64,000 bases of DNA from Sulfuricaulis limicola (GTDB lineage: Bacteria; Pseudomonadota; Gammaproteobacteria; Acidiferrobacterales; Sulfurifustaceae), in assembly GCF_002355735.1 (NCBI RefSeq), contig NZ_AP014879.1, forward strand, positions 1,612,001 through 1,676,000, written 5' to 3'. Below are positions 1-64,000 of this stretch, piece after piece. Within the stretch, counting starts at the first letter, position 1; every line of letters starts with the position of its first letter. Position numbers and translations under genes: made by a program. The notes beneath the pieces were generated by a model. The model was not told the DNA's origin. It saw only the letters and a program-made list of their open reading frames with translations, and searched no databases.

Positions 1-894
1 ATTGGCCTTGATGGCGGCAAGCAGTACCGTCTCCGCCTTCGGGAAATCGTTCCGACCCACGAAATAGTTCGCCAACAACAAATGACGATCCATGTCGGCG
101 GGATCGGCCTCGACAGCATTGCGCAGGGTTGCTTCCGCCTTGTCAGCCTGACCGAGCTGGGAATAAAAGTTTGCAAGCGATACACGATGCGGCAGTTTGT
201 CCGGCTCGATGCGTATTATTTCCTGAAGAAGCTCTTCAGCCTTGGCGCTGTCTTTTTTGCTGAAATAGATACCGGCTAACGCGACACGGAATGACACATT
301 TTTCGGGCTTGCCGCAATCCCTTTTTCAAGCACCTTCACCGCCATGTCGGGTTTGCCCTGCTTCATGTAAAACACTGAAAGGAGATCAATAACATCATCC
401 TCGGTTGATTTGGTCGCCAGCAATTCATCCGCCTTCTGAAAGGCGGATTTGGTATCACCCTTCTGGGCCATGACCAGGATCTTCAGTGCCTGGCACACGC
501 TGTTGTCGGGCTGCTTTGCCAGGACATAATCCGCCATTTCCAGCGCTTTGTCGGCGTTTCCGGAGAGAAGATACATAAGTCCCAGCCTGACTCTGGCTTT
601 AAGATGCTCAGGATTCAGTTCTACTGCTTTTGCATAGGAACCGAATGCTTGCTGCCAATTTTGCTTTTTCTCTTCGAGAAGGCCGAGCAGATAATAAGCT
701 TCTGCAAACTTGGGGTCGATTTGCAGTGCATTCTTGATCTCGATCTTGGCTTTATCGTAATTCTGCGCCTCCATGTAGGCCTTGCCCTTCTCAAGGTACC
801 TGGCCTTGCGTTGCTCGGCGCCGCCACAACCGGAAATAACCAGTGCGACCAGCGCCAGCGCGATCGTCTTGATGATGATAGTTCTGTGAACCAT
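1..894 (-). CDS. prsT: TPR-repeat lipoprotein of the exosortase/EPS system (PrsT-like), 3' end cut by window edge
   Basis: Reading leftward from an ATG at 892-894, the protein begins MVHRTIIIKTIALALVAL and continues to a lipobox (VISGC). It is therefore a probable lipoprotein with Cys near residue 24. The rest is helical tetratricopeptide repeats of about 34 residues, with recurring patterns such as AYYLLGLLEEKK, ARVRLGLMYLLSGNADKAL and VSLANFYSQLGQADKAEATL. At least 298 codons lie in the window and the frame runs open off the left edge. Large TPR lipoproteins are a standard partner of exosortase/PEP-CTERM polysaccharide loci (PrsT), where they are thought to act as periplasmic or outer-membrane scaffolds. 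The exosortase gene two genes away supports this name. A generic TPR lipoprotein cannot be excluded because the C-terminus is missing. Confidence 0.7.
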   Translation of the reverse strand, partial: MVHRTIIIKTIALALVALVISGCGGAEQRKARYLEKGKAYMEAQNYDKAKIEIKNALQIDPKFAEAYYLLGLLEEKKQNWQQAFGSYAKAVELNPEHLKARVRLGLMYLLSGNADKALEMADYVLAKQPDNSVCQALKILVMAQKGDTKSAFQKADELLATKSTEDDVIDLLSVFYMKQGKPDMAVKVLEKGIAASPKNVSFRVALAGIYFSKKDSAKAEELLQEIIRIEPDKLPHRVSLANFYSQLGQADKAEATLRNAVEADPADMDRHLLLANYFVGRNDFPKAETVLLAAIKAN

Positions 895-945
895 TACATG
901 CCCCAGGGTGTTTATGTTTGAGTTGAAAGGATTCGTGGCAACCGG

Positions 946-2574
946 CTAGATCAGACCGCGTACAGCAATTGTCGCCAGGGTGGTGAGCGTAGCGAAAGTC
1001 AGAAGATGCACCAGTTTGCGCATGCGCGTAATGATGAGTTCGCAACCATAAAAGAGAATCATAAGCTTGACCGCCATGCCTCCCAGCTCTGCCTTCTCAG
1101 GCAGATTATGCAGTAAAAATCCGGCAAACAGAACCACAAAAATGATCAGATAATCCATGGGCGTGGTCTTGAACTCGGCCTTGCTGCCATAGCGGATGGT
1201 AATCCCGATTGCAGCCACCAGCAGGACAAAATACACAACCTCGATCGTATCCAGGTACGGCGCCCACTGCTTGCAATACTGGGTCTCGAGATAGACGACA
1301 AAGGCGGCTGTCACATAGGCGACGACTTGCAGCACCGTTGTGTCCCTGGCCCGGCGCAGCGCCAGATACACGAGCAGGATCACCACCAGTACGGCCGACA
1401 CAACGCCGAGGTCACGGGGAATCCGGGACGCCATGAATCCAGTCAGAACAAACAGTACCGGTATGGCCAGCGACACAAAACGCATCGGGATGGCGGAAAA
1501 CAGCCGGTGCTGCTTGATCGAATCAATGATCTTTGCCAGGCCTGTGGGACGCTGGGACTTGGTTGCACGCCACCTGTTTTTTTCCGCAACAATGAGGAAG
1601 GCGAAAACCAGGGCACAGACACCCAGATAGATGGACAGGATGAGCGCGTCAGATTCATACATCAGGAAAATCGCGCTGATGACAAAGAACGTCTGAATTG
1701 AATAGATGATCACTACCGCTTCGTAATGATCAAAACCAAGCGCCAGCAGTCGATGATGAATATGATTCTTGCTTGCCCGGAACCAGTTCATGCCGTGGTA
1801 AACGCGCTGGGCGAAAACCGCCAGAATGTCCACGATCGGCAACCCCAGCAACAGGGCGGGCAACGCAGGACTGACAGCCGTGTTTACCTTTTCGACCAGG
1901 AGAACGGCGAGAAATCCTGCCGTGAAGCCGAGAAACTGGCTGCCTCCATCGCCCATGAAAACACGGGCAGGATGGGTGTTGTAACGCAGGAAGCCGACTA
2001 TCCCGCCGAGGGTGGCCAACGCAACGATAATCAGAAAAGATGCCTCGCCATCCGCCAAGTAAGACAGATAAGCCATCGCGCTGAGGCTCAACAGGGACAT
2101 GCCGCCGGCCAGGCCATCCAGCCCGTCGGAATGATTTACAGCATTGATCATCCCCACCATGGCAATAACGGTAAAGACTTTTCCGGTGAATTCCTCCAGT
2201 TCGCCGGCCACAAAGGGCAGATGCGTGACATACAGATCGCCGTAATAAACCACTGCGCCCACTGCGATGAACTGGCCGATGAACTTGACGTAATGACCAA
2301 GCTCCTGAATGTCATCCCACACGCCGAAGGCCAACAGAACCAGCGCACCAAACAGATATGCGCCTGACAATGCATCGAGCGGGAGCCACAACACCAGTGG
2401 CGCCAGTGCGCCCAGCACGATGCCGACGCCGCCGGCGCGTGGAATCGGTTCCGCATGCACCTTGCGCTGGTCCGGACGATCAATCATCCCGATTCTCGGC
2501 GCCAACCGCACCATCAGGGGGATTATGGTCATGCTGAGAACGAGAGCGGTGATAAAACCTAAAAGGTAGGTCAT
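946..2574 (-). CDS. WecA/MraY-family undecaprenyl-phosphate sugar-1-phosphate transferase with extra C-terminal membrane domain
   Basis: A 542-residue polytopic membrane protein. It should start polysaccharide assembly by moving a sugar-1-phosphate from a UDP-sugar to undecaprenyl phosphate on the cytoplasmic face of the inner membrane. Family motifs are all present: HAEPIPRAGG near residue 40, the Asp pair WDD at 87-88, NHSDGLDGLAGG at 147-158, MGDGGSQFLGF around D209, and the basic loop KNHIHHRLLALG at 270-280. Typical WecA proteins are about 350-370 residues; here a further ~180 residues add several membrane helices after a cytoplasmic stretch (about 333-350). Exosortase loci often start with a WbaP-type transferase instead, so this gene is the best candidate for the initiating enzyme of the cluster. 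The substrate sugar cannot be read from sequence. Confidence 0.85.
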   Translation of the reverse strand: MTYLLGFITALVLSMTIIPLMVRLAPRIGMIDRPDQRKVHAEPIPRAGGVGIVLGALAPLVLWLPLDALSGAYLFGALVLLAFGVWDDIQELGHYVKFIGQFIAVGAVVYYGDLYVTHLPFVAGELEEFTGKVFTVIAMVGMINAVNHSDGLDGLAGGMSLLSLSAMAYLSYLADGEASFLIIVALATLGGIVGFLRYNTHPARVFMGDGGSQFLGFTAGFLAVLLVEKVNTAVSPALPALLLGLPIVDILAVFAQRVYHGMNWFRASKNHIHHRLLALGFDHYEAVVIIYSIQTFFVISAIFLMYESDALILSIYLGVCALVFAFLIVAEKNRWRATKSQRPTGLAKIIDSIKQHRLFSAIPMRFVSLAIPVLFVLTGFMASRIPRDLGVVSAVLVVILLVYLALRRARDTTVLQVVAYVTAAFVVYLETQYCKQWAPYLDTIEVVYFVLLVAAIGITIRYGSKAEFKTTPMDYLIIFVVLFAGFLLHNLPEKAELGGMAVKLMILFYGCELIITRMRKLVHLLTFATLTTLATIAVRGLI

Positions 2575-2716
2575 TTCAAATTCGAAAATGGCGCATGGTT
2601 TTTATGAATTCCTAATTCATTAAAGTGCGCAACACACGTCACGCCCGTATTTCACAAGACCGCCAGCAAGCCTGATATGACTCTACTGAAGGCGCAGATC
2701 CATAAATTCGACACGC

Positions 2717-4303
2717 TCAATCAGGTATATATGCTCTGAGTGGTTCACTGATCTGCCTGGTGAACTCTGCCAGCCGCCTGTCAGCGTCCGCGATGTCCTC
2801 GTTCGGCATGATGGGAGACACCAGACGCACCAATGCACCATCGGTACGGTTTTTCATAAGCGAATCCCAGAAGATATACCATTTTACAAGGTATTCACTT
2901 GTGATATTGCGGCCGCGCTGCTGAAACCAGTAATAGACAAGCTGTTTCTGGTCGCCATGCTGGATCACGACACGGTTTACCATCAAGGGCTCGCCGGATG
3001 CAGATGTCGCGCCAGACGCATACACTCTGAGATCGGTTAATTTCCATCCGCCACCCGGCAGACAGGCGCGCGGAGAGTGGGGAACCTTGTGCGCCGCGAG
3101 CTGGTTTTCATAATAAGCCACATACAGATTAACCGGCACTTGCTGTTTCGCGCCCACGTAGTTTGCAAGCAGGTAATCGTCAAAGTTCAGCACATCGATA
3201 TACATCTTCTCCATCTGTGCAGCACGCCCCTGCCAATCCCCGAGATGGAGCGGAAACTCCGAGAGAGGCTTCCTGGGAACCGCGGCGCTCGTTCTCTCTG
3301 GCAGTGCGATCGATGCAATCGCGGTTGCAGCAATAATTACAGAGGCAACAATAAACGGAATGGGCAGTGTTCGCTTCTGCACCATTGCCTCCTTCGGGGT
3401 ATCCGACGGGAACTCCAAGCCGAAAACCTGACGCAGAGGCCGTTTCACTCCTCCGACTTTGCTTAGCAGCCATATCTCACCGACGAGTACCGCCGTGCAC
3501 GCCATGAACACGATCCACCCCTCAAAATCATGCAGGAAGCCTTCCGCCTGCGCCGGCCCGCCATATTCGACCAGAACACCAATAACCCCGATGCGTACGC
3601 TGTTCATCAGGATGGCGATGGGAATACTGGACAGCACCACGGTGATGCGTTTCCACAAACTATCCTTGTAGAAGTACGCCGCTATGAGCCCAAGTGTCAC
3701 AAGAGGGAACATGTAACGGAGTCCGCTACAGGCTTCGACTACCTGCAGTTTCATTGAGCCGAGATCAATCACATTGCCTTCGAGAAACACGCTGATACCG
3801 AACATCCGTATGATCGCCACGCCAATCTCGGAAGAGAGCAATTGCATGTTGGCGGAAAAGGTTTCATAGAGAAAACCCGGGAGCGGAATCATGAAAAAGA
3901 GCAACAACACGGGAACAAGGATAATCTGGAGCGCCCGCCAACCCATATATGCCAGGAATAAGCCCGCGATGACGATAATCATCGCGTAATTGATGAGCAG
4001 TGAGAGTGCGCTCATGCGCCCCATGACGAATAGCACCAGGCCCAGAACCACGAGAACCACTCCGGTAACAGAGCCCGTGAAAGGCAGGCGCTCAAGCACA
4101 TCCTTGCGTTGCCAGATCAGGAAGGCGGAGATAAATGGAATCAATACCCCGTGGCTGTATTCTTCCTTGTTGAACCACATGTAGAAGATAAAATCGAATC
4201 CTTTGTGGAACGTAAGACCGAGCAAGCCGCTGACGATGACGGCAAACAGAATTGCCAGCGGAGTCATTTTCCAGACAGTTACGGGGGAAGCGGAATCAGT
4301 CAT
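2717..4303 (-). CDS. Exosortase fused to EpsI-type domain (XrtA/XrtD class)
   Basis: A 528-residue inner-membrane protein. The first ~290 residues are a multi-pass exosortase with the expected catalytic residues: Cys192 in VVEACSGLRYMFP, Arg237 in LMNSVRIGV, and His258 in GFLHDFEGW. From about residue 310 a further membrane anchor leads into an EpsI (DUF3485) domain, with hallmarks such as PLHLGDWQGR and HSPRACLPGGGW. Exosortases are transpeptidase-like enzymes that cleave PEP-CTERM-type C-terminal sorting signals; EpsI is a frequent companion of unknown biochemical role, encoded separately in many genomes. The fused form resembles the XrtD (VPLPA-CTERM) type, but the assignment to a subclass is from memory. 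No protein with a PEP-CTERM-like tail was found in the window, so its substrates lie elsewhere. Confidence 0.88.
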   Translation of the reverse strand: MTDSASPVTVWKMTPLAILFAVIVSGLLGLTFHKGFDFIFYMWFNKEEYSHGVLIPFISAFLIWQRKDVLERLPFTGSVTGVVLVVLGLVLFVMGRMSALSLLINYAMIIVIAGLFLAYMGWRALQIILVPVLLLFFMIPLPGFLYETFSANMQLLSSEIGVAIIRMFGISVFLEGNVIDLGSMKLQVVEACSGLRYMFPLVTLGLIAAYFYKDSLWKRITVVLSSIPIAILMNSVRIGVIGVLVEYGGPAQAEGFLHDFEGWIVFMACTAVLVGEIWLLSKVGGVKRPLRQVFGLEFPSDTPKEAMVQKRTLPIPFIVASVIIAATAIASIALPERTSAAVPRKPLSEFPLHLGDWQGRAAQMEKMYIDVLNFDDYLLANYVGAKQQVPVNLYVAYYENQLAAHKVPHSPRACLPGGGWKLTDLRVYASGATSASGEPLMVNRVVIQHGDQKQLVYYWFQQRGRNITSEYLVKWYIFWDSLMKNRTDGALVRLVSPIMPNEDIADADRRLAEFTRQISEPLRAYIPD

Positions 4304-4501
4304 GATGGGCTCTGAGAGTCAGGTGAAATAGGTTTGGAGCGAAGCAATCGGGTTATTATTGTATAATCCTGGCACTACCTGTCCGAAAACATGCATCCTC
4401 AGGTTTAAGTGCGCCGGTCGGGCGCAGTAATTACTGGATACAAACCTGGAGGCTTGTCACTACCACTCCCTGCCCAGACTTGAGAAAGCCGGTAAATTTT
4501 A

Positions 4502-5419
4502 TCATTTCCAATACGCCTTTTGCATGCTTACGGCACGCTTGAATGACAGGGGTAATTTCGATTCCAGCAGACCCATACGATACCCGAGGAGCTTCATGGC
4601 ACTCCTCGCAATGGAGGACGGAAACAGATACAGGCGCCTTGCTCCCAGGTAGCGCCATTCGGAGAGCACAAACCTGAGCCCTTCTCCATGTGGTGCGCCG
4701 AATTTTCCAAGCACCCAGCGCTCCCTGGCATGAAAAGCGCCTACATCGAAATAACGCCGGAATTCCTGAAATGGGGAATAGCCGTGCGAATGTATGACAA
4801 CAGCGTCGGCATTATAATGCACCTTCCACCCCGCCATTATCATCCTGGCAGCAACATGCATGTCCTCCGAAACAATTACGTTGGCCGGGAAACCCCCTAC
4901 CGCCTTCATTGCGGCTACCCGGTAAGCAGCGAAAGAATTGGAGATAAATGCGGCTTTCAATCCCAGGCGCTTTATGTCTGCCGCAGTTTGGTATCTGGAT
5001 TCGCCCGGGTAATTGAACAGACGCGCATGCGCTTCGAACGGTCCAGCTATCTTGCGCGCAAGCTGACGTCCATACGCCACACCCACATCATCCACTGCAA
5101 AAGACGATACGATGCTGGTGATGGAATCCTTGTGGGCCAGCACGGCGTCCTGGGTCAGAAACACTGCTATGTCGATCCCGTCCAGAAGATCAATTGCCAG
5201 CTGCCGGGTACCTCCATGGTTGAAATCCTTTCTGTCAATCTTGTGCACGCGGTAGCCTTCGGTCGCCGCCTTCTCCGTGGTTCCATCGGTGGACGACGAG
5301 TCAACCACCAACACAACATCCGGCTTGAAACTCTGCATCCTCATGCCGCGAACCCAGTCATCCCACATGGAGGACGCATTCAAGGTCGGTACAATAATCG
5401 CAACACGTTGCGTCTTCAT
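4502..5419 (-). CDS. Family 2 glycosyltransferase (rhamnosyltransferase-like)
   Basis: A 305-residue GT-A fold enzyme that should add one sugar to the growing lipid-linked repeat unit in the cytoplasm. The N-terminus shows the nucleotide-binding start VAIIVPTLNA, the VVDSSSTDGT loop (residues 38-47), the FNHGGTRQLA segment typical of rhamnosyltransferase-like GT2 proteins (66-75), TQDAV at 89-93 in the acceptor/metal region, and the later SEDMHVAARM motif at 184-193. The presence of a full dTDP-rhamnose operon at 25.6-29.0 kb makes rhamnose a reasonable but unproven donor. It follows the PssE-like gene by about 20 bases and probably belongs to the same transcript. Confidence 0.85.
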   Translation of the reverse strand: MKTQRVAIIVPTLNASSMWDDWVRGMRMQSFKPDVVLVVDSSSTDGTTEKAATEGYRVHKIDRKDFNHGGTRQLAIDLLDGIDIAVFLTQDAVLAHKDSITSIVSSFAVDDVGVAYGRQLARKIAGPFEAHARLFNYPGESRYQTAADIKRLGLKAAFISNSFAAYRVAAMKAVGGFPANVIVSEDMHVAARMIMAGWKVHYNADAVVIHSHGYSPFQEFRRYFDVGAFHARERWVLGKFGAPHGEGLRFVLSEWRYLGARRLYLFPSSIARSAMKLLGYRMGLLESKLPLSFKRAVSMQKAYWK

Positions 5420-5440
5420 AATATCCCCTAAATCATGAAA

Positions 5441-5914
5441 TCAGCCGGCGATATGGGCTGTCACATACTCCGCCAGCATTTTTGGTATGGCGCTGCCACT
5501 GCGCGGATTCGGCTTGAAACCCATGGCCCCGCGTATAGCCGTTTCCAGACCATTTATATCGTATAACCCGATCAGGTAGCCCTTTTTCTCCATGGCCCTC
5601 ACCATCTCTTCCTGCTGGTCCGGAGATTCTTTCAAGGCTGGGTATCGCGGCACCGCCAGGATCGGCTTGTCGAACTGCAGGGCGTCGCGGATTCCACCAT
5701 AGCCGCCCTGGGTAATGACAAGTTCGGCCTGCCCGATCAGGCGCAACAACACATCGCGCTCGACAAAGCGCTCAAACCTGCAGTGTCTGGGTTCATAACG
5801 CGTATGGCCCAGTTGAATAAAAACCTCCCAGCCATTTTTGCCGGCCAATTCGTCCAGGGGGCGGACCAGTCTGTCAAAGGAATCCGGCCCGGTGCCAACC
5901 ATCGCCACGATCAC
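5441..5914 (-). CDS. PssE-like C-terminal half of a two-subunit glycosyltransferase (Alg13 type)
   Basis: About 157 residues, matching the GT28 C-terminal (Alg13/PssE) domain: VGTGPDSFDRLVRPLDEL at the start, then VITQGGYGGIRDALQFDKP, the donor-binding Gly-rich signature, and PRYPALKESPDQQEEMV. The start chosen is a GTG at 5912-5914 that overlaps the TGA of the upstream PssD-like gene as GTGA, giving translational coupling; an ATG further upstream at 5968 would add 18 residues with no family resemblance. Alg13/PssE subunits are soluble and need the membrane-anchored Alg14/PssD partner, here encoded directly upstream. Together they should form one glycosyltransferase at the cytoplasmic membrane. 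Confidence 0.82.
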   Translation of the reverse strand: MIVAMVGTGPDSFDRLVRPLDELAGKNGWEVFIQLGHTRYEPRHCRFERFVERDVLLRLIGQAELVITQGGYGGIRDALQFDKPILAVPRYPALKESPDQQEEMVRAMEKKGYLIGLYDINGLETAIRGAMGFKPNPRSGSAIPKMLAEYVTAHIAG

Positions 5915-7047
5915 AGCAACACCCCACCGTGCCTTGCCTTGGGATACACCTTCAACAACGGCTCCCATTGCACATAAAACTCGTCGGCGAAGCGATAAAG
6001 AAACTTGCCGGTTCGCGATGGCGTGTTCACGCGGGCGGCGGTTTCAATGAACACCAGCCTGGCCCCGAGAACCTTGGCGATCAGACAGGTGGGAATCACC
6101 ATGCCGGCGCCGGTGCTGATAACCAGTTCGGGCCGATGCTTCACCACCAGCCAGAAGCTCTGCCACGCATTCAGCAAATACTTGAGCGGATCGCCATGCG
6201 GGTTGATCAGATAGTCACGTTTCCAGCCGACACCCTGCAAGGTCTTTTCGGTATGCGGCAGCCGCAGAGTGACGATGGTCGCCCGTAAAGGCACGCCCTC
6301 GATCGCCAGCAGCGCTTCGGCAAGATGGCCACCGCCCGACGATACCACGATGGCGCGCGGCGGCTTTATTTCCTCTGCCTGCGTTACATTCTGCGCCAGC
6401 ATGGACTTCACCTGGCCGAGCGAAACAGCTCCGCCAAACGATTCCATCGTGCGGCTGCCGTGCGAATACAATACCAGTGGCGGCTCTTTCGACACATTCA
6501 TCTTGGCGGCCGTTTCCCGCGCATCCCTGAACATATAAATATCCATCGGGAATCCATTGAGGGCTGCGCGCAATCGCTCGAGAAACACCCGATGGGCAAC
6601 CCGGAAGGCGTTCCAGAAACCTGGCATGGCGATATAACGCGCATCCAGGTCGGAGGTCGACCGGAAGATGCCGCGCACGATGCTGCCGAAAACCAGCGCA
6701 CCGGCAAGCGAGGTCGGTCGGTCGCGCACCAGACGTGTCTGCATACCTTCCACGTACCGGAAAAACCGGTCACGGTCGCGATAGAAGCAGACGCCCCGGA
6801 CACCGGCATCGTGCACCAGCACCGCAAAGGGATGTCCATTGAATATCGCGCTCAGTGTATGGGCGGTCAGAAAGGCGGCGACCCAGACCCCTCCCCCGCC
6901 GCCGACTAATCCGAACAGCCAGACGAGCGACAGCACCAGCAGCGCCTCCAGGGAAAAACGGTGCAGGCGCTCAACCCAATTCATATATATCACGCCCTGT
7001 ACCAGCCAGTAGCGCAGCAGCACCGGTATGGGCGAGCTCAGGATCAT
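5911..7047 (-). CDS. Nucleotidyltransferase-like domain fused to a PssD/Alg14-type glycosyltransferase subunit
   Basis: A 378-residue protein with an unusual layout. Residues about 30-60 are a hydrophobic Gly-rich membrane segment. Residues about 70-200 hold a nucleotidyltransferase-fold signature: GSIVRG at 121-126, the Asp pair SDLDARY with D133 and D135, and a third acidic residue in FPMDIYMF (D169). From about 230 a PssD/Alg14 domain begins with VVSSGGGHLAEALLA, then LVISTGAGMVIPTCLIAK (308-325) and FIETAARVNTPSRTGK. Alg14-type proteins anchor the PssE/Alg13 catalytic half to the membrane; the PssE partner is translationally coupled downstream. The extra nucleotidyltransferase domain is not part of a normal PssD (about 150-170 residues). 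Its role is unknown; it keeps all three predicted metal-binding acids. Confidence 0.8.
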   Translation of the reverse strand: MILSSPIPVLLRYWLVQGVIYMNWVERLHRFSLEALLVLSLVWLFGLVGGGGGVWVAAFLTAHTLSAIFNGHPFAVLVHDAGVRGVCFYRDRDRFFRYVEGMQTRLVRDRPTSLAGALVFGSIVRGIFRSTSDLDARYIAMPGFWNAFRVAHRVFLERLRAALNGFPMDIYMFRDARETAAKMNVSKEPPLVLYSHGSRTMESFGGAVSLGQVKSMLAQNVTQAEEIKPPRAIVVSSGGGHLAEALLAIEGVPLRATIVTLRLPHTEKTLQGVGWKRDYLINPHGDPLKYLLNAWQSFWLVVKHRPELVISTGAGMVIPTCLIAKVLGARLVFIETAARVNTPSRTGKFLYRFADEFYVQWEPLLKVYPKARHGGVLL

Positions 7048-7057
7048 TCCGTCAACC

Positions 7058-7723
7058 TCAATAGCCTCGATCGTTCAGCCATGCCGAAAAATCACGCTTG
7101 GTATCGTTCAGATCGCCATTGTTGACGATAACCTTCCAGCCTCCAACATCCGCAAGACGACGATACAACCGCTGGCGCTGGCGCAATTTGCCGTCAAACT
7201 TCAATTCGGGACGCGAGCATTCAATAAGACCGGCGTCGCGCTCGACCAGCACCACATCGGCGCGTTTCGCCAGTTGACCGCAGAAAATCCCGGCAAAAAA
7301 GGGTCCGGCCAATCCTTCGAGCCCGGTATCCGCGGCAACGTCCACCAGCGTATCCCAGGGGCCGCGTTCGCAGATGGTCACGGCGATATGGCGACTGGGG
7401 AAACGTATCTTCAACAGCGTGGCGATATTCACGTCCAACGCCTGCAGGCCGACGAACAGATATCGCAACGCCACGGGCAACCGTCCGAATTCGTGAAACC
7501 CCATGCGGACGCCTTCATGAATCCGGTAGACGTTGTGTCCTGTCACGCGGGTGGCCGCCAGAAACGGCTTGGAAAGGTAGTTGTTGAACCGCGACCACAC
7601 AAACCCGGGCCTGTGCCCCCTGGCAAGCAGCTCCTGCCGCAACCAGTCGGTCAAAGTGGTTTTGCCGCTGCCGTCCACTCCGGCAACGGCGATAATTCTC
7701 GGCGTAACGGCAAAACTGTTCAT
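7058..7723 (-). CDS. Thymidylate-kinase-like P-loop kinase in the EPS locus
   Basis: About 221 residues. The P-loop AVAGVDGSGKTTLTDWL lies near the N-terminus, and a DR(Y/H)-like region appears as ICERGPWDTLVDVA. The start chosen is the ATG at 7721-7723, which overlaps the TGA of the preceding glycosyltransferase as ATGA; an in-frame ATG seven codons upstream (7744) is the alternative. The fold is that of dTMP kinase, but the C-terminal region differs from housekeeping Tmk. Such kinase homologues occur in polysaccharide loci with unknown substrates. Its direct neighbour downstream carries a nucleotidyltransferase domain, so a kinase/nucleotidyltransferase pairing for activating a sugar or lipid precursor is possible (inference only). 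Confidence 0.72.
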   Translation of the reverse strand: MNSFAVTPRIIAVAGVDGSGKTTLTDWLRQELLARGHRPGFVWSRFNNYLSKPFLAATRVTGHNVYRIHEGVRMGFHEFGRLPVALRYLFVGLQALDVNIATLLKIRFPSRHIAVTICERGPWDTLVDVAADTGLEGLAGPFFAGIFCGQLAKRADVVLVERDAGLIECSRPELKFDGKLRQRQRLYRRLADVGGWKVIVNNGDLNDTKRDFSAWLNDRGY

Positions 7724-8859
7724 GCAGACAGCACCTGCAGCCATTCACGTCCGACACTATCCCAATCAAGCATGTTTTTTCTGTTGTCGATACAGTGCGC
7801 GCGCAGTTGCCGGATCCGGTCCGAATCCATGGCCAGATCGCGCATGGCCGCGGACAGCGCGGCTGCGCTCCCGGAACGGACGATCATACCCGCGGAACCA
7901 ACCGCCTCGGGAAGGCCGTCGATATCGGTGGCGATGACGGGCGTGCCGCACGCGATGCATTCGAGCACCGACACCGGCAATTCCGATGGCACCAGCACGA
8001 ACGGCAGCACTGCCACGTCGGCGGCACGCAACTCCTCCCGGTAACGTTCGCGCTCCATCCAGCCGCCGACGATCTCGACGCGATCACGCAGTTCCCCCAG
8101 ACGGGAGTCGATCCTGCGCCGAATAGCGTTCACCTCTGCATCGGTGCTGCCGCGCGCCAGAATCCTCAGTTCGGCATCCCGGCTTCCCAGGCGGCGAAAC
8201 GCGTCCAGCAGCAGGTCGAAACCGCGGATCGCCTTGGGCGATCCCGCATACAGAAACCGCACGAAGGAGCGCGTGCGGGACGGGTCAGCCGCTGCGGGCG
8301 TCCAGAAATTCAGATCCAGCCCTGCTCGCAGGCCATGTGCCGCGACTCCAGAACCTGCCGCTTCCGCCACACGCGCTGCGGTTTTGTTCGATTGGGCGAT
8401 CACCGCTGAAAAGTATTTCTTCAGCGTTCGCGTCCAGAGAAACTTCGGTACCAGCGCGTGCCGCCCATAGGTGACGAGATCCTCGCGGCACAAATGTGGC
8501 AACGCCCTGGTCAGTTCGGCGTGCGTATAAAACGGATAAGTGAGGAAGGCAATCATTTCGCATCTGACAAACCTGTACCAGCCGGAAAACATCAGATTCA
8601 GTGGCGTAGTCAGTACGATAATGCGATCCGGGGCAACCATTTCCAGAACTGTCCGGACTTCATTCGCATTCGAAGGGCGCATGGTCCGCACATAGTGATG
8701 CTGCAAGCCGGCGAGGGTTGGGCGTTTGTCCACGTCAGTGAGCAGATGCACCTCCCACCCGGAGGCGATAAGTACCGACGCGACCTGACGCACGGTGAGC
8801 CATGGCTGCAATAGCTCCGCATCGGGACTATAGCCATAAACACAGAACAGCACTTTCAT
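7720..8859 (-). CDS. Family 4 (GT-B) glycosyltransferase
   Basis: A 379-residue retaining GT-B enzyme. The C-terminal half shows the donor-binding signature: FLYAGSPKAIRGFDLLLDAF, the region AADVAVLPFVLVPSELP, and the E-x7-E type segment SVLECIACGTPVIATD followed by GLPEAVG. The N-terminal half begins MKVLFCVYGYSPDAELLQPW and holds the acceptor-binding Rossmann domain. It is the first gene of a four-gene coupled run (GT4, kinase, NTase-PssD, PssE): its stop overlaps the kinase start. GC content is high here (near 60% by eye), like the chromosome core and unlike the 17.5-20 kb section. Donor and acceptor cannot be predicted from sequence. Confidence 0.87.
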   Translation of the reverse strand: MKVLFCVYGYSPDAELLQPWLTVRQVASVLIASGWEVHLLTDVDKRPTLAGLQHHYVRTMRPSNANEVRTVLEMVAPDRIIVLTTPLNLMFSGWYRFVRCEMIAFLTYPFYTHAELTRALPHLCREDLVTYGRHALVPKFLWTRTLKKYFSAVIAQSNKTAARVAEAAGSGVAAHGLRAGLDLNFWTPAAADPSRTRSFVRFLYAGSPKAIRGFDLLLDAFRRLGSRDAELRILARGSTDAEVNAIRRRIDSRLGELRDRVEIVGGWMERERYREELRAADVAVLPFVLVPSELPVSVLECIACGTPVIATDIDGLPEAVGSAGMIVRSGSAAALSAAMRDLAMDSDRIRQLRAHCIDNRKNMLDWDSVGREWLQVLSA

Positions 8860-8906
8860 CGGTTAATATCCTGCACCGAACAATAGGCTCTTATCCGGCG
8901 TGTCCG

Positions 8907-10070
8907 TCAACGGCACGGAACCGGCTGGGCCGCCACATGTACCAGCCATTCAGAGGTGCGCGCGACCATCTGGTCAACCCTGAATTCAGCGAGGAATCTT
9001 TCGCGCGCTTTCATGCCAAGCTGGCTCCGCAACGCTACGTCATTGACAAGACGTTCCATTGCGTCGGCAAGCGCCGCAACGTCGGCGGGAGGAACGATCA
9101 GGGCCTCCTGCTCGTGACGAGCCGATTCAGTATTCCCTCCGACATCGGTGACGATGATCGCCTTTCCTGCGCGCATCGCTTCCAGAAGACTGATTGAATG
9201 AGCCTCGGCTAGCGATGGGAGCACGAAAACGTCCATCGCCTCGAGACAGGCGGCAATATCCGTGCGAAACCCGGTGAAAACCACACGGCCGGAGAGACCG
9301 CGGGAGGCTACCTGCGCGCGTAGCGCCTCATCGAGCGATCCCGCTCCGATCAGGACGAGCCTGGTTTGCGGATAGCGACCTGCAACACGGCCGAATGCAT
9401 CCACCAGCGTGGCGATACCCTTGATGGGATCGAACCGCGAGGCGATACCGACCAGAAGATCCCCGGAACGGATGTTCCATTCTTTGCGAAGTCGTTCACG
9501 CGCCAGAAGGTCTTTATCGAGATCGGAAATGCCATTATGAATCACCTCAATACGAGACGGGTCAGCTCCTTTCCCGACAAGGTATTGCCTGCAATACTCC
9601 GCCACAGCGATGGTCGAACACGCCCGGCGACGTATGTAATGTTCCGTAAACTGGTTGTACATCACTCCGATCATGCGACGCGACGGAGTTGGCGCATGGT
9701 ACAGGCCATGATACGAGCACACAGCCCGAAACGGTGAATCCGACAACACAGCGGCGATTCGTGCCATGAAGTGACTGTTGAACCCGTGGCTCATTACGAT
9801 ATCAGGCGCCCAAGCACGCATTTCCTCGCGCAAACGATGAATCCATTGCGTATCCCACGGAGTGGCGCGATGAACGACTACCCTGTCTCCAAGCTGATCG
9901 AGCAGGGTCCGGTTAACATGATGTTTGGGGCCCAGCACGCAGAAGGAGCGAATCGAAATCGGCGCACGAGCCGTCACGCCTTCCAGCATGGCGGCATACT
10001 GGGCGACTCCACCCACGATAAAGTTCCAGAAAAGACTCATCACGCGCGTACGCCCGTCAGTCCGCATCAT
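8907..10070 (-). CDS. Family 4 (GT-B) glycosyltransferase
   Basis: A 387-residue GT4 enzyme. The N-terminal domain reads VMSLFWNFIVGGVAQYAAML, with the glycine-rich acceptor-side loop. The C-terminal domain has VGIASRFDPIKGIATLVDAF, VFTGFRTDIAACLEAMDVFV and the catalytic/donor segment AEAHSISLLEAMRAGKAIIV followed by TDVGGNTE. It should transfer a sugar from a nucleotide donor to the lipid-linked glycan at the cytoplasmic face. It lies in the same orientation as its neighbours with gaps of less than 80 bases on either side. The strongest similarity within this window is to the other GT4 proteins (7720-8859, 11129-12307, 19289-20614), but they are not close copies. Confidence 0.87.
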   Translation of the reverse strand: MMRTDGRTRVMSLFWNFIVGGVAQYAAMLEGVTARAPISIRSFCVLGPKHHVNRTLLDQLGDRVVVHRATPWDTQWIHRLREEMRAWAPDIVMSHGFNSHFMARIAAVLSDSPFRAVCSYHGLYHAPTPSRRMIGVMYNQFTEHYIRRRACSTIAVAEYCRQYLVGKGADPSRIEVIHNGISDLDKDLLARERLRKEWNIRSGDLLVGIASRFDPIKGIATLVDAFGRVAGRYPQTRLVLIGAGSLDEALRAQVASRGLSGRVVFTGFRTDIAACLEAMDVFVLPSLAEAHSISLLEAMRAGKAIIVTDVGGNTESARHEQEALIVPPADVAALADAMERLVNDVALRSQLGMKARERFLAEFRVDQMVARTSEWLVHVAAQPVPCR

Positions 10071-10145
10071 TTCTCCAGTCAGGGTAATCCAGGCGGGCTC
10101 GTGTTATGTCAGGCATGAAAGCAAAACCGGAGTCGCCGGCATGAG

Positions 10146-10874
10146 CTAGGACGGGTTCCACTGGACGACTCCGGTACCGGACCAGTGGCCGAAGGACGTA
10201 AGGTCAAGCTTCGGGAAATCAATGGTGCGCCATACATCCAGCATGTTCCAAAGACGGATGTCGTCAAAAATTACAACCGTATTGGCTTTCAACCCGATGG
10301 CCTTGAGATTCTTTATAAAACGATGTTCCATGACTCCATCTTTCGCGGCATCGATAAAAAAAATATCGGCGCTCCTGAGCAAGGATCGATGTTTTTCGAC
10401 GGCATGCATTTCCGCCAGGTCATCATTGAATTGAACGAATTTGTCGCTGAAATCGGATTTGCTGAGAGCGGTTGTTGACACATTATCCCACGGAACAGGA
10501 TCGAAGGTCGCAATCATGCCCGTTTCCGGCAGATACTTGGCGAGCGCGAGAGTACCGATACCGCGGAAAGTTCCGATCTCGATGACAACCTCAGGTTTCA
10601 GGTATTTCACAAAACCAGCCAGCAATTTGTAATGTTCCCCCGGCCAGATTCCGGGATAATCAGGTCCGTCTTTTATCCGCTGCGACACATCGTCCATCTT
10701 GACCGTTCTGGCTTCTTCAGCAGCGCGCAGGCATACATCGAGCAGCCATGGCGTAGGTACCGCGGATTCGTCGTGCATTGAAGCGACCATGGATACTTCC
10801 ACCTGCTCGGCCTTCAGAGGCTTTGGCAGCAGCTGCTTAAGCAGCTTGGGTTTCAGCATGTTCCATCTATTCAT
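10146..10874 (-). CDS. Class I SAM-dependent methyltransferase (CmcI/Methyltransf_24-like)
   Basis: A 242-residue protein with a Rossmann methyltransferase core. The SAM-binding motif I is VVIEIGTFRGIGTLALAKYL, an acidic turn follows in MIATFDPVPWDN, and the post-motif region ADIFFIDAAKDGVMEH resembles the metal-dependent O-methyltransferase/CmcI group (IDA-K-type segment). The first ~50 residues are Lys-rich and not part of the core. Its place between two glycosyltransferases suggests it methylates a sugar of the repeat unit or a precursor; this is inference from context. The protein has no signal peptide or membrane segment and should be cytoplasmic. Confidence 0.75.
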   Translation of the reverse strand: MNRWNMLKPKLLKQLLPKPLKAEQVEVSMVASMHDESAVPTPWLLDVCLRAAEEARTVKMDDVSQRIKDGPDYPGIWPGEHYKLLAGFVKYLKPEVVIEIGTFRGIGTLALAKYLPETGMIATFDPVPWDNVSTTALSKSDFSDKFVQFNDDLAEMHAVEKHRSLLRSADIFFIDAAKDGVMEHRFIKNLKAIGLKANTVVIFDDIRLWNMLDVWRTIDFPKLDLTSFGHWSGTGVVQWNPS

Positions 10875-11128
10875 TCTCAGGGCCCGCGCAGGTTGTTCGG
10901 TTCATGATCTTCTTGAAACCGTTATTTTGTCCGATGATTATCCGTGGATAATTATATTATGCCTGATATTATCGTGCAGATAACTGATTGGATGCATCAG
11001 AATGAGCTGCTTTATGCATCTTCAATGTGCTGCCAAATAATTTTTTCTCCAGGAAACCACCTCGGTCTGCATACACATGACCGAGTCCGTCATTTATCAT
11101 GTTGCCTGGCACTGCAACCCGGCCTGGT

Positions 11129-12307
11129 TCAGCATGTCGCATCAAGCCCTGCGAACAGATCACAGTATTTCTGTACGGCAGATTCCAGTGAGTGATGCTC
11201 ATAGGCATAGCGACGGGCATTGCCGCCCAACTTTTCACATTGCGCCGGATCGGCATGAAGTTCGCGGATATGACGAACCAGGTTGTCGAATGTGCCCGAA
11301 ACCCGCCCGAGATCGTGGCGTTCGATCACGCCATCAGGATCGACCATCAAGCTGATCACCGGTGTCCGGTACTGCCAGGATTGCAGAAATGTATTCGGAA
11401 ATCCCTCGCATTTTGACGTGCTGATGAACAGCCGGGCCCGCTTGTAATGATCCGCAATCTCGGAGAATGGCACCGTTCCGAGATATTCCAGATTGGGCAG
11501 CTCGTCCAGCTGATTACGGATGAACGAGTCACCCTTTTGTGACGGGCCGAACGCCATGATCATCCGAAACCGGACATGCGGCAGCGCCCGCGCCAGCTCC
11601 GGCACAAGATGGGCCTGTTTGTCTTCGTTGTTATTGCCTACCCACAGGACATAGTCATCCTTGCTGATGTCGTTGTCCTCTTCCAGGGTCAACACATTCC
11701 GGATAACCAAAACCTCCTTGCCGAACTTGTCCCGGAATCCTGTGCACTGACTTTCGGTCTGTGCCACGACAAAGTCGGTCATGCCGATTCCCGTCCGATA
11801 CAACCACCAGCCTGGCGCGCCTTGTCGTTGCCGGATGCGATTTTCATCAAGGTCGGAATCCTTCTGTCCAATGAAAATCAGCTTCGCTCCATGCGATCGG
11901 CAATACAGGCCCAGCAGAGAAAGTAAATGAGGCGGAACCTTGATGAGATAGAAGTCTGCGTGGATTTTGCGGAGAAGGCGGAAAAGTCTCCACCAGTCTG
12001 ACAGGATATATAACTTGCTTCCGCCCATATGACGGAATGTCGTCCTGTGTGCCGTGACGTCACCAAACTTTACGCTTTCTGGTTGTCCATAGTCATCAAC
12101 GACAAAATGCACATCGAACCCGAGGCTTGACAGCGCTCGCCCTATGGTAATCAGCTGGGTTTCAGCGCCGCCACTCCATCCCCCTCCGGCAAACGGGTCC
12201 AACAGGGGATAAGCAGATGGACTGATAAAACAGACACGTTTGCCTTGCAAGCATGATGGAATCTTAACCAAGCGTCTTGTCTCCCCTCTCAAAGCAACTA
12301 CCGACAA
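11129..12307 (-). CDS. Family 4 (GT-B) glycosyltransferase
   Basis: A 392-residue GT4 enzyme. Recognisable parts are KRVCFISPSAYPLLDPFAGG with GGWSGGAETQLITIGRALS (the GT4 acceptor-side glycine loop), YVLWVGNNNEDKQAHLVPEL, LEYLGTVPFSEIADHYKRAR, and the donor segment STSKCEGFPNTFLQSWQYRT before PVISLMVDPDGVIE. In the last segment the usual Glu of the second E-x7-E position is replaced by Gln/Trp (LQSWQY), a variation seen in some GT4 members. The gene is separated from the methyltransferase downstream by about 250 bases with no clear feature, and from asnB upstream by about 90 bases. Confidence 0.85.
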   Translation of the reverse strand: MSVVALRGETRRLVKIPSCLQGKRVCFISPSAYPLLDPFAGGGWSGGAETQLITIGRALSSLGFDVHFVVDDYGQPESVKFGDVTAHRTTFRHMGGSKLYILSDWWRLFRLLRKIHADFYLIKVPPHLLSLLGLYCRSHGAKLIFIGQKDSDLDENRIRQRQGAPGWWLYRTGIGMTDFVVAQTESQCTGFRDKFGKEVLVIRNVLTLEEDNDISKDDYVLWVGNNNEDKQAHLVPELARALPHVRFRMIMAFGPSQKGDSFIRNQLDELPNLEYLGTVPFSEIADHYKRARLFISTSKCEGFPNTFLQSWQYRTPVISLMVDPDGVIERHDLGRVSGTFDNLVRHIRELHADPAQCEKLGGNARRYAYEHHSLESAVQKYCDLFAGLDATC

Positions 12308-12395
12308 ACTGTGATGCTCCCTGCAGAATTGGAGATCACGATGTTTGTCTGAAAACAGTAAAACTCATGAATTACACACCGCCATCACAATATAA

Positions 12396-14279
12396 TCAAT
12401 TCAGGCTGCTTGTGCGGTTCTGCTCCAGCCAGGCATCCAGGACCAATAGCGCCCATATTTTTTGATGGCTTGACCGCATCCCTGTTTCATGGTCATGAAC
12501 TACCTTCCGCACGTAATCCATGTTTACATGTCCAGCCAGCCGACTTCCCGTCGAACTCAGACGATCGTTGACATATTCTTTAAGAGAACCCTTGAACCAG
12601 AGACCCAGGGGCATGCTGAAACCTTGTTTTTTATGGGTCAGCACACTTGCAGGCAAAGACTTTTCCAGTGTTTTCTTCAGGATGTATTTTAGTTCTCCAT
12701 CCTTGTATTTGAGGCGCGACGGGATTCTGAAACTCAGTTCCGCCAGTTTATGATCGAGGAGCGGCACTCTTACTTCGAGTGAATTCATCATGCTTGCGCG
12801 GTCAACCTTGGTCAGCACGTCATCAACCATAAAAGTTCGCATGTCGAGTTCCTGCATTCGTGACAAAAAGTCGCCAGAAGCGGATTGGCGGATGATGGTT
12901 TCCTTGAATTTCTCGGCAGGGTTCTCGCTCACCTGACGCCATATATCTGGCTTGTACAGCTGTTTCCGCTCAAGCTGATTCCACGCTGACAAGTACGCGC
13001 CGGCAAGGCGGCGATCCTTGGAGAGCAGATATGACAGTCCATGTCCCGTGACGCGCGCGGGAATACATTTATGCACAAGCCCCCATAACCTGCGGTTTAC
13101 CTTCCCGGGAAGAAAATTATACTTGTAGATATTTGAAAGTTTCGGGTATGTATCATACCCGGCGAATAATTCGTCACCACCGTCCCCTGATAACGCCACC
13201 GTGACGTGCTGCCTCGCGAATTTTGAAACATAATATGTAGGTATCGCAGATGAATCCGCAAAGGGCTCGTCATATGCACCAATCAGGCGGGGAAGCAGTT
13301 CGATGGATTCAGGCTCGACTATTTGTTCGTGATGCTCTGTGCCATATTTCCTGGCAACGGCGCGCGCATATTCAAGCTCGTTGAAAGCCGCCTCCTTGAA
13401 GCCGATGGAAAACGTCTTGATCGGGTTATCGGTATGACGGGACATCAACGCCACCACACTGCTCGAATCAATGCCCCCGCTCAGAAATGCCCCCAGAGGT
13501 ACATCGCTGATCATTTGCATCTGTACCGATTCAGACAGGAGATCATCCAGCTCCTCACACCACTCGCCTTCTGACCTCGACTCGTCCGGATCGAACCTGA
13601 TATCCCAATAACGGGTAAACTTTATTTCGGGAACACCCTTGATCAGCCCTATTTCCAAGGTATGCGAAGGCCGCAATTTCTTGACTGACCTGTAGATACT
13701 TAGATCGTCCGTAACATACAGATAGGTAAAAAATGAATCCAATGCGCGGCTGTCCAGCTCGCGCGGGACATTTTCCGCCGCCAGCACCGCCTTTATTTCG
13801 GAACCGAATATGAAGCGCTGCCCGGACAGATGATAATAGAAGGGCTTGATGCCGAAATGGTCTCTTGCGCAAAAAATCTTTTTCTTATGGTCGTCCCATA
13901 TGGCAAAAGCAAACATTCCTCGCAGATGCTTTACGCAATCGCTGCCATACTCTTCATACAAATGAACGATTGTCTCCGTGTCTGAATTTGTTTTGAATAC
14001 GTGACCTTTTGATATTAGCTCTTTGCGCAATTCCAGATAGTTATATATCTCTCCGTTGAAAACGATCCATACAGATCCGTCTTCGTTGCATAATGGTTGG
14101 TGCCCTCTATGCAGGTCAATAATACTGAGTCGGCGAAATCCAAAACCGACGTTCTTGTTGACATAAAAGCCCTCATCATCCGGTCCACGGTGGATTATTT
14201 TGTCGGTCATGGACCTCAGGCTGGATTCTTTGACCCGATACTCCGGATCAAAATGGAGCTGCCCGCTTATGCCACACAT
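12396..14279 (-). CDS. asnB: Asparagine-synthase-like glutamine amidotransferase of the exosortase/EPS system
   Basis: A 627-residue two-domain protein. The N-terminal class II glutaminase starts MCGISGQLHF, so Cys2 is the nucleophile after Met removal, with IIHRGPDDEGFY, RLSIIDLHRGHQP and FNGEIYNYLELR. The C-terminal synthetase domain has the PP-loop LSGGIDSSSVVALM and ALSGDGGDELFAGYDTYPK. The length matches the amidotransferase family tied to exosortase A loci (about 628 residues) better than housekeeping AsnB (about 554 in E. coli). In such loci the enzyme probably amidates a uronic acid or another sugar carboxyl, or transfers ammonia to an EPS precursor; the exact reaction is not known. 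It is the first minus-strand gene after a ~550-base gap and may head the transcript that reads toward position 1. Confidence 0.85.
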   Translation of the reverse strand: MCGISGQLHFDPEYRVKESSLRSMTDKIIHRGPDDEGFYVNKNVGFGFRRLSIIDLHRGHQPLCNEDGSVWIVFNGEIYNYLELRKELISKGHVFKTNSDTETIVHLYEEYGSDCVKHLRGMFAFAIWDDHKKKIFCARDHFGIKPFYYHLSGQRFIFGSEIKAVLAAENVPRELDSRALDSFFTYLYVTDDLSIYRSVKKLRPSHTLEIGLIKGVPEIKFTRYWDIRFDPDESRSEGEWCEELDDLLSESVQMQMISDVPLGAFLSGGIDSSSVVALMSRHTDNPIKTFSIGFKEAAFNELEYARAVARKYGTEHHEQIVEPESIELLPRLIGAYDEPFADSSAIPTYYVSKFARQHVTVALSGDGGDELFAGYDTYPKLSNIYKYNFLPGKVNRRLWGLVHKCIPARVTGHGLSYLLSKDRRLAGAYLSAWNQLERKQLYKPDIWRQVSENPAEKFKETIIRQSASGDFLSRMQELDMRTFMVDDVLTKVDRASMMNSLEVRVPLLDHKLAELSFRIPSRLKYKDGELKYILKKTLEKSLPASVLTHKKQGFSMPLGLWFKGSLKEYVNDRLSSTGSRLAGHVNMDYVRKVVHDHETGMRSSHQKIWALLVLDAWLEQNRTSSLN

Positions 14280-14832
14280 AGTGCTACCGCTGTTCCAGGA
14301 CTACGAAATTAATGGATGCATGCTTATTATTATTGAGCGCGCATGGCTCAATCCGCCAGCATAACGGATGGAATAATGACGAAAATACCTGATTGGCCGG
14401 GCAGATACAAATTCGATGCACAGTAATCCAGGCTCATCATCAGGCAGGTTGGTAATATTATGACTATATTACCCTTTACCCGCTCTCTGATCTCCGATTA
14501 TCCGGGCGTCGCCAAAACGTTTCCGATGTGGATCATCTCTTGGCCGGACCTGGACTGGACCGACCCTGCCCATGCGCCGGGACACATGGCGGGCAGTGAT
14601 GCTCATCGATACCGGTCAACGCTGACGAGGTCATCCGGTGCAGACTGTGCTTCCGACCACCGATTGTTGTCTGGAGGGCCTCCAGAGTTGCATCCGGTGA
14701 TGCCCCGCCGTCGCGGTCGTCTTGCGGACTGCCGGCGGTTCATACACCATTTCAACAATTGATACACTATTCATTACGCGCTCAAACAGCAAACGAAAAC
14801 AAAAGACCGATTCCCCTGCCGTGACCTCAGCA
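14280..14832. other. Intergenic region between divergent genes, no gene recognised
   Basis: These 553 bases separate asnB (minus) from a glycosyltransferase (plus) and must hold promoters for both. The part next to asnB is AT-rich (for example a run TTATTATTATTGAGCG near 14324), as expected for a promoter. The middle (about 14500-14740) is GC-rich and has short open frames on both strands with no family resemblance; it could be a decayed gene fragment. No inverted repeat long enough to call an operator was seen. Confidence 0.4.
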
Positions 14833-16035
14833 ATGAAGCAAGTATTACTGATATGGACAGAATCCAATCCCTCGACGATGGAAAAGGATTATTTGCTGCT
14901 GAATGCTCTCGAAAGATGCGGCGTCAAAGCACACGCGCTGGGATTCTGTCACAGCGAATCGAACAGGCGCTATTTCGAGAAAACTTACGCAAAAGGCGCT
15001 CTTTATTCCTACAGTTTTGGCAGCAAACGGGCGCTGTACCAGGGCGGCAACTACATTGAAAAGCTGTATAGCAATTTGTATCTCTTTTTCTGGTTCTCAG
15101 CGAGGCTGTACAAGTTTCTGCGCGCCCGACCCACGTCCGCTATCATAATCCCGCCAAATCCCCTCGAGCTGACTTTGCCCGTCATGGTTCTGGGAAAATT
15201 GTTCGGCGTGTGCGTGGTGCCGAACATCATGGAATATGAACCGGCACTCCCGTCCTTCCACAGGAAGAAGAGCATTTTTTCGCGCTGGTCATGGGCGCTC
15301 GTCACGAAATTCTCGGATGCCTATATTGTGATCAGCGGTTTCCTTGAAGATAAAATGCGACAGCTCTCCCGGAAACCGTCGTTCCGTCTGCCCGCCATGT
15401 TGCCGCCGCAAACGGACGACATCAGAAGTGATGTCCCTGACTGTGCGCACACAACGTCAGGGGCTCCGGCGGGCGGTGTCCCCTTGCTCATTTTTACCAG
15501 CAGCCAGGCATATGCTGATTTACTCGGCTTCTGCATCGACGCACTATCGCGGCTTCACGACAGGAATTTTCATTTAGTCATTACCGGAGAATATTCCGTT
15601 AATGCCCGGAATCTGTGGATGACAAAAGCCGGAGAACTGGGCCTTGAAGGAAAAATCAGCTTCAGCGGCTTTCTTTCGGATGAAGAAATGCGAACACTGC
15701 AAATACGCTCAACGGCGCTGTTAATGCCTCTGTTGGATAATGACAGACATCGCGCGAGATTCCCGCAAAAGATCCTTGGCTACATGCGCCTGGGTAAACC
15801 GGTAATAACAACGAAGGTCGGCGAATTGGATGAATATTTCCGGGATACGGATACAGTCTTGATGGATGAAAGCGTTACAGCGCAGGGATACTCTGAAAAA
15901 ATCCGTTTTCTGCTGGATCATCCGGATCACGCGGCTGACATAGGGATTCGAGGCTCACGCTATGTCGAATCCAGGTTCAATGAATTGGTATTGGGAAAAC
16001 AGCTGGCCGGCTTCCTGGCCGGTCTGGGTGCCTAG
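14833..16035 (+). CDS. GT-B glycosyltransferase, lone plus-strand gene in the EPS locus
   Basis: About 400 residues from an ATG at 14833 (MKQVLLIWTESNPSTMEKDY). Upstream in-frame codons back to 14722 give a Ser/Lys-rich stretch without family resemblance, so the later start is preferred. The C-terminal half has GT4-like donor-binding features: LLIFTSSQAYADLLGFCIDA, ISFSGFLSDEEMRTLQIRST and ARFPQKILGYMRLGKPVITT before KVGELDEYF. The middle contains IIIPPNPLELTLPVMVLGKL, typical of EPS glycosyltransferases whose acceptor site faces the membrane. All neighbours for 14 kb on either side are on the minus strand, so this gene has its own promoter and may have been inserted or inverted. Confidence 0.8.
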   Translation: MKQVLLIWTESNPSTMEKDYLLLNALERCGVKAHALGFCHSESNRRYFEKTYAKGALYSYSFGSKRALYQGGNYIEKLYSNLYLFFWFSARLYKFLRARPTSAIIIPPNPLELTLPVMVLGKLFGVCVVPNIMEYEPALPSFHRKKSIFSRWSWALVTKFSDAYIVISGFLEDKMRQLSRKPSFRLPAMLPPQTDDIRSDVPDCAHTTSGAPAGGVPLLIFTSSQAYADLLGFCIDALSRLHDRNFHLVITGEYSVNARNLWMTKAGELGLEGKISFSGFLSDEEMRTLQIRSTALLMPLLDNDRHRARFPQKILGYMRLGKPVITTKVGELDEYFRDTDTVLMDESVTAQGYSEKIRFLLDHPDHAADIGIRGSRYVESRFNELVLGKQLAGFLAGLGA

Positions 16036-16140
16036 CAATACGCCGGCGGGTATTTTCCCAATCCGACCTTGCCCTCCCCCATTCCCGGCAGGCAACCCTC
16101 GCGACGCACCGCACCGGGACAAGAACCGCGCGATGCAAGG

Positions 16141-17511
16141 CTAGTTGCGGTGCCGGTACGCTCCGATATCCCATGGCCCGGAATTATCCTGGTCCAGCGT
16201 AGATACATTACCGGTCCAAGACGCCGCCGGGTTCAGGATGGCAGCATAAGGCGCTCCCAGATTCGCGCCCGCCCCGATAGCGGGGGAATTCGAATTGGGC
16301 GCATAGTTTGCATCCAGATCCGGATCTGCGTTGACACTGTGGATATCGTAGCCCTGCGTCCGCCAACGCGCAAAACTGTAGTGAATCCTGTTGTTATGAT
16401 CGTAGAATTCGCTGGCAGAATGGACCGGATGCCAGAAAAGATTGTGGTCTGAAACAAGCTTCTGGCCGGAAGCCCGGGTGAAAAGAATGGGGTGCCAGGC
16501 ACCGTACATATTGTGCGCCACGATATTGTTCTTGAACGTGACAGTATTGGTCGAAGACAGTTGCGCACCATAGTCTGAGTTGTACACCAGGGTATTATTG
16601 TAAACGGTGGTATCACTCGTTGGTTTTTTGATGTGCATCCCTGTTGCGTTGTGATGAGCCACATTCCCGATCACGAGCGTATTATTCGCGGTATTCGATA
16701 CGACAATACCCGTGCCCGTATTGTTATACGCCAAATTGTACCGGACGACAGAATCGGTGGATGCTCCACCAAGATCTATTCCGTCCCCATTGTTGCCATG
16801 GGATTTGCAATACTGGACGACGCCTCCCGCAAGCCCTCCGACAGTAATCCCATCCAGGTTATTCGGCCCGTCAGTACCATTGCCGAAAGCGGTAACACGC
16901 TGCACCACAACCCCCCGAATGGGATTAAGCCCGGTAGAATCGGATACATGGATGCCCTGTTGCCCGTTGTTGCGGACAGTCACATCCTGAATCAGAAGAT
17001 TGTCGGTATCGCCGGCGATCAGGCTCGTCACCGAAATACCTCGACCGGCACATCTGTGAATAACGGAGTCCTGGATCGTGAGATTGGCCGCATAGCCCAC
17101 AATATCAATACAGGCCCAGCCGTCACGGTTGGTTACGATCACATTTTTTATGGTCCAGAAGTCAGCCGCTCCTCTTCGGGCTCCGGACACGATACGCAAC
17201 AACACCGGGTATTTTCCGGTTCCATAGGCCGTTAACGTAATTACATTGTCTTTCTTCCCGGAATTGTGCAGGTATAGCGCGTCACGATCCCACGTTTCTC
17301 CGCGCTTGAAGTAGATATTGTCTCCCGGATAAAACGAGGTGGCGTTGAATTTTGCTTCCGTCTTCCACGGATTATCGGGGCTGGTCCCTGTGCCATTGTC
17401 ATTACCAGAAGTAGCGTCGAAATAATAATCAGCTCCGAAACAAATCGAAGCAAGAGCGAGCCATAAAGCACTACTCCCGACCAGGATCTGTCGCATACAT
17501 TTTGATTTCAT
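16141..17511 (-). CDS. Secreted right-handed beta-helix protein (pectate-lyase-like fold)
   Basis: A 456-residue protein with an N-terminal Sec signal peptide (basic start MKSKCMRQ, hydrophobic core, likely cleavage after CFG near residue 26 before ADYYFDATSG). The opening YYFDATSGNDNGTGTSPDNP is the common start of parallel beta-helix proteins. The body is a ladder of Asn/Val/Gly-rich coils, for example NNGQQGIHVSDSTGLNP, NNGDGIDLGGASTDSVVRY and NTGTGIVVSNTANNTLVIGN, about 22-25 residues per turn. Such periplasmic or secreted helices in EPS loci act as polysaccharide lyases, epimerases or hydrolases. No catalytic residues can be assigned with confidence, and there is no PEP-CTERM-like tail: the protein ends shortly after WDIGAYRHRN. 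Confidence 0.8.
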   Translation of the reverse strand: MKSKCMRQILVGSSALWLALASICFGADYYFDATSGNDNGTGTSPDNPWKTEAKFNATSFYPGDNIYFKRGETWDRDALYLHNSGKKDNVITLTAYGTGKYPVLLRIVSGARRGAADFWTIKNVIVTNRDGWACIDIVGYAANLTIQDSVIHRCAGRGISVTSLIAGDTDNLLIQDVTVRNNGQQGIHVSDSTGLNPIRGVVVQRVTAFGNGTDGPNNLDGITVGGLAGGVVQYCKSHGNNGDGIDLGGASTDSVVRYNLAYNNTGTGIVVSNTANNTLVIGNVAHHNATGMHIKKPTSDTTVYNNTLVYNSDYGAQLSSTNTVTFKNNIVAHNMYGAWHPILFTRASGQKLVSDHNLFWHPVHSASEFYDHNNRIHYSFARWRTQGYDIHSVNADPDLDANYAPNSNSPAIGAGANLGAPYAAILNPAASWTGNVSTLDQDNSGPWDIGAYRHRN

Positions 17512-17535
17512 GGAATATGCTTGGCTCTGCCAAAG

Positions 17536-18477
17536 TCATTTAACTACAATTTTTCTGAAAACGGCAGTTATAGAGTGACCATTAGGTTTGACTCTATCTA
17601 TGATAAAAAACTGTATTTTAACGGGGATTAAACGGAGAATTCGCAAGGCAATCTTTTGAAAGATATTTTGTTTTGGTTCAATTAACCTATGCCTAAATGC
17701 TAAAAAGTGGCGTAATTTTACAGATAGGTATTCCCCTTTATTTTGTAACGCAATTGTGTCGTGCTTAAAACATAAAATATCAAGATTGAATATTCCCGCA
17801 ACTTTTTTCAGCGACTTATCAGGCCAGTGCGATTGATGGTGCGGAGGGAGATTCAGCACGCTGTTCGCCATTTCTGACAAAAATGAGTCGGCGCTGGGCA
17901 CGCTGATGATAAGTCGTCCGCCCGCCTTCAAACAATCTACCGCTGCTTTCAGAAAAGCAAACAGCTCGTTGCAGTCCACATGTTCCAAGACCTGAAAGGT
18001 ACAGACCACATCATATTTATTGGCGTTGGATCTAGCGTGCTCTTGTATGGTTTGATTTATGATATGTACCCCTCCCTGTTCAGCAAGGGCCTTGGCATTG
18101 GCGCTGAACTCCAGTCCCGTATAACTTTTGCAGTTAATTTTTTTTGAGAAAGCCGCTTTTCCACATCCAATTTCCAATACGTCATCTTTCTCTGTTATGT
18201 ATTCAGAGGCTATCTTGTACTCCTCCTTGTCATCCACATAGTACAAGTCGGTCTTTTGCAGAATATTATAAAAATTCTCATCGCCCGTTACTGAAGGAAA
18301 AAAGAATTTAAGATCACAATTATTACATTGGTAATATTGAATCTCACTTTGCTTGAACAGATAACTAAAATCGGCCTTGTATGCATTAACATAGAGGCCA
18401 ACCAAATCATCAGCATTGATTGTCTCTATATTTTTTGCATCTTTTGCACCGCATAATGGACACTTGGTTGTATGCAT
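17536..18477 (-). CDS. Zinc-ribbon-containing SAM-dependent methyltransferase, AT-rich gene
   Basis: A 313-residue protein. The N-terminus carries two Cys pairs, TKCPLCGAKD and QCNNCDLKFFFP, that probably bind zinc. The methyltransferase core follows with DVLEIGCGKAAFSKKI (motif I) and YDVVCTFQVLEHVDCNELF, plus GGRLIISVPSADSFL. The C-terminus is basic and hydrophobic. This architecture is typical of methyltransferases in O-antigen and capsule loci that act on sugars or terminate chains. Base composition is clearly more AT-rich than in the genes before 16 kb and after 25 kb, with many AAA/ATT/TTT codons, which suggests recent acquisition. It points the same way as its neighbours and starts about 105 bases after the acyltransferase gene ends. 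Confidence 0.8.
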   Translation of the reverse strand: MHTTKCPLCGAKDAKNIETINADDLVGLYVNAYKADFSYLFKQSEIQYYQCNNCDLKFFFPSVTGDENFYNILQKTDLYYVDDKEEYKIASEYITEKDDVLEIGCGKAAFSKKINCKSYTGLEFSANAKALAEQGGVHIINQTIQEHARSNANKYDVVCTFQVLEHVDCNELFAFLKAAVDCLKAGGRLIISVPSADSFLSEMANSVLNLPPHHQSHWPDKSLKKVAGIFNLDILCFKHDTIALQNKGEYLSVKLRHFLAFRHRLIEPKQNIFQKIALRILRLIPVKIQFFIIDRVKPNGHSITAVFRKIVVK

Positions 18478-18582
18478 GGATTAGACCTTAGATAGTATCT
18501 CTGCGCTCATGAACGGCATATAGCCGCTGTCCAGGCACCTTGCTTCGGTAAATTTGAGCTTCCCCTACAAATCCGTGCCACC

Positions 18583-19203
18583 TCAACTTCTGGAGTATTG
18601 CGATAGATCCTTCTTGATAACCTTTGCGGGATTTCCTGCCGCAATGCAGTTCGCAGGAATTGATTTCGATACCAGAGATTTCGCGCCAATTACAGAGTTA
18701 TCACCTATGGATACACCTTTACATATAAATACATCTGCGCCAATCCATACATTATTTCCTATGTATACTGGCTTGGCCGGTATATCTACATCAGCACAGT
18801 TATAACGCCTGTTCTCCGGCTTTATAGGATGCATATCATTATCGGCAATAATCGTATTCGCACCCAACAATGTATTATCGCCAATTTTGACATGGCTTTT
18901 ACAACATATTGCCCCACCGCTCATTCCGACATGGTTGCCAATTTCAATAAATGCCTCCGATGAATGAGTGGTAAGCACTATGCGATGATTTACACCTATG
19001 GCATTTCCTCTGCTAATTGAACGCAGAGTCGTAAAATCACCGATTATTATCTTGCTCCCTTTCCGAACAGAAAGAACAGGTATTCCATAACACATCACAT
19101 CTTTTCCAAGCCGAGCCCCTGCGCTACGCAACCAATAGCAAGCTAACTCGCTACCAAGCGAGTCATATATCGATAACAATTTTCTAATGAATCTGTAAAA
19201 CAT
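18583..19203 (-). CDS. Hexapeptide-repeat O-acyltransferase (CatB/LbH family)
   Basis: A 206-residue left-handed beta-helix protein. Repeats of the [LIV]-G-x4 type run from about residue 50 (KIIIGDFTTLRSI, FIEIGNHVGMSGGAI, HVKIGDNTLLGANTIIADND, VYIGNNVWIGADVFICKGVS, IGDNSVIGAKSLVSKSIP). The conserved active-site His region is DNDMHPIKPENRR, and the end CIAAGNPAKVIKK is characteristic of the CatB/NodL/WbbJ-type acetyltransferases. It probably adds an acetyl group to a sugar of the EPS repeat unit using acetyl-CoA. The gene is AT-rich and belongs to the same low-GC section as the neighbouring methyltransferase and glycosyltransferase. Confidence 0.87.
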   Translation of the reverse strand: MFYRFIRKLLSIYDSLGSELACYWLRSAGARLGKDVMCYGIPVLSVRKGSKIIIGDFTTLRSISRGNAIGVNHRIVLTTHSSEAFIEIGNHVGMSGGAICCKSHVKIGDNTLLGANTIIADNDMHPIKPENRRYNCADVDIPAKPVYIGNNVWIGADVFICKGVSIGDNSVIGAKSLVSKSIPANCIAAGNPAKVIKKDLSQYSRS

Positions 19204-19288
19204 CGTCTTTTAATACCGAGCACTGCCCTGTGAGCTTCAACCTCAATTCGGATTAATCATGAATATCCGTATAGCTGCGCAAGAGAGG

Positions 19289-20614
19289 TCATTGAACAGA
19301 TCTTTCATGATTTTCGCGATCGAGAATATCCCGATATGCCGACAAAATACCATTGATAACTCTATTCCCATTAAATCGCTCCAGAGAAAATTTACGAGCC
19401 TCTTCTGACAAACGTAATGCAAGCGCGTCATCATCGAAGATCCTGCGGATAGCCATGGCCAGTGCGGCGCTATCTCCTTTCTGAAAGAATAATCCTGTTT
19501 TCAGATCGTTTATCAGTGAGGGAATCCCCCCCACATATGATGCTACGCAAGGAACTCCAACCAATTCAGCCTCGATCAGACTATTACAGGAATTTTCTAT
19601 ATATGAAGAAAGCACATAAACATGCGCATTTAGGAGCTCATTTATAATTTCATTCTCAGTTACTGGACCCAGGAATGCCACACAATCATCAAGCCCCATA
19701 TCAGACACCATTGACCTTATATATTTTCCATACCCCTTGTCCGTAATATGGCCCCCTATCCTTAACTGAACATCCGGAACGTATTTACGCACTATACCAA
19801 TAGCTTTTATAAGGCATGGAACACCTTTTGCGGGCATACTGCGAGCGGTCATATACACAGAATGTCTATTTACACCATCAATTGACCATCTTGACTCGTA
19901 AAAAGATGGGCGCATGATTTCCGGCACGTCGTAGTACTGGGCTGATATATTATGCTCTCTTAAATGACTGTAATCCCAAAGTGTTCTCCCTTCAAAATAC
20001 TTGTTCTGTTTTATAATTTTAATCTCGTTTTTCGATCGCTTCGTTATGTCAATCTGATACAAGGCCTCATTCGGCATCAAAAACCTGTGCCGCCATTTTA
20101 CGTCCCCCCAGACATCATCCTTTATCACGCTGATCAATCCCTGAAATTTTACCAGTACAGGCACATCAATTATGTCGCTGATCAAACCGTAGAAGTTCTC
20201 CGTGCCCCACACGTGTATCAGGTCGGGTTTGAAGTCCCTCACCGCCCGGACGCAATATGCCAGTTCCTTCTGGTAGCTGTATGGCTTGACCATATTAATG
20301 ATCCCATTAAGCCGCGACCACACTCTGCTAAGCTTGCTTTTCTTCCTGGCAGGCAAAGGGTGGTCGGGAACAAGATAATATATGGAATTATCTTCCTCAA
20401 ATCGTTCGAATTCCCGAATCTCATTTGAAGCCCATACAATGCCTATTTTCCCGATCATTTCACAATTGGCCATTGCATTCATGGTCGTTTTCATCCACCA
20501 GCCTGTACCCAGGGATTCCTTCTTCCCGAGACGCTTGTTGACGGCAGGGAATGGAGTGTTAACGAACCACAAAACGCGTATTGGAGAGTTTTTCGTGCGC
20601 ATTGTTACAGTCAA
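19289..20614 (-). CDS. Family 4 (GT-B) glycosyltransferase, AT-rich gene
   Basis: A 441-residue GT4 enzyme. N-terminal residues IRVLWFVNTPFPAVNKRLG start the acceptor domain, and the middle reads DLIHVWGTENFYGLISDIID. The donor domain includes VYMTARSMPAKGVPCLIKAI, VAFLGPVTENEIINELLNAH, VYVLSSYIENSCNSLIEAEL and GVPCVASYVGGIPSLI, the last two being the GT4 catalytic/donor segment with the E-x7-E pattern (ENSCNSLIE). Codon use is AT-rich like the two genes further downstream. It ends the coupled polymerase-flippase-glycosyltransferase run: the flippase stop lies only 3 bases upstream of its start codon. Confidence 0.87.
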   Translation of the reverse strand: MTVTMRTKNSPIRVLWFVNTPFPAVNKRLGKKESLGTGWWMKTTMNAMANCEMIGKIGIVWASNEIREFERFEEDNSIYYLVPDHPLPARKKSKLSRVWSRLNGIINMVKPYSYQKELAYCVRAVRDFKPDLIHVWGTENFYGLISDIIDVPVLVKFQGLISVIKDDVWGDVKWRHRFLMPNEALYQIDITKRSKNEIKIIKQNKYFEGRTLWDYSHLREHNISAQYYDVPEIMRPSFYESRWSIDGVNRHSVYMTARSMPAKGVPCLIKAIGIVRKYVPDVQLRIGGHITDKGYGKYIRSMVSDMGLDDCVAFLGPVTENEIINELLNAHVYVLSSYIENSCNSLIEAELVGVPCVASYVGGIPSLINDLKTGLFFQKGDSAALAMAIRRIFDDDALALRLSEEARKFSLERFNGNRVINGILSAYRDILDRENHERSVQ

Positions 20615-20617
20615 CGC

Positions 20618-22144
20618 CTACTGTTGATTTTTCCGGAACAGCCTTGCGAGCCGGTCTTTCGTCCCCTGATCGACCAAGCTGCTGTGTTTGACAAGAAAAC
20701 CATAAAACGACAGGCCAATCAGCAATACACAGGCCAGATAGGCGGACGTCTCGATCCGAGTCGATGATGCCCCCCACGTTGTGTTCTTTAACGGAACAAA
20801 TACCAGAAACATGGCAGCCGTAACGAGCAACATTAGCAGCCTGTCTCTTATCCAGAACGTGAAAGAAGAAGCGCCGATGATTCTGTTTGTTATGACGATT
20901 ACCATCACCACGCTCGCTGCTTCGAACAGGACCAGATTCAACCCCGCTCCAAGAATATCGAAAGCCCTTATGAGGGCAGGAAGGAAAATGAGCACGAGAA
21001 CGGTTTGGGCAAACCCGGTGATTGCCAGTATCTTTGACTTGCCCATGCCAAGCGCAAAGGTGGACGGAACCATGGTGGCGCTGCTGAGATAATAGCCGAC
21101 AAAAAACAGTGCCATCAGCAACCAGCAATTATTGGCGATGTCTGCCCCGAGCCAGACATATAGTATGTCCCACGAATAAATGACGCCAAAACTATATAAC
21201 GGCGCGCTGATAAGGCTTAACACCCGGTTCGCGCCCAGATAAAGTGACTTGATTCTTCCGGTTTCTTGCAATGCCTTTAATTCGCTGACGAATGGAAACA
21301 TCACGGTGGTGGAACTTGCCAGCAGATTGTTCAATGACGATACGATCCGGGAAGCGATGTTGAAATAGGCAATTCCGGATGGCCCAATGTACATATTGAT
21401 GAATATGGGAGGAAGCGCATTCAACGCCAACCGGTTTATTCTCCCCACGACTATCCACGATGCGAAATCGTATATTTCCCGAAGCAGTTCCCTGGACATG
21501 TCAAAACCAAGATGGAATGACGGAACCAGTCTTTTCACAATAAAATGCAGTATCGGCAGACTTGCCAGGTTAAGAATCAACCTCGCCACGATCATCCCTG
21601 CAATTCCATACCCAAGCCACAGGAGCAACAAGCTGACCAGGGAGGCTGTTATTTGAAACAACGACTCATAAACACTCGACACGCCATAGCGCTGCAACCC
21701 CATAAAGAGAGAGACATACACATTCCGGCACATCAGCGCGATAATATTTATTGCGGAATAGTAAAGCGCGTCCCTGGCCTCATTCAAAAAACCAGCTTCA
21801 TCCTTAATAACGAATAAAGCCAAATTATCAACTGCCAGATAAATCGCCAGCCCCAGAAGGCTGGCTATCACGATTTGAAATCCCAGTGATGCCGTAATTA
21901 AAGAATTAATACCAGCGTGGTTATTCTCTGCTGCATATTTCGCGCTCATGCGGATCACAGCCGGGTCGATGCCAGCCTGAAGGATAGTCACCCAGCTGAA
22001 TATCAGGAGCAGAAAGCTGTAGATTCCAAAACCGTCAATTCCCAGAAAATATATGTAGGCGGGAACAAACAGCACGCTGACAGCCATGTTTACAACCTGG
22101 CTGATCGTGTTGAAGCCGGCGTTTTTCAGGATCTTTTTTGGCAC
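20618..22144 (-). CDS. Wzx-type oligosaccharide flippase (MOP/MviN-like superfamily)
   Basis: About 508 residues with 12-14 predicted membrane helices: NAGFNTISQVVNMAVSVLFV, VPAYIYFLGIDGFGIYSFLL and so on, ending in a short basic cytoplasmic tail (KDRLARLFRKNQQ). It should move the undecaprenyl-linked repeat unit across the inner membrane. The start chosen is a GTG at 22142-22144 (VPKKILKNAGFNTIS), overlapping the polymerase gene by 19 bases. Longer in-frame starts up to 22306 add a Cys-rich stretch that is just the polymerase gene read in another frame. No strong ribosome-binding site is seen, so translational coupling to wzy is likely and the exact start is uncertain. Confidence 0.82.
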   Translation of the reverse strand: MPKKILKNAGFNTISQVVNMAVSVLFVPAYIYFLGIDGFGIYSFLLLIFSWVTILQAGIDPAVIRMSAKYAAENNHAGINSLITASLGFQIVIASLLGLAIYLAVDNLALFVIKDEAGFLNEARDALYYSAINIIALMCRNVYVSLFMGLQRYGVSSVYESLFQITASLVSLLLLWLGYGIAGMIVARLILNLASLPILHFIVKRLVPSFHLGFDMSRELLREIYDFASWIVVGRINRLALNALPPIFINMYIGPSGIAYFNIASRIVSSLNNLLASSTTVMFPFVSELKALQETGRIKSLYLGANRVLSLISAPLYSFGVIYSWDILYVWLGADIANNCWLLMALFFVGYYLSSATMVPSTFALGMGKSKILAITGFAQTVLVLIFLPALIRAFDILGAGLNLVLFEAASVVMVIVITNRIIGASSFTFWIRDRLLMLLVTAAMFLVFVPLKNTTWGASSTRIETSAYLACVLLIGLSFYGFLVKHSSLVDQGTKDRLARLFRKNQQ

Positions 22145-23436
22145 TGTAGGGCAGCTGTCAGAATTGGTGGCTCTTGCCTGCTGAAATTCTTTTTGTTCCT
22201 GCTGATAGCAACCAGGATGGAGAGCGGAAAATATAAAAAGAACGTGGCAAAGGATGATAAAACAGTAACATTTGAGAGCGCAAAGAACAGGTTGTGCGCC
22301 ATGCAACAGAGGACCGCCACACCTATTTGATAGTTCTGGATGTCGCTTTTGTTTTCTGCCAGAAATCTTTTAATGAACCTGGCAGCTACAAACACCAGCG
22401 TCAGCCCAAGCAATAATCCAATCGAGCCATAGTAATATAGCCACTCCAGGAGCAGGTTATGCGGGGCGATTACCAGTTCATCCCGGGTGCTGAATGTCCC
22501 TCCCGTTGCTCTGGTGACGCGTTTTCTTTCTATTGCTTCACTTTGCAGCGGTTTTCCGATTACCGGGTTCTCCTCCATGGCGATCCGGGTAATTACAAAT
22601 ATCTGATCGTAACGCAGCTGGTAGGTTTCCTGGCTCGAATCAAACGTCGTTGACGCTCTTTCAAACAGCTTGGGCAGCAATGATGGTGATAAAATCATCG
22701 CCGCACCGGCACCCACTACAACCACCACCATTAATGCGGTAGCTTCTTTGACTGCCGACGTTTTATTGAAAAAAAACAGCGCAATAAGACCCAGCAATAT
22801 CCCGATAAATCCGCTTCGATGGCCAACCATGATGAAGGTCATTATTACCAGGGCCTTCACGAAAAATGCAGCGGTCGATGACGATGCAAGCACGTGGTTC
22901 CTGCTCACTGCCAGGAAATAGAGCAGGCTTAGCATGGTCAGGAAACCTCCCGTCAGGATATGACTCGAAAATCCCTGTGTGGCAAAAGCATAGATGTGCA
23001 GCACAAAAATATATACCAGGAATATGATCAACAAATGATGAAGGTATCTGAGATCCGCTTTCCGTGTCACGAGCATCGGGATGAAGAACAAGAACGCGTA
23101 GGCAGTGGCATATTTCACCAGCATTCTGATACTCGTAATATCGTGATTGCTTTGCAGCAGCCACTTGAAAAAACTAAACGCAATAAAAAGGGCGAATATG
23201 ATTTGTATGCCTCTGCCCTCATGCCGTCCGCTTGAAGACAAGCGGTTTTTCCGGGCAAAGAATCTGAAAAATACGTATATACATAAAAATATGAAACTGA
23301 TATCCGCAATATACAAGGAAACCGGACCGATATTTACGGATGGCTTCACTTTATTAAAGTAAGCCGGAAAATATTCAATAAAGACTCCGATTATGAGGAG
23401 GCTATATGGGCTGAATATTCTTGATATCTTATTCAT
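22126..23436 (-). CDS. Wzy-type polymerase / O-antigen ligase family membrane protein
   Basis: A 436-residue polytopic inner-membrane protein (about 10-12 helices) with the Wzy_C/O-antigen ligase signature APHNLLLEWLYYYG around the large periplasmic loop, preceded by the charged loop with QETYQLRYDQIF. Basic residues such as MVGHRSGFIGILLGL are also family-typical. It should polymerise repeat units on the periplasmic side, working with the Wzx-like flippase (overlapping gene downstream) and the Wzz/GumC-like chain-length protein at 32862-34634. A role as ligase is less likely because the locus encodes a complete Wzx/Wzy/Wzz set. It is the first gene of its run, after a gap of about 370 bases. 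Confidence 0.83.
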   Translation of the reverse strand: MNKISRIFSPYSLLIIGVFIEYFPAYFNKVKPSVNIGPVSLYIADISFIFLCIYVFFRFFARKNRLSSSGRHEGRGIQIIFALFIAFSFFKWLLQSNHDITSIRMLVKYATAYAFLFFIPMLVTRKADLRYLHHLLIIFLVYIFVLHIYAFATQGFSSHILTGGFLTMLSLLYFLAVSRNHVLASSSTAAFFVKALVIMTFIMVGHRSGFIGILLGLIALFFFNKTSAVKEATALMVVVVVGAGAAMILSPSLLPKLFERASTTFDSSQETYQLRYDQIFVITRIAMEENPVIGKPLQSEAIERKRVTRATGGTFSTRDELVIAPHNLLLEWLYYYGSIGLLLGLTLVFVAARFIKRFLAENKSDIQNYQIGVAVLCCMAHNLFFALSNVTVLSSFATFFLYFPLSILVAISRNKKNFSRQEPPILTAALQCQKRS

Positions 23437-23809
23437 TGGCTCTTCACGGGAATATATTCAAAAACGCCGTCGTCGTCCCGTCACTTCACCCAGAAAAAAC
23501 GCGCAGATGAAGAACGCCACGGTCCGAGCCCTGCGCGAACACAAGCAGCTGTTCGAGTTGAAGCATGCTGAACGGAAGCAGCTGAAATTTCTTCCGGGTA
23601 CACGTAAATATCCACAATTCCTTGATAAAGACCCTGAATGGACCTTAGAACTGGTTGTTAAGGCTGTCTGGCCTGAGGTCGGGAGGATTTCGTTCAATCC
23701 AGCAACGGCGGGAGGACGAGATGAAAAACACAATACTGAAAACTACACCAAACGAGCGGTCGGAGGACCCGGATGGAACCTCCTGGGAGGTCAGTATTTC
23801 GTGAGCCAT
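23437..23809. other. Intergenic region; possible decayed gene, nothing recognised
   Basis: These 373 bases lie between the polymerase gene and the APS-kinase gene. An open frame on the plus strand (to 23824, including the segment RALREHKQLFELKHAERKQL) overlaps the end of the APS-kinase gene and has a biased Lys/Arg/Glu composition, but matches no family I know. The same stretch is open on the minus strand with a Ser/Cys/Arg composition typical of a shadow frame. It must contain the promoter for the wzy run. A gene remnant is possible. Confidence 0.35.
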
Positions 23810-25600
23810 CTAAAACCTCTGTGATTCTTCTGATCCGCGGGGATTCATGGAATCCACCGGGTTCTCCCCGCCATCCAAATAACCTTCTTTCATAAGGTAC
23901 AGGAAAATCTCCTGCGCTGCATGTGCCGGCGTGAGATTGGTCGTATCGATCTGAATTTCGGGGTTTTCCGGCGCCTCGTAGGGATCGCTGATGCCGGTAA
24001 ATTCCGGGATGAGCCCCTTTCTGGCCTTCGCATACAACCCCTTGCGATCGCGCTTCTCGCAAATCTCAAGAGGAGTCGCAACATATATTTCGATAAACGC
24101 GCCATGTTGTTCGATGAGCTCGCGCACGGCCCGGCGTGTCGCCTTATATGGCGCAATGGGAGCGCAGATGGCGACACCGCGATTTTTGGTGATTTCACCG
24201 GCAACGAAGCCTATTCTGCGAACGTTAATATCGCGATGCTCTTTCGAGAACCCAAGTTCCCTGGAAAGATTATGGCGCACAACATCACCGTCCAGCAGCG
24301 TTACCGGCCTTCCACCCAGCTCGATAAATTTGGCGTAAAGAATTTTCGCCAAAGTCGATTTCCCGGAGCCCGACAAGCCGGTAAAAAACAGGGTGATACC
24401 CTGCTGACGACGGGGCGGATACACTTTTCGAAGCTCCGCAATCACATCGGGAAAGGAAAACCATGCCGGAATTTCCTGGTCATGCGCCAGATGGCTGGAT
24501 AACTCTTTCTCCGTAAACACGACACCCTTTCTTCCTTCCCGCTCAATCCTCTCAACGGGAAGGAATTGATCGTCCTCGGGCACGTATTGCATCTCCCGGA
24601 TCGGGATCATGCGAATGCCCAATTCATGTTGATGCTTTGCCACTATCTCCTGCGCCGCATAACGGGGATAGAAACGCTCGCCGCCCATGCGGATCTCGGG
24701 TGGAGCGGCATGTTCCGGTCCAATTATCAGATGTGAACATCCATAATTCTGCCTGACAATGGCATTAAGCAGCGCCTCGCGCGGGCCGGCCATGCGTACC
24801 GCCATGGGTAGCAACGAAAGTGCAGCCAGATTGTGCGGGTAGTGACGGCGTATCGCCTGATAGCAATGCACCCGCGCGTAGTAATGCAAATCACCGGGTT
24901 TGGTCATGCCGACAGCAGGATGCAACAGGATGTTCGCCTGCGCCTCCCTGGCCGCCCCCAGGGTGATGTCCCGATGCAGGCGATGCATGGGTTTGCTGGT
25001 GTTGAACGCCACCACGTGGTGCCATCCGTGCTTTTCGAACAAGTGGCGCAGTTCCCCGGGGGTATCGCGCAGCGTCTCGAAGTCATGGTGCATAGGCAAC
25101 TGGATGCCTTCGATTTGACCGCCAACATAGTTTCCGTGGACCTGCTCAAATAGAAAACGCACGCCCGGGTGATTCAGGGATCCGGTTCCATACACGAGCT
25201 GCGCCTCGCGCTTCTTGTCGGGTTTCCACACGTCCGTAATGCGCAGCACAGCGAGCATGAAACCTTCAGGGTCGTTCAGCCCAAGACAGCCGCCGGCCTG
25301 GAGTTTTTCCGCGACAGGATCAGGGACATCCAGGGTAATGGGCATGGACCACAGCAAACCATCCGGCAGACGCATTTTCTCCAGCACGCTTTCATAGGCT
25401 TCCCGGTCCATGAATCCCCGCAACGGCGAGAAGGCACCGTTCATGAGCAGCTCCAGGTCGCAAAGCTGGCGCTGTGACAGCGTGATGGCGGGAAACTCCT
25501 GCGATTCCTGCTTGAGCAACACGGCGCGCTTCTCGTCCGCCAGGAGATTCTGGAGGATGCCACCGTATGGAGTGACAAGATGATCCATGCGCTGTTCCAT
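23810..25600 (-). CDS. cysC: Two-domain APS kinase with degenerate ATP-sulfurylase domain (Sat-CysC fusion)
   Basis: A 596-residue fusion. The N-terminal ~390 residues have the ATP-sulfurylase fold (GAFSPLRGFMDREAYE, VGMTKPGDLHYYARVHCYQA), but two active-site motifs are altered: the QTRNPxHRxH motif reads NTSKPMHRLH (200-209) and the GRDHAG loop reads GPEHAA. The C-terminal ~180 residues are an intact APS kinase with P-loop FTGLSGSGKSTLAK, LLDGDVVRHNL and ISDPYEAPENPE. A two-domain APS kinase from Thiobacillus denitrificans with an inactive sulfurylase-like domain is known, and this looks like the same type. It would phosphorylate APS to PAPS. The ATG follows the rfbD stop with no gap, so it is co-translated with the rhamnose operon. 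Confidence 0.85.
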   Translation of the reverse strand: MEQRMDHLVTPYGGILQNLLADEKRAVLLKQESQEFPAITLSQRQLCDLELLMNGAFSPLRGFMDREAYESVLEKMRLPDGLLWSMPITLDVPDPVAEKLQAGGCLGLNDPEGFMLAVLRITDVWKPDKKREAQLVYGTGSLNHPGVRFLFEQVHGNYVGGQIEGIQLPMHHDFETLRDTPGELRHLFEKHGWHHVVAFNTSKPMHRLHRDITLGAAREAQANILLHPAVGMTKPGDLHYYARVHCYQAIRRHYPHNLAALSLLPMAVRMAGPREALLNAIVRQNYGCSHLIIGPEHAAPPEIRMGGERFYPRYAAQEIVAKHQHELGIRMIPIREMQYVPEDDQFLPVERIEREGRKGVVFTEKELSSHLAHDQEIPAWFSFPDVIAELRKVYPPRRQQGITLFFTGLSGSGKSTLAKILYAKFIELGGRPVTLLDGDVVRHNLSRELGFSKEHRDINVRRIGFVAGEITKNRGVAICAPIAPYKATRRAVRELIEQHGAFIEIYVATPLEICEKRDRKGLYAKARKGLIPEFTGISDPYEAPENPEIQIDTTNLTPAHAAQEIFLYLMKEGYLDGGENPVDSMNPRGSEESQRF

Positions 25601-26533
25601 TCAGACGTGCCAGGCGCTGTCGTGCTGAAAATAAATCTGCCCGACCTCTTCCAGGCACAGCGCCAGGGAATTTTCCCACGTGGGCATGGCCAGATCATAT
25701 GTCTTGCGCAGCTTGTCCCCGTCGAGACGCGAATTCGCGGGGCGCTTTGCCGGCGTCGGATAACCGGAAGTCGGAATGGGAACCAGCTTCGGCCTGGCAG
25801 TCATCGCCTGGTCAGGCAATCCGTCGAGAATCCTCGCGGCGAACCCGTGCCAGGAGGTCCAGCCCTCCGGAACCGCGTGGTATACCCCGCTGGCATCGGA
25901 TATGGACGTGGCCTGGCGGCACAGGGATGAAAAATGCTGCGCCACAATCTGCGACGTCACTTCTGCCAGCAAACGGGCCCAGGTCGGCGCCCCGATCTGG
26001 TCGTCAACTATCCTCAGTTCATTTTTCTCGCGCGCCAACCGGAGAATGGTCAGCAGGAAATTTCGTTCGCGCGCGGCGTAGACCCAGCTCGTTCTCAGTA
26101 TCAGGTGCGGCGCGCCCGCGGCCCGGATCGCCCGTTCGCCGGCCAGCTTGGTCCGGCCGTAGACATTGACGGGGTTAGGCGCGTCGTCCTCGCGATACGG
26201 GCGGTTCAACGTGCCGTCGAACACGTAATCCGTGGAGTAGTGAATGATGGCCGCCTTCAGATGTCTCGCCTCCTCCGCCAGGATGCCGGGGGCAACGCCG
26301 TTGACGGCCATGGCCAGCTCGGGTTCGGATTCCGCCTTGTCCACGGCGGTATAGGCGGCAGCGTTGACGATAAGGTCTGGCCGCACTTCCCCGACGACTT
26401 TCCGGATGGAATCCGGGTCGGCCAGGTCCATTTCCCGGCGTCCAACAGCGACGACATCGCCCAGCGAGGCCAGCGTGCGTTGCAGTTCCCACCCGACTTG
26501 GCCGTTTTTCCCGGTAAGGAGGATTTTTCTCAC
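25601..26533 (-). CDS. rfbD: dTDP-4-dehydrorhamnose reductase
   Basis: About 310 residues from a GTG at 26531-26533 that overlaps the rfbC stop as GTGA. The start VRKILLTGKNGQVGWELQRT contains the NAD(P)-binding glycine motif. Other family landmarks are DLADPDSIRK, NAAAYTAVDKAE, HYSTDYVFDG, the catalytic-region segment NVYGRTKLAGERA (YxxxK) and ILRTSWVYAARERNF. It performs the last step of dTDP-L-rhamnose synthesis, reducing dTDP-4-dehydrorhamnose with NAD(P)H in the cytoplasm. An upstream in-frame start at 26611 would run through rfbC and is rejected. It is immediately followed by the APS-kinase gene. Confidence 0.95.
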   Translation of the reverse strand: MRKILLTGKNGQVGWELQRTLASLGDVVAVGRREMDLADPDSIRKVVGEVRPDLIVNAAAYTAVDKAESEPELAMAVNGVAPGILAEEARHLKAAIIHYSTDYVFDGTLNRPYREDDAPNPVNVYGRTKLAGERAIRAAGAPHLILRTSWVYAARERNFLLTILRLAREKNELRIVDDQIGAPTWARLLAEVTSQIVAQHFSSLCRQATSISDASGVYHAVPEGWTSWHGFAARILDGLPDQAMTARPKLVPIPTSGYPTPAKRPANSRLDGDKLRKTYDLAMPTWENSLALCLEEVGQIYFQHDSAWHV

Positions 26534-27072
26534 TCGAACAGCTCCGCCTCGCGGAACGCCACGCCGGCCTTGTCCTTGACGGATAACTGCGGACCACCCG
26601 CCGCTGGCCATGAAATCGCGAGATCACGATCGTTCCAAACGATGGTGCGTTCGTACGGCGACGCCCAGTAATCAGTGGTCTTGTAAAGAACTTCGGCAAA
26701 TTCAGACAGGACCAGAAAACCATGCGCGAACCCCGGCGGGATCCACGCCATGCGCCTGTTATCCGCCGACAGCAGCATGCTTACCCATTTCCCGAAAGTC
26801 GGCGAGCGCCGGCGGAGATCCACGGCGACGTCGAAGATCTCGCCGGCCACCGCCCGCACCAGCTTGCCTTGCGGCTGCCGGATCTGGTAATGCAGGCCGC
26901 GCAACACGTTCCGTACCGAGCGCGAGTGATTGTCCTGAACGAAATCTGCCGCAATGCCGACAGCCTGCATGACTTTTTTGTTGAAACTCTCGTAGAAAAA
27001 TCCGCGCTCATCCGTGAAGACTTTTGGCTCCACGATCAGCACGTCCGGAATGGCGGTCAGCAAGACATTCAT
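26530..27072 (-). CDS. rfbC: dTDP-4-dehydrorhamnose 3,5-epimerase
   Basis: A 180-residue cupin-fold enzyme that epimerises C3 and C5 of dTDP-4-keto-6-deoxyglucose. Landmarks are PKVFTDERGFFYESFNKK, QDNHSRS, the active-site His segment VLRGLHYQIRQPQGKLVRA, and VDLRRRSPTFGKW, with PPGFAHGFLVLSE and YKTTDYW near the substrate pocket. The start ATG shares bases with the rfbA stop (TGATG arrangement) and the stop overlaps the rfbD GTG, so translation of the three genes is coupled. Length is normal for RfbC/RmlC (about 180). Confidence 0.96.
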   Translation of the reverse strand: MNVLLTAIPDVLIVEPKVFTDERGFFYESFNKKVMQAVGIAADFVQDNHSRSVRNVLRGLHYQIRQPQGKLVRAVAGEIFDVAVDLRRRSPTFGKWVSMLLSADNRRMAWIPPGFAHGFLVLSEFAEVLYKTTDYWASPYERTIVWNDRDLAISWPAAGGPQLSVKDKAGVAFREAELFE

Positions 27073-27947
27073 CAGAACACCCGCTCTTGCAGGACCCCAA
27101 GCAGATACTTGCCATAACCGTTGTTGCTCATGCGGCCGGCCAGTTTCTCCAGCTGACCGGCCGCGATATAGCCCATGCGGTAGGCGATTTCCTCGGGACA
27201 GGCGATCTTGAGTCCCTGCCGCTTCTCGATGGTTTCGATGAACAGTGACGCCTCCAGCAGGGATTCATGGGTGCCGGTATCCAGCCAGGCCATGCCCCGA
27301 CCCATCACCATGACATCCAGTCGTCCCTGCTCGAGATAAATCCTGTTTACGTCGGTAATCTCCAGCTCCCCGCGCGCGGAGGGCTTGAGGGATTTGGCAA
27401 CGGCTACCACCTGGTTGTCATAAAAATAGAGCCCGGTCACAGCATAGCGGGACTTGGGTTTTTTCGGTTTTTCCTCAATGGATACCGCTCTCCTCGCGGA
27501 ATCGAATTCCACCACGCCATAACGTTCCGGATCCTGCACCGGATAGGCGAAGATAGTCGCCCCCGTCTGTTTCCGTACCGCATTTTTCAGGTCAGCAGTG
27601 AACTCATGCCCGTAAAAAATATTGTCGCCCAGCACCAATGCGCATGAACTATTGCCGATGAATGGCTCGGCGATAACGAATGCCTGCGCGATGCCTTCGG
27701 GCTTGGGCTGCACTGCGTAGGAAATATTCAGCCCCCATTCCGCACCATCCTTCAGCAGCTGCTCAAACCGGGGGATGTCCTGCGGGGTGGAGATAACCAG
27801 GAAATCCCGGATGCCCGCCAGCATCAGCGTGGACAGCGGATAATAAATCATCGGCTTGTCGTAAACCGGCAGCAATTGCTTGGAAACAGCCTGGGTCACC
27901 GGATACAACCGGGTTCCCGAGCCCCCCGCCAGAATAATGCCCTTCAT
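27072..27947 (-). CDS. rfbA: Glucose-1-phosphate thymidylyltransferase
   Basis: About 291 residues, from an ATG at 27945-27947 that overlaps the rfbB stop as ATGA; a start 12 codons upstream is rejected because family members begin [18 protein letters not shown]. The signature [11 protein letters not shown] near the N-terminus, [27 protein letters not shown] and [19 protein letters not shown] are diagnostic of RmlA. It makes dTDP-glucose from dTTP and glucose-1-phosphate, the entry step to dTDP-rhamnose, which normally feeds back on this enzyme. The order rfbB-rfbA-rfbC-rfbD is tight, with every junction overlapping. Confidence 0.96.
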
Positions 27948-29026
27948 GCCGTCCCCCGGCTGGTGTAATTGATGTCCAGCCATTTCTGGTATTCACCGCT
28001 GGCTACGTTTTCCACCCAATTCATATTGTCCAGATACCACTGAACCGTCTTTCGAATTCCGGTTTCGAAACTTTCCGACGGTTTCCATCCGAGTTCGCGC
28101 TCAATCTTGCGTGCGTCGATGGCATAACGCCGGTCGTGCCCGGGCCTGTCTTTGATGAAGGTGATGAGCGAGGCGTAATTCCCCATGGAGGAAGCGGGAT
28201 GCATCTCATCAAGCAGGGAACAAATTGCGCGCACAACATCGATGTTCTTCCGCTCGTTGCGGCCACCGATATTGTAAACTTCCCCGGGCTTCCCCTTTGC
28301 CAGGACCATCCGCAGCGCCTCGCAATGGTCTTCCACGTACAGCCAGTCGCGCACATTGAGACCGTCTCCATACACCGGCAAGGCTTTCCGGTTCAACGCA
28401 TTCATGATTACCATGGGGATCAGTTTTTCCGGAAACTGATAAGGACCGTAATTGTTCGAGCAATTGGAGGTCAGCGTGGGAAGACCGTAGGTGTGGTGAA
28501 AGGCGCGAACCAGATGATCCGAAGCTGCCTTGGAGGCGGAATACGGGCTATTCGGTGCGTAAGGAGAGGATTCCGTAAAGGGCGCGTCATCAGGTCCCAG
28601 CGACCCGTATACCTCATCTGTTGATATGTGCAGAAACCGGAAGACGGTTTTTTCATTGCCAGCGAGCTTCTCCCAGTAAGCGCGGGACTCCTGCAGCAGA
28701 TGAAAGGTGCCATCCACGTTGGTTTGAATGAAATCCTCCGGGCCGTGGATGGAACGGTCGACATGGCTTTCCGCCGCGAAGTTAACCACGGCCCGCGGAC
28801 GATGACGGTTCAACAGCTCCCGCACCAGCGCACGATCGCCGATATCCCCTTTTATGAATTTGTGCCGCGGATCATTTTTCAGACGGGCGAGGTTCCCGAC
28901 ATTGCCGGCGTAGGTCAGCTTGTCCAGATTGACCACGGACGATCCTTCCTGTCCGATCCAGTCCAAGACGAAATTGGAACCAATGAACCCGGCGCCGCCG
29001 GTGACTAATATCGGTTTCTCGGTCAT
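27944..29026 (-). CDS. rfbB: dTDP-glucose 4,6-dehydratase
   Basis: A 360-residue extended short-chain dehydrogenase/reductase. NAD-binding motif [17 protein letters not shown], catalytic segments [14 protein letters not shown] and [20 protein letters not shown] (YxxxK), [17 protein letters not shown] and the family-typical [18 protein letters not shown] are present. It converts dTDP-glucose to dTDP-4-keto-6-deoxyglucose. It is the first gene of the rhamnose operon on the minus strand; the promoter should lie in the 29027-29608 gap shared with the divergent dsrE2 gene. Confidence 0.96.
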
Positions 29027-29331
29027 TCTCGGTCAACCAGTTGCAACAGCCTGCCGTACTCCATGAATCGGTAATTCCCGGATTTCGGCAACCATTTAAT
29101 ACAGCCTCGGAGGTAATTTCTGCGATGTGCTTACGCGCTTGTTGGCAGGAAAGCGAAAATAACCTTTTTTATTACGAAGAAAATACGCTTCGGCAATATT
29201 TCTCTACCGCCGGCTTCGCCTAGTATCACCGAATAATATCAGCATATGTCGACGGCCGGACCATACCGGTTCCTGCAAGATGCGTCTCCTTGATTGCCGC
29301 TCGCGACTGGAATCACGACATAAATCCATAT

Positions 29332-29350
29332 ATCTATCAATATGATAGAT
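29332..29350. promoter_or_regulatory. Inverted repeat, candidate operator
   Basis: A perfect 8-bp inverted repeat, ATCTATCA and TGATAGAT, separated by 3 bases (ATA). It lies in AT-rich DNA about 80 bases upstream of the promoter-like hexamers for dsrE2 and about 300 bases upstream of rfbB. Size and symmetry fit a binding site for a dimeric regulator. No regulator gene is adjacent, so the binding protein is unknown. Confidence 0.35.
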
Positions 29351-29430
29351 GAATATTCTGCGCCATGCGCATACAGCAACTCGATGCGCCTTTATGAAAC
29401 CAGCCAAGACAGGTTTGACAATATCCAAGC

Positions 29431-29459
29431 TTGACTAATAACACCGGGCTCAGCATATT
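29431..29459 (+). promoter_or_regulatory. Candidate sigma-70 promoter for dsrE2
   Basis: TTGACT at 29431-29436 and CATATT at 29454-29459 are separated by 17 bases, giving 5/6 and 4/6 matches to the consensus. A second TTGACA lies at 29415-29420 with a TAATAA at 29436-29441, but only 15 bases apart. Either would give a leader of about 140-160 bases before the dsrE2 start. Confidence 0.3.
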
Positions 29460-29608
29460 AGCATTCTCTGTTTTCCGGATTACCAAAAATCAGATAGCCA
29501 TCAATCAGTTAAGGCTACGAGGGGTGACGCATTCGTTCCCGGAGCGGGCGTAACCACACACATCAACCAAACAACGCCGCGCGTTATAAACGTATTGGAG
29601 GAAGGTAA

Positions 29609-30211
29609 ATGTCGACCACGATGCAAGATGCAAATCTCGAACAGATGATCAGCAAGCACCTCGATAAGGTGCTCCCCAAAAAGCTGGAAGAAATCGAGGC
29701 CAACAGGACGCCCAGCATGGCGATCATCGCCACCAAGGGTACTCTGGATTGGGCCTACCCCCCGTTCATTCTCGCTTCCACCGGCTCCGCCCTGGGTTGG
29801 GACGTGTCCATTTTCTTCACCTTCTACGGCCTGCTGCTGCTGAAAAAGGACGTGGGCGCGGAAGTCAGCCCGCTTGGCAATCCGGCCATGCCGATGAAAA
29901 TGCCGTTCGGGCCAAAATGGTTCCAGAATTTCGTCTGGCCCATGCCGAACCTGGTCATGGCCGGCATCCCGGGCTTCGAAAAAGTCGCCACGGTATTGAT
30001 GAAGAAGACTTTCAAGAACAAGGGCGTGGCCAGCATCCCCGAGTTGCGCGATCTGTGCATCGAAGCCGGCGTCAAACTCGTCGCCTGCCAGATGACAGTC
30101 GATGTATTCGGATTCTCCAAGGATGAATTTGTGCCGGAAGTGAAGGATTACGTTGGCGCCACCTACTTCCTGCCGATTGCCGCCAAATCCGACGTCTGCC
30201 TTTTTATCTAA
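29609..30211 (+). CDS. dsrE2: DsrE2-family sulfur-carrier protein
   Basis: A 200-residue DsrE/DsrF-like protein with a membrane-prone N-terminal half (AYPPFILASTGSALGWDVSI, FFTFYGLLLLKKDVG) and the DsrE2 C-terminal cysteine region RDLCIEAGVKLVACQMTVDV. DsrE2 proteins pass sulfane sulfur along thiol relays with TusA and rhodanese in sulfur-oxidising prokaryotes. Here no tusA, rhodanese or hdr gene is adjacent; the gene stands alone on the plus strand, with a strong ribosome-binding site (GGAGGAAGG, 7-8 bases before ATG) and its own terminator. It may be a second copy separate from the main sulfur-oxidation cluster. The family call is firm; its partners are not visible here. Confidence 0.85.
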   Translation: MSTTMQDANLEQMISKHLDKVLPKKLEEIEANRTPSMAIIATKGTLDWAYPPFILASTGSALGWDVSIFFTFYGLLLLKKDVGAEVSPLGNPAMPMKMPFGPKWFQNFVWPMPNLVMAGIPGFEKVATVLMKKTFKNKGVASIPELRDLCIEAGVKLVACQMTVDVFGFSKDEFVPEVKDYVGATYFLPIAAKSDVCLFI

Positions 30212-30229
30212 ACAAGTATTCTGAAAATT

Positions 30230-30270
30230 AACACCCCTCACGGCGGTTGCCGGGAGGGGTGTTTTGTTTT
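30230..30270 (+). terminator. Rho-independent terminator of dsrE2
   Basis: A 10-bp perfect stem, AACACCCCTC (30230-30239) with GAGGGGTGTT (30254-30263), a 14-base loop, then TTGTTTT. It lies 18 bases after the dsrE2 stop codon. Confidence 0.85.
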
Positions 30271-30640
30271 ACAGCGCCAATCCGGCCTGCTCACTCGTCA
30301 AGAAGAACTGTCGCAAGCAGATGCGCTTCGGCTGTTACGTGACGCGTCCTTGCGGTTGTTACGCTCAAGCCGTTTCAATATTGTCATCCAGCCTTTTATA
30401 GAGGCTCCATGGCGCACGACTCGTGCATAGACGGCTACCCTGTAGAAAAAAAATCACCATCATCCCGGCGCTCCATGGTCACCAGCAGCTCCCGCCGCCT
30501 TCACCAGTTTCCGGTAATGCCCGAGGGGTTTGGATACAGACTCCGCCGTCAGCAAGCAGGCGGGAAAATGCATGACAGCGGGCGGCGATCCGTTAGTGGC
30601 TGAAAATACCAGCCGGCAACTCCGCAGAGCGATGCGGGGA
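30271..30640. other. Intergenic region between dsrE2 terminator and the ATPase gene
   Basis: These 370 bases separate two convergent genes. Short frames exist on both strands but none shows family resemblance or a ribosome-binding site. An A-run (AAAAAAAA near 30447) is present without a convincing stem for a minus-strand terminator. I see no functional feature in it. Confidence 0.4.
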
Positions 30641-31894
30641 TCAGCTCCGGCCAATCAGCGAGGTAAGCTTGAGGGTCAGTTTGCGGCCGAGATCTGAAAT
30701 AGCTCCGCCACTGCCGGCAGAGGAGCTGTCATTGAACAGAACGGGTATCTTGCATTGATTTCGCACCTGCTCGATCAAACGGTCCAGATCACGCGAACGT
30801 TCGGCGCCTTCGTCCAGATCCATCAGCAATACATCCACCTGTTCCCGATTCAGTTGTTCGACGAGCCCATCTCCGATGGGTACCGCCGCCACTACTCTCA
30901 GGCCGGACCGCTCAAGCGTCATTTTCAGATAATGGCGTTGCCGCTCCGACTCCGAGGCAATGGCAATGCGCATCGGGCGCCTTGGAGAAACCCGGGCACT
31001 GCGCTGGTCTTTTCCGCCCGCCGGTTGTTCCAATGACTCGCTGCTTTCATCTCCGGCCGTGTCGTGCGCCGCATGTCTCAATGGAACAATCCTGCTTTTC
31101 TGTTTGTCGCGCGCCACATCTTCAATCAATGACGCGCCGATATGGAGTGATTGCTCGGCATAACCGTACACCAGCGCGGTATCACATAGCAGATTGACCA
31201 GACGCGGAATGCCGCCACTGTAGCGGAAGACGGTTTCGCAGGCTTCACCATCAAAAATGTCAGGGCTTCCGCCGGCAATACTCAGACGGTGACGGATATA
31301 CTCGCGCGTCTCCTCCGGACTTAGTGGTTCCAGGTTGAAGTCCACGGAAATGCGTTGGGCGAACTGTTCCAGGCGTGGATCCCGCAAGTTGTTGCGCAAC
31401 CCCGGCTGGCCGGCGAGTATGATCTGCAAGACTTGGTCTTTTTCGCTATTGACGTTGGATAGCATGCGCAGCTCCTCCAGCGCCTGGGGGCCCATGTTCT
31501 GGGCTTCATCGATGATCAGCACAGCGCGACGATTGGCGGCATACTGTTTGATCAGGAAGTCCATGAAGATCTTGTACATTTCGACCTTGTCCCGGCTGCC
31601 GCATTCGAGATTGAAAGCCATCAATATCCACTGCAGGAGTTCGCCGAACGAGGGATGGGTATTGGTTATCAATCCCACCACCATGTCGCTCTCCATCTGG
31701 CTGAGGAGTTGGCGAATCAGCGTGGTTTTGCCCGTGCCGATATCGCCGGTGATGACGCTGAAACTGGCCTGATTCATCAGGCCATATTCCAGCAATGTCA
31801 GCGCCATCTGGTGTTTCTTGCTGGGGAACAGGAACTCCGGGTCCGGCAACAACGAGAACGGCTTGTTCCGTAATCCGTAAAATTTTTCGTACAT
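30641..31894 (-). CDS. Exosortase/EPS-associated ExeA-like AAA ATPase with C-terminal receiver-like domain
   Basis: A 417-residue protein. Residues 1-270 match the ExeA/GspA-like ATPase that accompanies exosortase A loci: MYEKFYGLRNKPFSLLPDP, Walker A GDIGTGKT at 50-57, Walker B VLIIDEAQNMGP at 125-136, and GGIPRLVNLLCDTALV. After a linker, residues about 305-400 look like a CheY-type receiver: RIAIASESERQRHYLKMTLE, VDVLLMDLDEG (possible phospho-acceptor Asp), IPVLFNDSSS. The acidic pocket is E-x-E and the usual Lys after the last strand is not evident, so it may not be phosphorylated. Family members usually end near residue 270-350. It is the last gene of the barrel-Wzz-kinase-ATPase run, starting 2 bases after the kinase gene ends. 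Confidence 0.85.
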   Translation of the reverse strand: MYEKFYGLRNKPFSLLPDPEFLFPSKKHQMALTLLEYGLMNQASFSVITGDIGTGKTTLIRQLLSQMESDMVVGLITNTHPSFGELLQWILMAFNLECGSRDKVEMYKIFMDFLIKQYAANRRAVLIIDEAQNMGPQALEELRMLSNVNSEKDQVLQIILAGQPGLRNNLRDPRLEQFAQRISVDFNLEPLSPEETREYIRHRLSIAGGSPDIFDGEACETVFRYSGGIPRLVNLLCDTALVYGYAEQSLHIGASLIEDVARDKQKSRIVPLRHAAHDTAGDESSESLEQPAGGKDQRSARVSPRRPMRIAIASESERQRHYLKMTLERSGLRVVAAVPIGDGLVEQLNREQVDVLLMDLDEGAERSRDLDRLIEQVRNQCKIPVLFNDSSSAGSGGAISDLGRKLTLKLTSLIGRS

Positions 31895-31896
31895 GA

Positions 31897-32799
31897 TCAG
31901 TTCTTTTTCCCGCGCAGCCGCGTGAGCCTGTCCCTGAGCGACAGGCCAACCAGCTTCGCATGATCCAGCACCCAGCCAAGAAGCTTCGTTGAGGCCTTCT
32001 CATTGTCCTGCATGTTCGTCCAGGACTTGTTGAGCACGGTGCCTATTACCTTGGTCGAATCCAGCAGGCCGAGCGCCCGTCTGGCCTCGTCCGCCTGGGT
32101 CTTGCCTTCCTCGATCACCAGCAGTACCGAATCCACATAAGGAGAAAAAGCCAGCGCATCCGCCGCGCTCAGCAGCGGCGGCAAATCGAAAATCACGATG
32201 CGCGAAGGGTAGCGGTTTTTCAGCTCCTCAACGAGGCGCACCATTTTTGGAGAATTCAGCAGTTCCGCGGAGTTGTCGAGCGGCTTGCCACCGGGCAATA
32301 TCACAAAGCGGGGGAAATTCGTCGGATGCACAAGCAGCTCCGAGAGCGGTTTGTCGCCAGTAAGATAATCGCTCAGGCCGTATTCAGCATCGACACTGAA
32401 ATATTTGTGCATGGCTGGGTGGCGCAGATCGGCATCCACCAGCAATACGGTATGGTTGATCTCCATCGCCATGCTGATGGCAAGATTGATCGCCGTCAGC
32501 GTCTTGCCCTCGTTCTCGCCGGGGCTGGTAACAGCCAGCGAATTCCAGTTCTTCTCGCGCAACCGCTGTAAAACCTGGGTCCGCAGGATCCGGTAGGCAT
32601 CGGTAAAGGTATTCTGATCAAGATCGGTAATAATTCTTTTTTCACGCAGTTTTTCCGTCGCGACCTCAATCACCCTGGTGTGGGTGTAGGTCAGCGGCGC
32701 AGACATGCCGACGGCACCGCGGGTCGGGGACATATCCGACCCCGGCACTTTTTGCCGTTCTAGTCGCGCTTTTTCGAGCGCCTGTTTGATGCGTTCCAT
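31897..32799 (-). CDS. Exosortase/EPS-associated BY-kinase-like ATPase (CpsD/Wzc type) without tyrosine tail
   Basis: A 300-residue cytoplasmic P-loop protein. Walker A is SPGENEGKTLTAINLA (92-107), Walker A' is VLLVDADLRHPAMHKYF (118-134) and Walker B is IVIFDLPPLLSAADAL (201-216). These are the BY-kinase signatures. It matches the stand-alone tyrosine autokinase of exosortase A loci, which works with the Wzz/GumC protein encoded just upstream to control polymerisation. Unlike most BY-kinases, the C-terminus has no tyrosine cluster: the last Tyr is residue 221, and the end is LRDRLTRLRGKKN. Either regulation by C-terminal phosphorylation is lost or another protein is the substrate. Confidence 0.87.
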   Translation of the reverse strand: MERIKQALEKARLERQKVPGSDMSPTRGAVGMSAPLTYTHTRVIEVATEKLREKRIITDLDQNTFTDAYRILRTQVLQRLREKNWNSLAVTSPGENEGKTLTAINLAISMAMEINHTVLLVDADLRHPAMHKYFSVDAEYGLSDYLTGDKPLSELLVHPTNFPRFVILPGGKPLDNSAELLNSPKMVRLVEELKNRYPSRIVIFDLPPLLSAADALAFSPYVDSVLLVIEEGKTQADEARRALGLLDSTKVIGTVLNKSWTNMQDNEKASTKLLGWVLDHAKLVGLSLRDRLTRLRGKKN

Positions 32800-32861
32800 G
32801 ATTATGATCGCCCAGATCTGATATTGATATTTATGGTAATCGGCCTGTAGTTCAATATTGC

Positions 32862-34634
32862 CTAGCCGCCGATGACATTATCAACTTTGCGCAACCCCTT
32901 GAACCACAGGACATCGAGCGGGGTCCACAGAAAGTGGGCCAGAAGCACAATCAGCACAAAACTGCCGGCGATGGCCATGGCAACGATTTTTCTTTTTCTT
33001 TCGACGCGCGCCAGATCCTCGCTGTTTCTCAAGTAAGGAATCACAGACAGGGGCGGCGCGCTGAAAAGCTCTGTGGCTCCACGCACCCCGCGCACGGAGC
33101 TGTCCATGCTCTCCGCCGCGGCAGCAAAACCCAGGCCGCCACCCACGGAAAGCAGGAAGCCCAGGATAATAATAGCCGGCCGGTTGGGTTTTACCGGTTC
33201 TTCCGGCAGTTGCGGCGGATCGATTAGCGAGAAACGCTCGCCCTTGCGTTCTTTTTCAAGCTCCTGCCCGACTTGGGCTTCGTTTTGTTTTTGCCTTATT
33301 TCCTGGTACCGTCTCACTGTGTTCTCATAATCCCTGTTAAGCGCCAGAAAATTCCTTTCTACCTCAGGGGTCTGTTGCAAGCGTTTTTCATATTCGAAAA
33401 GTTTTGCTTTCAGCGCTTCACGCTGGGCAGTCAGCGCTTGGGTCTGGCTTTTAAATCCTTCCAGTTGTGCCTTGAAGTTGATGTATGTCGGATTATCAGG
33501 CTTTTCCCTGGCGACTTCTGATTCGGGTGTGGGCCTTATTTGTTTAAGCGCCTCTTCCTGGGCCGCTACGGCCTTTGTCAAACGAATAACATCCGGGTGA
33601 TCTGGTGAATATTTTTCTCGTGCTGCCGCGAGCTCAGTACGCAGAGCCGCCAACTCTTTAGCTTGTTCGGTGGATGAATTCACGGAACCGGTTTGCTTTT
33701 CCAGTCCCTCGATTTCGCGCTTCAACCGCGCTACATCTGGATGGTCCGGCGAATATTTAGCGCTCGCACTAATGTACTGCGACCGTAATGTTTTCAATTG
33801 TGTAACAGGATCCAATATCTGCTGACCTTCCGCGCCGACCGTGGGAGTCAGAGGATTGAGGCTCGCCAACTGTCCCTCCAGATAAAACTTTCGGTCATCC
33901 AGAGAACGCAGTTGACCCTCCACATCACGCAGCTCGGCCTCGATGCGCTCACCTTGCTGCCTGTTAAACGTAGCCAATTCCGGGAGGCGGCCCTCATTTT
34001 TCTTCTTGAAGTCCGAAATATGTGCTTCAAGTTCTACAATACGTTCCCTGAGTTTGTCCGCCTCTGAGCTGAGAAAAGTGTAAGTTTCCGCAGCTTTTTC
34101 CGTGCGATTGCGCAGGTTCTCGTTAAGATAAAGCGTGGTCAGTTCGTTGGCGACCTTCTGGGTTACCGCCGGTGTATCACCCTCGAATGCCAGGGTAAAA
34201 GCGATAGTCGCGGGCATCGGCCGCCCGGAACGCGGGTCGATTACGTCCGCACTGAGGGTATCGAGCTTGATATCGCCGCGCATGCGCTCCATGATTTCCT
34301 CGGTAGTTTCATGGCGGCGTTTGCTTTTATAAAGATCATATTTCTCGATGATCTGCATGAGATTGGCACGCGTCATGACGCGCGCATTAATCTGCTGGAT
34401 GCGTTGCGCGGCATAGCTGGTGATCGTGGAACGAACCAGATCGGGCGGCACTTCCTGCTCTTCAATCAGGATCGTGGCAGTGGACCGGTAAGTCGGCGGC
34501 CACAACAGCGCTGCCAGCACGCTCACTGCCAGAATCACCGTCGAGGTTACAAGAATTGAACCCTTGCGACGCCGAAATGCGCCAAGATAATCGCTGAGAT
34601 CTTTTGTCTGCTCTTCTATCATGGGAATATACAC
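32862..34634 (-). CDS. Wzz/GumC-type polysaccharide chain-length determinant of the exosortase system
   Basis: A 590-residue inner-membrane protein. One helix follows a basic N-terminus (RRRKGSILVTSTVILAVSVL, about 21-45), then a Wzz domain (YRSTATILIEEQEVP), a long periplasmic coiled-coil, and C-terminal helices around residues 475-495 (PAIIILGFLLSVGGGLGFAA) and 550-570. The proline-rich PPQLPEEPVKPNRP segment precedes the first C-terminal helix, as usual. Two copies of KYSPDHPDVxRL, about 60 residues apart in the coiled-coil, form an internal repeat common in the GumC-like subgroup. It should set polymer length with the kinase downstream and the polymerase at 22126-23436. Intergenic spacing to the kinase is about 60 bases. 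Confidence 0.9.
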   Translation of the reverse strand: MYIPMIEEQTKDLSDYLGAFRRRKGSILVTSTVILAVSVLAALLWPPTYRSTATILIEEQEVPPDLVRSTITSYAAQRIQQINARVMTRANLMQIIEKYDLYKSKRRHETTEEIMERMRGDIKLDTLSADVIDPRSGRPMPATIAFTLAFEGDTPAVTQKVANELTTLYLNENLRNRTEKAAETYTFLSSEADKLRERIVELEAHISDFKKKNEGRLPELATFNRQQGERIEAELRDVEGQLRSLDDRKFYLEGQLASLNPLTPTVGAEGQQILDPVTQLKTLRSQYISASAKYSPDHPDVARLKREIEGLEKQTGSVNSSTEQAKELAALRTELAAAREKYSPDHPDVIRLTKAVAAQEEALKQIRPTPESEVAREKPDNPTYINFKAQLEGFKSQTQALTAQREALKAKLFEYEKRLQQTPEVERNFLALNRDYENTVRRYQEIRQKQNEAQVGQELEKERKGERFSLIDPPQLPEEPVKPNRPAIIILGFLLSVGGGLGFAAAAESMDSSVRGVRGATELFSAPPLSVIPYLRNSEDLARVERKRKIVAMAIAGSFVLIVLLAHFLWTPLDVLWFKGLRKVDNVIGG

Positions 34635-34753
34635 ACTTTAGCAATACCGTTTTATATTCGTTGCCATTAACATCGTGAAATGTTCATTTTTGCCACGCAT
34701 TGTATCCGTCTGCCCGGCCCGGAGTTATGCGCCATCATTCATCTCTTTGATTA

Positions 34754-36055
34754 TTAACGGGAAACTGAAAACCTCGGCCAAGTATAGTTCAGTGTCAAAC
34801 TAACCACGCGCGCCTGCACGGCCTGAGCTTCGTTCTCACGCTTCAAATGAAAATACCGGTAGGTCAGGTCCAGATCGGCGTCCCGGGTCCATTGCCATAC
34901 CAGTTTCGGCTCAATTGAATAATACCTTCTGTTTGTGTCGGTAGCAGTTGCGGTGGTATCGCTGATGCTGCGCGCGTTAACGCCGGTTGCCGTAAGAATC
35001 CCTTGAAACCTTGATGCAAACGGGTAGCCGAGCTGCACATATAATGTATCCGTATCGACCTGCGTCGCTGACCCGCTGGCGGCCAAATCGCGGCTTGCGC
35101 TGGCGGTAATGTTCAGCTTTTCGTATTTTTTAGTCAGGTCGCCTGAGAAGATAGTTCCCGTATTATCAGCCGCAAGTTTGCCCGGGAAACATCCAAGTAA
35201 AGAATTAAAAACGTATAAACAGTCAGATGTAATGCGCTCCGTCTCTGTCTTGCGCCGACCAAACGCCAAAGTACCCTGCATCGTCTCTGAAAAGTTATGA
35301 TTGACACCCATTCTGAATGCAGGCGTTCTGGATTCGACGTCAGTAACGGTGGAAACGACTGTCAAGGCCCCGTCAAATGCGATTGAATTTATATAATTTG
35401 CATCAGGCACACGGTATTTGGAGTAGTTTGCGGTGAAAAACAGCTTAGTTAGCGGAGAAACCAAGTAAGACAATGTCGCCGTGGCGGCGCGACTCTGATA
35501 GTTGTACAGCCCGACGCTTTCCCCATCCACATACGACACTTTGGAAAATTGATAACCCAGCTGCAGCTGTGCCCTTTCCGTTATAATCCAACTCCAGACC
35601 GGTTGTATGTTCTCCGTTCGGCGTGACTTTTGAGTGGTCGCCAGGCCCAGATCCGAGTCTTGCTGATCTCCCGAAATAGACGCATCATTCACCCGTGAGG
35701 CATTGATTGTGAAATTGCTGCGCTCCGTCCTGAACAGCGAGGCGAGCCTGAAAGTCTGGAAATCCCGGTCCAGACCCGGTTCACCCGAATACCGCGCGCG
35801 CGCGACTTCGGCAGAGCCCGTGATGTCCCATACTTCCGACCGCACCCCCATGTCCAGCCGGGGCGCAATGATTGTGCCCTGAACAGTATTGTGCGGTTGC
35901 AGCGTCAACCTGTAATTATCATTCTGCTCGTAACTCAATCTTAACAACGGCGCCATGAACCATTCCTCGGCGTAAGCCGGCGGGAATAAAACCGGCGTTG
36001 CCAGAATGCCAAGACTGGTTGCAATGATCGCTCGCATGATAATTTGTGTCGTCAT
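34754..36055 (-). CDS. Outer-membrane beta-barrel protein of the exosortase/EPS system
   Basis: A 433-residue protein with a signal peptide (MTTQIIMRAIIATSLGILAT ... AYA, cleavage near residue 29 before EEWFMAPLLRLSYEQNDNYR). The mature part is alternating amphipathic strands with frequent aromatic ends: GSAEVARARYSGEPG, AQLQLGYQFSKVSYVDGES, LTKLFFTANYSKYRVPD, DLDLTYRYFHLKREN. It ends in VVSLTLNYTWPRFSVSR. Such TIGR03016-like barrels occur in most exosortase A loci, next to the chain-length protein, and may form the export pore. No export lipoprotein of the Wza type was recognised in the window. It heads the four-gene run and its promoter should lie in 36056-36390. Confidence 0.82.
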   Translation of the reverse strand: MTTQIIMRAIIATSLGILATPVLFPPAYAEEWFMAPLLRLSYEQNDNYRLTLQPHNTVQGTIIAPRLDMGVRSEVWDITGSAEVARARYSGEPGLDRDFQTFRLASLFRTERSNFTINASRVNDASISGDQQDSDLGLATTQKSRRTENIQPVWSWIITERAQLQLGYQFSKVSYVDGESVGLYNYQSRAATATLSYLVSPLTKLFFTANYSKYRVPDANYINSIAFDGALTVVSTVTDVESRTPAFRMGVNHNFSETMQGTLAFGRRKTETERITSDCLYVFNSLLGCFPGKLAADNTGTIFSGDLTKKYEKLNITASASRDLAASGSATQVDTDTLYVQLGYPFASRFQGILTATGVNARSISDTTATATDTNRRYYSIEPKLVWQWTRDADLDLTYRYFHLKRENEAQAVQARVVSLTLNYTWPRFSVSR

Positions 36056-36390
36056 TACGGATCTTGGGGGACAGAGAGAATCTATCTGCGCTGACGAAAC
36101 GGCAGGCGCACGCTTGATACCGGGAAGGAAAACATCTGGGCTAACACTGAGGAATGCTATCCTGCCAATTAATCAACTGGTTGTGACTGACATCAGAACA
36201 ACTTTCTTATAGCTCTGTTCTCATTGGATTCAGCCGGCATTCCCGCGGGCAGGACCCAAAGTTTACTTGAATCCTGCGATATTGTCTCTTTCGAATCAGA
36301 CGTGCGTGAATTCAAGAAATGAAATCAGGCAGTTAATTACCCGCGGAAACTCATTTATCGCTTGATCTGAAGAGCCAATCCTTATGATTT
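36056..36390. other. Intergenic region between rnhB end and the EPS export operon
   Basis: These 335 bases are AT-rich. They should contain the 3' end of the rnhB transcript and the promoter of the leftward barrel-Wzz-kinase-ATPase operon. No strong stem-loop with a T-run, no convincing sigma-54 site and no coding frame were seen. This is the junction between the exopolysaccharide locus and the housekeeping block. Confidence 0.45.
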
Positions 36391-36981
36391 TCAAGGAATA
36401 TGCATGAAACGACGCACGGGGGCAAAACTGCGACGATGAATGGGTGAGATACCTGAATCCGCCAGTACTTTCAGATGTCCCGGCGTGGGATAGCCCTTGT
36501 GCCGGGAAAAATCATATCCGGGATGAATCCTGTCCATACGGCACATCTCGGCATCTCGCTCCACCTTGGCCAGGATCGAAGCGGCCGAGATCGATGGCAC
36601 GGTGACATCCCCCCGGATTACGGTAGTCACGGAACAAACGAGTCGGGGTGCCTGGTTACCATCCACCAGCACCAGCTCCGGTTGTATTGTGAGCGCCAGC
36701 ACGGCGCGCTGCATGGCCAGCAGGCTGGCCTGCAGGATGTTCAGCCGGTCAATCTCCTCGACCTCGGCCCGGCCCAGCGCCCAACAGAGCGCGCGCTCCT
36801 TGATTACCGCAGACAGTTCCTCGCGCCGACGAGGAGTCAGAACCTTGGAGTCGGCCAGGCCTTCGATGGGTCGGGTTTCATCCAGGATCACGGCCGCGGC
36901 CACCACCGGTCCCGCCAGCGGCCCGCGCCCGACCTCGTCTACTCCCGCTACAAGTTTGGAAACGCCTGAACGGGAGGACAT
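36391..36981 (-). CDS. rnhB: Ribonuclease HII
   Basis: A 196-residue enzyme that cuts the RNA strand of RNA/DNA hybrids and removes ribonucleotides from DNA. The N-terminal signature [20 protein letters not shown] carries the Asp-Glu catalytic pair; further conserved segments are [44 protein letters not shown] (catalytic Asp) and [18 protein letters not shown]. It is at the end of the lpxA-lpxB-rnhB chain, 4 bases after lpxB. In many gammaproteobacteria dnaE comes next; here the exopolysaccharide locus takes that place. Confidence 0.96.
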
Positions 36982-36985
36982 CGTA

Positions 36986-38176
36986 TCAATTGGCCATAAC
37001 CGGCATCTTTCCGGCCGGCTGTTTCCGCGGTTTCAGCAGTCTGATAACCGCCTCCGCCGCCCGCGCGTCCGCGTTGCGTCGCAGAGAACGGTGCATATCG
37101 GCAAGCACGGTGCGCAATGACCGTGTCTTGTCGCGGTGGGTCAGAAAGTTCTCAACCGCCATTCCCAGTTTTTCCGGCGTCGCATCACGCTGCATCAATT
37201 CCGGCACGATCTTGCGCCCGGCCAGGATATTCGGCAGGGCATAGAGTTTCACGTGCAGAAACGGCTGTACCAGAAGGTAGGACAGCCAGGACATTTTGTA
37301 GGTGACGACCATCGGTTTTTTCAGCAGCGCCGCTTCCAGGGTGGCGGTGCCGGAAGCCAGCAGCACGATGTCCGCCGCAGCCATGGCATCGCGCGACTGG
37401 TTGGCGACGAGCGTCACGGGCAGGAACCACGCCCCCTGCCGATACAGCGCTTCCTCGAAAATCGTCCGGGTCTCCGGATTGATGAACGGCGCGACGAAAT
37501 GGATGTTCGCATGGCGTTTGTGCAGCCACAGCGCCGTTTTCACGAAAAGATCGGCATGGCGCTTGAGCTCGCTGCGGCGGCTCCCGGGCAATAGCGCGAT
37601 CACCATGCCCTTGGCGGGCAGATGCAGCGCGCGGCGCATGGCGGCCATGCTGGAACGATCGGTGATCTGGTCGGCCATCGGATGGCCCACGAAAGTTACC
37701 GGCACATGATGTTTTCGGTAATAGCTGGCCTCGAACGGGAACAGGGTCAGCATATGATCAACGGCGCGCCGGATTTTGCGGATACGGTAGCCGCGCCAGG
37801 CCCATACCGTGGGACTGACATAGTGCATCGTCGGAATGCCGGCAACCTTCAGTCTTTCTTCCAGGCCGAGATTGAAGTCGGGTACATCGACGCCAATGAA
37901 CAGGTCCGGCGGGCTGGACTGAAAATGATCGATCAGCTTGTTACGTATGCCGAGAATCTCCGGGTATTTCTCGACCCCTTCGAAGCCGATGACGGAAAGC
38001 CGGTCCATGGGGAAAAGACTGCGACAACCGGCGGACTGCATCAGCGGCCCGCCGATGCCTTCGAACGCCGCGTCTGGCAGCCGCTTTTTGATCTCGCGCA
38101 GCAGCCCCGCTCCCAGCAGATCGCCGGAAGCCTCGCCGGCGACAATCCCGATTCTTGTCACGGACCTGGCCGCCAC
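36986..38176 (-). CDS. lpxB: Lipid-A-disaccharide synthase
   Basis: A 396-residue GT19 enzyme that joins UDP-2,3-diacylglucosamine and lipid X to make the lipid A disaccharide. Family motifs are [20 protein letters not shown] at the start, [70 protein letters not shown] and [20 protein letters not shown]. The gene starts 3 bases after lpxA ends. The small basic C-terminus ([16 protein letters not shown]) is not conserved. Confidence 0.96.
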
Positions 38177-38179
38177 GGA

Positions 38180-38947
38180 TCAGCGAACAATTCCGCGTTC
38201 GGACTGCTTGATGAAATCGAGAAAGTGTCTGACTTCGGGGTTCGTGGCCGCCTGCGCCAGCTGTTCAGTCGCCTCGCTGAGCCGCAAACCGGATTTGTAA
38301 ACCAGCTTGTAAGCTTGGCGCAGGGCCTCGATCGACTGCTCGGAGAAATTCCGCCGCTTGAGTCCGCGCACATTCAGCCCGTGAGGCACGGCGGTGTTGC
38401 CGGCCACCAGCAGATACGGCGGGATGTCCTTGAAGGTGACGGTGCTGATACCGGTCATGGCATGCGCACCGACACGGCAGAACTGGTGGATCATGGTAAA
38501 CCCGCCGAAAATCACCTGATCCTCCACGTGGACGTGACCGGCGAGGCTGGTACCGTTCGCGAAAATCGTGCGATTCCCTACCTGGCAATCATGCGCCAGA
38601 TGACAATATGCCATGATGAAATTGTCATGACCCAGCCGGGTGACACCGCCGCCTCCCGTTGTCCCGCGGTTGAAGGTGCAGTATTCCCGGATGATGTTGC
38701 GGTCGCCAATCTCGAGTCGCGTGGGCTCGCCCTTGTAACCCAGATGTTGAGGCCCCTCCCCCAGCGATGAAAACTGGTATATCCGGTTGTCACTGCCGAT
38801 GCGGGTCGGTCCGTTGATCACGACATGGGGACCGATCCAGGTTCCGCTGCCGATCTCGACGCCGGCACCGATAATGGAAAACGCGCCAATCTGAACGTCT
38901 TTTCCTATCTTGGCGCCCGGATCGACGATGGCCAGGGGATGAATCAC
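38180..38947 (-). CDS. lpxA: UDP-N-acetylglucosamine acyltransferase
   Basis: A 255-residue hexapeptide-repeat acyltransferase that starts lipid A synthesis by adding a 3-hydroxyacyl chain from ACP to UDP-GlcNAc. The N-terminus is IHPLAIVDPGAKIGKDVQIG, followed by regular beta-helix turns; the catalytic region includes NFIMAYCHLAHDCQVGNRTI (with the active-site His) and the C-terminal helical domain has LNVRGLKRRNFSEQSIEAL. The start codon directly abuts the fabZ stop. Length matches E. coli LpxA (262) closely. Confidence 0.96.
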   Translation of the reverse strand: MIHPLAIVDPGAKIGKDVQIGAFSIIGAGVEIGSGTWIGPHVVINGPTRIGSDNRIYQFSSLGEGPQHLGYKGEPTRLEIGDRNIIREYCTFNRGTTGGGGVTRLGHDNFIMAYCHLAHDCQVGNRTIFANGTSLAGHVHVEDQVIFGGFTMIHQFCRVGAHAMTGISTVTFKDIPPYLLVAGNTAVPHGLNVRGLKRRNFSEQSIEALRQAYKLVYKSGLRLSEATEQLAQAATNPEVRHFLDFIKQSERGIVR

Positions 38948-39391
38948 TCAGGCTTCCTTGTAGGTGCACATCAGGTCGGCGCTGCAGCACAACTCATCGC
39001 CCACATGGGCGCTGCTCTCGAACATCCAGATTCCCTTGACCTTGCGCTTGATTTTGGACGTGAGCCGGAGCTGGTCGCCGGGTTCCACCGGACGCTTGAA
39101 GCGCGCATTGTCGATGCCGACGAAGTAAAAGATGGCGTTCGCCTTGGGCAGAGCGTCCATGCTCTTGAAGGAAAGAATGGCGCAGGACTGGGCCATGGCC
39201 TCGATGATCAGCACGCCCGGCATCACCGGGCGGTTGGGAAAGTGGCCCTGGAAAAAGGGTTCGTTGATGGTCACATTCTTGAGCGCGGTGATCGATTCAT
39301 CCTTGGTGAACGTCAGCACGCGATCGACCAGCAGGAACGGATAGCGATGCGGGAGATATTTAAGGACTTCGTGAATGTCCAGCGAGTTCAA
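38948..39391 (-). CDS. fabZ: 3-hydroxyacyl-[ACP] dehydratase FabZ
   Basis: A 147-residue hot-dog-fold dehydratase of fatty-acid synthesis. Diagnostic segments are [40 protein letters not shown] with the active-site His, and [13 protein letters not shown] with the catalytic Glu. It shares its 3-hydroxyacyl-ACP substrate with LpxA and LpxD, which explains its place between them. The start ATG overlaps the lpxD stop by 4 bases, so translation is coupled. Confidence 0.97.
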
Positions 39392-40425
39392 TTGTCATGC
39401 TCCTCGGAATGCTGTTGCCATTTCTCTTCAAGTACTTTCAATCGCTGCGACATCTCGTCCAGATGATGCAGTCGCGCGGCGTTGCGGCGCCACTTCTCCG
39501 CCGGTTCGGCCTTGAGGCTGGACGAATACGCGCCCGCCTGCCGGATGGAAGTCGTGACCAGGGACCCCGCGGTGATGTGCACGTCATCGACGATTTCCAG
39601 GTGTCCCGTTATGCCCGCTTGTCCGCCGATAGTGCAGCGCTTGCCGATCCTCGTGCTGCCGGCAATCCCGACAAAGGCGGCGATCGCCGTGTTGTCGCCG
39701 ATGTGCACATTGTGGGCGATCTGTATCTGGTTATCCAGCTTCACGCCGCTGCCGATGAGCGTGTCGTCCAGGGCGCCGCGATCGATGGTGGTGTTGGCGC
39801 CCACCTCCACGCCGTGACCGAGGATCACGTGCCCGAGCTGAGGGACTTTCTGCCACTGCTCGCCGTCTTTGGCAAAACCGAAGCCGTCGCTCCCGATCAC
39901 CACTCCCGGGTGCAACAGGCAATCCTCGCCAACCGAGCATCGATCGCCGATGACGACATGCCCGACCAGACGGCTGCGCGCACCCACGGCGGCGCGCGCG
40001 CCGACGAGGCAGCCGGGTCCGATGTACGCATCATCCTTGATCTCCGCGCCGTCCTCAACCACGACATGCGGCCCGACCCAGGCGCTGGCGGCGACGCGCG
40101 CCGAAGGACTGATCACGGCACTGGCGTGCGCTCCGGGCCTGAACGCCGGCGCGGGATGCAGCAATTGAGCGACGCGAGCAAAACACAAATGCGGATTCTC
40201 GACGATCAGCACGGAACCCGCGCGATGCGCGGCGTCCGGTTCCGCCAGGATCACCGCCCCGGCCGCGGTGGAAGCAAGCTTGGCGAGAAATTTCCTGTCA
40301 CTGAGATAGGCGATGTCATCCGGCCCGGCGGAGTCCAGCGACGCCGCGCGCTTTATGGCGAGATCGGGATTTCCCCGTACCCTGCCCTGGAAGCGGCGCG
40401 CCAGCTCTGCAAGGGTGACGGCCAT
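39388..40425 (-). CDS. lpxD: UDP-3-O-acylglucosamine N-acyltransferase
   Basis: A 345-residue enzyme that adds the second acyl chain in lipid A synthesis. The N-terminal uridine-binding domain (TLAELARRFQGRVRGNPDL, DIAYLSDRKFLAKL) is followed by hexapeptide repeats from about residue 100, including IGSDGFGFAKDGEQWQKVPQ with the family-typical GFGF motif, IQIAHNVHIGDNTAIAA with the catalytic His, and GQAGITGHLEI. The C-terminus has a coiled helix ([18 protein letters not shown]). It lies 6 bases after the skp stop. Confidence 0.96.
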   Translation of the reverse strand: MAVTLAELARRFQGRVRGNPDLAIKRAASLDSAGPDDIAYLSDRKFLAKLASTAAGAVILAEPDAAHRAGSVLIVENPHLCFARVAQLLHPAPAFRPGAHASAVISPSARVAASAWVGPHVVVEDGAEIKDDAYIGPGCLVGARAAVGARSRLVGHVVIGDRCSVGEDCLLHPGVVIGSDGFGFAKDGEQWQKVPQLGHVILGHGVEVGANTTIDRGALDDTLIGSGVKLDNQIQIAHNVHIGDNTAIAAFVGIAGSTRIGKRCTIGGQAGITGHLEIVDDVHITAGSLVTTSIRQAGAYSSSLKAEPAEKWRRNAARLHHLDEMSQRLKVLEEKWQQHSEEHDN

Positions 40426-40431
40426 CGCGCG

Positions 40432-40944
40432 TTATTTCTTCCCCAGCCGTTTCAGGATCTTGTCGGTGATATCCGCCCGGGTGCTGGCATAAACCGCGCT
40501 TTCCAGGACGAGATCGTAGTTTTCCTGCTTGGCGATTTCCGCGATGGTCTTCTGCACGATCTTCTGCAGCGCCGCCAGTTCTTCGTTACGACGCAGATTG
40601 TAATCCTCGCGGAATTCCTGCGTGGCGCGTCGCAGGTCGCGCTTCAATGAAACTATTTCGAACTCCCTGGAACGGTGATCGGCGTCCTTCAGTACCAGCG
40701 CATTCTTTTCCAGATCCTGTTCCAGCTGCTTGAGCTTGTTCTGCATTTCGACAATCTGTTTGTCGCGCGGCGCGAACTCGGCTTCGAGTTTCTTGAGCGC
40801 GGCCTCGCCCTGCGGCGCTTCCTCGATGACCTTGACGGCGTTGACATAGCCGATCTTGAGGTCGGCCGCCGGCACGGCAGCCGGCACGGCACCGGCGCCC
40901 AGCACGCACATAAATGATCCGAATACGATGTTTCTGATGCGCAA
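40432..40944 (-). CDS. skp: Periplasmic chaperone Skp (OmpH family)
   Basis: About 170 residues with a signal peptide (RIRNIVFGSFMCVLGAGAVP, cleavage after AVPAA near ADLKIGYVN) and a long charged helical hairpin (KKLEAEFAPRDKQIVEMQNK, ELAALQKIVQKTIAEIAKQE) typical of Skp, which holds unfolded outer-membrane proteins for the Bam complex. The start chosen is a TTG at 40942-40944, because a perfect AGGAGG lies 5 bases upstream; the ATG 11 codons further upstream (40977) would put extra charged residues before the signal peptide and overlap bamA. The mature domain VNAVKVIEEAPQ is standard. Confidence 0.92.
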   Translation of the reverse strand: MRIRNIVFGSFMCVLGAGAVPAAVPAADLKIGYVNAVKVIEEAPQGEAALKKLEAEFAPRDKQIVEMQNKLKQLEQDLEKNALVLKDADHRSREFEIVSLKRDLRRATQEFREDYNLRRNEELAALQKIVQKTIAEIAKQENYDLVLESAVYASTRADITDKILKRLGKK

Positions 40945-40960
40945 AACGGCCTCCTGGTGC

Positions 40961-43252
40961 CTATCGCAGCGGTACACCCAGCGTAAACTGGAACGATTCC
41001 GTCCGGTCGCCCGGTTTGTCGTTCAGCGGAATCGCGTAGCTGAAGCTCAGCGGCCCGACGGGCGAGAACCAATTAAACGCCAAACCGGCTGAATAGCGCA
41101 ACTGCCCGAGCTCGACCTTCTCGCCCGGGCCGTACACCATGCCGCCGTCGGTGAACAGGCTGAGGCGCATGGACTTGTTGTCGGCGGAAGAACCCGGCAG
41201 CGGAAACAGCAATTCCGCGTTCACCAGCACCCGGCGGTTGCCGCCGATGGGGTCGTTCGGCGGCAGGCTGTCGCGGGGTCCCAGCGAGCGTGAACTGAAA
41301 CCGCGCACCGTGCTGCTGCCGCCGGCGTAGAAGTTTTTGTAAAACGGCAGGGCATCGGTGCCGCCATAACCGGCGCCATAGCCAAGCTCGCCCTTCATTT
41401 TGAAGGTAAAGGTATCGCTCATCGGCCAGTAACGGCCGGCCAGGTAAGTCAGCTTGTAGTATTCGATATCGGTCCCCGGCACGGCCACCTCGGCGCTCAG
41501 CCGCTGCAGGCTGCCTGAAGTCGGCAACAGCAGGCTGTCCAGGGTGTCGCGTGACCAGCCCAGCGTTGCCTTCAGCACTGTATTCGACGAACCGTATTTA
41601 GCGACAAAATCCTGGGCAATCTGGGCGCTGCTGGTGTTGGTATGCAGGATGATCTTTTCCACATCGGCGCCGACATTGACCGAATTGTCCTCACTCAGCG
41701 GGATGCCGAAGAACACACCCATGCCCTGAGTGTCCGCCGAATACGCGGCGGTATCCGCCAGGCTGGCGTCGATGGTGCTGGAGAAAATATTGAAGCCGCG
41801 GCTGATCCCGTCTTTCGTGTAGTAAGGATTGTTGTAGCGGATGTTGAAGTTGGTTGTGGAACGCGAGTTGTCGAAACTCACGCCCAGTTCCTTGCCGGTA
41901 CCAAGCAGGTTGCTCTGGGTGATGCTGGCGTTCAGGAGCAAACCGTCGCTGTCCGAATAGCCGACACCCAGCATGAGATTTCCGGTGGGACGTTCCTTGA
42001 CGTTGACATTGACGTCCACCTGGTCCGCCACCCCGGCTACCGCGGGTGTTTCCACGTTCACGTCGTCGAAGAATCCGAGACGCTGGAGACGCACGCGCGA
42101 GCGCTGGATCTTGGCGGCGTTGTACCACGCGCCTTCGTGCTGGCGCATTTCGCGACGCAGCACCTCGTCGCGCGTGGCAACGTTGCCGGCGAAGTTGACG
42201 CGCCGCACATAGATGCGCCGTCCCGGGTCCACGAAGAAGGTGAAAAAGACTTCCGACTTTTCCTTGTCCACCTCGGGAATGGCGTTGACGTTGGCGAAGG
42301 CGTAACCGTCATTGGCAAGACGGTCGGACATTTTCTTGGTGGTTTCCGTGACTTCCTTGCGCGAAAAAACACTGCCAGGCTGGATGCCAATCAGGGCGTT
42401 CAGCTCGCTCTCCGGGATCACGAAGGTTCCGGCCAGCTTGTGCCCGGTCACGGTGTATTTCCTGCCCTCGGTGATATTGACCGTGATGTAGATTTTCTCC
42501 TTGTCCGGCGTGATGGAGACCTGGGTGGAATCGATGTTGAATTCGAGAAATCCCCGGTCCTGGTAGAAATTGCGGAGTCGCTCCAGATCACCGGCCAGTT
42601 TCTGTTTCGAGTATTTGTCACGGCTGGAGAAAAGCGCATACCAGGGCTTGGGGCCGAGACTGAAGAGCTTGAGCAGTTTTTTGTCCGCGAAAACCCGGTT
42701 GCCGACGAGATTGATCTCGCGGATGCGCGCCACCTTGCCTTCCGCCACCTGGATGTTGATATCGACGCGGTTGCGCTCGAGCGGCGTGACCGTCGGCTGG
42801 ATGCTGACGGCATAATAGCCGCGGCCGAAATACTGCTGCCGCAATTCCTGCTCCACGCGGTCCAGCAACGACTTGTTGAACACCCGCCCTTCGGCCAGCC
42901 CGACTTCCTTCAGGCCCTTTTTCAGGTCCTCTTCCGACATTTCCTTGGTGCCGGCGATCTTGATGCCGGCGATGGAGGGCCGCTCCACCACGGAAACGGT
43001 CAGGACATTGCCGTCCCGCTCCAGCCGCACGTCCCGGAAAAATCCCGTCTTGAACAGGGCGCGCACGGCGTCCTGGGATTTTTTCTCGGTCAGGCTGTCG
43101 CCCACCTTGACCGGCAGATAATTGAACACGGTGCCCGCCGAGATGCGCTGCAACCCTTCCACGCGAATATCCTTGATGACAAATGGCTCCGCCGCCTGGC
43201 CGGCAGAAACACAGAGCACGCTGAGGATGAACGCCGCGAGAAATCTTTTCAT
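40961..43252 (-). CDS. bamA: Outer membrane protein assembly factor BamA
   Basis: A 763-residue protein: signal peptide ([20 protein letters not shown]), five POTRA domains (about 24-420), and a 16-stranded Omp85 barrel. The POTRA start [20 protein letters not shown] and barrel motifs such as [13 protein letters not shown] (the VRGF/Y lid-lock segment in loop 6) are diagnostic. The C-terminus [10 protein letters not shown] differs from the usual terminal Phe/Trp but keeps the strand pattern. It inserts beta-barrel proteins into the outer membrane, with Skp (next gene) delivering substrates. It sits 38 bases after rseP, as in most proteobacteria. Confidence 0.97.
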
Positions 43253-43290
43253 TCGTTATTTTTTTCCGGAATCAGGCGCGCGGCGGTCGT

Positions 43291-44652
43291 TCAGAAGAAA
43301 ATCCGGGTAAGATCGTTGTAAAATGCCAGCACCATCAGGCCGACGAGCAGGGCCACGCCGATCTGCTGCCCCCACGCCAGCACGGTATCGGAAAGCGGGC
43401 TGCCCTTCACGGCTTCGATAATGTAATACATTAAGTGCCCGCCATCGAGCACCGGAATCGGCAGCAGATTCAGCACCCCGAGACTGATGCTGATGACCGC
43501 CAGAAACAGCACGAACTGCTCGACGCCGACCTTGGCGGAATAGCCGGCATACTGCGCGATCGTGAGGGGTCCGCTGATGTTGCGCGTGGACACCTCGAGC
43601 TTGAGCATGCGGTAGAGCATCTCCAGCGTGAGCGCCGACATCATCCAGGTATTGCCAACGCCTTCCGTCAACGCCTCGAGTGAGCCAAAACGGACCTTGA
43701 CCCGCATCGCGTCGGGTATCGCGCTGAATTGCGGACGGATATTGATGCGCCCGATGGTCTCGCTGCCCTGCTCGACGGCGTCGGGCGTGACGTTGAAGTC
43801 GAGCCGGGCGCCTTCACGCTCCACCACCACTTGCAGTGGCCGGCCCGGGCTGCGGCTCACCACCGCGACCAGCTCCTCCCATGTGTTCACGGGCCGGGAG
43901 TCGATCTCCACCAGGCGGTCGCCCACCTGCATGCCGGCGCGCTGGGCCGGCCCCGGCTCCATGGCGCCGATCACCGGCAGCGCTTCCGGATAGTATCCGA
44001 TCAGGCCGATGCCGCGTTCGAGCAGCGAGGCGTTCACCTGCTGCACCGGCAGGCTGGAGAGATCCAGCTCGCGCCGTTTCACCTGGCCCTGCGTATCCCG
44101 CACCTCCACCAACAGGCGTGCCTGGTCGAGCGCCCGCTGAAACACGTACAGGCGCCGGTGGTCCCAGCTTTGCACTTCCCTGCCATCGATGCTCAGAATG
44201 GTGTCGCCAGGGCGGAAACCCGCCTGCTCTGCGATCGAGCCTTCGATGACCTTGCCGACCACCGGCTGGATGCCATCCACGCCGACCATGTAGACCGCCC
44301 AGTAGGCCAGGACGGCAAAAATGAAATTGAACAGCGGGCCCGCGACCACGATGGCCATGCGTTTCCAGACAGGCTGGCGGTTGAAGGCCCGGGGCAGCTC
44401 CGAGCTCGTCACTTCGCCCTCGTTCTCGTCCAGCATCTTCACGTAGCCGCCGAGCGGGAACGCCCCGATGGCCAGCTCCATGCCGTCCGGGCCCACGCGG
44501 CGCGACCACAGCGGTTTGCCGAAGCCGACGGAGAAACGCAGCACCTTGACGCCGAGGCGCCGTGCCACCCAGAAATGACCGAATTCGTGCACCGTGATCA
44601 GGATACCCAGGGCAACCACGAAAGCGCCGGCGTAATACAGTAAATCCATCAT
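43291..44652 (-). CDS. rseP: RIP metalloprotease RseP
   Basis: A 453-residue site-2 protease of the inner membrane. The zinc motif is in [20 protein letters not shown] (HExxH), the third zinc ligand in [17 protein letters not shown], and two PDZ domains lie at about 115-185 ([20 protein letters not shown]) and 200-290 ([20 protein letters not shown]). RseP cleaves anti-sigma factor RseA to release sigma-E and clears remnant signal peptides. The start overlaps the dxr stop by 4 bases (ATGA). The order dxr-rseP-bamA-skp is the canonical one. Confidence 0.96.
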
Positions 44653-45899
44653 GTCACACCCTGCTTGATGCGCGGCGCCTGCGCCGCGATGAAATCGTCC
44701 GCCATGCGGCGGGCCCGCCGGTCATCAGACAGGACGGCATCGAGACTAGTTTCACGGCTGGCCGGCAAATTCGACAGAGTATGTCCGATCACGCGCGGAA
44801 TGTCGGTAAACCCGATGCGCCGGTCGAGAAAGGCCTGCACCGCGACTTCGTTGGCCGCATTCAGGATCGCCGGCATGGTGCCGCCGGCGCGCGCCGCCTC
44901 GTACGCCAGCCGCAAACACGGGAAACGCTCGAGGTCCGGCGCGCTGAAATCCAGCCGCCCCACTTCGAGCAGATTCAGGCTCCTGACCCCGGACTCGATC
45001 CGTTCCGGCCACGCCAGCGCGTGCGCGATCGGCGTGCGCATGTCCGGATTGCCCAGCTGGGCCAGCACCGAGCCGTCGACGTACTCGACCAGCGAATGAA
45101 TCACGCTCTGCGGGTGAATGACGATCTCGACCTGGTCGGGCGTCACACCGAAGAGCCAGCAGGCCTCGATCAGCTCCAGGCCCTTGTTCATCAGGGTCGC
45201 GGAATCCACCGAGATTTTCCGGCCCATGACCCAGTTGGGATGGGCGCAGGCCTGTTCCGGCGTCACCGCGGCCAGCGCTTCGGCCGGCGTCGCGCGGAAA
45301 GGCCCGCCGGAACAGGTCAGGAAAATACGTCGCACGGCGGACGCCGCCGTGCCGGCACGAAAACCGTCCGGCATGCACTGGAAAATCGCGTTGTGTTCGC
45401 TGTCCACCGGCAACAGCTCGGCGTTGGCGCGTTGCGCCTCCTCGATAAAAACCTGGCCGGACATCACCAGCGGTTCCTTGTTGGCCAGCAGTACCCGCCT
45501 TCCGGCCCGTACCGCGGTCAATGTCGGCAACAGTCCGGCGGCGCCGACGATGGCGGCCACGACAGTGTGCGTTTGCGGATGTGTCGCCGCCGCGTTCAAT
45601 CCCTCCGCGCCGGACAGCACTTCAATGTCGAGCCCGGCGGCGCGAATTTTTTCCGCCAATTGGCCGGCCGCGCGCGGATCGAGCATGACCGCCTGCCGAG
45701 GCAGGAAATGCCGGCACTGTTCGAAAAGACGGTCAACCTGGGTATTGGCGGTCAGGGCCACGACCCGGTATTTTCCGGGGTGGCGCGCCAGCACGTCGAG
45801 CGTGTTGATCCCGATCGAGCCGGTCGATCCCAGAATGGTGACACCGCGGATGCTGCGATCAGACCGTTCCATGGGAGAGGATTTATCCGTGATGGTCAT
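44649..45899 (-). CDS. dxr: 1-deoxy-D-xylulose-5-phosphate reductoisomerase
   Basis: A 416-residue NADPH-dependent enzyme, second step of the MEP isoprenoid pathway. Motifs are [19 protein letters not shown] (NADPH site), [34 protein letters not shown] (metal-binding Asp/Glu) and [13 protein letters not shown], plus [20 protein letters not shown]. The start at 45899 overlaps the cdsA stop as ATGA; the MSSPMER-like internal Met nine codons later is an alternative. Together with UppS downstream in the pathway it supplies the undecaprenyl carrier also used by the exopolysaccharide locus. Confidence 0.96.
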
Positions 45900-46732
45900 G
45901 CATCAAACTTCAACAGAAAAATTGCGCCCAGCGCGAACACCGGGACCGCGGACGTGAGGGCGTCGATGCGATCCAGCACGCCGCCGTGACCGGGAAGCAG
46001 CCTGCCACTGTCCTTGACGCCGGCTATGCGCTTGAGCTTGCTTTCCGTCAGATCGCCGACCACCGAAAACAATGCCGTCACAGCGGACAGTCCGGTCCAC
46101 ATCGCCAGCAACATTCCCTCGAATTTCCACAGTATTGTCCCACAAAGCCAGGCCAGCAGCACGACGCCCAGCACGCCGCCGACGACGCCCTCCACGGTTT
46201 TGCCGGGACTGACATGCGGCGCGAGCCTGGTTCGTCCCAGGAGCGAACCGGTGAAATAGGCGGCGCTGTCCGCGACCCACACCAGCACGAACAGAAACAG
46301 CAATACACGCGGACTTTCGTCGTCCGCGGCCAGCAGATAAACCGCCGCGACCCACAGGGGAACCAGAACCAGAAAACCGCCGACAATCCGGCCCGGCATG
46401 GTCGTGAACATGCCGCGGGCCAGGTCCCGGCGACTGATCAGTTCCACCAGCGCCCACACCCACCACAACACGGCCGCGCCAAGGAATGAAACGATCAGAT
46501 CCGGGTGAAGCGGTATGAGATTCAATCCCAGCACGCCGAACAGCAGCAGGCAGGCCACGTAGGCGAGCCTGGCCGCGAAATGCCGCAGGCCGGACAATCC
46601 GGCCCACTCCCATGCCGCCGCCGCCATGACAACGGCGAATATCAGGGTCAGCCACGGGAGGGAAAGATAAAACAACGCTGCGACCAGCAGCGGAACCAGA
46701 ATGACGGCCGTCAGGATGCGTTGTTTAAGCAT
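45896..46732 (-). CDS. cdsA: Phosphatidate cytidylyltransferase
   Basis: About 278 residues with 7-8 membrane helices. The CdsA signature is near the C-terminus: [20 protein letters not shown] followed by [20 protein letters not shown]. It makes CDP-diacylglycerol for phospholipid synthesis. The start chosen is the ATG at 46730-46732 ([15 protein letters not shown]), which overlaps the uppS stop by 8 bases; an in-frame ATG eight codons upstream (46756) is the alternative. Confidence 0.94.
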
Positions 46733-47501
46733 GGCGCGCGGCTTCGATCTGATCACCGGTCAGACCGAAACGGCGCTGGCGCCCGGCATAGGAGACCAGC
46801 GCCTGCTCGAATTGCGCGCGATCGAAATCCGGCCACAGGACCGGCGTGAAATACATCTCGGTGTAGGCGAGCTGCCACAACAGGAAATTGCTGATGCGCT
46901 GCTCACCGCCGGTGCGGATGAAAAGATCGGGCTCGGGCACGCCGGCCAGACTGAGGAAGGGCTCAATGCTTGCCTCCGTAATCGACGCAGGATCGATCTC
47001 GCCATCGACGGCGCGCTGCGCCAGCCGGGCGCAGGCCTGTGCGATGTCCCAGCGTCCGCCATAATTGGCGGCGATAGTGAGCGTCAGCGACTGGTTGTCG
47101 TGCGTCAGCATTTCCGCCTGGCGGATGCGCGCTGCGATTTTCTCGCCGAAACGGGCGGTATCGCCGATGACACGGAATCGCACGTTGTTCTTGTGCAGCT
47201 TCTTGATCTCGTTCTCCAGCGCGCTCAGAAACAGGTCCATGAGCAGCTGCACTTCCTGTGCCGGACGGCGCCAATTCTCGCTGCTGAAGGCAAACAGCGT
47301 GAGGTGCTTGATCCCTCTTTCCGCGCAGGCCGACACCATGTCGCGCACGCGTTCCACGCCCTTGCGGTGACCGGCAATGCGGGGCAACCCGCGGCTCTTG
47401 GCCCAACGGCCGTTGCCGTCCATGATCACGGCCACGTGCCGCGGGATGTCGGATCGCTCCGCCAGCATCTCCGCCGTGTCGTTATTACCGGTCTTGTCCA
47501 T
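46725..47501 (-). CDS. uppS: Undecaprenyl diphosphate synthase
   Basis: A 258-residue cis-prenyltransferase making the C55 lipid carrier for peptidoglycan, O-antigen and exopolysaccharide. Signature segments are HVAVIMDGNGRWAKSRGLPR (pyrophosphate-binding Asp), LTLFAFSSENWRRPAQEV, and PDLFIRTGGEQRISNFLLWQ with AYTEMYFTPVLWPDF near the C-terminus. The tail ([19 protein letters not shown]) is usual. The preceding gene frr is about 140 bases away, and this gap holds a structured repeat (47519-47607). Confidence 0.97.
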   Translation of the reverse strand: MDKTGNNDTAEMLAERSDIPRHVAVIMDGNGRWAKSRGLPRIAGHRKGVERVRDMVSACAERGIKHLTLFAFSSENWRRPAQEVQLLMDLFLSALENEIKKLHKNNVRFRVIGDTARFGEKIAARIRQAEMLTHDNQSLTLTIAANYGGRWDIAQACARLAQRAVDGEIDPASITEASIEPFLSLAGVPEPDLFIRTGGEQRISNFLLWQLAYTEMYFTPVLWPDFDRAQFEQALVSYAGRQRRFGLTGDQIEAARHA

Positions 47502-47518
47502 AGTGCAAAAAAGAATTC

Positions 47519-47607
47519 ACAGGATTAACAGGATTTCGCAGGATATACAGGATTAAAAATTTTCAGGGATTTATCCTGTTAATCCTGAATAATCCTGTTA
47601 ATCCTGT
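47519..47607. repeat. ACAGGATTA-type long inverted repeat (short form)
   Basis: The left arm starts with two direct copies of the 9-base unit ACAGGATTA at 47519 and continues with degenerate copies to about 47557. The right arm, to 47607, is the reverse complement with a few mismatches; the outer 17 bases match perfectly. The element lies between frr (upstream in transcription) and uppS and fills most of that gap. In RNA it would make a long hairpin of about 35-39 bp. The same 9-base unit ends the larger elements at 54651-54905 and 63331-63591. Confidence 0.9.
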
Positions 47608-47640
47608 CTATTGATATTCCTGCACTTCAGCAGCAAGGCA

Positions 47641-48207
47641 TCACACCTGCATGATGTCCTTTTCCTTGCCCGTCACCAGCTTGTCCACTTCGCCGATGAA
47701 ATGATCGGTGAATTTCTGCACCGCCTCTTCCGCGCGCTTGTCGTCATCCTCGGTGATGAGCTTTTTCTTCAGGGCATCCTTCAGGTGCTGGTTGGAGTCG
47801 CGGCGCACGTTGCGGATCGCGACCTTGGCGTTCTCGCCCTCGGCGCGCGCGTGCTTGGACAGTTCCTTGCGCCGCTCCTCGGTCAATGCCGGCAGCGGCA
47901 CGCGGATCACGCCACCCGAGGACATCGGGTTGAGACCCAGGTCGGACTCCCGGATCGCTTTTTCGATCGCCGCCGCCTGGCTCTTGTCATACGGCGTCAC
48001 CGTCAGCGTCCGGGCGTCCGCGGCTGAGACGTTGGCCACCTGGTTCAGCGGCGTCTTGTTGCCGTAATAATCGACACGCACGTTTTCGAGCAGGCCGGGA
48101 TGGGCCCGCCCGGTGCGAATCTTGCCCAGGTCGTTTTTCAGCGTTTCTACCGACTTTGCCATACGCGTTTCCGCGTCTTTCTTGATGCTCTCGACTGATT
48201 GCGTCAT
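47641..48207 (-). CDS. frr: Ribosome recycling factor
   Basis: About 188 residues from the ATG at 48205-48207 ([20 protein letters not shown]); an upstream in-frame start at 48318 adds a Pro/Arg-rich stretch overlapping pyrH and is rejected. Family motifs are [79 protein letters not shown] and [20 protein letters not shown]. It splits post-termination ribosomes with EF-G. The start codon follows the pyrH stop by 2 bases. Confidence 0.97.
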
Positions 48208-48209
48208 GG

Positions 48210-48941
48210 CTATGCTCCTTTCACGAGTGTGCCGACATCTTCTCCCCGGCAGACACGCAGCAGGTTGCCGGCTTTCTGGATACTGAACACGCGCAGGTGC
48301 ATCTTCTGGTCGCGGCACAGCGCGATTGAAGCCGCGTCCATCACGCCCAGCCGCTTCTCCAGCACTTCATCGAAGCTGATGGTTTCGAAACGTTTGGCGT
48401 CCGGATGTTTCACCGGATCGCGGTCGTACACGCCGTCCACCTTGGTGGCCTTGAGCACCACGTCGGCGCCGATCTCCATCCCGCGCAGCGTTGCCGCGGT
48501 ATCGGTGGTAAAAAAGGGATTGCCGGTGCCCGCGGCAAAAATCACCACGCGCCCCTGTTCGAGATGGCGTATCGCGCGGCGGCGGACGTAGGGCTCCACC
48601 ACCTGGTCGACCCGCAGGGCCGATTGCACGCGCACGGGAACGTCCAGTTTTTCCAGCGCGTCCTGCATGGCGAGTGAATTCATCACGGTGGCGAGCATGC
48701 CCATGTAATCGGCCGAGGCCCGATCCATGCCCTGGGCCGAGGGCGCGATGCCGCGGAAAATGTTGCCGCCACCGATCACGACGGCCAGCTGCACGCCGGT
48801 GGCGACCACCGTCTTGATCTCGGCGGCGACACGCATCAGCACCTCGCGATTGATGCCGTAGGCGTCGGAACCCATGAGCGCCTCGCCGGAGAGCTTGAGC
48901 AGCACGCGGCGGTAGGCGGGAACCCCGGATGCGCTCGTCAA
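48210..48941 (-). CDS. pyrH: Uridylate kinase
   Basis: A 243-residue hexameric UMP kinase of the amino-acid-kinase fold. Motifs are [80 protein letters not shown] and [20 protein letters not shown]. It feeds UDP and thus UDP-sugars. It follows tsf after 3 bases, in the canonical order rpsB-tsf-pyrH-frr. Confidence 0.97.
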
Positions 48942-48944
48942 GGT

Positions 48945-49832
48945 TTACGCCCCTTTGACGGTCGCCATCACTTCGGCGGCGAAATTGTCGGAGCGCTTCT
49001 CCAGACCTTCTCCGACTTCATAGCGGATGAAGCCTTTCACGCTGGCGCTTTTGGACTTGAGCAGTTTTTCGACCGTGGTCTCCGGGTCTTTCACGAACGG
49101 CTGGCCCAGGAGGGTGATTTCACCGAGATACTTGTTGACCCGGCCCATGACCATTTTTTCAATGATGTCCGCCGGCTTGCCGCTGGCCTTGGCCTGTTCG
49201 GCGAAGATTTCCTTCTCCTTGGCCACGGCCGCGGCCGGCACCTGATCCTTCGAAACATATTCCGGTCGGCTGGCGGCAACATGCATGGCGATGTCCTTGG
49301 CGAGATTCTCATCGCCGCCTTCCAGCACCACCAGCACGCCGATCTTGCGGCCATGGACATAGCTGCCGATATGGCCCTGGCCCGTCGTCAGCCGTTCGAA
49401 GCGGCGGACATTGATATTCTCGCCCAGCTTCATGACCAGTCCTTCGCGCACCTGGGCCACGGTGGCCGGCGCGCCGTCCTGGTGCGGGAGCCGGTAGAGC
49501 GCGTCCACGTCCGCCGGCTGGGCGGCGGCTACGCGCGCCGCAACGGCGCCGGCAAAGGCATCGAATTCATCGCCCTTGGCGACGAAGTCGGTTTCGCAAT
49601 TCACCTCGGCCATGGCGGCGGTCTTGCGATCGGCGCTGACATGAATCCCGATCGTGCCTTCGGCGGCGATGCGCCCCGCCTTCTTCTCGACCTTGGCGCC
49701 GGCGCGCTTGCGCAGCAAATCCGCCGCCGCCTCCATGTCGCCGTTGGTTTCCGTGAGCGCGGCCTTGCACTCCATCATGCCGAGCCCGGTGCGCTCGCGC
49801 AGTTCTTTCACTTGTTGTGCTGAGATGCTCAT
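48945..49832 (-). CDS. tsf: Elongation factor Ts
   Basis: A 295-residue nucleotide-exchange factor for EF-Tu. The N-terminal UBA-like module ([39 protein letters not shown]) contains the conserved TGLGMMECK; the core continues with [20 protein letters not shown] and [16 protein letters not shown], with TDFVA being the EF-Tu contact. It ends in the usual short helix with VATVKGA-type residues. The rpsB-tsf gap carries a hairpin repeat and a terminator-like stem. Confidence 0.97.
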
Positions 49833-49858
49833 AATTTCATAAACCCATAATTAATTTC

Positions 49859-49951
49859 GCCACAGAGCACACAGAGATCACAGAGGAAAAACGACCATAA
49901 ATTTTGCTTCGGTATTTTTAAACTCTCTGTGTTCTCTGTGCCCTCTGTGGC
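49859..49951. repeat. CACAGAG-type long inverted repeat
   Basis: The left arm (49859-49885) holds three 9-base-spaced copies of a CACAGAG core: GCCACAGAG, CACACAGAG, ATCACAGAG. The right arm (49925-49951) is the reverse complement with about four mismatches. They are separated by an AT-rich loop of 39 bases. It lies between rpsB (upstream) and tsf, after the terminator-like stem at 49967-49987. Confidence 0.9.
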
Positions 49952-49960
49952 CAAGATTCA

Positions 49961-49987
49961 TAAAACCAAGGGGGCATTGCCCCCTTG
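49961..49987 (-). terminator. Terminator-like stem after rpsB (attenuator)
   Basis: On the minus strand CAAGGGGGC pairs perfectly with GCCCCCTTG around a 3-base loop, followed by GGTTTTATG, starting about 13 bases after the rpsB stop. It can act as a partial terminator so that S2 is made in excess over EF-Ts, as known between these genes in E. coli. The T-run is short, so read-through into tsf is likely. Confidence 0.65.
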
Positions 49988-49999
49988 ATGTCACACTGT

Positions 50000-50926
<927 letters not shown>

Positions 50927-51184
50927 GATATCTCCTTCGGGTTTTTCCGCCGCGGATCCCATGCATCAATCCAGCCTGTCCCGTGGGGGACGGACCGGAC
51001 ACCCGGATGCCTGTGACGATGCCGCGTGTGGGTTTAGGGTTTAACAACACGAACTGCGGGCGGCTTTATACCATAATGAGGCCGATTACGACAATGTTTT
51101 CATGGGTTTGGGCGGGAATTCCTGCGCGAAAGGGCTTTGTAAAACCGCTCTATTCCCGGACAATACGGCTGTAACCAAGCGCTT

Positions 51185-51952
51185 ATGCCTGTCACCATCA
51201 AAAACCCCGCGGAAATCGAGAAAATGCGCGTCGCCGGCCGGCTCGCCGCCGAGGTGCTGCGCATGATACGGCCGCATGTCCAGCCCGGGATCACCACCGG
51301 CGAGCTCGACCGGCTGTGCCACGATTACATCGTCAACGAGCAACAGGCCATCCCGGCGCCGCTCAATTACAAGGGCTTCCCGCGCTCCATCTGCACCTCG
51401 GTGAATCACCAGGTGTGCCACGGCATCCCGGGCGACAAGAAACTCAAGAAAGGCGATATCGTCAACATCGACGTCACCGTCATCAAGGACGGTTATCACG
51501 GCGACACCAGCAAAATGTTTTTCGTGGGCGAACCGTCGGTGCAGGCGAAACGGCTGGTGCAGGTGACGCACGAGTGCATGCTCAAGGGCATCGAAATGGT
51601 GCGGCCGGGAATCCGGCTGGGAGATATCGGCCACGCCATCCAGCGGCACGCCGAGGAGCACGGGTTTTCGGTGGTGCGGGAATACTGCGGCCACGGCATC
51701 GGGCAGGAATTCCACGAAGACCCGCAGGTGCTGCATTACGGCATGCCGGGAACGGGCATGGCGCTGGAGTCCGGCATGACCTTCACCATCGAACCCATGA
51801 TCAATGCCGGCCGGCGGGAAGTGAAACTGCTGCCCGACAACTGGACCGTGGTCACGCGCGATCACTCGCTGTCCGCGCAATGGGAACACACCGTGCTGGT
51901 GACGCCAACGGGACACGAAGTGCTCACGCTCGCGTCCGGCGACGATCCATAA
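51185..51952 (+). CDS. map: Methionine aminopeptidase, type I
   Basis: A 255-residue metalloprotease removing N-terminal Met from new proteins. Motifs are MPVTIKNPAEIEKMRVAGRL at the start, NHQVCHGIPGDKKLKKGDIV, NIDVTVIKDGYHGDTSKMFF with two Asp metal ligands, YCGHGIGQEFHEDPQV with the His ligand, and MTFTIEPMINAG with Glu. It is divergent from rpsB, the usual arrangement in gammaproteobacteria. The 258-base gap should hold both promoters; no leader structure was resolved there. Confidence 0.97.
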   Translation: MPVTIKNPAEIEKMRVAGRLAAEVLRMIRPHVQPGITTGELDRLCHDYIVNEQQAIPAPLNYKGFPRSICTSVNHQVCHGIPGDKKLKKGDIVNIDVTVIKDGYHGDTSKMFFVGEPSVQAKRLVQVTHECMLKGIEMVRPGIRLGDIGHAIQRHAEEHGFSVVREYCGHGIGQEFHEDPQVLHYGMPGTGMALESGMTFTIEPMINAGRREVKLLPDNWTVVTRDHSLSAQWEHTVLVTPTGHEVLTLASGDDP

Positions 51953-51957
51953 CGATC

Positions 51958-54648
51958 ATGTCCGGCGCCAGGGAAACCCTTTTCAACAGCCGCGAATTCG
52001 AACAGTCGCTGGCCGCCACCGACAAGCCCCTCCCCCTGTTTCGCGCCGCGTTGCAGGCCGGTCGCGAAAATCTCAAGCAACGATTTTTTCAACATAGCGG
52101 CGCCACGCTGCTGGTGACGGCGCACGCCAGACTGATCGACCAGTTGATCGTGCGCGCCTGGAAGCGGCACTTGTCCCTGCTGCCCCCCGGCTTTCGCATC
52201 GCCCTGGTAGCCGTGGGCGGTTACGGGCGAGGTGAACTGCATCCCGCCTCCGATATCGATCTCATGGTGTTGCTGGAAAAGGACAAGCCGGCCAAAACAC
52301 GAGCCTTCATTGAGGCCCTGATCCGTTTTTTCTGGGACATGGGACTGGAAGTCGGCCACAGCGTGCGCACCCTGAAAGACTGCGTGCGCGAGGCGAAAGA
52401 CGACATCACTGTGGCGACCAACCTCATGGAGTCGCGCCTGCTCGATGGTGATGAGAAGCTGTTCCATAAAATGCGCGTGCTCACGCATGCCTCGAAAATA
52501 TGGCCGAGCCGGAAATTCTTCGCCGCCAAGCACCAGGAGCAGATACAGCGGCATCACCATTTCCACGACACCGCCTACAACCTGGAACCGAACATCAAGG
52601 ACGGTCCGGGCGGGCTGCGCGACATCCACATGATCTCGTGGGTGGCGCAACGGCATTTCGACACAACATCCCTGCATGACCTGGTCAAGCCCGGCTTCCT
52701 GAACGAAGAGGAATACCGCACGCTGATCCGGGGGCGGAACTTCCTGTGGCACGTGCGCGCCGGACTGCATTACCTCGCCGACCGGCGCGAAGACCGGCTG
52801 CTCTTCGATCACCAGCGCGAGCTGGCGAAACACTTCGGCTACAAGGACCGTCCCGGTTTCCTCGCCGTCGAGCAGTTCATGAAGCGCTACTACCGCACCG
52901 TCAAGGAACTGTCTCTGCTCAATGAAATCCTGTTGCAACACTTCGAGGAGGTCATCCTTGCTCGCGGGCGCATCAAAATCCACCCCATCAACCGCCGCTT
53001 TCAGTCCCATCACGGTTTCCTGGAAGTGACGCACCCGCGGGTGTTCGAGCGCGCGTCGTTTGCGCTGCTGGAAATGTTCCTGCTCATGCAGCAACACCCC
53101 GAACTCAAGGGCGTGCGCGCCGGCACCATCCGCCTGGTGCGCGCCAACCTGCATCGCATCGACAACAAATTCCGCAAGGACCTCGCCTGCCGCAGCCTGT
53201 TCATGGAGATCATGCGCCAGCCGCGCGGCATCACGCACGAACTGCGGCGCATGAACGCCTACGGCGTGCTCGGCGCCTACCTGCCGGCCTTCGGGCGCAT
53301 CGTCGGGCAGATGCAGCATGACCTGTTCCATGTCTACACCGTCGACGCGCACTCGCTCATGGTGGTGCGCAACCTGCGCCGCTTCACGTTGCCGGAATTC
53401 CGCGATGAATTTCCGCTCGCCAGCGAGCTGATCCAGAAACTGGTCAAGCCCGAACGCCTGTATCTCGGCGGGCTGTTTCACGACATCGCCAAGGGACGCG
53501 GCGGCGACCACTCCGAGCTCGGTGAAAAAGAGGCCCAGGCCTTCTGCCGTCAGCACAACCTGAGCGAATACGACACCCGCTTCGTCTGCTGGCTGGTGCG
53601 CTACCACTTGCTGATGTCGGCCACCGCGCAGCGCGAGGATATTTCCGATCCCGACGTCGTGCTGCGCTTCGCCCAGCGGGTCGGCGATCAGGAGCATCTC
53701 GACAATCTCTATCTGCTGACCGTGGCCGACATGCGCGGCACCAGTCCGGCCGTGTGGAATACCTGGAAAGGCCGCTTGCTGTCGCAGCTCCATAGCGCCA
53801 CCTCGCGCTTGTTGCTGCGCGGCATCGCCCAGCCGATCGATCTGGAAGAGCATGTCGCCGATCTGCGCCGGTCGGTACTGGACCGGCTGCGGCCGGCCGG
53901 GATTCCGGAGCCGGCCGTCATGCGCTTCTGGCAGGACCTCGATGCGGAATACTTCCTGCCCTACGACGTGGAAAGTCTCGCCTGGCACGCCCAGGCTCTC
54001 GCCGCGGCCCCTGCCACCGATCTGCCGATCGTGGCCACACGCTACACGCCGGAACTTGGCGGCAGCGAATTCCTGATTTACACCCCGGACCGCGACGATC
54101 TGTTCGCAATCATGACCGCGGGCTTCGACCGCCTGAACCTGTCCATCATGGATGCCCGCATACATACGCTGCGCAACGGTTTCGCGCTCGACACCTTCGT
54201 GGCGCTGGACCATTCCGGCCAGCCGGTGAGCGATGCGCGCGCCCTGGAGCAGTTGCAAAAAACCATGCGCGACCAGTTGTTGCGCCCGCAACCGGGACGG
54301 GAAATCCAGACAACGGGCCTGCAACGCCAGCTCAAGCACTTCCCCATTGAAACGCGTGTAACCTTCAGTCCGTCACCGAAGGGACAGCTCACCATCATGG
54401 AAGTCACGGCGCAGGACCGGCCGGGGCTGCTCTACCAGGTGGCGCTCGCGCTCAAGCACTGCCGGGTGAACCTGGTGGCCGCCAAGGTGGCCACCTACGG
54501 CGAGCGCGCCGAGGATATTTTTTTCGTCAACGCCCGCGACCGCCAGCCGCTGACGGACAAAACCCAGCTCGCCTGTCTCGAGGCCGAGATCATCCGGCGC
54601 CTCACACCCGCTTCGGAGAAATCCGAGACGCGCACAGTCGAGTTTTAA
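51958..54648 (+). CDS. glnD: Bifunctional [protein-PII] uridylyltransferase/uridylyl-removing enzyme
   Basis: 896 residues from the ATG at 51958, 5 bases after map; longer in-frame starts read through map. The nucleotidyltransferase motif is VAVGGYGRGELHPASDIDLM with Asp99 and Asp101. The HD hydrolase domain starts near residue 500 (YLGGLFHDIAKGRGGDHSEL). Two ACT domains follow, about 700-780 (TDLPIVATRYTPELGGSEFL) and 810-890 (VTFSPSPKGQLTIMEVTAQD, RPGLLYQVALALKHCRVNLV). It senses glutamine and modifies PII to control nitrogen metabolism. Its stop codon is 2 bases before the large structured repeat at 54651-54905. Confidence 0.97.
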   Translation: MSGARETLFNSREFEQSLAATDKPLPLFRAALQAGRENLKQRFFQHSGATLLVTAHARLIDQLIVRAWKRHLSLLPPGFRIALVAVGGYGRGELHPASDIDLMVLLEKDKPAKTRAFIEALIRFFWDMGLEVGHSVRTLKDCVREAKDDITVATNLMESRLLDGDEKLFHKMRVLTHASKIWPSRKFFAAKHQEQIQRHHHFHDTAYNLEPNIKDGPGGLRDIHMISWVAQRHFDTTSLHDLVKPGFLNEEEYRTLIRGRNFLWHVRAGLHYLADRREDRLLFDHQRELAKHFGYKDRPGFLAVEQFMKRYYRTVKELSLLNEILLQHFEEVILARGRIKIHPINRRFQSHHGFLEVTHPRVFERASFALLEMFLLMQQHPELKGVRAGTIRLVRANLHRIDNKFRKDLACRSLFMEIMRQPRGITHELRRMNAYGVLGAYLPAFGRIVGQMQHDLFHVYTVDAHSLMVVRNLRRFTLPEFRDEFPLASELIQKLVKPERLYLGGLFHDIAKGRGGDHSELGEKEAQAFCRQHNLSEYDTRFVCWLVRYHLLMSATAQREDISDPDVVLRFAQRVGDQEHLDNLYLLTVADMRGTSPAVWNTWKGRLLSQLHSATSRLLLRGIAQPIDLEEHVADLRRSVLDRLRPAGIPEPAVMRFWQDLDAEYFLPYDVESLAWHAQALAAAPATDLPIVATRYTPELGGSEFLIYTPDRDDLFAIMTAGFDRLNLSIMDARIHTLRNGFALDTFVALDHSGQPVSDARALEQLQKTMRDQLLRPQPGREIQTTGLQRQLKHFPIETRVTFSPSPKGQLTIMEVTAQDRPGLLYQVALALKHCRVNLVAAKVATYGERAEDIFFVNARDRQPLTDKTQLACLEAEIIRRLTPASEKSETRTVEF

Positions 54649-54650
54649 TA

Positions 54651-54905
54651 GACAGGATTAAGCAGGGCGAGCCGGAAACAGACGAAGACACTTAACGTGT
54701 CTTCGTCCCGGCGAGCGCCCCGCCACGGATGGCGGGGCCGAGTCTCCCGAAGCCGCCGTGGCCGCGCCAGGGAGGGCATGCCTTCCCTGGCGTCGCACCC
54801 AGGCTTCGATAAACCCCAGCCCGCACATCCCTGTGCGGGCGCTCAGCGGCGCTGATGCACGTTAAGTGCATCAGCGAAAACTCCGCTTCGCCCTGTTAAT
54901 CCTGT
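54651..54905. repeat. Large multi-hairpin structured repeat, copy A
   Basis: A 255-base element bounded by a terminal inverted repeat: ACAGGATTAAGCAGGGCGA at the left and TCGCCCTGTTAATCCTGT at the right pair along 18 bases with one bulge. Inside are five hairpins: 54681-54707 (11-bp stem, loop TTAAC), 54717-54738 (9 bp), 54765-54792 (9 bp), 54819-54840 (9 bp, loop TCCC) and 54850-54876 (11 bp, loop GTTAA). GAGCGCCC (54713-54720) can also pair with GGGCGCTC (54837-54844). The element nearly fills the gap between the convergent glnD and livF genes. A second copy in the same orientation is at 63331-63591. No coding frame is conserved between the copies. Confidence 0.92.
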
Positions 54906-54912
54906 GAATTGG

Positions 54913-55623
54913 TCAGCCACCGAGATAGCACTCCTGCACCTTCGTATCCCTGAGCAGGGCCTGCGCCGAATCGGCGAGCACGATGTTTCCGCTTTCCATG
55001 ACGTAACCGCGGTGACTGACCTCGAGGGCGAGCCGGGCGTTCTGTTCCACCAGCAGCAGCGTCATGCCCTCTTCGGCAATCCGTTTGATGATCTCAAAAA
55101 TCTTTTGCACCAGCATCGGCGCCAGCCCCATGCTGGGTTCGTCGAGCAGCAGCAGGCGCGGGCGGCTCATCAGTGCGCGGCCGATGGCCAGCATCTGCTG
55201 TTCGCCGCCGGAAAGCGTGCCGGCCTGTTGCGTGCGCCGCTCGGCCAGGCGCGGGAAAAGATCGTAGAGACGGTCCATATCGGCGCGGATGGCGGCGTGG
55301 TCGCGGCGCGCGTAGGCGCCGATTTTCAGGTTCTCCTCCAGCGTCAGGCGCCCGAAGATTCCCCGTCCTTCCGGCACCAGCGAAATGCCGCGACGCACCA
55401 GTTCGTACGAAGGCCGGCCGGTGACGGAGGTGCCCTCGTACAGGATTTCGCCGCGGCTCGGCGGCAGCATGCCGCACAGGGATTTGAGCGTGGTGGTCTT
55501 GCCTGCGCCGTTGGCGCCAATCAGGCATACGAGCTCGCCCTCTTTCACCGTCAGGTCGATGCCCTTGACGGCGCGAATGCCGCCGTAGGACACCTCCAGT
55601 CCGCGCGTTTCCAGAAAACTCAT
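54913..55623 (-). CDS. livF: Branched-chain amino-acid-type ABC transporter, ATP-binding protein LivF
   Basis: A 236-residue ABC ATPase. Walker A is LIGANGAGKTTTLKSL, the signature motif is GTLSGGEQQMLAIGRALMSR, Walker B is LLLLDEPSMGLAPMLVQ and the His loop is LLVEQNARLALEVS. The short GLAP motif is typical for LivF. It pairs with LivG under the LivHM permease in the inner membrane. The start overlaps the livG stop as ATGA. It is the last gene of the operon; the structured repeat copy A lies just beyond. Confidence 0.95.
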   Translation of the reverse strand: MSFLETRGLEVSYGGIRAVKGIDLTVKEGELVCLIGANGAGKTTTLKSLCGMLPPSRGEILYEGTSVTGRPSYELVRRGISLVPEGRGIFGRLTLEENLKIGAYARRDHAAIRADMDRLYDLFPRLAERRTQQAGTLSGGEQQMLAIGRALMSRPRLLLLDEPSMGLAPMLVQKIFEIIKRIAEEGMTLLLVEQNARLALEVSHRGYVMESGNIVLADSAQALLRDTKVQECYLGG

Positions 55624-56396
55624 GGCACGCTCGCCCCCAGATAAGCCTCGATGACGCGCGGGTCGCGCTTAACCTCGGCCGGCACGCCCTCGGCGATTAT
55701 CCTGCCGTAATCGAGCACGGCAACGCGATCGCACAGGCCCATCACCAGTTTCACATCGTGCTCGATCAGCAGCAGGGTCACACCATCGGCGCGGATTTTC
55801 TGTAACAAGTCCTGAAGCCGGGCGGTTTCGCTGGGATTCATACCGGCGGCCGGCTCGTCGAGCGCCAGCAGCATCGGATCGGTGGCCAGGGCGCGCGCGA
55901 TTTCAAGCCGGCGCTGATCGCCGTAAGCTAGATGCTTGGCCGGCATGTAGGCCTGTTTCATGATGCCGACGTATTCCAGCAATTCGCGCGCCCGCTGCTG
56001 GATCGCCGTCTCTTCCGCGCGGGTATCGCGGTCACGCAGGATGGCCCCGATGATACCGGCGCGCGTGCGCAGGTGCCGCCCCACCATGACGTTTTCGATC
56101 GCCGTCATGTTGGCGAACAGGCGTATGTTCTGAAACGTGCGCGCCATGCCGAGCGCTGCCACCTGGTTCGGCCTGAGTCCGGAAATCCGTTTGCCGCGCA
56201 AACTGATGCTGCCGGTGTCGGTCCGGTACAAGCCGGTGAGGACGTTGAACAGGGTCGTCTTGCCGGCGCCATTCGGCCCGATCAGTCCGTAAATCTCGCC
56301 GGCGCGAATATGCAGCGACACGTCCTGCAGCGCTGCCAGGCCACCGAAATACCTGGACACGCCGCTGACGTTGAGCAGCGTTTCCGTATCCGACAT
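55620..56396 (-). CDS. livG: Branched-chain amino-acid-type ABC transporter, ATP-binding protein LivG
   Basis: About 258 residues starting MSDTETLLNVSGVSRYFGGL (ATG 56394-56396), 10 bases after the livM stop; an ATG nine codons upstream overlaps livM and is the alternative. Walker A is IGPNGAGKTTLFNVLTGLYR, the signature-region LAYGDQRRLEIARALATDP, Walker B MLLALDEPAAGMNPSET and the His switch LLIEHDVKLVMGLCDRV. These, and ALGMARTFQNIRLFANMTA, are LivG hallmarks. It energises uptake with LivF. Confidence 0.94.
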   Translation of the reverse strand: MSDTETLLNVSGVSRYFGGLAALQDVSLHIRAGEIYGLIGPNGAGKTTLFNVLTGLYRTDTGSISLRGKRISGLRPNQVAALGMARTFQNIRLFANMTAIENVMVGRHLRTRAGIIGAILRDRDTRAEETAIQQRARELLEYVGIMKQAYMPAKHLAYGDQRRLEIARALATDPMLLALDEPAAGMNPSETARLQDLLQKIRADGVTLLLIEHDVKLVMGLCDRVAVLDYGRIIAEGVPAEVKRDPRVIEAYLGASVP

Positions 56397-56406
56397 CGGT
56401 TTTGCT

Positions 56407-57534
56407 TCAGCGCCGGGCGTCATAAAGCGAAGCCTGTTCCTGGGCCAGCACCGAGGCGTCGGAGCCGAATTCCTGGCGCCGGCGCACCGATGGCAGCAAA
56501 CCGGCGGGACGGAAGATCATGATCAAAACCAGCGCCAGCCCGAATATCAGCATGCGCAGGTCGGCGGGGTCCGCCAGGATGCGCCCGAACAGGTAATTTT
56601 GCAGCTCACCGATGTAGCGCAAGGCCTCGGGGAATATGGTCAGCAGCACGGCGCCGAGAATGACGCCGGCGATATTGCCCATGCCGCCGAGCACGATCAT
56701 GCACAGGACGATGATGGACTCGAACAGATTGAAGCTTTCCGGGCTGATGAAGCCCTGGAAGCCCGCGAACAACCCGCCGCTGATGCCGGCGAACGACGCG
56801 CCCATGGCGAAGGCCAGCAGCTTGATGTTGCGCGTGTTGATGCCCATGGCTTCGGCCGCTACCTCGTCCTCGCGGATCGCCACCCAGGCGCGCCCGATGC
56901 GCGAGTTTTGCAGGCGCAGCGACACGAAGATGATTAACAGCGCGAGCGCGAGAAACAGATAGTAATAAGTATAAATTCCGGGGAAGCTCAGCCCGAACAG
57001 GGTATGCGTCTGGCTGAATGAAAAACCGCCAAACGCAATCGGATCGATCAGGTTGACGCCTTGCGGGCCGTTCGTGATATTCACGGGCGCGTTGAGGTTG
57101 TTGAGGAATATGCGGATGATCTCGCCGAAGCCGAGCGTCACGATGGCCAGGTAATCGCCGCGCAAGCGCAGGGTCGGGGCGCCCAGCAGGATACCGAAAA
57201 CAGCGGCGATACCGGCGCCGATCGGCAACAGCGCCCAGAACGGCAGATGCAGCCCGAAATGCGGCGATGCCAGCAAGGCATAAACATAGGCGCCGACGGC
57301 ATAAAACGCGATATAACCGAGATCGAGCAGGCCGGCGTAACCGACCACGATATTGAGTCCGAGCGCGAGCATGACGTACAGCAGCGTGAAATCGAGGATA
57401 CGCACCCACCCGCGTCCGAGCACCTCGCCGGTCAGGAACGGCAAGGCCGCCAGCAGCACCGCCAGCGCGATATAGGTGGCCCAGACCGCGCGGCGGTCGT
57501 GTCTCCATTTTTGCCAGCGTTCGATCATGAACAT
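56407..57534 (-). CDS. livM: Branched-chain amino-acid-type ABC transporter permease LivM
   Basis: A 375-residue inner-membrane permease with about 9-10 helices. Family segments are LNIVVGYAGLLDLGYIAFYA, LRLRGDYLAIVTLGFGEIIR (coupling region) and MGNIAGVILGAVLLTIFPEA. Residues about 150-175 (NINNGPQGVNLIDPIA-like loop) are typical of LivM. The start may be M1 or M3. It follows livH after about 110 bases; that gap contains the GCCAAGA-type hairpin repeat. Confidence 0.93.
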   Translation of the reverse strand: MFMIERWQKWRHDRRAVWATYIALAVLLAALPFLTGEVLGRGWVRILDFTLLYVMLALGLNIVVGYAGLLDLGYIAFYAVGAYVYALLASPHFGLHLPFWALLPIGAGIAAVFGILLGAPTLRLRGDYLAIVTLGFGEIIRIFLNNLNAPVNITNGPQGVNLIDPIAFGGFSFSQTHTLFGLSFPGIYTYYYLFLALALLIIFVSLRLQNSRIGRAWVAIREDEVAAEAMGINTRNIKLLAFAMGASFAGISGGLFAGFQGFISPESFNLFESIIVLCMIVLGGMGNIAGVILGAVLLTIFPEALRYIGELQNYLFGRILADPADLRMLIFGLALVLIMIFRPAGLLPSVRRRQEFGSDASVLAQEQASLYDARR

Positions 57535-57556
57535 TATGTATTAAAAAAAAGAAATT

Positions 57557-57628
57557 AACCGCCAAGACGCCAAGAACGCCAAGTTTTTACTGTTGAAAAA
57601 AATGGTCTTTCTTGGCGTCTTGGCGGTT
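57557..57628. repeat. GCCAAGA-type long inverted repeat
   Basis: The left arm has three 9-base-spaced copies of a GCCAAG core (57557-57583). The right arm (57611-57628) is the perfect reverse complement of the first 18 bases, AACCGCCAAGACGCCAAG. The two are separated by about 27-36 bases of AT-rich loop. It lies between livH (upstream) and livM. Confidence 0.9.
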
Positions 57629-57645
57629 CAAGATCATATTAATAA

Positions 57646-58575
57646 TCAGGCGCGTTCCACGACGCGCTCGCCCAGCAGGCCGGATGGCCGGAAGACCAGC
57701 ACCAGGATCAGCACGAAAAAGGCGAACACGTCCTGATAGTGACTGCCGAGAAAACCGCCCGTCAGCGTGCCGATGTAGCCCGCGCCGAGGCTTTCGATAA
57801 GACCCAGCAGCAAGCCGCCCAGCATGGCGCCGGCAACGTTGCCGATGCCGCCCAGCACCGCCGCGGTGAAGGCCTTGAGGCCGAGCATGAAACCCATGTG
57901 GTAATGCGCCAGGCCGTAATAGGCGCTGACCATGACGCCGGCGATAGCCGCCAGCGCCGCGCCGATCATGAACGTCAGCGAGATGATGGTATTGATATTG
58001 ATGCCCATCAGGCCGGCGATGTCCTGCGCCTGCGCGGTGGCGCGCATGGCGCGCCCCAGACGCGTGCGCTTGATGAGCAGCAGCAGGCCCGCCATCAGCA
58101 GGCAGGACAGCGTCACGATGAAAATCTGCAAATTGGTGATCACTGCGCCGCCAACCTCGAAGCTCGTCAGCGGCAGCAGCGGCGGAAAGCTGATGTATTG
58201 CTTGCCCCAGATCAGCATCGCCAGATTCTGCAGCACAATGGACATGCCGATAGCGGTAATGAGCGCCGCCAGCCGCGGCGCGCGCCGCAACGGACGATAG
58301 GCCACGCGCTCGATCAGGAAACCCAGCGCCACGCATACGGCGATCGCGGCCAGCAACCCGATCGCCACGATGACGAGGCCGTTGACCTCGGCGCCGTTCG
58401 CCGTAAAGGCGCCGATGACGGCAAGGCTGATCATGGCGCCGAACATGGTCACCTCGCCGTGCGCAAAGTTGATCAGCTCGAGGATGCCGTACACCATGGT
58501 GTAACCCAGCGCCACCAGGGCATAGATGCTGCCGAGGACCAGGCCGTTGATCAGCTGCTGGGTGAGGATGTCCAA
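57646..58575 (-). CDS. livH: Branched-chain amino-acid-type ABC transporter permease LivH
   Basis: A 309-residue inner-membrane permease with about 8 helices. Characteristic segments are QQLINGLVLGSIYALVALGY, TMVYGILELINFAHGEVTMF (LivH N-terminal signature), and MGFMLGLKAFTAAVLGGIGN (coupling loop) followed by VAGAMLGGLLLGLIESLGAG. The start abuts, after 30 bases, the ACAGGATTA-type repeat that separates it from the binding-protein gene upstream. Substrate specificity within the branched-chain/amide/urea group cannot be decided from sequence. Confidence 0.94.
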   Translation of the reverse strand: MDILTQQLINGLVLGSIYALVALGYTMVYGILELINFAHGEVTMFGAMISLAVIGAFTANGAEVNGLVIVAIGLLAAIAVCVALGFLIERVAYRPLRRAPRLAALITAIGMSIVLQNLAMLIWGKQYISFPPLLPLTSFEVGGAVITNLQIFIVTLSCLLMAGLLLLIKRTRLGRAMRATAQAQDIAGLMGININTIISLTFMIGAALAAIAGVMVSAYYGLAHYHMGFMLGLKAFTAAVLGGIGNVAGAMLGGLLLGLIESLGAGYIGTLTGGFLGSHYQDVFAFFVLILVLVFRPSGLLGERVVERA

Positions 58576-58607
58576 GGCAGAGCGCCCTATGAAGAAAAGA
58601 TAAAATT

Positions 58608-58700
58608 GACAGGATTAACAGGATTTACAGGATATGAGCAAAATAACAGGGCAATCGTGTTTTTAATTTTTCTAATCCTGTTAATCCTGTAAATCCTGTC
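58608..58700. repeat. ACAGGATTA-type long inverted repeat (short form)
   Basis: The left arm GACAGGATTAACAGGATT continues with ACAGGAT to 58633. The right arm (58673-58700) reads as the reverse complement of the same 9-base units, with two mismatches, and ends in GTC. The loop is AT-rich, about 40 bases. It sits between the livJ stop (3 bases away) and livH (32 bases away). Its first ten bases, GACAGGATTA, are identical to the left ends of the large elements at 54651 and 63331. Confidence 0.9.
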
Positions 58701-58703
58701 CAT

Positions 58704-59894
58704 TTATTTCTTGTCTGCCGCCGCGTCACCCATGACGGTTTCCAGGACTTCCCATTTGCCGTTCCTGACCCGGTACATGGTGATGGCGCCGCCGCGGATG
58801 TCGCCGCGTTCGTCGAAGCTTATCTGTCCGGTAACGCCGGCGCGTTCCACGCGCGGCAGCATGGGCAGGTATCTGGCAGGCTCCGGGGAGTCGGCCATTT
58901 TCATGGCCGCGACCATGGTCATGGCGGCATCGTAGGCATAGGGCGCGTAGGTCTGGATGGCGCCGTAGCGGTCGGTGAATTTCTTCCGGAATTCCGGCCC
59001 GCCCGGCATGCTGTCGATCGGCAGGCCGGGCGAGGAGGCGGTTACGTCCCCGGCAGCGGCGCCGGCCAGCTTGAGGAATTCGGAGGTCTGGACGCCGTCG
59101 CCACCCAGAAACTTCGCCTGGATACCGAGCGAGCGCAATTGCTTGACCATCGGCGCGCCCTGCGCGTCCATGCCGCCGTAGAACAGTAGTTCCGGCTTTT
59201 TGGCCTTGATTGAAGTGAGGATGGCGAGAAAATCCGTGGAACGGTCGGTGGTGAACTCGCGCGCGATCACCTCGCCGCCGGAGGCCTTCACCGCCTTCTC
59301 CACCTCGTCCGCCAGCCCCTGACCGTAGGCGGTGCGGTCGTCGATGATGGCGATGCGCTTGGCGCCGAGCTGCTTCACCGCGAATTCACCCAGCACCTTG
59401 CCCTGCTGACGGTCGTTGGTCATGACACGGAAAGCGGTCTTGAAGCCCTGGGCGGTGTAGGCAATGGCGGTGGCGGAAGGGGAAATCTGGGGAATGCCGG
59501 CATCGAAATAGATCTTGGAGGCGGGAATGCTGGTGCCGGAGTTCAGGTGGCCGAGCACGCCGGCCACGCGCTGGTCCACCAGTTTCTGCGCCACGATCGT
59601 GGCTGTCCGCGGATCGGCCATGTCGTCCTCGCTGACCAGCACGAACTTCACCTTCCTGCCGCCCAGCGTGACGCCTGCGGCGTTGACTTCATCGAGCGCG
59701 AGGCGCGCGCCGTTGTCGTTGTCCTTGCCCAGATGGGCCTGCGGACCGGTGAGCGGCGAGACCTGCCCGATCTTCACCGTCGTTTCACCGGCGGTCGCGC
59801 CGGTGGCGGTTTCTTCCTTCTTGCCGCAGGCATTCAAGCCGAGCGCCAGGATGAACGCCCAGACTGTCCAATGCGTCATACGTGGTCCGCTCAT
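58704..59894 (-). CDS. livJ: Branched-chain amino-acid-type substrate-binding lipoprotein LivJ/LivK
   Basis: About 396 residues. The start chosen is the ATG at 59892-59894, preceded by AAGGAGA at the right distance; an upstream ATG (59912) lies before this site. A lipobox LALGLNAC near residue 23 indicates a lipid-anchored periplasmic protein, unusual for LivJ of Gram-negatives but known in this family. The mature domain VKIGQVSPLTGPQAHLGKDN, DNGARLALDEVNAAG and PSATAIAYTAQGFKTAFRVM are typical Peripla_BP_6 features. It heads the livJHMGF operon. The ligand is not certain; hydrophobic amino acids, amides and urea are possible. Confidence 0.92.
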   Translation of the reverse strand: MSGPRMTHWTVWAFILALGLNACGKKEETATGATAGETTVKIGQVSPLTGPQAHLGKDNDNGARLALDEVNAAGVTLGGRKVKFVLVSEDDMADPRTATIVAQKLVDQRVAGVLGHLNSGTSIPASKIYFDAGIPQISPSATAIAYTAQGFKTAFRVMTNDRQQGKVLGEFAVKQLGAKRIAIIDDRTAYGQGLADEVEKAVKASGGEVIAREFTTDRSTDFLAILTSIKAKKPELLFYGGMDAQGAPMVKQLRSLGIQAKFLGGDGVQTSEFLKLAGAAAGDVTASSPGLPIDSMPGGPEFRKKFTDRYGAIQTYAPYAYDAAMTMVAAMKMADSPEPARYLPMLPRVERAGVTGQISFDERGDIRGGAITMYRVRNGKWEVLETVMGDAAADKK

Positions 59895-60010
59895 GAAATT
59901 CTCCTTGGTCATTTTCCGGATACGGCAGTGCCATGAATCTTAGCGCAAAAACCCCGCCCGGACCCAGCAAATACCCACAAGCCCGGAGTGACAAGACAAC
60001 AGTTTGAAGT

Positions 60011-61372
60011 TTAACCGTCTCCCTGCCTGGACGGGATGCGAAGCCGCAGGCCGACCGGGAGATCCGCGTCCCGCAGGTCATTAACGAAGCGCAGCGCGTC
60101 CACGTGAATATTGTATTGCCGCGCGATCGAGGCCAGCGTATCTCCTCTGCGCACGACATGCTCGCGCGACGTCTCGCCCGAAATCACCGCCTGCACCGGA
60201 ACCAGCGACGGCACCGGGCTGCGCGCCAGGTGGCGCCTGATACCGCGGAAAATGCCGCTGGCCAGCTGCTGCTGGAATCCCGGCGTGCGCAATTTCTTTT
60301 CTTCGGAAGGATTGGAGATGAAGGCGGTCTCGATCAGCACCGACGGAATGTCGGGCGACTTGAGCACGGCGAAACCGGCCTGGGCGACGCGGTGCATGTG
60401 CACCGGGCCCACGTCACGCAGCTCCGTCAGCACATCTTCCGCCAGTCCCTGGCTATCCTGCATGGTTTTGTTGTGCGACAAATCGAGCAGCACCTGCGCC
60501 AGCATGTCATCCTTGTCGTTCAGGCTGACGCCGCCTATCAGGTCGGAGGCGTTTTCCTTGTCGGCCAGCAAGCGCGCCATGGCGTTGCTCGCGCCCTTTT
60601 CGGACAACACGTAAACCGAAGAGCCGTAGGCCTGCCGGCTGGGCACGGCGTCGGCGTGAATGGAAACGAACACATCCGCGCGCAGGCGTCGCGCCTTCTC
60701 GAAACGCTGTTTCAGGCCGACATAATAATCGCCATCGCGTATGAGCACCGGCCGCATGCCCGGCTCCCGCTGCACCAGCCGGGCGAGCTCGCGCGCAATG
60801 GCCAGCGTCACGTCTTTTTCACGCGTACGGTAACGCCGCCCCATTGCACCCGGGTCTTCGCCGCCGTGCCCGGCGTCGATCGCCACGATGCGCTCGCGCG
60901 CGACCGGCCGCGCCTGCACCGGTGGCGGCGTCCGGGTGATTTCCTCCGGCTTTGCCTTTTCCTCTTCCGCCGATTTCACGTCGACCAGATCAATCACCAG
61001 GCGATGTCCGTAGGGTCCCGCCGGCTTCAGCACGAAGCTGCGCGGCCGGGTCTCGGCCTTGAGATCGAGCACGATGCGCAGCGGGCCTTCTTCCGGCTGG
61101 CCCACCCGCACGGCGCCCAGCAACGGTCCGCCGGTATCGACGTCCTTCAGCGGCTCTGCCATGCGCGCATTGTCCATATCCACCACGATGCGATGCGGGT
61201 CCTGCAGGGTGAACAGGCGATGCTCCAGCGGTCCGCTGAGGTCGAACACGATGCGGGTGTGATCCGGCGCGCGCCAGACGCGCATGTGCTGCACCGTGAC
61301 GGGTTCGGCCCAGGTCACGGCGGATACCAGCAGCAGAAACACGGGAGGCAACAGGCGCGCCAGGGCTTTCAT
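60011..61372 (-). CDS. amiC: N-acetylmuramoyl-L-alanine amidase AmiC/AmiB with LysM domain
   Basis: A 453-residue periplasmic enzyme for cell separation. The signal peptide is MKALARLLPPVFLLLVSAVT (cleavage after AWA), followed by an AMIN domain (about 24-130; VQHMRVWRAPDHTRIVFDLS). The Amidase_3 domain has zinc ligands in VAIDAGHGGEDPGAMG, TREKDV and VSIHADAVPS, and catalytic Glu in VLIETAFISNPSEE. A C-terminal LysM repeat (HVVRRGDTLASIARQYNIHV) binds peptidoglycan. The start overlaps the tsaE stop. In many gammaproteobacteria mutL follows next; here the liv operon does instead. Confidence 0.95.
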   Translation of the reverse strand: MKALARLLPPVFLLLVSAVTWAEPVTVQHMRVWRAPDHTRIVFDLSGPLEHRLFTLQDPHRIVVDMDNARMAEPLKDVDTGGPLLGAVRVGQPEEGPLRIVLDLKAETRPRSFVLKPAGPYGHRLVIDLVDVKSAEEEKAKPEEITRTPPPVQARPVARERIVAIDAGHGGEDPGAMGRRYRTREKDVTLAIARELARLVQREPGMRPVLIRDGDYYVGLKQRFEKARRLRADVFVSIHADAVPSRQAYGSSVYVLSEKGASNAMARLLADKENASDLIGGVSLNDKDDMLAQVLLDLSHNKTMQDSQGLAEDVLTELRDVGPVHMHRVAQAGFAVLKSPDIPSVLIETAFISNPSEEKKLRTPGFQQQLASGIFRGIRRHLARSPVPSLVPVQAVISGETSREHVVRRGDTLASIARQYNIHVDALRFVNDLRDADLPVGLRLRIPSRQGDG

Positions 61373-61827
61373 GTCAGCGCCTTCAGCAAAACATCACCCT
61401 GGGGTGTGAGGGTCATGATCCGTACCATACGTCCTGTCTCGGTCGGCTCAATCATAATATCCACGTCCGGCGATGGCAAAACACCCTGTGCGCGCTCGGC
61501 CCACTCGACAACGCACACGCCGTTACCGTCAAGGTAGTCACGCATGCCGAGGAATTCCAGCTCGCCGGGATCGTTCAGGCGGTAGAGGTCAAAGTGGTAA
61601 AACCGGAGATTACCGAAAGTGTAAGGCTCGACAAGGGTAAACGTCGGGCTCTTGACCGCGCCGGCATGACCCAGCCCGTGCAACATCCCGCGCACCAGTG
61701 TGGTCTTGCCGGCGCCGAGCGGACCGTGAATATTGACGAGCCGCACATTTCCCACCTGGGCGGCGAGTTTCGCCCCCAGCGCCTCCATCTCCGCCACCGA
61801 CGCCACTCGTCGCTCAACCGCCGGCAT
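61369..61827 (-). CDS. tsaE: tRNA threonylcarbamoyladenosine biosynthesis ATPase TsaE
   Basis: A 152-residue P-loop protein required with TsaB, TsaC and TsaD for the t6A37 modification of tRNA. The Walker A is LGAGKTTLVRGMLHGLGHAG, followed by VKSPTFTLVEPYTFGNLRFY and HFDLYRLNDPGELEFLGM with the conserved DLYRL, and GVCVVEWAERAQGVLP. It overlaps nnr at its start (14 bases) and amiC at its end (4 bases). Confidence 0.96.
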   Translation of the reverse strand: MPAVERRVASVAEMEALGAKLAAQVGNVRLVNIHGPLGAGKTTLVRGMLHGLGHAGAVKSPTFTLVEPYTFGNLRFYHFDLYRLNDPGELEFLGMRDYLDGNGVCVVEWAERAQGVLPSPDVDIMIEPTETGRMVRIMTLTPQGDVLLKALT

Positions 61828-63313
61828 GTCTCACCAGGCGATTGAGCCGGCCGCGGATGTGGGGAAACAGGTCGGAGGCCAGCATGCCGATCTCGCCGGA
61901 GGCGGCGACATCATCCCCGGCCATGGCATGCAGCCAGACCCCGAGACGCGCCGCCACGGGCGATATCAGTCCCTGCGCCCGCAGGCCGGCGATCACGCCG
62001 GTCAGCACATCACCCATGCCGCCGCTGGCCATGCCCGGGTTGCCGCGGTCACAGACCGAAACCACGCCATCATATAAGGATGCAATCAGGGTGCCCGCCC
62101 CCTTCAACACGCAAACCCCGCCGAAACTCGCATTGAGCTCACGCACCGCCGCGAAGCGGTCGGCTTGTATCTGTTCCGTGGTCATGCCCAGCATGCGCGC
62201 CGCCTCGCCGGGATGGGGCGTGAGTATCCAGTCCGCATGCATCAGCGGGTCGGTCGCCAGGGTATTCAGCGCGTCGGCGTCCACCACCATGGGCAGCTTG
62301 GTGTCGAGCGCCGCGCCAAACAGGGCATCGCCCCACGCGCCCTGCCCCAGCCCCGGTCCCGCGGCAATGACATCGGCGCGCGCCAGCAGGGGCCGCAACT
62401 CTTCCGGAGTGGCCACGCCATGAACGATCAGTTCCGGGCACGCGGTGCTGATGTGAGCGGCATGTTCCGGATGCGTGGCCAGCATCACCAGGCCGGCCCC
62501 GGCGCGGTACGCCGCCTCGCCCGCCAAACGCGCCGCCCCGGGCATGCCGCGGTCACCGCCGATCACCAGCACATGTCCGGCATCGCCCTTGTGCATGTCG
62601 CGCCGGCGTCCCGGCATGAGCCCATGAAGCGATGTTTCTGTCAGGCGCCGCACCAGGGCCGGAACCCCGGCGTAAATGTCCGGCGGTACATTGAGATCGT
62701 TGAAAAAAATCTCGCCGGCATGTTCGCGCCCGGCACCGGTGAACAGGCCGGCCTTGAGGCCGATGAAACTCATGGTGGCGTCCGCGCGCACCGCCGCGCC
62801 CATGACATGGCCGGTGTCGGCGTTCAGGCCGGAAGGCACGTCCACGGCCAGTACCGGAATCCGGCTGGCGTTGATGGCTTCGATGGCCGCGCGCCATTCG
62901 CCTTCCACTTCGCGCTCCAGCCCGGTGCCGAGCATGGCATCAATAATGATGTCGTGACCGGCGAGCAGATCAGTTTGAAAATTCCGGATGGCAACACCGG
63001 CGGACTTGCATTGCTTGCGCGCGGCGGCGGCATCGCCCCGCATTTTCTCCACCGCTCCCAGACTCAGCACGTTAACCGTCAAACCAGCCGCGCGCGCCAA
63101 ACGCGCCATCACATAGCCATCACCGCCGTTATTGCCGGTACCGCACAGCACCGCGACGCGACGCGCCTGCGGCCAGCGCGTGCGCAGCAGCTCGAATGCC
63201 GCCGCCCCCGCGCGTTGCATCAGCTTCGCCCCGGGAATCCTGCGTTCTTCGATGGCCAGGCGGTCGAGTTCCCGGACCTGGGCGGCGGTGTAGAGGGCTT
63301 CGGGTAATCTCAC
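61814..63313 (-). CDS. nnr: Bifunctional NAD(P)H-hydrate epimerase/ADP-dependent dehydratase
   Basis: About 499 residues. The N-terminal NnrE/YjeF epimerase has VLCGTGNNGGDGYVMARLAR, DAMLGTGLEREVEG and VDVPSGLNADTGHVMGAAVR; the C-terminal NnrD dehydratase has GHVLVIGGDRGMPGAARLAG, LTPHPGEAARMLG, VLKGAGTLIA and GNPGMASGGMGDVLTG. It repairs hydrated NADH/NADPH. The start chosen is a GTG at 63311-63313, with GGAG 5 bases upstream; the GTG two codons earlier (63319) overlaps this site. Only about 17 bases separate it from structured repeat copy B, so its leader or promoter must lie within the repeat. Confidence 0.95.
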   Translation of the reverse strand: MRLPEALYTAAQVRELDRLAIEERRIPGAKLMQRAGAAAFELLRTRWPQARRVAVLCGTGNNGGDGYVMARLARAAGLTVNVLSLGAVEKMRGDAAAARKQCKSAGVAIRNFQTDLLAGHDIIIDAMLGTGLEREVEGEWRAAIEAINASRIPVLAVDVPSGLNADTGHVMGAAVRADATMSFIGLKAGLFTGAGREHAGEIFFNDLNVPPDIYAGVPALVRRLTETSLHGLMPGRRRDMHKGDAGHVLVIGGDRGMPGAARLAGEAAYRAGAGLVMLATHPEHAAHISTACPELIVHGVATPEELRPLLARADVIAAGPGLGQGAWGDALFGAALDTKLPMVVDADALNTLATDPLMHADWILTPHPGEAARMLGMTTEQIQADRFAAVRELNASFGGVCVLKGAGTLIASLYDGVVSVCDRGNPGMASGGMGDVLTGVIAGLRAQGLISPVAARLGVWLHAMAGDDVAASGEIGMLASDLFPHIRGRLNRLVRHAGG

Positions 63314-63330
63314 AGTCACTCCAATGAATG

Positions 63331-63591
63331 GACAGGATTAAGCAGGGCGAGCCGGAAACAGACGAAGACACTTAACGTGTCTTCGTCCCGGCGAGCGCCC
63401 CGCCAAGGATGGCGGGGCCGAGTGTATCGAAGCCTCCGTAGTTGCGCCAAGGACGGCAGGCATGCCTTCCCTGGCGCCGCGACAAGGGCTTCGATACGCC
63501 CCGGCCCGCACATCCCTGTGCGGGCGCTCAGCGGCGCCGATGCCCGTTAAGGGCATCGGCGACTACCCCGCTTCGCCCTGTAAATCCTGTC
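63331..63591. repeat. Large multi-hairpin structured repeat, copy B
   Basis: A 261-base element in the same orientation as copy A. The first ~93 bases differ from copy A at one position only, in a hairpin loop. Hairpins are at 63361-63387 (loop TTAAC), 63397-63418, an imperfect one at about 63444-63477, 63504-63525 and 63535-63561 (loop GTTAA). GTATCGAAGCC (63424-63434) pairs with GGCTTCGATAC (63487-63497) and encloses the third hairpin; this pairing is partly lost in copy A. The last hairpin has different stem bases from copy A yet stays fully paired. It fills the gap between the divergent nnr and queG genes. Confidence 0.92.
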
Positions 63592-63616
63592 AATTTTTCT
63601 CTTATGATAGGGCCTG

Positions 63617-64000
63617 ATGCGCACCGCACGAAACAATAATATTGACCTAGCCCGTCTCGCCACCGACATCAAGGCCTGGGGACGGGAGCTGGGTTTTCAG
63701 CAAATCGGTATCGCGGATACCGATCTCGGCGCGGCCGAAACCCGCCTGCTGAACTGGCTCAAACTGGAGCGACACGGGGAAATGCATTATATGGAATCCC
63801 ACGGCACCCGCCGCAGCCGGCCGCAGGAATTGCAGCCCGGCACGCTGCGCGTGATCTCGGCGCGCCTGGATTATCTGCCGGGGCAGGCTGCCGACAGCGA
63901 GGCCGTGATGCGCGACCCGCAGCGGGGCTTCGTGTCGCGCTACGCGCTGGGAAGGGACTATCACAAAGTCCTGCGCTCGCGTTTGCAAAAGCTGGCCGAA
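63617..64000 (+). CDS. queG: Epoxyqueuosine reductase QueG, 3' part beyond window
   Basis: The first 128 codons of QueG, from ATG at 63617. Segments FQQIGIADTDLGAAETRLLN, WLKLERHGEMHYMESH, RPQELQPGTLRVISARLDYL and SRYALGRDYHKVLRSRLQKL match the N-terminal cobalamin-binding domain of the family (YARGRDYH-type motif before the Fe-S part). It makes queuosine from epoxyqueuosine in tRNA. It is divergent from nnr, the classic gammaproteobacterial neighbour. The coding region starts 26 bases after the structured repeat copy B. Confidence 0.93.
   Translation, partial: MRTARNNNIDLARLATDIKAWGRELGFQQIGIADTDLGAAETRLLNWLKLERHGEMHYMESHGTRRSRPQELQPGTLRVISARLDYLPGQAADSEAVMRDPQRGFVSRYALGRDYHKVLRSRLQKLAE

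Follow-up and report, generated by a model that had tools for sequence, protein, structure and literature searches.

The window analysed here, a stretch of 64,000 nucleotides of the Sulfuricaulis limicola chromosome, contains two intergenic elements of 255 and 261 bp, copy A between glnD-like and livF-like genes and copy B beside an nnrD-like gene (Table 1). Both elements, described in the initial annotation as same-orientation copies with terminal inverted repeats of about 18 bases, five hairpins and a compensated last stem, were confirmed in the window sequence. The terminal repeats pair as GACAGGATTAAGCAGGGCGA with TTCGCCCTGTTAATCCTGT, with an offset of one base. Over the first 93 aligned bases the two copies differ at a single loop base, and their last stem reads CGCTGATGCAC/GTGCATCAGCG in copy A and CGCCGATGCCC/GGGCATCGGCG in copy B, with perfect pairing in both. 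All five hairpins are present in copy A; copy B possesses the same four outer hairpins around a longer central stem.

What had been missed is that each of the two elements is an inverted dimer of one unit of ~100–135 bp. A covariance model of the unit matches each copy twice, once per strand, and the two units, which read inwards from both ends, are arranged tail to tail inside ACAGGATTAA ends; in copy A their tails meet at GGCATGCC. Each copy is a quasi-palindrome over its whole length. The computed RNA folding energies are −169 and −184 kcal/mol for copies A and B (z = −15.1 and −15.2, respectively), and none of 200 shuffled sequences folded as well.

Table 1. Features of the two inverted dimers in the window. 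Gene names were assigned by reading of the translations; bit scores refer to R1, the covariance model of the unit core.
Feature	Position	Strand	Remarks
Copy A, inverted dimer	54652..54905	+	between converging glnD-like (+) and livF-like (-) genes
Copy A, left unit core	54663..54754	+	R1, 84.1 bits
Copy A, left H1 hairpin	54681..54707	+	GACGAAGACAC-TTAAC-GTGTCTTCGTC
Copy A, left H2 hairpin	54717..54738	+	
Copy A, central palindrome	54765..54792	.	tail-to-tail junction of the units
Copy A, right unit core	54802..54895	-	R1, 108.3 bits
Copy A, right H2 hairpin	54819..54840	-	
Copy A, right H1 hairpin	54850..54876	-	compensated stem changes
Copy B, inverted dimer	63332..63590	+	between diverging nnrD-like gene (-) and open frame from 63617 (+)
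Copy B, left unit core	63343..63434	+	R1, 87.9 bits
Copy B, right unit core	63487..63580	-	R1, 104.4 bits
Copy B, right H1 hairpin	63535..63561	-	compensated stem changes

The unit begins with the head G(T/C)GAG(G/C)CGG, followed by a bulged hairpin (H1) closed by GGCGG/CCGCC, the motif GA(A/G)CG, a second hairpin (H2) and a third one (GCC-AGGGA-GGC) near a loosely defined tail. In an alignment of 12 units, the ends of which were picked by hand, the common elements are GGG(C/T)GA, a (G/C)CGG stem arm, a short bulge, H1, the partner CCG(G/C), GA(A/G)CG and H2, and the stem sequence of H1 varies freely. The apex of H1 is of the CCnGTGG type in 77 of 173 hairpin-checked cores, TTAACG in 52, TTCnGTGAA in seven and of other kinds in 37. 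The 12-sequence alignment, which preceded the model and from which the scored structure was itself drawn, displayed 91.4% pairing and a covariation score of 0.470 versus 0.181. When 121 cores (114 distinct rows) were fitted to the structure model, 96.1% of the cells paired, both sides changed in 22 of the 25 pairs and the covariation score was 0.682, compared with 0.184 for shuffled and at most 0.101 for slid alignments; none of 500 shuffles reached the observed score. A covariance analysis of further copies, the check proposed along with the initial annotation, thus reveals strong covariation in the stems, and the maintenance of pairing is real. Since covariation runs through the family, the compensatory changes between copies A and B are part of a large pattern.

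The pairing is also unusually exact. In the ten stem pairs of H1, G-U accounts for 1.0% of the cells and mismatches for 1.5%, whereas the tRNAs encoded in these loci (n = 72) contain 5.2% G-U in their acceptor and T stems (p = 5e-8, calculated over cells that are not independent); the corresponding values for H2 are 2.4% G-U and 8.1% mismatches. The rarity of G-U suits a DNA palindrome better than RNA alone. Recognition of the palindrome at the DNA level would be expected to leave Watson-Crick pairing that is almost exact, and so would the recopying of one arm from its partner. In palindromes so close to perfect, compensatory changes do not necessarily imply selection on an RNA.

These observations bear on the possibility that the repeat is a structured non-coding RNA of a regulatory, processing or terminator-like kind, which is maintained by selection on the RNA and owes its copy number to its usefulness. 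The covariation, strong in three helices, and the stable folding of the copies would agree with such a role, and copies adjacent to tRNA genes are, judging from their positions, probably included in tRNA precursor transcripts. Nevertheless, the deficit of G-U relative to tRNA stems speaks against it, as does the fact that neighbours and strands differ among copies, A being located between converging and B between diverging genes. A simple scan of the copy A region (54500–55050) detected no terminator-like or promoter-like site, and a related insert in the uvrC gene of another genome (G011) is devoid of H1. We consider this explanation unlikely: of the initial proposal that structure is under selection in a possible RNA family, the upkeep of pairing is borne out, but an RNA family is not established, given the near absence of G-U and the uvrC insert without H1.

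The genome of S. limicola (2.86 Mb, one contig) contains seven dimers, six retrieved as full-query matches (one without the central hairpin) and one split by extra sequence. R1 yielded 47 matches in this genome, 46 of them at E ≤1e-4, and the seven dimers account for 14 of these 46 strong core matches. At E 0.01, 23 of 40 relatives matched (18 of 19 within the family, 5 of 21 elsewhere in the order), and in a sample of the class 43 of 369 genomes, S. limicola included, contained matches at 1e-4. A search with the H1 pattern matched at least 120 stretches of named genomes, the matches listed including Sulfuricaulis and Muproteobacteria MAGs, Halomonas, Lysobacteraceae and Rhodobacteraceae; some of the matches are false (e.g. 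in actinobacteria), being plain coding sequence without a hairpin. The pattern was also found in 22 viral contigs. In L236 (positions 11300–11420) and similar viral contigs H1 is located in Rhodobacteraceae-like prophage or transfer-agent clusters, where it directly follows a gene for a baseplate-hub-like protein (Pfam PF09931, PF09356) and precedes an NlpC/P60 gene; by reading, it sits inside an apparent second copy of the 3' end of the baseplate-hub-like gene.

The flanks of copy A could be located in seven of eight same-genus relatives and those of copy B in six. A model search of these 13 homologous spacers found the core of copy A in none of the seven and that of copy B in none of the six. 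The spacers are short and free of inserts in G001 and G006 (site A) and in G001, G003 and G006 (site B), and those of the remaining relatives are occupied by other sequence, such as GCAAAGACGCAAAG or CCCTCTCCC palindromes. Both window copies are lineage-specific. In G002 (L314), the glnD-livF spacer, where copy A resides in the window genome, contains a Y1-transposase-like gene together with GTGCGCAT palindromes.

None of the seven window-type dimers is flanked by a flush direct duplication (repeats of 2–10 bases were sought), and for this reason the insertion rule derives from single units rather than from the window copies. A regular expression identified 205 distinct cores in the fetched loci. 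Thirty of them are associated with a direct repeat (≥12 bases) whose upstream copy ends no more than 6 bases from the head, compared with 3 of 1021 controls obtained by re-pairing upstream and downstream sides between loci; a single array contributes six of the 30, and the other 175 cores have no such repeat at the head. The head is directly preceded by GG in 147 of 173 hairpin-checked cores, a count that excludes the 32 matches failing the hairpin check, which were retained in the duplication count. Flush repeats of at least 14 bases characterise 26 distinct elements, and in 17 of these the tail-side copy lies inside a tRNA gene called by ARAGORN. The junction follows nt 19 (the GG of the D-loop) in eight cases, is at nt 61/62 on the opposite strand in seven and at nt 24 in one; in the last case, a tRNA-Ser of 91 bases, it is at nt 76, as far from the 3' end as nt 61/62. 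Outside arrays, the repeat covers the end of the tRNA and mostly 0–12 further bases (by reading). The remaining nine flush cases include, by reading, array units (L067, L257 three times, L260 and L278), for which the measured repeat overstates the target duplication because it includes part of the neighbouring unit. Three others, all in G011, occur at apparent starts of protein genes (L073, rng-like, and L110, response-regulator-like, both named by reading, and L111). As these cases show, single units elsewhere have entered their targets immediately behind a GG; the target is directly duplicated, and the gene is complete in the copy on the tail side. Selection among insertions probably explains why a working gene remains.

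In S. limicola itself, units are found on both sides of one tRNA-Arg gene, as well as at tRNA-Thr, tRNA-Ser, a second tRNA-Arg and, beyond an RtT-like stretch, tRNA-Glu. A script placed 4 of the 46 cores within 150 bases of a tRNA gene, the second tRNA-Arg-side unit and the tRNA-Glu unit being more distant than that. An array of seven units precedes a complete tRNA gene in G059 (L272, positions 1392–2729), each unit carrying a piece of the 5' part of that gene, and two inverted units follow the latter.

Units also occur in protein genes. The UvrC protein of S. limicola contains ~36 extra residues (456–491) encoded by an in-frame unit, an insert absent from all eight same-genus relatives and from E. 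coli; in the alignment, UvrC of G009 continues across the region without a gap. The insert in uvrC of G011 mentioned above is related. A unit after an rpmJ-like gene provides the stop codon of the latter (by reading), and the open reading frames of this ribosomal-operon neighbourhood recur in the loci of four genomes, including that of S. limicola.

According to the initial annotation, no described family has this layout. The claim holds for Rfam: at gathering score the only match in the window is a t44 RNA (RF00127; 50941–51048, minus strand, 51.9 bits) in the upstream part of an rpsB-like gene, an ordinary occurrence, and neither copy is matched. RtT (RF00391) sits similarly at tRNA ends, albeit with a different sequence. 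Several weaker hits were discarded. Matches to copy A at relaxed E-values were far below gathering scores, a sub-threshold sX4 match at L036 corresponded mostly to tRNA-Ser itself, and a sub-threshold RtT match (32.5 bits) at L132, positions 2569–2702, is due to a distinct RtT-like stretch, with a tRNA gene on one side and a lengthy repeat of that tRNA's end on the other. The RtT model did not match copy A up to E 10 or any part of the S. limicola genome at E 0.01. Beside tRNA-Glu in the latter genome (L011), an RtT-like stretch ending in GAGTAATCC and a duplicated tRNA-Glu end are immediately followed by a unit; this stretch, too, gave no RtT match at E 0.1. No description of the unit was found in open-access PMC papers.

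RtT, or rttR, of the E. coli tyrT operon resembles the unit in being a structured repeat beside tRNA genes with a duplicated tRNA 3' end: by reading, the structured repeat at tyrT is followed by AATCCTTCCCCCACCACCA, the end of tRNA-Tyr from the T arm onwards. Among 17 RtT matches in relatives, one of which exceeds the gathering score, 16 are near a tRNA gene and 13 repeat at least 12 bases of their own 3' end upstream; such positions are favoured by the model, which itself includes the end of a tRNA. The duplicated tRNA 3' end is shared by single units and is missing from the window dimers, and the two repeats differ in sequence and fold. We propose that RtT is a sister of the unit in behaviour and not the family to which the unit belongs.

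Rickettsia palindromic elements, mentioned in PMC3733652, resemble the unit in layout, being palindromic repeats located in frame in genes that stay open, as is the unit in uvrC; however, many units reside in gene spacers and tRNA genes. MITEs (PMC10969869) are non-coding elements with terminal inverted repeats and a mover presumed to act in trans. The window dimers are likewise non-coding and have terminal inverted repeats, and a trans-acting mover would be presumed here as well, but they display no short target duplication of fixed length (0/7), whereas single units lack such terminal inverted repeats and are associated with duplications that are long and variable.

Three further explanations concern the way in which the copies could have spread. 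In SINE-like retroposition, a reverse transcriptase supplied in trans would copy RNA of the unit into DNA at a nick in the target. A fixed head, a loose tail and duplications of variable length are the traces expected of target-primed reverse transcription, yet the association with RVT_1 domains, present in 21 of 43 carriers and 116 of 326 other genomes, was not significant (p = 0.096) and was discarded. RVT_1 was found in seven of the 16 carriers with at least four listed copies and was missing from the other nine, and the single-contig genome with the seven-unit tRNA array (G059) gave no RVT_1 match, although insertions may have preceded a loss of the enzyme. We give retroposition little credence.

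REP and BIME repeats are short palindromes of the GTAG and CGTC types (PMC3733652); they often form inverted pairs, and they occupy gene spacers or, in some cases, lie in frame within genes. The unit shares the palindromic nature, the inverted pairing and the spacer or in-frame positions; it is, however, larger (~100–135 bp with three hairpins, compared with tagged palindromes of 20–40 bp), possesses the head G(T/C)GAG instead of the GTAG/CGTC tag, produces direct duplications on insertion and shows no link to RAYT. Mobilisation by a RAYT (Y1) transposase is suggested by the resemblance of the inverted hairpin pairs to BIMEs, by the Y1-like gene in spacer A of G002 and by the occurrence of Y1_Tnp in 34 of 43 carriers and 207 of 326 other genomes (counts by reading of lists). 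Nonetheless, the core is present at just one of 30 Y1_Tnp loci (flanks of 1.5 kb where the contig allows), none of the three Y1 genes of S. limicola has a listed core within 1.5 kb, and nine of the 43 carriers are without a Y1_Tnp match; several of these nine genomes are incomplete, and two of the nine, the congeneric G051 and G203, have 11 and 8 listed copies, respectively. Furthermore, the unit starts with GTGAG or GCGAG, not with GTAG. HUH transposition is not known to make a target duplication. RAYT was thus not supported as the mover, and we regard this origin as very unlikely. Nor was a recurrent transposase-like open reading frame recognised in the 14 largest clusters (226 loci, 1124 open reading frames), which by reading are prophage-like, transporter, signalling and ribosomal-operon genes.

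The dimers have peculiarities of their own. In eight pattern-matched dimers of three genomes the mean identity is 98.9% for left arms and 92.9% for right arms, and the left arm (54663–54740 and 63343–63420 in the window) is almost invariant across copies and the three genomes, whereas the right arm varies. The flanks of the seven dimers in S. limicola are inverted, in several of them with the form AATT(G/C)ACAGGATT, and units are also nested in other palindromes, of the CATTCCCGCGAAAGCGGG, CCGCCAAGACGCCAAG and CCCTCTCCC types; inverted flanks of at least 12 bases were observed for 19 of 205 cores and 10 of 1021 controls. The near-identity of the left arms, as gene conversion could give, the existence of tandem arrays and the absence of direct duplications around dimers would be compatible with ancient sequences that were dispersed solely through recombination and gene conversion, but the same junction recurs in different tRNA genes of different genomes and homologous spacers are empty, making such a history without transposition hardly credible.

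Taken as a whole, the features of the window are best explained as copies of a non-autonomous structured mobile repeat, and we consider this explanation likely to be correct. The initial annotation had left the choice between an RNA family and a non-autonomous mobile element; the copy number, the lineage-specific presence and the flush duplications of single units elsewhere favour the second option, and the first is the weaker one. Insertion by primed copying would fit the constant head, the loosely defined tail, the shared GG and the variability of the duplication. A target DNA end terminating in GG would serve as the primer, the element would be copied from the fixed head onwards, and the nascent strand would then rejoin the target slightly upstream, so that a piece of the target becomes duplicated. 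The inverted flanks are not yet accounted for by this mechanism. Copies may be mostly neutral to the host and would survive where no gene is destroyed, that is, in spacers, in tRNA genes of which a complete copy is restored, and in frame in uvrC.

A bolder proposal, which we put forward tentatively and think rather unlikely, is that the repeat belongs to a new class of gene-less mobile DNA, with RtT as a sister family. In this class, hairpin repeats would be added to GG ends by primed copying, mainly at two sites within tRNA genes (behind nt 19 and, on the opposite strand, at nt 61/62), and the accompanying duplication of the tRNA end would spare the tRNA of the host. If true, such a class, RtT included, would span much of the Pseudomonadota. 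What was an orphan repeat becomes a testable kind of mobile element, with a GG and two favoured positions in tRNA genes, a tRNA-sparing duplication and no known mover, and, if RtT is of the same kind, the duplicated tRNA-Tyr ends after E. coli tyrT would gain an explanation.
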